The notes below the pieces were generated by a model, which saw only the letters and a program-made list of their open reading frames with translations, was not told the DNA's origin and searched no databases. A program made the translations under genes and the position numbers. A stretch of 32,303 nucleotides of DNA from Oscillatoriales cyanobacterium CG2_30_44_21 (GTDB lineage: Bacteria > Cyanobacteriota > Cyanobacteriia > Pseudanabaenales > Pseudanabaenaceae): the NCBI GenBank assembly GCA_001873375.1, contig MNZA01000005.1:1-32303 (forward strand), in the 5' to 3' direction. Positions within the stretch are counted from its first letter, which is position 1. Each line of letters opens with the position of its first letter. Shown piece by piece: positions 1-32,303 of the stretch.

Positions 1-65
1 GCCTAATTATTCACTGGGAAGGGAGTAGTAGGGGTTTCGGGTAGGTGCTTAACATTGAGTAATAA

Positions 66-114
66 AGAGCAACTTTTGAAAGCACGTCGGAGCTGCACTT
101 TCAAAAGTTACTCT
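66..114. terminator. Imperfect hairpin, probable terminator of an upstream gene
   Basis: Arms 66-82 and 98-114 pair at 16 of 17 positions (AACTTTTGAAAG core) around a 15-nt loop. No gene is visible in 1-65, so this is probably the 3' end signal of a gene left of the window. It belongs to the class of long intergenic hairpins seen throughout the window. Confidence 0.5.
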
Positions 115-146
115 GGAGTTTAAAGTCAGCAAAAATTGCCTAAATT

Positions 147-204
147 AAGAAACTGGGTATTAGTAAATAAGTATTTATACTTATTTACTAATACCCAGTT
201 TCTT
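147..204. repeat. Perfect 27-bp inverted repeat with 4-nt loop
   Basis: Arms 147-173 and 178-204 are exact reverse complements and the TTTA loop can close one further pair. The stem is AT-rich and lacks a following T run, so it is not a textbook intrinsic terminator. It could be a bidirectional terminator, a REP-like element or a small MITE remnant. It lies about 310 bases upstream of psbD. Confidence 0.75.
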
Positions 205-513
205 TACTCGCAGAAGATATTTGAATTCTAATTTTAATCCTTGAGATGTAATGACAAAAATTAGTTCGTCAGCAGGCATAGATAATCCATATACTTATTA
301 GATTACTAGCTATCCCTAGAGAGGTAGAAGTATGTTGTCTTAATACTTTTTTAATATTTGCCGTCAAAATTTGACATTCTCAAAGCTATCTCAAATCATT
401 ACTTAGAGAGAGTTTTAGCTTTTTAAGCATTTCATAATCAGTCAAACGTAAAGATGTGTTAAGCTATTTTGAAATCCATATAAATACTAGTAGTTAAAGC
501 AGGATTTAATATT
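205..513 (+). promoter_or_regulatory. psbD leader region
   Basis: This 309-base AT-rich stretch holds no convincing gene. It contains a TTGACA hexamer (371-376) that could be a -35 box, but no good -10 box at the right distance, so the promoter is not placed. A near-perfect palindrome GTCAAAATTTGAC (363-375) overlaps that hexamer and could be an operator. An AGGA at 501-504 sits 9 bases before the psbD ATG and is the likely ribosome binding site. Confidence 0.4.
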
Positions 514-1581
514 ATGACCATTGCAATGGGACGGTCGCAAGAAGTCGAAAGAGGGTGGTTTGACATCATCGACGACTGGCTAAAGCGTGACAGATTTGTA
601 TTTATTGGTTGGAGTGGTTTGCTACTATTCCCCACCGCATTTTTATCTATTGGTGGCTGGTTCACTGGCATTACCTTCGTATCTTCTTGGTACACCCACG
701 GTCTAGCATCTAGCTTCCTTGAAGGATGCAACATTTTAACTGTAGCTGTGTCTTCTCCTGCATTGAGCGTTGGTCACTCCTTGCTATTGCTCTGGGGACC
801 CGAAGCTCAGGGCGACTTCACCCGTTGGTGTCAAATCGGCGGATTGTGGACATTTCTAGCTTTGCACGGTGCATTCGCTCTGATTGGCTTCATGCTACGT
901 CAGTTTGAGATTGCTCGTCTAGTTGGTATCCGTCCTTACAACGCGATCGCTTTCTCTGGCCCTATCGCCGTATTCGTATCCGTCTTCCTGATGTACCCCT
1001 TGGGTCAATCTGGTTGGTTCTTCGGTCCTACCTTCGGCGTAGCTGGTATTTTCCGTTTCATCTTGTTCCTACAAGGCTTCCACAACTGGACTCTGAACCC
1101 CTTCCACATGATGGGCGTAGCAGGTATCCTCGGTGGCGCATTGCTCTGTGCAATTCACGGCGCAACTGTTGAAAACACCTTGTTTGAAGATGGCGAAGGC
1201 GGAAGCTCTAACACCTTCAAAGCTTTCAACCCCACCCAAGCTGAAGAAACCTACTCCATGGTAACTGCTAACCGTTTCTGGAGCCAAATCTTCGGTATCG
1301 CTTTCTCCAACAAGCGTTGGTTGCACTTCTTCATGTTGTTCGTACCTGTAACTGGACTATGGTTCAGCAGCGTCGGTATCGTCGGTTTAGCCTTGAACTT
1401 GCGTGCTTATGACTTCGTATCTCAAGAAGTTCGTGCCGCAGAAGATCCAGAATTTGAAACTTTCTACACCAAGAACTTGCTCTTGAATGAAGGAATTCGC
1501 GCTTGGATGGCTCCTCAAGACCAACCAGCAGAAAGATTCATCTTCCCTGAAGAAGTATTACCTCGCGGTAACGCACTATAA
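514..1581 (+). CDS. psbD: Photosystem II reaction centre D2 protein
   Basis: D2 pairs with D1 in the photosystem II core, binds P680 chlorophylls, pheophytin and plastoquinone QA, and spans the thylakoid membrane five times. The 355-residue product matches D2 from the MTIA start and [17 protein letters not shown] segment through [19 protein letters not shown] and [19 protein letters not shown] to the C-terminal [12 protein letters not shown]. Usual length is 352-353; the extra residues lie in the loop after [13 protein letters not shown]. The ATG at 514 has AGGA 9 bases upstream; the internal ATG at 526 would remove the usual N-terminus. psbC follows after a 204-base gap, whereas in most cyanobacteria and plastids the two genes overlap. 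Identification is certain. Confidence 0.98.
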
Positions 1582-1630
1582 GATCTTCAAAACATTTTAT
1601 GTAGTTCTTAGTTCTGCATGAAATCTACTA

Positions 1631-1734
1631 TTAGCTATTAGATACCAACATAGTTAGATTAGTTTTTGGATTATGATGGACTTCATCAAACCTCTAAATG
1701 CTATTTGGCGACTAACTTGGTATCTGATAGCTAA
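1631..1734. repeat. Long stem-loop in the psbD-psbC spacer
   Basis: Arm 1631-1657 (TTAGCTATTAGATACCAA, CATA bulge, GTTAG) pairs with arm 1712-1734 (CTAACTTGGTATCTGATAGC onwards). One mismatch and a 4-nt bulge interrupt an otherwise 23-bp stem; the loop is 54 nt. It fills half of the 204-base spacer. It may be a transcript-processing or attenuation structure, or a small mobile-repeat remnant whose insertion separated the two genes. Confidence 0.65.
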
Positions 1735-1785
1735 AAAATTATCTGCACTTTAAACCTATAAAAAGTTTTTTGGAGAATTCCTCTC

Positions 1786-3177
1786 GTGACAACGACCATC
1801 AACTTAAATAATTTGGGGGTAGGTGGACGTACACAAGACACATCGGGCTTTGCTTGGTGGTCTGGTAATGCACGTCTCATCAACCTTTCTGGCAAACTGC
1901 TGGGCGCTCACGTTGCTCACGCTGGTTTGATCGTGTTCTGGGCTGGCGCAATGACCTTATTTGAAGTTGCCCACTTCGTTCCCGAAAAGCCTATGTACGA
2001 GCAAGGCTTTATTTTGCTCCCTCACATGGCAACCCAAGGATGGGGTGTTGGTGCTGGCGGCGAGGTCGTGGATATTTTCCCTTACTTCGTAGTTGGTGTG
2101 CTACACCTTATCTCTTCGGCAGTACTGGGATTTGGCGGCGTTTACCATGCTTTGCGTGGACCTGAAGTCCTTGAAAACTATTCGTCCTTCTTTGGTTATG
2201 ACTGGAAAGACAAGAACCAAATGACCAATATCATTGGCTATCACCTGATTCTTCTGGGTCTTGGTGCATTTCTGCTCGTATTCAAGGCGATGTTCTTTGG
2301 TGGTCTCTACGATACATGGGCTCCTGGTGGTGGCGATGTGCGTGTAATTACCAACCCAACTATTAACCCTGTCGTCATCTTTGGCTATATTCTCAATTCT
2401 CCTTTTGGTGGAGAAGGTAATATTGTTGGCGTTGACAACTTGGAAGATGTAGTTGGCGGACATATTTGGATCGGTTTGATTTGCATCGCTGGCGGTATCT
2501 GGCACATTGTTACTAAGCCTTTTGGTTGGGCGCGTCGTGCTTTGATTTGGTCTGGTGAAGCTTATCTTTCTTACAGTCTCGGTGCTTTGAGCTTGATGGC
2601 ATTTATCGCTACTTGCTTTGTCTGGTACAACAACACTGTTTACCCTAGCGAATTCTTCGGACCTACTGGCGCTGAAGCATCTCAATCCCAAGCTTTCACT
2701 TATCTTGTTCGTGACCAAAAGTTGGGTGCAAACATCGCAACATCTCAAGGACCGACTGGACTTGGTAAATATCTGATGCGCTCTCCTTCGGGCGAAATCA
2801 TCTTTGGTGGTGAAACCATGCGTTTTTGGGATTTCCGTGGTCCTTGGTTAGAGCCTCTTCGTGGTCCTAATGGTTTGGACATTGACAAGCTCAAGAATGA
2901 CGTTCAGCCTTGGCAAGTACGTCGCGCTGCTGAGTACATGACTCACGCTCCTCTTGGTTCTTTGAACTCAGTTGGCGGAGTTATTACCGAAATCAACGCA
3001 GTTAACTTCGTATCTCCTCGCTCTTGGTTGTCTACCTCTCACTTCGTATTGTCCTTCATGTTCTTGGTTGGTCACCTATGGCACGCTGGTCGCGCTCGCG
3101 CTGCCGTTGCTGGTTTTGAAAAGGGTATTGATCGCAAGACTGAAGCAGTGCTATCTATGCCTGATTTGGATGCATAA
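1786..3177 (+). CDS. psbC: Photosystem II CP43 chlorophyll-binding core antenna protein
   Basis: CP43 is the six-helix inner antenna of photosystem II; its large lumenal loop contributes ligands to the Mn4CaO5 cluster. The 463-residue product has the family landmarks [17 protein letters not shown] near the N-terminus, [12 protein letters not shown], the lumenal loop [14 protein letters not shown] with the Mn-ligand Glu and adjacent Arg, and [12 protein letters not shown] near the C-terminus. The GTG at 1786 is preceded by GGAG (1772-1775) at 10 bases. It yields an N-terminus aligning with mature CP43 ([15 protein letters not shown]) without the usual extension that overlaps psbD. psbC therefore has its own leader and ribosome binding site. 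Tandem terminators follow the stop. Confidence 0.97.
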
Positions 3178-3182
3178 ATAAT

Positions 3183-3211
3183 AAAAAAGGAGACGCATTG
3201 CGTCTCTTTTT
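3183..3211. terminator. Terminator hairpin 1 after psbC
   Basis: GAGACGCA (3190-3197) pairs with TGCGTCTC (3199-3206), flanked by an A run before and a T run after. It can therefore work as a rho-independent terminator on either strand. It is the first of two near-identical hairpins between convergent psbC and ycf65. Confidence 0.8.
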
Positions 3212-3215
3212 CAGT

Positions 3216-3250
3216 AAACAAAAAGGGACGCATTGCGTCCCTTTTTGTTT
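3216..3250. terminator. Terminator hairpin 2 between psbC and ycf65
   Basis: Arms 3216-3232 and 3234-3250 are perfect 17-bp complements (AAACAAAAAGGGACGCA), symmetric with A and T tracts, hence a bidirectional terminator. It shares the AAAAAGG-GACGCA-T-TGCGTC core with the hairpin just upstream, so the pair looks like a local duplication. Its last two bases overlap the TAA stop of ycf65 on the other strand. Confidence 0.85.
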
Positions 3251-3548
3251 AGTTACTACCCGTGAATATGACATCAGGGAATTTACCTTGAGCTTCAGTC
3301 ATCGGGCGGTTTTTGCCCTCTTGCTGCCAGTAATTGATTACTTCGGTTGCCTTGTTTAAAATTTCGATCCGATCTTGATCGGTAATCCAAGGCTTGCTTT
3401 CCATTTCTGATTTGAGTTGATCCCAAGCGTCATCACGGGGCCAAAAGAAATACTTGGTGAGAGGGCTGAAGCCTTTGCCAACGACTTGGTCAACGGCAAG
3501 AGCTACGTTATTCTCTAACCATAAGATTTTTAGAATAAACTGGGACAA
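3249..3548 (-). CDS. ycf65: Ribosomal protein PSRP-3 (Ycf65 family)
   Basis: PSRP-3/Ycf65 is a small-subunit ribosomal protein shared by cyanobacteria and plastids. The 99-residue product shows the family pattern [15 protein letters not shown], then [41 protein letters not shown], and a C-terminal [11 protein letters not shown]. It starts at TTG (3546-3548) with a strong GGAGG (complement of 3558-3562) 9 bases upstream; an in-frame stop lies just before, so no longer start exists. It is convergent with psbC and shares its terminators. Divergent from the HAD gene, with a 60-base spacer that must hold both promoters. Confidence 0.9.
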
Positions 3549-3608
3549 TGCTACCTACCTCCAACAAAATTCAAATTACATATTAAAGTAGCGATCTTGC
3601 AATATAAC

Positions 3609-4409
3609 ATGATTGAACGAACTGTAGCTAATTTAGACTCATCAAAAAATATTTTTGTATTTGATATTGATGGTGTAATTCGTGATGTGTCTGGATCTTA
3701 TCGTCGTGCTTTAGCGGATACGGTTGAACATTTCACGCTTTCAGCGTACCGACCAACTTCTGAAGAAATTGATGATTTGAAGTCGGAAGGCATTTGGAAT
3801 AATGATTGGGAAGCATCTCAGGAGTTGATCAAGAGATATTTTCATCGATTGGATCAAGAGTCGCAGATTTCCTATGAGTCAATTGTGGCTTTCTTTCAGA
3901 GTCGTTATCGTGGCAGTAAATCCGACTGGCAAGATGGTTATATTGCTTCCGAGCCTTTAATTGCTAATCAAGAATATTTTCAAGGGTTAACTGATGTAGG
4001 TATTAGCTGGGGATTTTTTAGTGGGGCAACAAAAGCATCGGCTACCTTTGTGTTGAATCGGTTACAAATCAGTGATTCTGTTTTAATTGCGATGGAGGAT
4101 GCAGATGGTAAGCCTGATCCGACAGGGCTATTGATGGCGGTTAAGCAAATTGAAACTCTTGAACAAATATCCGCAGATTTGGTTGTTTATGTGGGCGATA
4201 CGGTTGCCGATATGCTGACGGTCTTAAAGGCAAGAGAGTATGACTCTAGTTACAGGTATTTGGCGGTGGGGGTGATTCCGCCCCATGTTCAAGGTGAGAA
4301 TTTTCGCGATCGCTATAAGTCTCTGCTCATGGAGAGTGGTGCTGATTTAGTTTTAAATAATTTGCTAGAGTTAACGCCACAATTAAATTACAGCCAAATC
4401 CAAAAATGA
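3609..4409 (+). CDS. HAD-superfamily (IA) hydrolase, cyanobacterial/plant type
   Basis: A 266-residue haloacid dehalogenase-fold phosphatase. Motif I is FDIDGVIRD (Asp19 nucleophile, Asp21), motif II is SGATKAS, and motif IV is YVGDTVADM, with an alpha-helical cap between about residues 25 and 110. The cap and motif spacing resemble the subfamily IA hypothetical group conserved in cyanobacteria; its substrate is unknown to me. The ATG at 3609 is preferred over an in-frame TTG at 3597; neither has a clear Shine-Dalgarno. The stop codon lies in the left arm of a hairpin (4392-4440), and ycf54 follows. Confidence 0.8.
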   Translation: MIERTVANLDSSKNIFVFDIDGVIRDVSGSYRRALADTVEHFTLSAYRPTSEEIDDLKSEGIWNNDWEASQELIKRYFHRLDQESQISYESIVAFFQSRYRGSKSDWQDGYIASEPLIANQEYFQGLTDVGISWGFFSGATKASATFVLNRLQISDSVLIAMEDADGKPDPTGLLMAVKQIETLEQISADLVVYVGDTVADMLTVLKAREYDSSYRYLAVGVIPPHVQGENFRDRYKSLLMESGADLVLNNLLELTPQLNYSQIQK

Positions 4410-4440
4410 ATTACGGCGCAACTCATTTTTGGGTTTGGCT
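4392..4440. terminator. Hairpin spanning the stop codon of the HAD gene
   Basis: Arms 4392-4409 and 4423-4440 match at 17 of 18 positions (AGCCAAA-CCAAAAATGA). The left arm includes the last codons and TGA stop of the HAD gene. It may act as terminator or mRNA 3' end stabiliser, and is one of several stems here that incorporate coding sequence. Confidence 0.65.
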
Positions 4441-4503
4441 TTCAAAAAACTGATTTTGGGATTACTGTTTTATGAAACATTCTCCTGCGAAGTTGAAAAA
4501 ATT

Positions 4504-4845
4504 ATGTCTAAACCACAGCAATACTATTTCGTGGCTGCTAGTCGCAAATACCTATGTGAAGATGAGGGAAAGCCTTTAAGTGAGACCCTTTCTGAGCGTC
4601 GGCGCAATTTTGAAGCCCGTAATATCGAAATTAATTTTTGGTTGGTTGAGCAGCCTGCTTTTTTAGAAGTTCCTGAAATGGCAAATATAAAAAGGCAAAT
4701 TCCTCAGCCTGCGGCGGCGATTATAACCACTGATGCCAACACTATGCGTTGGTTAAAGCTGAGACTAGAATTTGTCATAACTGGAGAATTTTCGGCACCT
4801 AGTGCAGCAATTCCTGATCCTTTGGCATCTTTGGCGATCGCCTAA
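4504..4845 (+). CDS. ycf54: Ycf54, MgPME-cyclase accessory protein
   Basis: Ycf54 is required for normal activity of the oxygen-dependent Mg-protoporphyrin IX monomethyl ester cyclase, the step that makes the chlorophyll isocyclic ring. The 113-residue product fits the family: YYFVAASRKYL at the start, ERRRNFEARNIEINFWLVEQ, PAFLEVPEMANIK, PQPAAAIITTD, and WLKLRLEFVITGEF. The ATG at 4504 is chosen because the 25 residues added by an in-frame start at 4429 fall inside the preceding hairpin and resemble nothing in the family. A strong hairpin (4850-4892) follows the stop within 5 bases. Confidence 0.9.
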   Translation: MSKPQQYYFVAASRKYLCEDEGKPLSETLSERRRNFEARNIEINFWLVEQPAFLEVPEMANIKRQIPQPAAAIITTDANTMRWLKLRLEFVITGEFSAPSAAIPDPLASLAIA

Positions 4846-4849
4846 AACC

Positions 4850-4892
4850 CAAGAATTGATTGGCGGCGCGAAGCGCCGCCAATCAATTCTTG
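4850..4892. repeat. Perfect 20-bp hairpin with GGCGGCGC-GAA-GCGCCGCC apex
   Basis: Arms 4850-4869 and 4873-4892 are exact complements with a GAA loop. It starts CAAGAATT and is directly followed by a TAAGCGCTGTATG tail (4893-4905). The same apex occurs at 10804-10822 and the same tail at several other sites, which marks a dispersed repeat family that also lies where terminators are expected. Confidence 0.85.
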
Positions 4893-4910
4893 TAAGCGCT
4901 GTATGTGCTA

Positions 4911-5852
4911 ATGTGTGACTTGAAATTTAATGAGTTTGCTCCGACAGTTATCGTGCTTAGCCCTATCGGACAGAATTTACACTTCGCTGCGCCTACCTAT
5001 TGTGGGTATGCAAATTCTGGATTCAAAGCAATTAGATCAAATATTCCGAAATATGGCGATCGCTACTTATACATTTCATCAGCAAAAAAACTCACAAAAA
5101 GTCAGCCTCAACCGATATTTTCTCTAGTTCAAAGCTTTTCGCTGCAAAAAGCAGGCAATGACATAACTGAATGTGAAGACGCTTGGGACTATGCTGAGCA
5201 TGATGCAATGTTTGTGATCGCGATGTCTGACGGAGCAACGGAGTCATCCTTTGCTAAGGAATGGGCGAGCGAGATGGTGACAACATTTGTAAAGGATCAA
5301 TCTGCGTTTAGCCATGAAACAAGGTGGTTGTCAGACTTACAAACTCGGTGGCAATCATGGCTGAGTGAGCAAAAATTACCTTGGTTTGCTAAGCGGAAGG
5401 CGCAGCAAGGGGCTTATGCAACTTTTTTGAGTCTGCAAGTGAGAGCAGACTTGAGTTGGCAGGCGATCGCTGTGGGCGATTCCTGTTTGTTTGTGGTTCG
5501 AGATCGTTGTTTACAGCAAAGCTTCCCTGTGCAACATAGTAATGAATTTGGAAATAGTCCGAATTTAGTGGGGACTAGCTCTAATTTGCGGAAGGGCAGT
5601 ATTTTAAAAGTTTTGGGAAAGGCTAGAGGGGGCGATCGCTTTTATTTGGCTACGGATGCGATCGCCTGTTGGATTATGAAGCAACTCGAAGCAAATCAAA
5701 ATCCTTGGGTAAAATTGGAGCAATTGGACGTGAGCGACAAATTTGCAGCGTGGATAAATGAACTACGCGATCGCCGTGAAATCGTTAATGACGATACAAC
5801 GTTACTATGTTTAGAAATTAATTACCCAGAAATCCAGGCTACGACTTTGTAA
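4911..5852 (+). CDS. PP2C-type serine/threonine phosphatase domain protein
   Basis: A metal-dependent PP2C-like phosphatase. Visible motifs are GNDITECEDAWDY (first metal Asp region), MSDGATESS (Asp about residue 107), AVGDSCLFVV (Asp about 190) and DDTTLL near the C-terminus (about 294). The domain starts near residue 75; the 70 residues before it are poorly conserved in look and may be over-called. Starts at GTG 4905 or ATG 4911 are possible and neither has a clear ribosome binding site; the true start could be further in. It ends 3 bases before a kinase-like gene, so the two are surely co-transcribed and probably act as an opposed phosphatase/kinase pair. Function of the pair is not established. 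Confidence 0.75.
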   Translation: MCDLKFNEFAPTVIVLSPIGQNLHFAAPTYCGYANSGFKAIRSNIPKYGDRYLYISSAKKLTKSQPQPIFSLVQSFSLQKAGNDITECEDAWDYAEHDAMFVIAMSDGATESSFAKEWASEMVTTFVKDQSAFSHETRWLSDLQTRWQSWLSEQKLPWFAKRKAQQGAYATFLSLQVRADLSWQAIAVGDSCLFVVRDRCLQQSFPVQHSNEFGNSPNLVGTSSNLRKGSILKVLGKARGGDRFYLATDAIACWIMKQLEANQNPWVKLEQLDVSDKFAAWINELRDRREIVNDDTTLLCLEINYPEIQATTL

Positions 5853-5855
5853 GTC

Positions 5856-7835
5856 ATGACAAATATTCAGACTTGGCCATTAAATATAGACTTCACAATT
5901 GCGGTGCAAAATCCGCATCTGTGTTTTGCCGATCCTGAGCTAAAAAATGCTAGTACTGCTAAAAACTCACGGGGAAGAGTTTTTTTATGGTCAGGTAACT
6001 TCGCAACCGTTTATAAATTGACGACCGAAACTCGCGCTTGGGCGGTACGATGCTTCACACGCACCCCTCAAGCCGATGTGCAACGGCGCTATCAGTTAAT
6101 TAGTGAGCATCTCAGCAGGCATTCCATTCCCTATTTAGTCAATTTTGAATTTCTAGCTAAAGGAGTTTTGGTCAAGGGTAAATGGTATCCCATTTTAAAA
6201 ATGGACTGGGTGGATGGGGAAGAAATCGACAGTTACATTGGTGAAAATCTTGTTGAGCCACAGGTATTGTTACGGCTAGATCGTCAACTGAAGCAACTCC
6301 AAAAGGATCTACAACTAGCGAACATTGCCCATGGGGACTTACAGCATGGCAATATCATGGTCGATGATCAAGGAGAACTGAAGCTGGTTGACTATGACGG
6401 AATGTATGTCCCTATGTTACAGGGCAGCCCACCTATCGAGATTGGGCATCCCAACTATCAGCCGCCTGATCGCGCTTTGGAAGATTTTGGCGATCGCCTT
6501 GATGAATTTTCCTTTGAAGTAATTTCTTTGTCGCTAAGAGCCTTGGCAATCAAGCCAGAGCTATGGGACACATTCCATGAAGACAATAAAAACTTGATCT
6601 TCTTGCAACATGATTTTCAAGAGCCTAAATCCTCGCTAGTATTTCAGGCGATCGCCGACATTCCTGACGCGGAAATTCTAGAGCTGCGCGATCGGGTGAT
6701 TCGCCAATGTCATGACAAAAACTATTCCAAAAACTCGGCACAGCCGACATTAGAAATAAGCGCAAAAACAAATTCGATAAACCTAACGGAAAATAACGCT
6801 CAAAATTCTTTAAAGCAAATACAAGTCTCTGATCCCCAAAGACTTACTTTATTGGTTTCGGCATTGGGCTTATCAATCGTGGCGTTAGTCGGAGTTAACT
6901 ATTGGCAGATGCGCCAACAACGTAAACTCCAAATAATTCAGCAACCAGTTTTACCCCTAACCCCACCTTCTCCGTTAGCTACCGCGATCGCCAAAGCCCC
7001 ACCCAAGCTAAATCGAATTACTATAGCAACCTTGCAAACTCGATATGCCGAAGGTCAGCGTGATTTTCGATCTAGTCAAATTACGGGCAGTTCAGGCGAT
7101 CGCTTGATGGGACAAAATTTTAGAGATATTAATCTTAGCGGCTCAATAATTGAGCGGATTGACTTGCGCCAAGTGAATTTTCAAAACGCTAATTTGAGTG
7201 GGGTGGCGATGGTTAGAGTTGACCTACGGGGCGCAGATTTAAGCAATGCCAAACTAATCGATGCTGATTTAACTGCCTCTAATTTGAGTGAGACTAATTT
7301 AGTGCAAGCCAACCTGTTGCGAGCTAATCTGACTCAAGCCAAGCTGGGCGGAGCTATCTTGGCTAATGGGGAATTAATGAAAGCAAATTTGAGCGGAGCC
7401 GACCTAAATGGGGTTAATCTCAATGGGGCAAATTTATTACTCGCCGATCTTAGTAAAGCCAACCTCACCAAAGCCAATCTCAGTCAGAGTAACTTGAGTG
7501 CAACTAATCTCACTAATACAAATTTAGAAGGGGCTGATTTAACATCGGCTAATTTGAGGTCTGCCATGCTCAACCTGACTAACCTATCCAATGCCAATCT
7601 CAGCGCAGCTAATCTAACTGCCGCAAGTTTAGTATTAGTTGAATTGGCTGGCACAAATTTAGAGGGAGCAAATTTTCGCAGTGCAACGATTGAAAATATC
7701 GGCAGTATCGAAGCTTCTGACTTTACAAATGTCATCAATCTTGATCCCAATGTCCGTAAATACTTCTGCTCACTGGCTTCTGGACAAACTGCTATAACAG
7801 GAACTCCCACAAAATCCACACTCAATTGTTTGTAA
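5856..7835 (+). CDS. Protein kinase-like domain, TM helix and pentapeptide repeats
   Basis: A 659-residue three-part protein. Residues about 40-290 are kinase-like: SGNFATVYKL as glycine-rich loop, AVRCF with Arg65 where kinases have the ATP-binding Lys, HGDLQHGN (159-166) as catalytic loop, and DYDG (179-182) in place of DFG. Residues about 328-350 form one TM helix. Residues about 420-620 are tandem A(N/D)Lxx pentapeptides predicting a right-handed quadrilateral beta-helix, on the far side of the membrane from the kinase. It sits 3 bases after the PP2C gene. The Arg for Lys change appears, from memory, typical of this bacterial family; catalytic activity is uncertain. A 31-bp hairpin follows. 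Confidence 0.8.
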   Translation: MTNIQTWPLNIDFTIAVQNPHLCFADPELKNASTAKNSRGRVFLWSGNFATVYKLTTETRAWAVRCFTRTPQADVQRRYQLISEHLSRHSIPYLVNFEFLAKGVLVKGKWYPILKMDWVDGEEIDSYIGENLVEPQVLLRLDRQLKQLQKDLQLANIAHGDLQHGNIMVDDQGELKLVDYDGMYVPMLQGSPPIEIGHPNYQPPDRALEDFGDRLDEFSFEVISLSLRALAIKPELWDTFHEDNKNLIFLQHDFQEPKSSLVFQAIADIPDAEILELRDRVIRQCHDKNYSKNSAQPTLEISAKTNSINLTENNAQNSLKQIQVSDPQRLTLLVSALGLSIVALVGVNYWQMRQQRKLQIIQQPVLPLTPPSPLATAIAKAPPKLNRITIATLQTRYAEGQRDFRSSQITGSSGDRLMGQNFRDINLSGSIIERIDLRQVNFQNANLSGVAMVRVDLRGADLSNAKLIDADLTASNLSETNLVQANLLRANLTQAKLGGAILANGELMKANLSGADLNGVNLNGANLLLADLSKANLTKANLSQSNLSATNLTNTNLEGADLTSANLRSAMLNLTNLSNANLSAANLTAASLVLVELAGTNLEGANFRSATIENIGSIEASDFTNVINLDPNVRKYFCSLASGQTAITGTPTKSTLNCL

Positions 7836-7848
7836 AGCAAGTAAGCTA

Positions 7849-7935
7849 TAAAACCCAGAAATAATTTTAAAAAGGGCGCAAAGCGCCCTTTTTAAAATTA
7901 TTTCTGGGTTTTAAGTCAGCGCAAAGCGCCATAAC
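7849..7935. repeat. Perfect 31-bp hairpin plus GCGCAAAGCGC tail
   Basis: Arms 7849-7879 and 7883-7913 are exact complements with an AAA loop; outer stem TAAAACCCAGAA, apex GGGCGC-AAA-GCGCCC. The tail GTCAGCGCAAAGCGCC follows at 7915-7930. This is the cleanest member of the repeat family whose outer stem and tail recur at 14282-14340 and 23677-23755. It lies after the kinase gene and can terminate it. Confidence 0.85.
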
Positions 7936-8075
7936 AAAAATCCGCAGGCTGTACGATGTCCCAGATAAAGAGTAAAATCAGAACGAATACCAAAATTCGT
8001 CAAAACGAGCAGTCATTTGTCAACTTTTAACAATTAACTGTTAGTCTGAAAAGCACGGAAAATAGTACTACTGCA

Positions 8076-8813
8076 ATGATCGAAGAAGAAAACACATTAA
8101 ATTCTGACGACCTCATCGACGAAGATGATGAAATCCTTGAGTCACGGCTGCAACAGTTGGCGATCGAAGAATTGAAGCAAGCTGAAGAACTTAACGCTGC
8201 CATACCCCAACCTAGCGTAGAAGAACCAAAGTCAGAAGTCAGCAAAGCTAACGCTGCCGCAGCAGCAACCCTTGAAAAGATCAATGGGTTAATTGCGGAA
8301 TCAACCACTCTAAAAGAGCAACTAGATGATTGCAAGCAACAATATTTGCGTTTATATGCTGACTTTGAAAATTTCCGTAAGCGCACTGAGCGAGATAAAG
8401 AAGAACAAGAAGGCACAATCACCTCTAAAATCCTCAAAAAAATCTTGCCAGTAGTTGACGATTTCGAGCGGGCGCAATTGCAAATTACTCCAAAAACTGA
8501 CGGTGAAGCTTCGATCCATAGAAGTTACCAGTCAGTTTATAAGCAGTTACTAAAATGCTTGAAAGAAACTGGAGTCGCCAGAATGGAATGTGTCGGTCAA
8601 GAATTTGACCCTAACTTTCATGAAGCGATCATGCAAGAGCCTTCAACTGAATACGAAGAAGGATTGATCATCGAAGAGTTGCGCCCAGGATATTTAGTTA
8701 GTGACGATCGCGTTTTGCGTCATTCATTAGTTAAAGTATCTTCTGGCAAAGTTGATGGCGATGGCAGTACCACTTCGGAAAATGCCTCTGAAAATGCTTC
8801 TGGTGAATCTTAA
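8076..8813 (+). CDS. grpE: GrpE, nucleotide exchange factor for DnaK
   Basis: GrpE promotes ADP release from DnaK in the cytoplasmic Hsp70 cycle. The 245-residue product has an acidic, low-complexity N-terminus (about 1-80), a coiled-coil segment, then the family core YADFENFRKRTERDKEE, KKILPVVDDFERA and a C-terminal beta domain with GQEFDPNFHEAIMQEPS and RPGYLVSDDRVLRHSLVKVS. The C-terminal tail is Ser/Ala/Gly-rich. dnaK follows 116 bases on, separated by a palindromic hairpin, so the pair is either one leaky operon or two units. No CIRCE operator was found upstream. Start ATG 8076 has no strong Shine-Dalgarno. Confidence 0.93.
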   Translation: MIEEENTLNSDDLIDEDDEILESRLQQLAIEELKQAEELNAAIPQPSVEEPKSEVSKANAAAAATLEKINGLIAESTTLKEQLDDCKQQYLRLYADFENFRKRTERDKEEQEGTITSKILKKILPVVDDFERAQLQITPKTDGEASIHRSYQSVYKQLLKCLKETGVARMECVGQEFDPNFHEAIMQEPSTEYEEGLIIEELRPGYLVSDDRVLRHSLVKVSSGKVDGDGSTTSENASENASGES

Positions 8814-8826
8814 AATCAGATAAATC

Positions 8827-8858
8827 TTTCAAGATGCAATCGCGATTGCATCTTGAAA
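8827..8858. terminator. 32-nt perfect palindrome between grpE and dnaK
   Basis: 8827-8842 and 8843-8858 are exact complements (TTTCAAGATGCAATCG), with no loop as written. It could attenuate or process the grpE-dnaK transcript, or simply end grpE. It belongs with the other exact palindromes in the window. Confidence 0.7.
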
Positions 8859-8929
8859 AGTATTTTTAGGGTACGTTATTCAAAAATTATCAAGCTAAAC
8901 TGAAAAGGCTTTTAGCGGGACTGGCGATT

Positions 8930-10789
8930 ATGTCGAAAGTAATTGGGATCGACCTTGGCACAACCAATAGTTGTGTTTCTGTTTTGGAGGGTGGCAAGCC
9001 TGTTGTTATCTCCAGTGCTGAAGGAGGACGCACAACTCCGAGTATTGTGGCTTTTGTCAAAGACAGCAATGAGCGAATTGTGGGACAAGTAGCCAAGCGC
9101 CAGTCCGTAACTAACTCAGTCAATACCATCTACAGCATTAAGCGCTTTATTGGACGAAGCTGGGACGAAACTGAAGAAGAGCGTCGCCGCGTTCCCTACT
9201 CAGCCATTAAGGGCAAAGACGATACTGTTGATGTGCAGATTGCCGATAAAACCTATACCCCTCAAGAAATTTCGGCAATGATCTTGCAAAAGCTCAAGCA
9301 AGATGCCGAAAATTATCTGGGTGAAGAAGTCACTCAAGCCGTAATTACTGTTCCCGCCTACTTCACCGATACCCAACGTCAAGCAACTAAGGACGCAGGG
9401 GCAATTTCAGGCATGGAAGTATTGCGTATTGTCAATGAGCCAACAGCGGCGGCGCTTGCCTATGGGCTAGACAAGCAGGATCAAGATCAAATTGTGTTGG
9501 TGTTTGATCTTGGCGGTGGTACTTTTGATGTGTCGGTGCTGCAATTGGGCGATGGTATTTTTGAGGTCAAAGCAACTTCTGGGAATAACCACCTTGGGGG
9601 TGATGACTTTGATGCGGCGATCGTTGATTGGTTAATTGCGGATTTTAAACAAAAAGAAAATATTGATCTAGCCGAGGACAAGACTGCTTTGCAACGGCTG
9701 AAAGAAGCTGCCGAAAAAGCCAAAATCGAATTGTCCAGCGCCCCATCGACTCTAATTAGCTTGCCATTTATTGCATCTGACGCGACTGGACCTAAAACCA
9801 TTGAGCTAGATTTCACCCGCGCTAAGTTTGATGAAATCACTGCTCCTCTGGTCAAAGCGACCTTAGGTCCAACCGCTCAAGCTCTTAAAGATGCGGGATT
9901 ACTACCTAAAGAAATTAATCGTATTATTTTAGTTGGTGGTTCTACGCGCATCCCTGCGGTACAAGAAGCGATATCAAGATTCTTTGATGGCAAAAGGCCC
10001 GATCAGTCGGTTAATCCTGATGAAGCAGTGGCGATCGGCGCCGCAGTGCAAGCAGGAATCTTGGGAGGAGAAGTCAAGGATCTCTTGTTACTGGATGTGA
10101 TTCCACTTTCGATTGGGTTAGAAACTCAGGGTGGCGTTTTTACCAAAAACCTCGAACGAAACACGACTATTCCTACCAGTAAGGCACAAATTTTCTCAAC
10201 GGCTGTAGATAATCAATCCGCCGTTGAGATTCATGTCCTACAGGGCGAACGAGCTATGGCTAAGGACAATAAGAGTCTTGGCAAATTCGAGCTAGAAGGG
10301 ATTCGTCCTGCCCCCCGTGGGATTCCCCAAATTGAGGTTTCCTTTGATATTGATGCCAACGGTATCCTTAAGGTATCAGCAAGAGACATTGATACAGGCG
10401 TTGAGCAGAGCATCAGCATTACCAACACAGGCGGTTTAAGCCCCAGTGAAATTGAAAGAATGCGGATGGAAGCTGAGGTCTATGCTGATGAGGATGGCGC
10501 AAGACGTGAACTCGCGAATATGCGTAACCAAGCTTCTAACTTGATTCGGACTGTTGAGGAAATTCTCAGAGATAATGGTCCTTCGGTAATCACCCAGAGC
10601 TTGCGTGAGCCAACTCTCAAGAATATGGAAGCCCTCAAAAACTTGTATGAGTCGGAAGAAGCAACCTATGAAGATATTCAAGTCGCAATTAAGCCCTTAC
10701 AGCAATCATTGTTTGATGTTACTCAGACAGTAGAGAAGTATTCTCAAGTTGAGCGGGTCAAACAAAAATCTGGCGATACTCTGGAGTAA
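8930..10789 (+). CDS. dnaK: Molecular chaperone DnaK (Hsp70), probably the DnaK1 type
   Basis: A 619-residue Hsp70. ATPase-domain landmarks: [13 protein letters not shown] at the N-terminus, [43 protein letters not shown] and [13 protein letters not shown]. The substrate-binding half starts near [14 protein letters not shown] and includes [17 protein letters not shown]. The C-terminal lid is short and ends KQKSGDTLE, without the glycine/acidic tail usual in the main cyanobacterial DnaK2. Being next to grpE, as I recall for the DnaK1 paralogue in Synechocystis, favours DnaK1, but that paralogue call is an inference. A 23-bp hairpin begins on the last base of the stop codon. Confidence 0.93.
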
Positions 10790-10866
10790 TCGTAAAGAGT
10801 AATGGCGGCGCGATGCGCCGCCATTACTCTTTACGATTTTGCGCGTAGTCCAAAGCGCTGTATGAT
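10789..10866. repeat. Perfect 23-bp hairpin fused to the dnaK stop codon, plus tail
   Basis: Arms 10789-10811 and 10815-10837 are exact complements with a GAT loop and the apex GGCGGCGC / GCGCCGCC seen at 4862-4880. The first base of the left arm is the last base of the dnaK TAA. A CCAAAGCGCTGTATGATC tail follows (10850-10867). Position fits a terminator; sequence fits the repeat family. Confidence 0.85.
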
Positions 10867-10952
10867 CAAAAAGCTATAAGTGTGTTTTTAGTTACAGTTG
10901 TCTTACTAAATTATTGACAACTATAGATTTTTTCTTTGGACTGTGAGTTGTT

Positions 10953-11915
10953 ATGTCACTGTTTGATTGGTTCGCCGAGACTCGCTCCCGCGCAAGTGAA
11001 GCATATCGCCGCAAAAATATTAACCTTAATCAAGAGTCTCAAGAACGAGAGATTCCTGATGGTTTGTGGCACAAATGTTCTAGTTGTGGCGCTTTGACCT
11101 ATGTGAAGGACTTGAAAACCAATTTGATGGTTTGCCCTGAGTGTAGTCATCACAATCAAGTTAATGCCTATGAGCGCATTGCCCAATTGATTGATAATGG
11201 TACATGGCAAGAAATGGACGCAGATTTAACTTCCTGTGATCCGCTAGGCTTTAAGGATCGCAAGCCCTATATCGATCGCATCAAAGAATATAAACAAAAA
11301 ACTGGTTTGAGTGATGGCGTAATCACTGGTACTGGCAAAATTGATGGCTGTGATGCCGCATTGGCGGTGATGGATTTCCGATTTATGGGCGGCAGTATGG
11401 GATCGGTGGTCGGGGAAAAGATCACCCGTATGCTCGAAACTGCGACAGCAAAGCGTTATCCTGCGTTGATATTTTGTGCCTCGGGCGGAGCGCGGATGCA
11501 AGAAGGGATTTTGAGCTTGATGCAGATGGCGAAGACTTCGGCAGCTTTGGAGCGTCACCGTCAAGCAAATTTGTTATACATTCCTGTTTTGACTAATCCC
11601 ACGACTGGCGGCGTAACTGCGAGTTTTGCGATGCTTGGTGACTTGATTTTAGCTGAGCCAAAGGCTTTGATCGGTTTTACTGGCCGACGTGTCATTGAGC
11701 AAACTCTCAAGCAGAAGATTCCTGAGGGCTTCCAATCTTCAGAATATTTGCTTGACCATGGTTTTGTGGATGCAGTTGTACCAAGAACGAAGCTGAAGCA
11801 AAATTTGTCGATGATTTTAAAAATGCATCAGCCACAGGCTAGTTTACATCCACACGCTGTTGCCAAATCACCTGCCCCGATTCAGTCTGATACCACGCTA
11901 GCCTCTGAGGTGTAG
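10953..11915 (+). CDS. accD: Acetyl-CoA carboxylase carboxyltransferase subunit beta
   Basis: AccD with AccA transfers the carboxyl group from biotin to acetyl-CoA, making malonyl-CoA for fatty acid synthesis. The 320-residue protein has the N-terminal zinc ribbon CSSC (42-45) and CPEC (61-64), the carboxyltransferase core with [38 protein letters not shown] and [11 protein letters not shown]. Its last 25 residues are low-complexity and their DNA doubles as the 3' end of nagA on the other strand. It is preceded by a 115-base spacer and starts at ATG 10953. Confidence 0.95.
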
Positions 11916-12858
11916 CACCTGCTAGTTTAATTGCTTGACGCGGAGCCGCGATCGCCAAATTAATTGCTTGTTGTGGTTCGCACACGTCCCACTCAACTAG
12001 ATTGCTAACAGTACTTAGCAAAGGAGTGGTTGTGCCTGAGAGTGTGCCATCGGCTAGTCTGGCTGTACCATTGGTGACGTTAAGTTGGCGATCATCCCAA
12101 GGATAAGTGCCATCGGGCAAGCCCAGAGGCGCAAGGGCATCGCTAACTAGGAAAATTTTATTGGTCATCCGATACAGTAGCTTTACCATCTGCGGCGAAA
12201 CGTGAACGCCATCAGCGATTAAGCCACACCAAACCCGATCGCTTAAAATTGCTGCACCCAATAACCCGACATCACGATGGTGCAAGCTAGGCATGGCATT
12301 AAAAGCATGAGTGACCATCGTTGCCCCTTGGGCGATCGCTATTCTTGTCTGTTCCGCATTGGCGGTGGAGTGACCAAGACTGACAATAATTTGGCGATCG
12401 CATAGATATTTGAGCGTTTCCCCTGACAGATCAAGTTCGGGAGCGAGAGTAATAATTTTAATAATTTCGGCGTAATCGCCCAGTAATTTTTGTAAGTTAT
12501 CAAGATTGAGCGGTAACAAATGTTGTTGGGGATGTGCGCCCCGTTTTTCAGGATGAAGAAAGGAACCCTCTAGATGTACGCCTAAGATTTTGGCTTGGAG
12601 CGGATCGGGATTTTGCTGTTGATGGGCGATCGCCTTGGCGAGAAAAAATAGTGATCGATGCAACTGCTCAATGTCAGCCGTAACAAGAGTGGGCAAAAAT
12701 CCATCAAGTCCCTGTTGATAGAGAAACCGACAAATTTCTGGCAACTTCGCCGCGCGATCCCTAGTTAAATCATTAAATGGAACGCCCAAAGCTCCATTAA
12801 TTTGGAGGTCAAGCGCTCCTTGGGTAAAGCAGATAAACTTATGTACGCCTGTCATCAT
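11839..12858 (-). CDS. nagA: N-acetylglucosamine-6-phosphate deacetylase
   Basis: An amidohydrolase-fold deacetylase turning GlcNAc-6-P into GlcN-6-P, in amino-sugar recycling. Visible metal or substrate residues: [15 protein letters not shown] (Glu97; the usual EGP is EGS here), LGHSTA (His163), THAFNAM (His184), ADGVHV (His219) and LVSDAL (Asp240). At 339 residues it is about 40 shorter than typical NagA, lacking the N-terminal beta-strands; an in-frame TAA directly precedes ATG 12858, so no upstream start is available. Its 3' end overlaps accD by 77 bases tail-to-tail, and no terminator separates them. Confidence 0.85.
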
Positions 12859-13031
12859 TTATTGCGATCGCTAATTATTATCGCCCTTAATAATTAAAGA
12901 ACCATTTTACGGCGCAGATCTAACTTCTATCAAGATTTAATACATTCCTATACAAATCAATTGTTCTGATAATTTTGGCACACATGATTTCAACCATCTA
13001 TTAGTTATAGTCTCGATTAGTAAGCCGAAAA

Positions 13032-13070
13032 ACTTTTATCACAGCCATGATAATCGCCAGTAATAAAAGT
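13032..13070 (+). promoter_or_regulatory. Short leader stem-loop before the first glycosyltransferase
   Basis: ACTTTTAT (13032-13039) pairs with ATAAAAGT (13063-13070). It lies just before the AGGAG ribosome binding site (13079-13083) of the gene at 13091. The rest of the 232-base spacer 12859-13090, which must hold the divergent promoters of nagA and this gene, shows nothing I recognise. Confidence 0.25.
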
Positions 13071-13090
13071 CATAGATCAGGAGATGCATA

Positions 13091-14167
13091 ATGAGAATTG
13101 CCCAAGTTGCGCCGCTGTGGGAACAGGTTCCGCCCCCCGCTTACGGTGGTACTGAACTGGTAGTAAGTCTACTCACCGAAGAATTGGTTAAGCGTGGTCA
13201 CGAGGTTACTCTATTTGCTTCAGGAGATTCTGTTACCTCAGCCAAATTAGAATCCGTGCATCCTAGAGCCTTACGATTTGATACCAGCATTAAAGATCCT
13301 AACATCTATGACATTCTGAATATGAGTCGTGTCTATGAGAATGCTCATAATTATGACATTATCCATTCCCATGTTGGCTGTGTCGCCTTGCCCTATAGCA
13401 ATTTAATCAAGACCCCCACAGTACATACATTACACGGCATTTTTACATCTGACAATGCCAAACTATTTACCCATGTAAGAAATCAACCTTTTGTCAGTAT
13501 CTCTAACTCTCAAAGGGATCTGAGTTTAGGTTTAAATTATGTATCGACAGTCTATAACGGCATCGCTCCTGAAACCTATAACTTCTATCCTCAGCCAGAC
13601 TATCCTCCATATCTGGCTTTTTTAGGACGAATTTCACCAGAGAAGGGAGCGCATTTGGCAATTGAGATTGCAAAGCGTTCAGGATGGCATCTCAAAATGG
13701 CTGGGAAAGTTGATTCTGTAGATTTGGAATACTTTGAGACAAAAATCCTTCCCCATATCGGTGGTAAGCAAATTGAATTTTTAGGCGAAGCGAATCACCA
13801 TCAAAAAAGTGTTCTCATGGGTGGAGCCGTAGCAACTCTTTTTCCAATTACATGGAAAGAACCCTTTGGACTGGTGATGATTGAATCAATGGTAACGGGA
13901 ACTCCCGTAATTGCCATGAACTTGGGATCGGCTCCTGAAGTGATTTCCCAAGGAGTGAGTGGATTTCTCTGTGAAACTGTCGCGGAATGTGTAAGTGCGA
14001 TCGCCCCTGCCGCGAAGTTAGATCGGCGTGCTTGCCGCGATCATGTGCTGATGAATTTTACAGCAAAACGCATGGCAGATGGCTATGAAGCAGTCTATCA
14101 AAAGATTTTGGGAGAAAAGTATTCTCTCAATGGACAGAGGAGCAATTTGGTAATGCAACCCCATTAA
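13091..14167 (+). CDS. Glycosyltransferase family 4
   Basis: A 358-residue GT-B retaining glycosyltransferase. The N-terminal domain has WEQVPPPAYGGTELVV (acceptor-side glycine loop) and the C-terminal domain has AFLGRISPEKGAHLAIEIAK and the E-x7-E motif EPFGLVMIE (Glu257, Glu265), which binds the nucleotide sugar. The NGIAPETY and GSAPEVI segments fit the group often found in exopolysaccharide and lipopolysaccharide loci; donor and acceptor are unknown. AGGAG 8 bases before ATG fixes the start. A second GT4 gene lies 217 bases downstream, separated by two hairpins. Confidence 0.85.
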   Translation: MRIAQVAPLWEQVPPPAYGGTELVVSLLTEELVKRGHEVTLFASGDSVTSAKLESVHPRALRFDTSIKDPNIYDILNMSRVYENAHNYDIIHSHVGCVALPYSNLIKTPTVHTLHGIFTSDNAKLFTHVRNQPFVSISNSQRDLSLGLNYVSTVYNGIAPETYNFYPQPDYPPYLAFLGRISPEKGAHLAIEIAKRSGWHLKMAGKVDSVDLEYFETKILPHIGGKQIEFLGEANHHQKSVLMGGAVATLFPITWKEPFGLVMIESMVTGTPVIAMNLGSAPEVISQGVSGFLCETVAECVSAIAPAAKLDRRACRDHVLMNFTAKRMADGYEAVYQKILGEKYSLNGQRSNLVMQPH

Positions 14168-14242
14168 AGAAGCGGCGACATAACAGAAAGAACCAATTTT
14201 TGATAGTTCAGCTTTGCCGTGACATCAAAAATCTGCTTCTTT
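14166..14242. repeat. Interrupted hairpin after the first glycosyltransferase
   Basis: AAAGAAGC (14166-14173) pairs with GCTTCTTT (14235-14242), and ATTTTTGAT (14196-14204) pairs with ATCAAAAAT (14224-14232). The left arm starts at the last base of the gene's TAA stop. Probable terminator or decayed long palindrome. Confidence 0.5.
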
Positions 14243-14281
14243 ATTAAATTGCAGAACTCTAAGTAGCTAGGCATAAGTAAC

Positions 14282-14340
14282 CTTAAAACCTAGAAAGCTG
14301 TGCCGCCCGCTGTGCGGGCGGCACAGCTTCTGGTTTTAAG
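14282..14340. repeat. Long hairpin of the AAAACC repeat family
   Basis: Arm 14282-14310 pairs with 14314-14340 (27 bp with two single-base bulges) around a TGT loop; outer stem CTTAAAACC / GGTTTTAAG, apex GCCGCCCGC / GCGGGCGGC. A CTAAGTAGCTAGGCATA string just upstream (14259-14275) recurs nearly unchanged near 25115-25134. It ends 45 bases before the next start codon, so it may shape that leader. Confidence 0.8.
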
Positions 14341-14384
14341 TTTTAATTATGGTGGAATACTTAATACAAAAGGAGAAAAAGACT

Positions 14385-15680
14385 ATGTTGAGTTTAAATA
14401 GACAAGCGATCGCCCTCATTTCTGATCATGCTGATCCTGCGGCTGAAATTGGCTCGGAAGAGGCGGGTGGACAGAATGTATATGTGCGTCATGTCGGCGA
14501 AACCCTTGCGGCTCTGGGTTGGCAAGTAGATATGTTTACGCGCAAAAACCACACCGATACTGAGGCGATCGTGCAGCATTCGCCCCATTGCCGAACGATT
14601 CGCCTCAAAGCGGGTGCAGAATCTTATATTTCCCGCGATCTTCTGTTTGAGCATATGCCCGAGTTTTTGGACTCATTTCAAGCCTTCCAAAGGACTCAGG
14701 GGATGAATTATCCTCTAGTGCATACTAACTATTGGCTATCGGCTTGGGTGGGAATGGAATTACAAAAAACAAGTGGTATCCAACTGATACATACTTATCA
14801 TTCCCTCGCCGCCGTAAAGTATCAATCTCTAGTGGAGATCCCTCATTTTGCCAATACTCGCTTAAAAATTGAGCGAGAGATTTTAGAACGGGCAAATTGT
14901 GTGATCGCCACCAGTCCTCAAGAACAAGAAACCCTGCGATCGCTGGTTTCCACTCGCGGTCAAATTGAAGTTATCCCTTGCGGAACCGATACAAATAACT
15001 TCCGTTTAACATCAAAGACTCATGCTCGCGCCAAATTGAAGTTAGATAGCCGTGAAAAAGTTGTACTTTATGTTGGTCGATTTGATGAAAGGAAAGGGAT
15101 TGAAACTCTAGTCCGCGCCTTTGCTTTGCTCAAAAGTGATGAATTCAAAAATCTCAAGCTGATTATTGTTGGGGGTAGTTCGGCAAATATGCCTGATGGT
15201 GCAGAGAGAATTAGAATTGAGAACCTTGTAAGTGAGCTAGGAATTAAAGATTCCACAGTTTTTGCAGGTAGAATTGGACACGATGTTTTGCCGTTTTACT
15301 ATACGGCGGCGGATGTGTGTGTGATTCCTAGTCATTATGAACCCTTTGGACTAGTGGCGATCGAGGCGATGGCTTGTGGAGTGCCTGTGGTCGCTTCTAA
15401 TGTTGGTGGATTGAAGTTTACGATCATTCCTGAAGAAACAGGGCTGTTAGTGGAACCAAAGAATGTCGAAGCTTTTGCCAATGGTATCCATCGGATTCTC
15501 TTTGATGAATTGTGGGTCAGGAAAATGCGAAAGCAGGCTTCCGCAAATGTAAATCAGCGCTTCAGTTGGTCTGGTGTGACGATCCAATTGAGCGAACTCT
15601 ACCGTCATGTGTTAGCGCGATCGATTATGCACGAACAGGATTGGAGTTACAAAATGCCAAGTATGACTAGATCTGCGTAA
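14385..15680 (+). CDS. Glycosyltransferase family 4, MshA/sucrose-phosphate synthase-like
   Basis: A 431-residue GT-B enzyme. The N-terminus has SDHADPAAEIGSEEAGGQNV, the loop typical of the GT4 branch with MshA and sucrose-phosphate synthases. The C-terminal Rossmann domain has VLYVGRFDERKGIETLVRAF and the E-x7-E motif EPFGLVAIE (Glu319, Glu327). The substrate cannot be read from sequence. ATG 14385 is preferred to 14349 because AGGAG lies 9 bases before it and the homology starts there. The stop codon forms the first three bases of a perfect palindrome (15678-15715). Probably of one function group with the GT4 gene upstream. Confidence 0.85.
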   Translation: MLSLNRQAIALISDHADPAAEIGSEEAGGQNVYVRHVGETLAALGWQVDMFTRKNHTDTEAIVQHSPHCRTIRLKAGAESYISRDLLFEHMPEFLDSFQAFQRTQGMNYPLVHTNYWLSAWVGMELQKTSGIQLIHTYHSLAAVKYQSLVEIPHFANTRLKIEREILERANCVIATSPQEQETLRSLVSTRGQIEVIPCGTDTNNFRLTSKTHARAKLKLDSREKVVLYVGRFDERKGIETLVRAFALLKSDEFKNLKLIIVGGSSANMPDGAERIRIENLVSELGIKDSTVFAGRIGHDVLPFYYTAADVCVIPSHYEPFGLVAIEAMACGVPVVASNVGGLKFTIIPEETGLLVEPKNVEAFANGIHRILFDELWVRKMRKQASANVNQRFSWSGVTIQLSELYRHVLARSIMHEQDWSYKMPSMTRSA

Positions 15681-15715
15681 TAGTAAGGGCAATTCATGAA
15701 TTGCCCTTACTATTA
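15678..15715. repeat. 38-nt perfect palindrome beginning with the TAA stop
   Basis: 15678-15696 and 15697-15715 are exact complements with no loop as written (TAATAGTAAGGGCAATTCA). The stop codon of the glycosyltransferase is the first codon of the palindrome. Plausible terminator, and a clear example of a stem that includes gene sequence. Confidence 0.8.
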
Positions 15716-15749
15716 CTTTGCTGCAAGTAGCTAAGCGCAATTAAATATA

Positions 15750-15807
15750 AAGCCCAAAGAGCTGATTCGCTCCCCTTCGGGGGGGGCGAATCAGCTCTTT
15801 GGGGCTT
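15750..15807. repeat. Long hairpin with CCCC-TTCG-GGGG apex
   Basis: AAGCCCAAAGAGCTGATTCGC (first bases from 15750) pairs with GCGAATCAGCTCTTTGG and GGCTT up to 15807, with a CCCCTTCGGGG apex; one extra G on each side gives small bulges. A CTAAGCGCAATT string (15731-15742) precedes it. Confidence 0.75.
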
Positions 15808-15838
15808 ATTTCTGAGCGCAAAGCGCTCAGAAATAAGC
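15804..15838. repeat. Perfect 16-bp hairpin with GAGCGC-AAA-GCGCTC apex
   Basis: Arms 15804-15819 and 15823-15838 are exact complements with an AAA loop. It shares four bases with the preceding hairpin, so the two are mutually exclusive at the join. Its GCGCAAAGCGC apex equals the tail motif of the repeat family, here drawn into a longer stem. With 15678-15715, the 247-base spacer holds three hairpins in a row. Confidence 0.8.
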
Positions 15839-15927
15839 ATAATCGCTTAGTAGATTGATGGGTAGAGGCTTAGACATCATGCAAAGATGTAATACTAGAT
15901 ATGAAGTAGCAATTAATTTGCCTCACC

Positions 15928-16575
15928 ATGCAAAAACTTTGGTCTAGTAAAAGCAAGCGATCGCAGCCATTGCCTCCTGAAGAGAAATCAATGGAACATG
16001 CGGTTGCCCAATCTGGAGAAGCATCAGAAATTACGGAAAAGGACACAAATGACTCAAAACTGATTGTAAATCCACAGATTGTCGGTTATTTACAAACTTT
16101 TTGGAAGTATATTCCTGAACCGATCAAAAATTTGAATTGGCAAAAATATAGTAATTGGTTGCTATTTTTGCTAGGTGTCGGCGGAATTTCATTAGTAGCA
16201 AATTGGGGGCTGCGACACTTGACGGCTCCCGAATCAACTCCAACTAGTACGCTAGTGTGTAAATCTAAAATTAGTGGGGATTGGGAAACACCTTTTGGGA
16301 AAGTTACTTTACAAGAAAAAGGAAATGATGATGTTGTCGGAGAGTACGCCTACAGCAATTTTGAGCGGGGTAAAGTCAATGGTAAATTCACAGGAAAACA
16401 GGATAATAATATAATCTCCTTTGCTTGGCAGGAAAACCAATCGCAACCAGACCAACAACAAGGGCATGGAGTGCTGATATTTGGCGAAGGATGTACGGAA
16501 TTTTATGGCAGCTATGGCACTGGCGACAGCAATAACAACTTTGGTAGTTGGCGTGGCTATCGCTTGTCAAAATAA
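15928..16575 (+). CDS. Single-pass membrane protein with C-terminal beta-rich domain
   Basis: A 215-residue protein I do not recognise by name. Residues 1-70 are polar, 76-96 form one TM helix, and 110-215 form a glycine/aromatic-rich domain with repeated G-x-W and V-x-G-x-Y patterns (SGDWETPFGKVTLQ, GEYAYSNFERGKVNGKF, EFYGSYG, GSWRGYR). This resembles a small beta-barrel or lipocalin-like ligand-binding domain. The two cysteines (CKSKISG and EGCTEF) could form a disulfide if the domain is outside the cytoplasm. The PIN-domain gene starts 73 bases downstream and may be co-transcribed. Confidence 0.65.
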   Translation: MQKLWSSKSKRSQPLPPEEKSMEHAVAQSGEASEITEKDTNDSKLIVNPQIVGYLQTFWKYIPEPIKNLNWQKYSNWLLFLLGVGGISLVANWGLRHLTAPESTPTSTLVCKSKISGDWETPFGKVTLQEKGNDDVVGEYAYSNFERGKVNGKFTGKQDNNIISFAWQENQSQPDQQQGHGVLIFGEGCTEFYGSYGTGDSNNNFGSWRGYRLSK

Positions 16576-16648
16576 TTTTTGTGATGAGACAGTTTGGCGA
16601 CTTTGTAATCAATTCCGAGCCATCTAGCTCTCTAACTTTTGGATTCCC

Positions 16649-17458
16649 ATGACTACTACTTCTCCCTACTTACTGTTAATTGAAACAAGTGCAATTGTGC
16701 AGACAGATCCTAATACATGGCGGGCGATCGCCCAATTAGGGGAATGTTTATTGCCTGAAGTTGTTGCCCTCGAAACTGAGAATATTGCTAAGGGCAAGTC
16801 CGAAGGTAATGAAGCCAATGCTAGGCAATTTCAAACTATGCGATCGCAACTAAATTGGCAAACCACATCGCTCAGTGCCAATCACCCACAGCTCATGCTA
16901 AGAACTAGCCAAAATCTCAGTGCCAAGGCGAGAATGATCTTAAATATCGGGAGATGCGCGATCGGGGTCGCTCATGCTTATCCCCATAAATGTGTGGTTT
17001 TGGTTTCTGATGAAGTGCTGCTGCGCGATCGCATTGTCAAGTTAGATGGAGTTGATTATCCCAATCTCTGCGCGATCCCCTCGGCAGCCGCCCGCCAATG
17101 GTCAAGAACCAGTCAAGAACCGCCCCTAGTGCAGAAAGCCAGCCAAGGTATCAAGGAAGCAACCCAATCTACATCACCACCAAACCGCTCAGTCACCCTT
17201 TCTAGCCCAGAAACCAAACAAAAAAACATCAATACCACTCAAAATTTTCACCCCGAAAAGTCAAATTTTGGACAAATTGCGATAAGTCTTGTGAAATATG
17301 GCATAACTGCAATATTTTTAGTTACGATTCTACTTATCGGATGGCGTACCATCTATCCTAAGAAGTTTCAACAATTCTGGGAAAAAGTTGGCTTACCGTC
17401 CTTTCCTGAACTATTTATGAAACCTAGTCAACCTCCTCTCGCCCCAGCAAAGAAATAG
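16649..17458 (+). CDS. PIN-domain-like protein with C-terminal TM anchor
   Basis: A 269-residue protein. Residues 6-150 look like a PIN fold: LLLIETSAIV at the position of the first acidic residue (Glu where Asp is usual), LLPEVVALE as second acidic site, and VVLVSDEVLLRDR with Asp121 and Asp127 near the C-terminal end. A polar linker (about 150-205) leads to a TM helix (about 212-233) and a short Pro-rich tail. PIN domains are usually metal-dependent RNases, often toxins, but no antitoxin gene is adjacent and the membrane anchor is unusual for that role. Activity is therefore only inferred. Confidence 0.6.
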   Translation: MTTTSPYLLLIETSAIVQTDPNTWRAIAQLGECLLPEVVALETENIAKGKSEGNEANARQFQTMRSQLNWQTTSLSANHPQLMLRTSQNLSAKARMILNIGRCAIGVAHAYPHKCVVLVSDEVLLRDRIVKLDGVDYPNLCAIPSAAARQWSRTSQEPPLVQKASQGIKEATQSTSPPNRSVTLSSPETKQKNINTTQNFHPEKSNFGQIAISLVKYGITAIFLVTILLIGWRTIYPKKFQQFWEKVGLPSFPELFMKPSQPPLAPAKK

Positions 17459-17470
17459 ACACATGAAACC

Positions 17471-17498
17471 AAGAATTAGCGCCGTAGCGCTAATTCTT
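17471..17498. repeat. 12-bp hairpin AAGAATTAGCGC / GCGCTAATTCTT
   Basis: Arms 17471-17482 and 17487-17498 are exact complements around CGTA. Preceded by GAAACC, it looks like a short member of the AAAACC..AGAATT family; a decayed sister copy with the same arm lies at 30302-30329. Position after the PIN gene fits a terminator. Confidence 0.75.
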
Positions 17499-17581
17499 TA
17501 GTGGGAAGTGAGTAAGAAGACTTAAGATTTTTCCAAAGCCTTTTAAACCAAAGATATTGTTGATCAGTAGAGAAGTTAACT

Positions 17582-19237
17582 ATGGAAATGGGCGAAATCA
17601 AAACAGAATCATTTGATCTCATCGATAAGCTGAATGAGGTTGGGATCGCCCTTTCGGTGGAAAAAAATACGCCCAAGTTGCTGGAAATGATTTTGCAGGC
17701 GGCAAAATCAATGCTCAATGCCGATGCGGGAACCCTTTATCTCGCCACGGAAGATAAGCGACATCTTTTGTTTGAAATTATTATGAATGACTCCTTGGGG
17801 ATCATGATGGGGGCGCAATTGGGCGAGCCGATTCCCTTTGACCCTTTGCCTCTGTATGGTGACGAAGGTAAGCCAAATAAAACCATGGTGGCAGCCTATG
17901 CCGCTTTGTATCAGCAAACGATTAATATTCCTGATGCTTACACGGCAGAAGGGTTTGACTTTGCAGGAACCCGCGCTTTTGACACCAAAACAGGTTATCG
18001 ATCGCAGTCTTTTTTGACCTTGCCGATGTTAAATCATGAAAATGAGCTAATTGGCGTATTGCAATTAATCAATGCTAAAGATCCGCAAACTCAAGAGATT
18101 ATTGAATTTTCGCCCATCTCTCAGCGAATTGCCGAATCCCTCGCCTCACAGGCGGCGATGGCGCTAACCAATAACAAATTAATTGAGCAATTTCGCGAAC
18201 TCTTTGAATCATTTATCAACTTGATTTCAGAGGCGATCGATAAAAAGTCACCTTACAACGGAGCGCATTGTCGCCGCGTCCCGACTCTGACAATGATGAT
18301 TGCGGAGGCGGCTTGCCATGCTGAATATGGCATTTTTAAAGATTTCCTATTAACTGATGAAGAGCTATACGAAGTCAAAATTGCAGGATTACTCCATGAC
18401 TGCGGCAAAGTGACTACTCCTGTTCATGTAATTGATAAAGCCACTAAGTTAGAAACTATTTTTGATCGGATTTATTTGGTTAATACAAGATTTGAAGTAT
18501 TAAAACGCGATGCCGAAATTAGTTTTTTAAATCAGAAAATTGCGGCGATCGAGTCTGGAAATTACAGCGTTATTCCTGAACTAGAGGATTTATTGCAACA
18601 AAAATTAGCTCAATATTCTAGCGATCAAGCTTTTCTGCACGTTTGTAATATCGGTGGCGAGTTCATGCGTGACGAATACAAAGAAAGGCTGCAACAAATC
18701 GCTAGATATCGCTGGATTGATCCGCAGGGTGTGGAGACAAATTTCTTAACCGAAAATGAAGTATATAACTTGAATATTTCCAGAGGCACGCTGACGGCAG
18801 AAGAACGCAAAATTATTAATGACCATATTTCGGTCACGATTGAAATGTTAGAGCAGTTGCCCTATCCCCGCAATTTACGCCGCGTCCCTGAATATGCGGG
18901 AGGACATCATGAACGCATGGATGGCAAAGGATATCCTAAAGGGCTAACCCGCGATCAGATGTCATTGCCTGCGAGAATGATGGGGATTGCTGATATATTT
19001 GAAGCCCTTAGTGCTAAGGATCGTCCCTACAAAAAAGGTAAAAATCTTACGGAATGTTTACAGATTCTCGGTAAAATGCGTCTTGACAATCACATTGATC
19101 CCGACTTATTTGATTTGTTTGTTAGTCAAAAAATTTATATGCGCTATGCCAAGGAGTATCTTGATCCCGATCAGATCGATGAAGTTGATGAGAGTAAAAT
19201 TTTGGGCTATAACCCACCCTTAGTGTCGCAGTCTTGA
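17582..19237 (+). CDS. GAF domain + HD-GYP cyclic-di-GMP phosphodiesterase
   Basis: A 551-residue signalling enzyme. Residues about 15-195 form a GAF sensor domain (LLEMILQAAKSMLNADAGTL to LIGVLQLINAK). Residues about 205-530 form an HD-GYP domain with the HD pair in LLHDCGK (His272, Asp273) and the signature HHERMDGKGYP (442-452), which implies hydrolysis of c-di-GMP. The gap between HD and HHE is about 170 residues, far more than the roughly 65 of RpfG-type enzymes, because of a helical insertion at about 285-405. It is the first gene of a series leading into ycf46. Ligand of the GAF domain is unknown. Confidence 0.9.
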   Translation: MEMGEIKTESFDLIDKLNEVGIALSVEKNTPKLLEMILQAAKSMLNADAGTLYLATEDKRHLLFEIIMNDSLGIMMGAQLGEPIPFDPLPLYGDEGKPNKTMVAAYAALYQQTINIPDAYTAEGFDFAGTRAFDTKTGYRSQSFLTLPMLNHENELIGVLQLINAKDPQTQEIIEFSPISQRIAESLASQAAMALTNNKLIEQFRELFESFINLISEAIDKKSPYNGAHCRRVPTLTMMIAEAACHAEYGIFKDFLLTDEELYEVKIAGLLHDCGKVTTPVHVIDKATKLETIFDRIYLVNTRFEVLKRDAEISFLNQKIAAIESGNYSVIPELEDLLQQKLAQYSSDQAFLHVCNIGGEFMRDEYKERLQQIARYRWIDPQGVETNFLTENEVYNLNISRGTLTAEERKIINDHISVTIEMLEQLPYPRNLRRVPEYAGGHHERMDGKGYPKGLTRDQMSLPARMMGIADIFEALSAKDRPYKKGKNLTECLQILGKMRLDNHIDPDLFDLFVSQKIYMRYAKEYLDPDQIDEVDESKILGYNPPLVSQS

Positions 19238-19238
19238 C

Positions 19239-19303
19239 GCAGGCGCAAAGTGCTGTATTCAGAATTAATACCAAAGCAATAAGTGGCTTTGGTATTAATT
19301 CTG
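19239..19303. repeat. Tail motif followed by 18-bp hairpin after the HD-GYP gene
   Basis: GCAGGCGCAAAGTGCTGTATT (first bases from 19239) is a variant of the family tail, followed by exact 18-bp arms 19260-19277 and 19286-19303 (CAGAATTAATACCAAAGC) with an 8-nt loop. Placed right after the HD-GYP stop, it looks like a terminator and argues that the next gene starts downstream of it. Confidence 0.75.
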
Positions 19304-19353
19304 ACAATTATGGAAATGAGAAATTGATTTTGTATTTATTCACGTACTTGTCT

Positions 19354-20106
19354 ATGTTTGCCCAGTTTCGATCGCAATATCCACAGGGACGCATCCAAAC
19401 GGAGATGCTAGCTAAAATTGATGGACTCCATGCCTTTAGGGCGATCGTCTCCCAAGGGGATGCAGTTATGGGGACGGCGACAGCTATTGACAGCGATCTA
19501 GAAATTGCTGAAGATCGCGCCATCAAGAGAGCCTTAGCGATCGCAGGAATTTCTTTTGATCACAATTTTGATAGCAACTACGGGGGACGATCGCCGATGT
19601 TAACTCAAGTTTCGCGTGAGTCAACAACTATCAATTCCCTGCCATCGGCAAATTTTAATGCGATTGGGTCAGCAAGTCTTAGCTCAGGGCATAGCGACAT
19701 GACCCACACAACCCACAATATCCAGTCAGAGCCAGCTTTAGAATATGTCCGCGATCAACCCAATTCGCGCGATCAATATATCAATAATTACACTGACGAA
19801 TATATTCCCGTGCAGATCAATGATTTCCAGTCCAGTGAGAGCGAATTAGTTAGCCCGATCGCCCCTAAACCCGCCCCACCTCAGATCGCCTCTGAGCCGA
19901 TGGACTTATCCAATGCCATTTCTAACATTGATGTGGAAATGGCGCGTTTGGGATGGACAAAGGTTCAAGGACGTGATTATTTGGTAAGGACATTTGATAA
20001 AAAATCGCGACAGCAATTAACAAATGATGAGTTGTTAAAATTTCTCGCCCATTTAAAATCCTTGGCAACACCCGCAATCCAAGCTCCCAGTGATGATTTT
20101 TTCTAA
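19354..20106 (+). CDS. Conserved cyanobacterial protein of unknown function
   Basis: A 250-residue protein I cannot name. Residues 1-75 look conserved (FAQFRSQYPQGRIQTEML, then AEDRAIKRALAIAGI), the middle (about 80-185) is Ser/Asn-rich and likely disordered, and the C-terminus (about 190-240) is an amphipathic helical segment (LGWTKVQGRDYLVRTF, LTNDELLKFLAHLKSL). The AEDRA..RALA..GI pattern is faintly like single-strand annealing proteins, which is only a hint. An open frame runs back to TTG 19234, but that part is hairpin sequence, so ATG 19354 is chosen. Its stop abuts the ycf46 ATG with no gap. Confidence 0.6.
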   Translation: MFAQFRSQYPQGRIQTEMLAKIDGLHAFRAIVSQGDAVMGTATAIDSDLEIAEDRAIKRALAIAGISFDHNFDSNYGGRSPMLTQVSRESTTINSLPSANFNAIGSASLSSGHSDMTHTTHNIQSEPALEYVRDQPNSRDQYINNYTDEYIPVQINDFQSSESELVSPIAPKPAPPQIASEPMDLSNAISNIDVEMARLGWTKVQGRDYLVRTFDKKSRQQLTNDELLKFLAHLKSLATPAIQAPSDDFF

Positions 20107-21732
20107 ATGAAATCCTATAATTTCCAAGAAGAGCTTAGTCTCCTAATTCGTGCTAAATGTCCGATTATTTACATCGTGACTTGGGAAGAAGAACGCGCCG
20201 AAAAGGCGATCGCGCAGGTAGCCCAGGAATGTGCGCCACCGCGAAAGACCCTTTACTATGATCTAGTGCGGGGCTTTGAGCATAATCAAGAAGGTAAAAA
20301 TAATCTCTTGCAAGCTTTGCAGATCGTCGAAAATAGCGATCGCCAGATGCCAAATATTTATGTATTTCGGGATTTGCATCGGCGCTTAGCGGCGCAGAGA
20401 CTAGATGAAATTTTGGTGCGCCAACTTCGCAATCTCTATCGGAGTTTACGCAATTCGCGGAAGACTTTGATTCTATTAAGCCCCTTACTAGAAATGCCAT
20501 CGGAACTAGAAGAACAGGTGGCGGTTCTCTATTTTCCTTTGCCTGAGACGAACGAGATTCGCCATATCATTGAACAGATGATTCCCTCAGAACAATTAAG
20601 ACTAGAGAGCAATAGTCTTGAGCAGCTCATCAAAGCCTGTATGGGCATGACCCGAGATCGCATTTGCCACACTCTATCCAAATCAATTGTGCAGAAGCAC
20701 TTTCTCAATGAGTCGGATATTGATCGCGTGCTAATTGAGAAGCAGAAACGGATTCGCCAGACTGAGTTTTTAGAGTTTTTTACACCCAATGAAACCCTTG
20801 ATAGTATTGGTGGCTTAGACAATTTCAAACTCTGGCTAATGCAGCGTCAGCAAGCCTTTTCCGATGAAGCTAGAGCTTTTGGACTGCCAAATCCGCGTGG
20901 GGTGCTGTTGTTGGGTATTCAAGGAACGGGCAAAAGTCTATGTGCCAAGGCGATCGCAAATCTGTGGCGGTTGCCATTGCTGCGGTTGGATGTGGGGCGA
21001 CTGTTTGGCAGCTTGGTTGGACAGTCAGAGAGTCGGACGCGCCAGACGATCCAGCTTGCCGAAGCCCTTGCGCCTTGCATTCTCTGGATTGATGAAATTG
21101 ATAAAGCTTTTGGTGGTATCGCTAATAGTATGGGGGACTCGGGAACTAGTCAGAGAGTTTTGGGAACCTTACTAACTTGGATGCAAGAGAAGTCAAGTCC
21201 TGTCTTTGTCGTGGCGACTGCCAATAATATCCATGCCTTACCGCCTGAACTATTACGCAAAGGACGCTTTGATGAGTTGTTTTTTATCAATTTACCCACC
21301 TACGAAGAACGCAAAGAAATATTTTTACTCCATTTAAAACGTTTTCGTCCTGTGGAATTGCCTAGCTTTGATGTGGAACAGATGGCGGAAATCTCTAAGG
21401 AATTTAGTGGAGCCGAAATCGAACAGGCGATCGTGGAAGGAATGTATCGCGCCTTTCATGAGCAAAGAGATGTGATTACCGATGACATTTTAGGAGCGAT
21501 TAGGGAAACTTATCCCTTGGCAAGCACCGCCAGAGAGCAAATTAGTTTTATGCAAGCTTGGGCAACTCAAGGTCGCGCTAGAAGTGCTTCTAGGGGAGAA
21601 ATGGGAGATAAAGTAACTGATATCGGCGCGATGAGTAAAACAATTAACAAGTCCTTGGAGAAATCGACCACCAAGCATCGTCCTTTACCCCTGCCACCCT
21701 TGCCGCAAATCAAATCTAGCGTTGACCAATGA
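20107..21732 (+). CDS. ycf46: Ycf46 AAA+ ATPase
   Basis: A 541-residue AAA+ ATPase of the Ycf46 group, conserved in cyanobacteria and red-lineage plastids. The N-terminal half (about 1-210) carries a degenerate ATPase-like domain ([12 protein letters not shown]). The second half is a full AAA+ module: Walker A GIQGTGKS (270-277), Walker B ILWIDEID (325-332), sensor ATANN and arginine-finger region [11 protein letters not shown]. The Synechocystis homologue has been linked to inorganic-carbon response; the molecular substrate is not known. Tail is basic and Pro-rich. Translation looks coupled on both sides: its ATG abuts the preceding TAA and its TGA overlaps the next ATG (ATGA, 21729-21732). 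Confidence 0.88.
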
Positions 21733-22289
21733 CTTCCGCCAGTTCCTTTGACAATAATATCGATGCCCCTACATTGCCTCAACTACAGGCAATTAAAGCG
21801 CATTTAGATTTGATTTTGATTGCTTTGGAAGCTTTGACAGGGCTAGGTTCCGATGAAATGCTCTCGGTTGCCGAAAAGTTGGGATTGACGGAGATTTTAA
21901 GCGATCGCATTACCCTGTGGCGACTGCGCCAAGCTAGCCCCTTACGCAAAGGTAAAGGACGGAAAAAACTAGATGTGGATGAGGCGAGAGCGATGACTCT
22001 CATCAGTTGCAGCCTTGCCGCGCAACAACAATTTGCGATCCGCAATGCCGTTGCCCAACTCGAAAAAAGCACCGCTTTGAAACTGCCGCCCCATCGGGAG
22101 CCGATCATCGGTGACTATCTAGATCGGTTTAATAATCTCTATCAAGAACGGATGACGGAGGAGGATCAAGCCAAACCTGACGCAATTCAGCGCTTAGCGT
22201 TAAAATTATTAATAGATTTATTATTTTACAGTTCCCAGTTAGGTTCGCGCCGCCTCTGGGTTGCCCTGTTTGAGCGTAGCCAAACGTGA
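21729..22289 (+). CDS. DUF3038 family protein
   Basis: A 186-residue cyanobacterial protein matching, by my reading, the DUF3038 family; function unknown. It appears all-helical: LPQLQAIKAHLDLILIALEAL, LSDRITLWRLRQASPLRK, a basic KGKGRKKLD stretch, DEARAMTLISCSLAAQQQ and a C-terminal LKLLIDLLFYSSQLGSRRLW. The start overlaps the ycf46 stop by four bases, so it is translationally coupled to it. A 13-bp hairpin (22292-22320) follows within three bases, then a DUF4335 gene, a neighbour pairing I recall from other cyanobacteria. Confidence 0.75.
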   Translation: MTSASSFDNNIDAPTLPQLQAIKAHLDLILIALEALTGLGSDEMLSVAEKLGLTEILSDRITLWRLRQASPLRKGKGRKKLDVDEARAMTLISCSLAAQQQFAIRNAVAQLEKSTALKLPPHREPIIGDYLDRFNNLYQERMTEEDQAKPDAIQRLALKLLIDLLFYSSQLGSRRLWVALFERSQT

Positions 22290-22291
22290 TC

Positions 22292-22320
22292 TAAAAAGTC
22301 TAGCGTAGCTAGACTTTTTA
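22292..22320. terminator. Perfect 13-bp hairpin after the DUF3038 gene
   Basis: TAAAAAGTCTAGC (22292-22304) and GCTAGACTTTTTA (22308-22320) pair exactly around GTA, ending in T-rich sequence. A good rho-independent terminator that would partly insulate the DUF4335 gene. Confidence 0.8.
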
Positions 22321-22326
22321 AAATAA

Positions 22327-22395
22327 TTAGGACTTACGCAAAATCGCTTGAAACCCTCACCCCTCACCCCTTTCGCATTAAGGGAGAGGGGAACC
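22327..22395. repeat. Common cyanobacterial intergenic repeat (GGACTTACGC ... CCCTCACCCC)
   Basis: AGGACTTACGCAAAA (22329-22343) followed by CCCTCACCCCTCACCCC and a complementary GGGAGAGGGG resembles a repeat widespread in cyanobacterial genomes. Its purine-rich right side lies 13 bases before the DUF4335 ATG and may have been taken over as a ribosome binding site. Confidence 0.5.
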
Positions 22396-22402
22396 AGAAA
22401 TT

Positions 22403-23680
22403 ATGTCAGCCCCAAACCTTCTCAATCGCCGCTACGAACTACCCAACTGCCTCTTAGAGATTTGGGCAGAGCGATCGCCTTTATCCGAATGGCAGTCGCA
22501 AATTGTCGCGCAAAACTTGAAATTTCATTTGCGATTAGGAGAGGGCGGCAAAGTGATCAAGGGAAATCAGCAGCAAATTAGTTACTTAATCGAAGCCGTA
22601 ACGAACTACTGTGATCGCTGGCTCGCCCAAGACAAACTCGACTCACTCACCCACAAAATTAGCATTCCTAAATCTTCCCAATTAAGACTCGACACTTTAA
22701 AACTATCCACACTCCAGTTATTTGACTTATACGAAGGGCTAGAACTTTGTGCTAGTGAATTTGTGATTTTGCCCCATATTGTTTTAGAAGTGCGCCGTAT
22801 CAGCCCCAATTGGCTCAAAATTGCCGCGAGTATGCTAGCGATCGCTGGGGTTAGTTTTGGCGCAATTCGCCTAGTTTCTCGCGATCAAGCCAGCTATCAA
22901 GTTTCTCAACCAACTTCAGTTTCCGCACCCGAGATCACCGCCTTAGCACCATCTCCGCAAGTACAAGAGAAAAAACAAGAGCGCCTTCCCCAAACTTCAG
23001 CCCCCATTCCCAAAGTTGACAATCAAGCTGCCGATAATCCTTCTGGAAATGTTAGTGAAGTTCCCATTCGAGACGGTGAGAAAATCGCCCCCGAAGTTAA
23101 GGGACAAACTACCAGTCCCGCCCGAAAAGAAGCAATTGCGATCGCTCCCCCCATGTCGCCATCTGCAAGTAAGCCGAGTATTGTCCGTCAAAGAACTAAT
23201 GATAGTCCCAGTTTTAAAGCACCTGCGGCTGCCACTCTTGAAACACCAAATTCAGCAGATACAGTTAGTCCCGAATCCGCACCAACGGAATCAGCAAAGC
23301 GATCTGAAGAGTCTTCATTAATGCGCTCTTCCAAACCTGCCACAACTCCTTCTACTCCCATAGGTGAATCTAGTAATGGAGTGACTACAAGTAAACTTGC
23401 AAGTATAAAACTTATCGAAGTTAAATCTTCTTTGCCAAATCAGGTTTATGCCGATTTGGTTCGATATATTCAGTCTCAGAAAATTACATCATCCGCCCAA
23501 GGAAGCGTCAGTTTTGAAATCGAATTATCTGGGCAAGAAGTTGTTAAGATAGAACTTAATCCTGAAAGTTCAAACCTAGCCGATCTTGACGCAGTTCAGA
23601 CCTTGCAAAAGTCAATTAGGCAATGGCGATCGCCTTTAGCTTCCACAGGAAAAATTTACATAGTCTTGCAGATAAACTAA
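22403..23680 (+). CDS. DUF4335-like membrane protein with TonB/TolA-like C-terminus
   Basis: A 425-residue protein. Residues 8-130 match the DUF4335 style (NRRYELPNCLLEIWAERSPL, LKFHLRLGEGG, YLIEAVTNYCDRWL). One TM helix follows at 138-157, then a long Pro/Ser/Ala-rich, probably disordered linker (about 165-335). The last 80 residues (SLPNQVYADLVRYIQSQ to GKIYIVLQIN) look like a small alpha/beta domain of the kind at the ends of TonB or TolA. The layout suggests a bridge from cytoplasm across the periplasm or thylakoid lumen. Function unknown. The stop codon is part of a long hairpin. Confidence 0.7.
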   Translation: MSAPNLLNRRYELPNCLLEIWAERSPLSEWQSQIVAQNLKFHLRLGEGGKVIKGNQQQISYLIEAVTNYCDRWLAQDKLDSLTHKISIPKSSQLRLDTLKLSTLQLFDLYEGLELCASEFVILPHIVLEVRRISPNWLKIAASMLAIAGVSFGAIRLVSRDQASYQVSQPTSVSAPEITALAPSPQVQEKKQERLPQTSAPIPKVDNQAADNPSGNVSEVPIRDGEKIAPEVKGQTTSPARKEAIAIAPPMSPSASKPSIVRQRTNDSPSFKAPAAATLETPNSADTVSPESAPTESAKRSEESSLMRSSKPATTPSTPIGESSNGVTTSKLASIKLIEVKSSLPNQVYADLVRYIQSQKITSSAQGSVSFEIELSGQEVVKIELNPESSNLADLDAVQTLQKSIRQWRSPLASTGKIYIVLQIN

Positions 23681-23755
23681 AAAACCAGAGATTGTTCCGC
23701 CAGCTTCGCTGGCGGAACAATCTTTTTGGTTTTTAGTCAGCGCCAAGCGCTGTAC
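23677..23755. repeat. Long hairpin plus GTCAGCGCCAAGCGCTGTAC tail
   Basis: Arm 23677-23704 pairs with 23708-23736 (CTAAAAA..CCA, then GATTGTTCCGCCAGC exact) around TTC. The TAA stop of the upstream gene is inside the left arm. The tail 23736-23755 is the fullest match to the family tail. Full family member. Confidence 0.85.
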
Positions 23756-23785
23756 TTCCCAAAGAATTTTTTGAAAGAGAAACAG

Positions 23786-23842
23786 ACGCAGAAGTCTAAT
23801 GATAGGTGACGCGGCGCGTCACCTATCATTAGACTTCTGCGT
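23786..23842. repeat. Perfect 27-bp hairpin that invades the ligase gene end
   Basis: Arms 23786-23812 and 23816-23842 are exact complements around GGC. The right arm contains the TGA stop and last seven codons (TQKSNDR) of the minus-strand O-antigen ligase-like gene; the left arm is outside the gene and mirrors it exactly. Confidence 0.85.
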
Positions 23843-25092
23843 GGCAACACCTTCCAGACTGCCAAGAAAATACCAAAGCAACATACTAATCCTTGGTTCG
23901 TAAAGAACCAAATCCAAACAACAGGACAAAAGAAATAAAATGACTGCGATTGCCACAATCATCGATATTCCTTCTGTTTCTGAGATAACCAACTTTCCAC
24001 TCGCTAGCCAAATCGTTTTACCAAGGATACCAACAAAAGCTATTAAGGCAGGGATTCCTGAACCAACGGCGATCGCTAAAAATAGATTATGTTCATGGGG
24101 CAGCCCTCGCAAATTGAAGTTCATCGATGCTGCAACCTTGGTGAAATTGCGTAGTCCCCAGCCTTGAATTGGATGTTCAGAAATAAGAGAACTAGCAAAC
24201 TGCCAAGCATTAAGACGATCCGATGTAGAAGCAAAATCGCCCATCCTTGGATCAACGGTACTGATCAGACGATTAACAAAACCCTGTGGCAATAGCGATC
24301 GCAGCCCTTCACCGCCTAGCCCAAATCGTGAGCCAAAAACCGCCCACGCGATCGCTAAAGTAATTACCGCAAAGCCCACCACTAACTTCCATTGCCGATA
24401 GTAAATCGCCACTAGAACCGCACCGATCAGAGCTAACCCCCAAGCATTGCGCGAACCCGTCATGATCAGTACCGATATTCCCAAGGCAAGGGCGATCGCG
24501 GCGATTACTCGCTGAGATTTGGTAATGCTCTTAACCTTCCCAACTGCAAAATGAAATGCGATCGGTAAAATCATTAACAAATAAATTGCGGTCTCATTGA
24601 AATGCCCAAAAAATGACTGAATACGGCGATCACTACTAAATCCCATAGGAATCGGATAGCTATCAAAAATCACCTTAGGAAATATCCAATCAGGTCGATC
24701 AATTAGAGCTTGTAAAATCCCAAAACTACTTACCAAAAGCGAACTGAGAACAAATAACCACATTAAATGGATAAATTGAGCAGAAGTACGCACCACATAA
24801 CTAGTGGTGGCGGCAAGCAAAAAGTAAGGTAAAAAATTAGCGAGACCACCTGCGGCTATACCAACATCAAAAGCCGTAAAGGTGCTTAAAGTCATCCAGA
24901 TAGATAGCCAGAAATAAGCAATATTAATTGGTGTGGCAAGCGATCGCCAGCCTCGGCTCGATAACACCCAAATCTCTAACCCCCCCCCACAAAGGGCATA
25001 AACACATTGCTCACCACCATAAAAATGGCAGTACCCTGCAACCAATTCCATTCTCTCAATAAAGTTTTATCTTCTACCGATTTCCAGAGCAT
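23819..25092 (-). pseudogene. O-antigen ligase/polymerase-like membrane protein, split at a poly-G tract
   Basis: A polytopic membrane protein of the Wzy/WaaL (PF04932-like) type that joins or polymerises surface glycans: many TM helices, a long external loop, SDRLNAWQFASSLISEHPIQG and GLPHEHNLFLAIAVGSG near the C-terminus. From ATG 25092 the frame reads MLWKSVEDKTLLREWNW and a hydrophobic segment ending MPFVGGG, then hits TAG directly after nine G (complement of 24980-24988). The rest of the protein continues in another frame from LEIWVLSSRGWRSL. One extra G, or two fewer, would join them. The open frame beginning at 25051 is the downstream part with a false N-terminus. It may be phase-variable, a real lesion, or a sequencing slip. 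Confidence 0.75.
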
Positions 25093-25114
25093 TTCCACAC
25101 CAAATAATCAAAAT

Positions 25115-25150
25115 TGCTAAGCAGTTAGGCATACAGCGCTTTGCGCTTAA
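25115..25150 (-). repeat. Isolated reverse-strand copy of the repeat-family tail
   Basis: Read on the plus strand, CTAAGCAGTTAGGCATA is followed by CAGCGCTTTGCGCTTAATC; the second part is the reverse complement of the GCGCAAAGCGCTG tail. AAAACCTAGATAG follows (25152-25164), like the outer stem at 14285-14297, but no long hairpin is present. It looks like a decayed or hairpin-less copy. Confidence 0.6.
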
Positions 25151-25202
25151 TCAAAACCTAGATAGCATTTATGACCCTTACTTTTAGCTATTGAATAAAA
25201 TT

Positions 25203-25415
25203 ATGGCAAAGTTGACGGTTGACTTAGCAACATCGGCAGATGTTTTGGGAACTACGCCTGATTGCTTTTTAACATGGTTAAAGCTCGATCACTTTCATAG
25301 TCTACTCTATTTCAACGATACGCCGCAGATTTCCATTTTCACATTGGCAAAGATTCTAGATACTACGCCTAGAGAGTTGTTTGATTTTTTAGAAGAAATC
25401 GACTTAGATAGTTGA
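25203..25415 (+). CDS. Small unknown protein
   Basis: A 70-residue acidic protein starting MAKLTVDLATSADVLGTT; an in-frame TTG at 25191 would add four residues. It seems to hold two related helix-turn-helix-like halves (SADVLGTTPDCFLTWLKL and TLAKILDTTPRELFDFLEEI), so it might bind DNA or be an antitoxin-like regulator. No homologue comes to mind. It stands alone between the broken ligase gene and the membrane coiled-coil gene. The 116 bases after it hold one HIP1 site and nothing else I can support. Confidence 0.5.
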   Translation: MAKLTVDLATSADVLGTTPDCFLTWLKLDHFHSLLYFNDTPQISIFTLAKILDTTPRELFDFLEEIDLDS

Positions 25416-25531
25416 TTAGATTTGCAAGATGCTTTCTTAGGCGATCGCTGAGTCAGAGAGCTCAGGTGAGCAGCCAATTCCTTGGGAGTCGGTGGTGGGA
25501 GAGAATGAATTACAAGTTTTTCGATTGGGAT

Positions 25532-26917
25532 CTAAAAACCAAAAAATTTCCCAACGATACTGGGAAAATTACTAATAAACTGGAAACTTTTTTCTATCGT
25601 GGTAAGTACTTTTACAGTGGCTTTTGTTTGTGTCAAAAATACACCTTTTCCAGAAAATCGATCATCAATCAATGGAACTTCATCCCAAAAATATGAGCAG
25701 AAAGGTCTAGTACGTTTAGTTGAATAAAGCAGTTGACTATCAAAACCTATCAATAGATTACTCTTAACTCTTGTACCTGTGATTGATGGTTCTTTTATAT
25801 ATAATCCTTCGTTCCCTTTTAAATATAACTTTCCTGTCCCATAAAAAATAATGTACCGATGTTGCCCTGCTAACCAACTGTGAAAACTCCATACCCATTG
25901 AGTTTTTACTTGAATATTCCCAGAAATTCCAACAATATAAGCAGGATAAATAACAAGTCCATGATGATTGCGCAACTCTATTTCAACAATATAACTGCTA
26001 TCTTTTTTAGAAGATAATACAACAGTTCTATCTTCAACTGGACTCTTACTAGAAAACTCTGTTAGAGCAAATAATCCAGATGCATAACTGATAAATGGTG
26101 CAGACCATTTCCAAAACAATCTGGTTCGTGTAATCAAGCTATCGTCATCTTCATGACTAGCATAATTCATTCGTACACACAGAGGACTGATCTGGTCAAC
26201 CTTAACATCAACTACTTTTTCTGCTTTCTTATGAAAAATATTGCCATCAGTTACTGGATCAGTTAATTGAATAGGAGGATTCTTATTTGCAAAAGGAGCA
26301 ACTCCATAAAAGAACAAGACTTTCCACAGAGGATTAGCTAATAAAACCCCAGCAATAATGTAAAGGATGCTTGTCCAATTTGCTTGAAAATTTACTACCA
26401 ATAATTTCCATACTCCGCCCAGTTTTTGCTCTAAATCTTTAAGTTGGATAAACTTTTGCCCCAGTTGTTTATTAAGCTCTCCCAGTTGCTTCTCTCGTTC
26501 AAGGTAGTCATTTTCTATTCGTTGATATATTTCTTTTTGTTTTTTCTCTGCTTCACAAGCTAGATTTTTTTCAAAGTGCTTATTCGGATTTATCCAATCA
26601 TACCATTGAAGACCAGACTCACATTTGATTTTGATTTGGAGATCTATTTCCTGCTTACGGCGATCTATCTCTTCTTTGATTTGCGGTGTTGTATTAGTTG
26701 AAAGCTGTCCAATCTCGTCTTTGAGGTTACTGATATCATTACTTAATTTATCAACAACTTCCTGTGTATCTTTTCCTGTAAATTGATTCCATAAATTCTG
26801 ACCTAATGGACTGAGAGTATCATTGGCAGTAAATAGGATTGTCAACACAACAATAAAAGAAATAATGATGGTGATTTTATTAATCAGCCATAAAACGATA
26901 GCAGACATCAGTTTCAT
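25532..26917 (-). CDS. Two-TM coiled-coil membrane protein of unknown function
   Basis: A 461-residue protein I do not recognise. TM1 is at about 8-30, followed by a coiled coil (about 50-95 and 120-166, rich in Lys, Glu, Gln with two Cys), TM2 at about 181-205, then a 250-residue soluble beta-rich domain. That domain includes VVDVKVDQISPLCVRMNY, IELRNHHGLVIYPAYIVGI and IIFYGTGKLYLKGNEGLYIKE, which loosely recalls AIM24/TRAP-like beta folds. The gene is AT-rich and free of HIP1 sites over its full length, next to a broken Uma2 gene and a split ligase, so recent transfer is possible. ATG 26917 is the first start available. Confidence 0.6.
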   Translation of the reverse strand: MKLMSAIVLWLINKITIIISFIVVLTILFTANDTLSPLGQNLWNQFTGKDTQEVVDKLSNDISNLKDEIGQLSTNTTPQIKEEIDRRKQEIDLQIKIKCESGLQWYDWINPNKHFEKNLACEAEKKQKEIYQRIENDYLEREKQLGELNKQLGQKFIQLKDLEQKLGGVWKLLVVNFQANWTSILYIIAGVLLANPLWKVLFFYGVAPFANKNPPIQLTDPVTDGNIFHKKAEKVVDVKVDQISPLCVRMNYASHEDDDSLITRTRLFWKWSAPFISYASGLFALTEFSSKSPVEDRTVVLSSKKDSSYIVEIELRNHHGLVIYPAYIVGISGNIQVKTQWVWSFHSWLAGQHRYIIFYGTGKLYLKGNEGLYIKEPSITGTRVKSNLLIGFDSQLLYSTKRTRPFCSYFWDEVPLIDDRFSGKGVFLTQTKATVKVLTTIEKSFQFISNFPSIVGKFFGF

Positions 26918-26951
26918 GAAATATTAGTGCTTATGTAGGATGATCTTTATC

Positions 26952-27478
26952 TTACCCACTTTCTAAACGATTTTTGGCGTTACATATGGCAAATTCAATC
27001 AAAAGAAGCACATCAGCATTACGACGAAAGCAGTCAAGGCGATCGCGACTGGTATTAATCCAAACATATTCTTCGAGAGTTTCTATTTGCTGATAGTCTG
27101 CAAATTTATCACCGCGGTCAAAGGCTTCCGTCGATTTTGATAGAACCTCGATAATTAGTTTCGGAAAACTTTTGTGATTTGGTGTTTGAATGTCTCTAGA
27201 GTCGCAGGTCACCATCACATCGGGATAGTAAAATCGGCGCTGAGAGTCAGTTTTTGCGTTTATATCAGAGATATAAACGCGACATTTGGAACCACGCAAA
27301 TGATTACGAATCAGCATAAAAGCATTGCTAGATATCGTCACATGGGGATCGCTTGCGCCAGCCATTGCATGAATATATCCATCGATATATTCATGCAATG
27401 GCTGGCGCTTTGTTCTTCCATTTTTAGATATTCTTAGGTCGTTATGTACACAAAATCAAGTTGAGGACTAGCAATCAT
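26952..27478 (-). pseudogene. Uma2-family (DUF820) PD-(D/E)xK nuclease gene, broken
   Basis: The main part reads HEYIDGYIHAMAGASDPH, then YYPDVMVTC, LIIEVLSKSTEAFDRGDKF and LEEYVWINTSRDRL, the Uma2 restriction-like core with Asp, Glu and Lys in place. A TTG at 27398 opens that frame but is not a normal Uma2 start. The missing N-terminus is present upstream: from ATG 27478 the DNA reads MIASPQLDFVYITT, stop, EYLKMEEQSA. So one nonsense change (TAA where CAA is likely) and one frameshift break the gene. The frameshift lies inside a perfect 25-bp hairpin (27355-27408). The C-terminus also looks cut short (ends AKNRLESG). Confidence 0.8.
27355..27408. repeat. Perfect 25-bp hairpin inside the Uma2 pseudogene
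   Basis: Arms 27355-27379 and 27384-27408 are exact complements around CATC. The lower-coordinate arm codes for YIHAMAGA, normal Uma2 sequence; the other arm replaces the residues expected between EEQSA and HEYIDG and shifts the frame. Coding DNA of normal genes rarely forms such a stem. Confidence 0.85.
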
Positions 27479-27549
27479 TAGTTTATAAGTTAAGGTTCTG
27501 AATTTGGGTTTATATTGCTCTTACTGGATCGCCTCAATTTAGTTGCAAC

Positions 27550-28767
27550 CTATCCCAAAAACTTCTCGACACAACGTGCAAAAATTTCTACGCCAGCGCC
27601 CAAAGCATTCTCATCAAAATTAAATCTTGGATGATGATGAGGATAGGCTAAACCCTTATCAGGATTGGCGGAACCTAAAAAGAAATAGCATCCTGAGACA
27701 GCTTCCAAGAAGAAAGCCATATCTTCGCCACCCATAGTTTGACATTCGGGAACGATACCTGTGGGAGTTTCAATCACATTTTCGGCAACAGAACGAACTA
27801 AATCCGCGATCGCAGGATCATTGATTACAGGTGGATAAAGCTTAGTGTAGTCAAACTCGTAGCTAGCTCCGTGGGCTTGGCAGACTCCCGCGATCGCTTC
27901 TTCCAATCGAGTTAATAACTTCGCTCCCACTTCAGGATTAAAGAACCTCACAGTTCCACTAATTTTGGCAGAATCAGGAATGATGTTAGTTGCGGAACCT
28001 GCATGGAATTCGCCAATGCTGATCACGGCGGACTCCAATGGACTAACATTTCGGGAAACGATGCTATGAATAGTATTTACTACTTGTGCGCCTACTAGAA
28101 TCGAATCAATAGTCTGGTGGGGAAGTGCGCCATGTCCACCGCGCCCGATGATTTTGCAATGAAAGTATTCTGTTGCTGCCATTAAGGCTCCACTGCGCAC
28201 GCCGATGGTTCCAAGGGGCAGGTTATTCCACAGATGTAAGCCAATGATCGCATCAACTTGAGGATTTTCTAGCACTCCTGCCGCAATCATTGGTTTTGCG
28301 CCCCCAGGCCCTTCTTCGGCTGGCTGAAAAATAATTTTGACCGTGCCGCTAAAATCAGCCCGATGATCCCAGAGGTATTTAGCCGTGCCAAGGGCGATCG
28401 CGGTATGTCCATCATGTCCGCAGGCGTGCATTAATCCATCAATTTGCGATCGATAACTAACAATATTTTCTTCTTGAATCGGTAAGGCATCCATATCTGC
28501 ACGGATCGCTAACACCTTATTCCCGCCTTGTTTTCTACCCACTATTGTGGCGACTATACCTGTCTCGGCAATTTCTGTTTGATGGGGGATGCCCCACGCT
28601 GTCAACTTTTCGGCGATCGCGGTGGAGGTGCGCCGTTCTTGAAAACCTAATTCTGGAAAACGATGAAAGTCTCTGCGCCACTGGACTAGGCTAGGCTGCA
28701 AGTCCAGAATCGCGGGGCGGATTGCGAAGTTGGGATGAGTTGGGGATGCAGTAGTGGCAAAGGACAT
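27550..28767 (-). CDS. M20-family amidohydrolase (hippurate/IAA-amino acid hydrolase type)
   Basis: A 405-residue zinc or manganese amidohydrolase that removes an acyl group from an N-acyl amino acid. Motifs: FHRFPELGFQERRTS, RADMDALPIQEE, HACGHDGH (114-121, with metal-ligand Cys116 and His118), EEGPGGAKPMI (Glu151/152 pair) and a C-terminal GGEDMAFFLEAVSGCYFFLG. The dimerisation domain includes GRGGHGALPHQTID. Substrate is open; being next to argD, N-acetylornithine-like compounds are a thought but not evidence. A hairpin terminator separates it from argD upstream. Confidence 0.9.
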   Translation of the reverse strand: MSFATTASPTHPNFAIRPAILDLQPSLVQWRRDFHRFPELGFQERRTSTAIAEKLTAWGIPHQTEIAETGIVATIVGRKQGGNKVLAIRADMDALPIQEENIVSYRSQIDGLMHACGHDGHTAIALGTAKYLWDHRADFSGTVKIIFQPAEEGPGGAKPMIAAGVLENPQVDAIIGLHLWNNLPLGTIGVRSGALMAATEYFHCKIIGRGGHGALPHQTIDSILVGAQVVNTIHSIVSRNVSPLESAVISIGEFHAGSATNIIPDSAKISGTVRFFNPEVGAKLLTRLEEAIAGVCQAHGASYEFDYTKLYPPVINDPAIADLVRSVAENVIETPTGIVPECQTMGGEDMAFFLEAVSGCYFFLGSANPDKGLAYPHHHPRFNFDENALGAGVEIFARCVEKFLG

Positions 28768-28819
28768 GGGTTTAAGTTTGCTGATCGCAAAGATACAGTG
28801 TGCTTATCCCAATATAAAC

Positions 28820-28862
28820 AATATTAAGGGGGCAGTTGCACCGCAACTGCCCCCTTAATATT
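28820..28862. terminator. Perfect 20-bp hairpin between argD and the M20 gene
   Basis: Arms 28820-28839 and 28843-28862 are exact complements (AATATTAAGGGGGCAGTTGC) around ACC. The A/T flanks allow termination on the minus strand after argD, so the M20 gene probably has its own promoter in 28768-28819. Confidence 0.8.
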
Positions 28863-28871
28863 TCTCTTCCA

Positions 28872-30146
28872 CTAGGAAGCAAAACTAGCGATCGCCTGTT
28901 CGACAGTGGCTAGAGCTCGATTAACCTCAGCAGCCGAAACAATCAATGGCGGCACAAAGCGCACTACTTTCACACCCGCAGGCACTAGCAACAAGCCGCG
29001 CTCAATCCCCGCCGCCACTACATCACGGGCTTGAATATTGCTGGACTCTTGCAGAACCAGACCATCGATCAGACCCCAGCCGCGTACTGAGGAAATGTGT
29101 TGCGGACGGCGATCGCAGATTGCTTGTAGCCCTGTCCGCAACTGTTGACCACGTTCCCGCGCATTGGCGATCAAGTTGTCATTGACCATCGTGTTGCAGA
29201 CCGATAGTGCCACTGCACAGGCAAAAGGATTGCCGCCAAAGGTACTAGCATGATCTCCAGGTTCAAATACATTGCAGTGAGCTTTACACATCATCGCGCC
29301 GATGGGAATACCGCCGCCCAAGCCCTTCGCCGAAGTAAATACATCAGGCTGAATGCCAAGGTTTTCATAGCCCCAGAGCATTCCACTCCGTCCCATGCCC
29401 ACCTGTACTTCATCGATGATTAGTAGAATTTTCTTCTCGTCACAGATTTCGCGAATACGGGCAAAGTAAGCGCGATCGCCAGGGTTAACGCCACCTTCGC
29501 CCTGCAAAGGCTCCAGCATAATCGCGCAAAGTCTACCTTCATACTTGGTCACTGCGGCTTCCAGCGCGGCAATATCGTTGTAAGGGACATAGTCAAAACC
29601 TTGCACCAGCGGCGCGAAGTTTTTATGATATTTGGGCTGCCCAGTAGCTGTGACGGTCGCAAGGGTGCGTCCATGAAAACTAGCATTGGCAGTCAAAATT
29701 ACGGGGTTATCAATGCCAAGCCTTGTGTGGGCATATTTGCGGGCTAATTTGATCGCGCCTTCATTGGCTTCTGCGCCAGAGTTACAGAAAAAGGCTTTGT
29801 CAGCACAGGAGTTTTCGACTAGCCACTTCGCTAATTGACCTTGAGGCGCAAAGTAAAACAAGTTAGAAGCATGGTGCAAAGTTTGGATCTGCTCGGTGAC
29901 GGATTTGACCATGGCAGGATGAGCATGACCGAGGGTACAAGTGGCAATCCCCGCCACAAAGTCTAAATATTCTTTGCCCGTATTGTCCCAAACGCGGCAG
30001 CCTTCCCCACGTTCTAAGGCGATCGGAAAACGGGCGTAAGTGTTCATCACATATTCATTAAATTCCGTGATCGTATCGGCGGCAACATGGCTATCTATGT
30101 GAGCTGGATGCGCTTGAGGTTGTACTTCTAAGGTAATAGGAGGCAT
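28872..30146 (-). CDS. argD: Acetylornithine aminotransferase
   Basis: A class III PLP-dependent aminotransferase converting N-acetylglutamate semialdehyde to N-acetylornithine in arginine synthesis. The 424-residue protein has FCNSGAEANEGAIKLARKYA, the LIIDEVQVGMGRSG region (Asp245 to the pyridine N) and the PLP lysine in TSAKGLGGGIPIGAM (Lys274). The glycine-rich STFGGNPFACA loop and C-terminal LLVPAGVKVVRFVPPL fit ArgD rather than GABA or ornithine transaminases. About 30 residues precede the family core, so a later start at MNTYARF (residue 34) is possible. Confidence 0.92.
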   Translation of the reverse strand: MPPITLEVQPQAHPAHIDSHVAADTITEFNEYVMNTYARFPIALERGEGCRVWDNTGKEYLDFVAGIATCTLGHAHPAMVKSVTEQIQTLHHASNLFYFAPQGQLAKWLVENSCADKAFFCNSGAEANEGAIKLARKYAHTRLGIDNPVILTANASFHGRTLATVTATGQPKYHKNFAPLVQGFDYVPYNDIAALEAAVTKYEGRLCAIMLEPLQGEGGVNPGDRAYFARIREICDEKKILLIIDEVQVGMGRSGMLWGYENLGIQPDVFTSAKGLGGGIPIGAMMCKAHCNVFEPGDHASTFGGNPFACAVALSVCNTMVNDNLIANARERGQQLRTGLQAICDRRPQHISSVRGWGLIDGLVLQESSNIQARDVVAAGIERGLLLVPAGVKVVRFVPPLIVSAAEVNRALATVEQAIASFAS

Positions 30147-30301
30147 GGGCGAGTTATGGTAATTCTAGTAATTTCATTATCAATGATATAAAAATTTATG
30201 TGGGCATTTCTGTAGTGGAGTTAGCGAATCATGACCTAACTTTTGATCGCCATCAATTTATAGCGCGTTATTACCAGTGTAAAAATAGACATTAAAAACC
30301 T

Positions 30302-30329
30302 AAGAATTAGCGCCGCAACGCTACTTCTT
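30302..30329. repeat. Decayed copy of the AAGAATTAGCGC hairpin
   Basis: AAGAATTAGCG (30302-30312) pairs with CGCTACTTCTT (30319-30329) with one mismatch. It shares AAACC.AAGAATTAGCGCCG with the intact copy at 17466-17484. It lies 24 bases before the cyclase ATG, in its leader. The rest of the 206-base spacer 30147-30352 shows nothing I can name. Confidence 0.6.
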
Positions 30330-30352
30330 GAAGATACTTTAATAGTAAAAAT

Positions 30353-32008
30353 ATGCCCTACATTGTCCAAAACCAAGGCACAGCCCAAGAACGGATCTGC
30401 GATTTAAAGCATGGTTTGAACATGATCGGACGCGGGTTAGACAATACGATTGTCGTGGAAGATGATGCGCGGAGTCTGTCGCGCCACCATGCGGAAATTA
30501 TGGTTAGCGATCGCGATATTTACGTAACTGATCTCAACAGCAGTAACGGCACATTTGTGAATCAAACCAAAATCAAGCAGCAAAAGATCGTCCATGGGGA
30601 TTTGGTGCAATTTGGCAGTGTCGTTTTTAAGTTGGTTGATGCTTTGCCCAAAGCTGATCTTGCTAGAGCCAGCCTTCCCACTTCGGGGCTTTCCATTTTG
30701 ATGCGTGTTTCGCCCGAAAAGTCGCGCACCAATATGCAGGACTTGCTCAAAAATCAGAACTTTGCGCCGTCAGGCTCAGTACTAATGATTCAGGACAGTG
30801 ATGAGTCCCAGCGCACGGCTGCTAAGTTGCGAGTTTTGTTAGAAGTTAGTCAAGAACTAGCTTCTCCAGAAGCTTATTCGGCTTTGCCTGAAAAGATTTT
30901 GGAATTATTGCTGAAAATCATGTCCGTTGATCGCGCGGTGCTATTGCTAGTGGACGAAAAAACAGGACAGCTTGAACCCAAGGCTTATAAATTTAGCAAT
31001 CCCAACTCTACCGCCGACTTAAATTTTTACAGCCGCAAAATTGTTAATTTTGTACTACAACAGGGGGACGCGATTATCAGTGACGATGCCTCGGGCGATC
31101 GCCGTTTTGATAGTTCGCAGTCGATAATCTTACAGGCAATTCAGGCTGCCATGTGTGCGCCGCTCAAGCCCAGAGATCAAACAATCGGGGTTTTGTATGT
31201 GGATAGTCTCGCCTATGGTCATGCTTATCAAAAGGAAGATCTGGAATTTTTGAGCAGCCTTGCCAATCAAGCCGCGATCGCGATCGAAAATGCCCATCTT
31301 TATCGCAATATGCGCTCCGAAATTATTCGCCGTACTAAGTTAGAGCGTTTTTTTCCTGCGGCGGTGAGCCAAAAAATTGAAGAAGGATGGGACTTAAATC
31401 GGATCGTGGAGACGGAAGTAACGGCACTGTTTTCCGATATTAGCGGCTTCACCGAGATGACATCACAAATGCAACCCCGCAAGGTCTTGGAATTTTTAAA
31501 TGAATATTTCAAGGTGATGGTGGAAAATATCGTCTTTCCGTTTGGGGGAACCTTAGAAAAATATATTGCCGATGCCTTATTAGCGGTGTGGGGATCCCCC
31601 TACCAAAAAGAAGATGACGCGATTATGGCAGTCAACGCCGCGATCGCAATGCAATGGGCAATGAAGCAACTCAATGAAGACTGGCTCATGCAAGGGCGCA
31701 ATCTCCAAATTCAGATTCACATTGGTTTAAATACAGGCATGGTCGCCGCAGGCAATATTGGCTCCGAAAACTTAATTCAGTACACAAATATCGGCGATAC
31801 GATGAATGTGGCTAGTCGTATCTGTACGGCGGCTCAGGCGGGTGAAGTATTTATCTCCGAAACAACCAAAGCCAAAATCGCTAGCCTAAACTTGCTAATG
31901 GAAACCTTAGAGCCAATTAAGGTCAAAGGTAAAGACGAACCTTTGCAGCTATATAAAATACTTTGGCAAAGTGTTGATGTGGGGCAACTTGTTAGGGCTG
32001 CGCCGTGA
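30353..32008 (+). CDS. FHA-GAF class III adenylate cyclase
   Basis: A 551-residue signalling cyclase. FHA domain at about 1-100 (MIGRGLDNTIVV, SRHHAEI, NSSNGTFV) binds phosphothreonine partners. GAF domain at about 160-320. The cyclase domain at about 350-540 has the metal Asp in FSDISGF (Asp362) and in YIADALLAVWG (Asp407), the adenine-specifying Lys403 and Thr478 (in YTNIGDTMN) and the transition-state Asn485 and Arg489. This residue set predicts cAMP rather than cGMP. A soluble protein with no TM helix. The FHA domain suggests control by a Ser/Thr kinase; which one is unknown. Confidence 0.92.
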   Translation: MPYIVQNQGTAQERICDLKHGLNMIGRGLDNTIVVEDDARSLSRHHAEIMVSDRDIYVTDLNSSNGTFVNQTKIKQQKIVHGDLVQFGSVVFKLVDALPKADLARASLPTSGLSILMRVSPEKSRTNMQDLLKNQNFAPSGSVLMIQDSDESQRTAAKLRVLLEVSQELASPEAYSALPEKILELLLKIMSVDRAVLLLVDEKTGQLEPKAYKFSNPNSTADLNFYSRKIVNFVLQQGDAIISDDASGDRRFDSSQSIILQAIQAAMCAPLKPRDQTIGVLYVDSLAYGHAYQKEDLEFLSSLANQAAIAIENAHLYRNMRSEIIRRTKLERFFPAAVSQKIEEGWDLNRIVETEVTALFSDISGFTEMTSQMQPRKVLEFLNEYFKVMVENIVFPFGGTLEKYIADALLAVWGSPYQKEDDAIMAVNAAIAMQWAMKQLNEDWLMQGRNLQIQIHIGLNTGMVAAGNIGSENLIQYTNIGDTMNVASRICTAAQAGEVFISETTKAKIASLNLLMETLEPIKVKGKDEPLQLYKILWQSVDVGQLVRAAP

Positions 32009-32012
32009 AGAC

Positions 32013-32047
32013 TTTCTGGTGGCGCGGCGAAGCCGCGCCACCAGAAA
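32013..32047. terminator. Perfect 16-bp hairpin after the cyclase gene
   Basis: Arms 32013-32028 and 32032-32047 are exact complements (TTTCTGGTGGCGCGGC) around GAA. It begins 5 bases after the stop and fits a terminator. The GGCGCGGC-GAA apex resembles the GGCGGCGC-GAA apex at 4862-4880. Confidence 0.8.
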
Positions 32048-32060
32048 ATCGATCCTTTAG

Positions 32061-32103
32061 TGACATACCCGACACTCATTTTGTAAACAAATAGAGTACG
32101 GGC
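32061..32103 (-). mobile_element. Putative right end of an IS200/IS605-type element
   Basis: Read on the minus strand, GAAGCCCGTACTC is followed by a loop and GAGTGTCGGGTATGTCAC. A GAAGCCC-hairpin-GGGTA(t/g)TCAC arrangement is what I recall at the right ends of cyanobacterial IS200/IS605 (TnpB) elements. The stem CCCG..ACTC / GAGT..CGGG has a small asymmetric bulge. The transposon body would extend beyond 32303. No tnpB reading frame is visible within the window. Confidence 0.45.
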
Positions 32104-32303
32104 TTCCTCTTTCATTTGCCGAAGCCTAGACTAAGCGATCCTAGTTTTGGTCTTACTCAGCATCCGCAGGTTTTACTCACCGAGTACTAACTGGCAAGAT
32201 AGTTTCCTATCTTCGAGGCAGACTCCCTGTGTCCCAAGGAGTGAATATTGTTTTTTTATTTTCACCCATCCATAAGCTCTTTTAAAGCTCGCCCACCACG
32301 GCT
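32104..32303 (-). ncRNA. Candidate TnpB guide (omega) RNA scaffold
   Basis: Directly inside the putative element end lies about 200 bases of strongly structured sequence without a clean reading frame. On the minus strand it includes AAGATAG-GAAA-CTATCTT (32196-32213), an exact 7-bp stem with a GAAA tetraloop. GGGTGAAAAT and ATATTCACTCC form another stem. TnpB omega RNAs arise from exactly this place, the 3' end of tnpB and the right end. The call is inference by position and structure; it could also be the decayed 3' end of tnpB only. Confidence 0.35.

Follow-up and report, generated by a model that had tools for sequence, protein, structure and literature searches.

Within the stretch of DNA analysed here (the window: 32,303 bases, the whole of contig C234 of genome G000, a Pseudanabaena-like genome of 3.5 Mb in 272 contigs), a gene of the Uma2 family changes reading frame inside a perfect palindrome. 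How did the gene come to break there, and is the break connected with the further perfect stems that the window contains? A quasipalindrome switch, in which the copying enzyme for a moment takes the new strand as its template, is a well-known kind of mutation, and an earlier note on this DNA had proposed that one arm of the palindrome was rewritten from the other in this way. Judged by comparison with related sequences, a replication error in this lineage alone very probably made a natural quasipalindrome in the Uma2 gene perfect. The mutation is of a known and well-understood kind, seen here unusually clearly.

A degenerate Uma2 gene

The gene is read from the minus strand, and its features, in window coordinates, are as follows.

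27006 to 27478, minus strand: degenerate, nuclease-like gene of the Uma2 family (PF05685), with intact 190-aa homologues in the genus
27434 to 27436, minus strand: in-frame TAA stop at codon 15, a sense codon in relatives
27384 to 27408, minus strand: gene-upstream arm of the palindrome; its inner 12 nt (27384 to 27395) are native Uma2 sequence
27396 to 27406, minus strand: rewritten stretch of 11 nt (relatives have 9 nt here), which is the exact reverse complement of 27357 to 27367 and causes the +2 frameshift
27380 to 27383, minus strand: 4-nt spacer, GATG on the gene strand, oriented as in relatives
27355 to 27379, minus strand: gene-downstream arm, encoding the end of the DGYIHAMAGA stretch; its outer part is the likely template
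26952 to 27398, minus strand: 148-aa open frame with a TTG start inside the rewritten stretch; Uma2 core kept, both ends gone
26952 to 27005, minus strand: sequence past the point where Uma2 homology ends; some 33 codons at the C-terminus of intact genes are absent

Translation from the ATG at 27478 gives MIASPQLDFVYITT*EYLKMEEQSAS before it passes out of the Uma2 frame; a second frame, two bases off, reads MHEYIDGYIHAMAGASDPHVTIS... (also written MHEYIDGYIHAMAGASDPHV...) from 27398 and carries the Uma2 reading after the ATG frame leaves off. The N-terminal remnant (EYLKMEEQSA) and the core thus stand in different frames, as the earlier note had it, and the frame switches within the gene-upstream arm of an inverted repeat that is, again as described there, exact over 25 bp (arms 100% complementary). 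The upstream in-frame TAA that the same note had listed as a second lesion is likewise present; a search of the nearby sequence for a reverse-complement source of this lesion found none. A third lesion was absent from that account: Uma2 homology ends at about 27006, and the last residues, about 33 in number, are therefore missing.

The PF05685 profile was matched at E 5.9e-31 by the 148-aa downstream frame and at E 5.4e-38 by an intact 190-aa relative, and the curated cut-off of the family is passed (107.7 bits against 27). Instead of an intact frame of about 190 aa, the window copy has an in-frame stop, a frameshift and no C-terminus; it is a pseudogene of the Uma2 family, not a working member.

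In a DNA search, 25 of the genus's 26 genomes (counting that of the window) gave Uma2 matches. The closest homologues, in G002, G016, G006 and G007 (82%–86% identity, G002 being the best at 86%), are all intact 190-aa frames. Among named relatives, Pseudanabaena sp. ULC187bin1 came out nearest, with a dnaK region 85% identical; the nearest genome found, G042, reaches 85% nucleotide identity in the dnaK region and just 76% in its Uma2 match. None of the genus homologues is a true orthologue at the window's position: the nearest intact copy, that of G002, sits beside chlH, which adjoins the Uma2 gene in G007 as well. Because no homologue occupies the place of the window copy, the pre-event sequence is inferred from relatives rather than observed, and the pre-event state was judged by plain comparison with the alignment columns of those relatives.

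Outside the palindrome, window-specific changes fall at 5 of 127 first, 7 of 133 second and 18 of 95 third codon positions. This third-position excess implies that most of the divergence built up under constraint; the break and the decay of the gene look recent, which agrees with palindrome arms free of new mismatches. The branch to the window copy has a length of 0.31 against 0.016 in the sister row, part of which is accounted for by the unrelated tail. The persistence of the third-position pattern and the intact Uma2 core could also be taken to mean that the palindrome and its TTG—which falls in the rewritten stretch—brought about a functional change, with the 148-aa frame still made and used. 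This is very unlikely. The frame is without both the N-terminal and the C-terminal parts of full-length homologues, so that a functional 148-aa product is unlikely; no good ribosome-binding site is visible by eye ahead of the TTG, and the third-position bias is equally expected from a recent break.

The palindrome compared with its homologues

In the homologues of the genus the region reads EEQS-(D/E)IK-HEYIDGY(V/I)YAMAGA, with small variations and no shift of frame. The alignment that the earlier note had called for reveals an imperfect repeat in all of these homologues and the perfect palindrome or the frameshift in none of them. The inner 12 pairs are all matched in the window (12/12), against 6–11 (mean 9.2) in the 27 aligned genus homologues; relatives already possess an imperfect palindrome here because the motif HEYIDGYxYA encodes one, and the protein's own codons thus supply the fragile repeat. 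The outer 13 pairs are likewise all matched in the window (13/13), against 1–4 in the 27 homologues, whose mean of 2.8 compares with a chance value of 3.25.

Between the EEQS codons and CATGAATAT, relatives have 9 nt and the window has 11 nt, GCCAGCCATTG. These 11 nt are the exact reverse complement of the AMAG-coding sequence about 30 nt downstream; agreement of 11 independent bases by chance has a probability of about 4^-11. If one exact reverse-complement copy is allowed, 4 to 10 fewer edits are needed than in a linear alignment for most homologues. When the closest relatives are taken one by one, the exact copied piece is just 8–11 nt long, which counts against the copying interpretation. 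The earlier statement that one arm is native and the other replaced requires narrowing: replacement concerns the outer part of the upstream arm (27396–27406), and the inner 12 nt of that arm are native. Since the spacer GATG retains the orientation seen in relatives, the centre of the palindrome has not been inverted.

Among 390 genomes of the cyanobacterial class, this palindrome, with up to three mismatches allowed, was found in G000 only. A more permissive pattern covering rewrites of this type in general produced no second case, its sole other match (G366) being a different sequence. A change that happened once, in this lineage, is the best reading of these results.

A rival explanation is an artefact of assembly or amplification, through a fold-back at the inverted repeat by the assembler or within a chimeric read. 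The assembly does seem to hold one such error: contig C254 of G000 ends in a perfect inverted repeat of 575 bp centred on a hairpin (L127, 7704–8856), which is probably an assembly fold-back. The Uma2 palindrome, however, sits well within a 32-kb contig, and a fold-back would not rejoin the original template, whereas both flanks of the rewritten stretch stay in Uma2 sequence and align normally with homologues, for a net gain of 2 nt. An artefact is accordingly highly improbable.

A template-switch model

In quasipalindrome template switching, the strand under synthesis folds back on itself and is extended along its own other arm before it rejoins the template (PMC7202029; PMC8604942). The marks of such an event are present in the Uma2 gene: relatives carry the imperfect repeat, the new bases are templated by the other arm (25 of 25 pairs), and the flanks are unaltered. 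The normal state of both flanks suggests that the polymerase returned to its template.

The starting point would be the imperfect 12-bp inverted repeat that the HEYIDGYxYA codons form around GATG, as seen in relatives. In the simplest model, the nascent strand, growing towards the 5′ end of the gene, would fold back through this imperfect stem, and 13 nt of the strand's own 5′ part would serve as template for extension of its 3′ end. Rejoining of the original template would then occur at a match of 2–3 nt; by eye, relatives carrying AGCGA at the return point offer a short match of GC or GCG there. The outcome would be the 11 nt in place of 9 nt and the broken frame, a difference from all relatives.

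The outer upstream arm is, from the sequence comparison, a copy of the downstream arm, and a single switch event accounts for this outer rewrite. Changes in the inner downstream arm run in the reverse direction: position 27374 has gone from G to A and 27371 from T to C, 27372 has probably changed as well, and each change brings the arm closer to the complement of the upstream arm. As the outer and inner changes run in opposite ways, one switch is insufficient, and hairpin mismatch repair, a second switch, or earlier substitutions would also be needed. Arm correction probably went both ways or in two steps. The inner mismatches may have been corrected towards the upstream arm either then or earlier, through mismatch repair of an extruded hairpin or a second switch, for which support is moderate. 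The earlier proposal of one arm rewritten from the other is thus upheld by the exact 11-nt reverse complement, but the arms were seemingly matched both ways.

Homogenisation of repeat arms inside coding genes by template switching is documented (PMC8604942, PMC7202029). At the Escherichia coli thyA hotspot, in the lacZ QP5/QP6 reporters, in T4 rII, and in yeast CYC1, an imperfect coding repeat is similarly perfected and frameshifted by arm copying (PMC7202029). Those systems consist of selected mutants, whereas the Uma2 case is a difference in a sequenced genome, with 13 new outer pairs gained and the inner pairs matched as well. In genes of Saccharomyces cerevisiae, too, template switching homogenises repeat arms through clustered changes in coding DNA; these, however, are substitutions in working genes, in contrast to the length change, broken gene, and uninverted spacer observed here (PMC8604942). 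Template switching that makes and maintains RNA hairpins shares the four-point copying model and the perfect stems, but those stems lie in RNA genes, whereas the Uma2 stem would be a by-product in a protein gene (PMC8794818). The window very probably holds a clean natural case of quasipalindrome template switching in a cyanobacterium.

Perfect hairpins of the genus

Long perfect hairpins are very numerous in Pseudanabaena genomes (window and loci L123–L162). A count over 276 kb of the window's genome came to 165 perfect stems of 14 bp or longer, or about 6 per 10 kb, and shuffled sequences of this genome contained none of this length. Of these stems, 104 lie within 120 nt past the 3′ end of a gene and 3 inside large frames. 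Two other single-contig Pseudanabaena genomes have 2.2–2.8 stems per 10 kb; sampled sequence from other genera of the same family yields 1 stem in about 206 kb, and that from other families 1 in 148 kb. The window itself contains 14 other perfect stems (for example, at 7849–7913, 10788–10838, and 23786–23842).

With dispersed hairpins so common, one of them might simply have inserted into the Uma2 gene. The hairpins of the genus are intergenic and fall into families with recurring arms; their apex is GC-rich, their base AT-rich, and the loop mostly of 3 nt (117/165). The Uma2 palindrome has the opposite layout, GC-rich at the base and AT-rich at the apex, with 4 nt as its spacer and Uma2 codons in both arms, and its arms are single-copy in the genome, no second copy having been found. 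Insertion of a dispersed hairpin is thus barely credible next to perfection of the gene's own repeat. The other stems of the window are a class apart from the Uma2 palindrome, and the earlier suggestion that the same mechanism accounts for them is speculative: they are intergenic, mostly with 3-nt loops, and belong to dispersed families of a different layout, and signs of template switching among them are no more than suggestive.

Among similar copies of the hairpins, 1091 positions have changed in both arms with pairing kept, against 143 one-sided mismatches, and perfect ones make up 96 of 127, although these counts overstate the evidence because pairs within a hairpin family are not independent. 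Of the hairpins matched between species, 6 have inverted loops (one of them at a different place), compared with 61 that are unchanged and with 2 controls; one pair joins a compensated stem change to an inverted loop. Inversion of the loop with the stem kept is seen between sister species at L052 1344–1400 (L065 1534), L052 12751 (L065 12752), and L063 5087 and 5124 (against L067). Downstream of dnaK (10788–10838), many species have a wholly different yet perfect or near-perfect stem, and hairpins thus turn over quickly. Within dnaK itself, an apparent micro-inversion (window 9775–9785) vanished when the alignment was viewed.

The hairpin data fit template switching (PMC8794818), which may keep the stems perfect, but selection on RNA structure or the spread of mobile families could also yield perfect stems. 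It is tempting to regard the Uma2 break as one visible product of an arm-matching template switching that is unusually active in Pseudanabaena and that also builds the gene-end hairpins and keeps them perfect (many hundreds to about 2,000 long ones per genome), but this broader idea is tentative and, in our estimate, rather unlikely. The wider hairpin phenomenon is nevertheless a more interesting lead than the Uma2 break, whose main value is as a pointer to a perfect-hairpin density in the genus that is lacking in the sampled other genera of the same family. The literature searched held no account of such abundance in Pseudanabaena, which is weak evidence of absence. Comparison of sister strains could test directly whether template switching maintains bacterial gene-end hairpins.

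Loss of SbcD (a palindrome-cleaving nuclease) or of exonuclease VII was considered as a cause of the hairpins and rejected, both genes being present throughout the genus. A second SbcD-like gene exceeds the family cut-off in nearly all genomes of the genus (here at G000:C265:18719–19480). In most cases the second SbcD match is only weak in other genera of this family, and presence of the second gene coincides with hairpin abundance.
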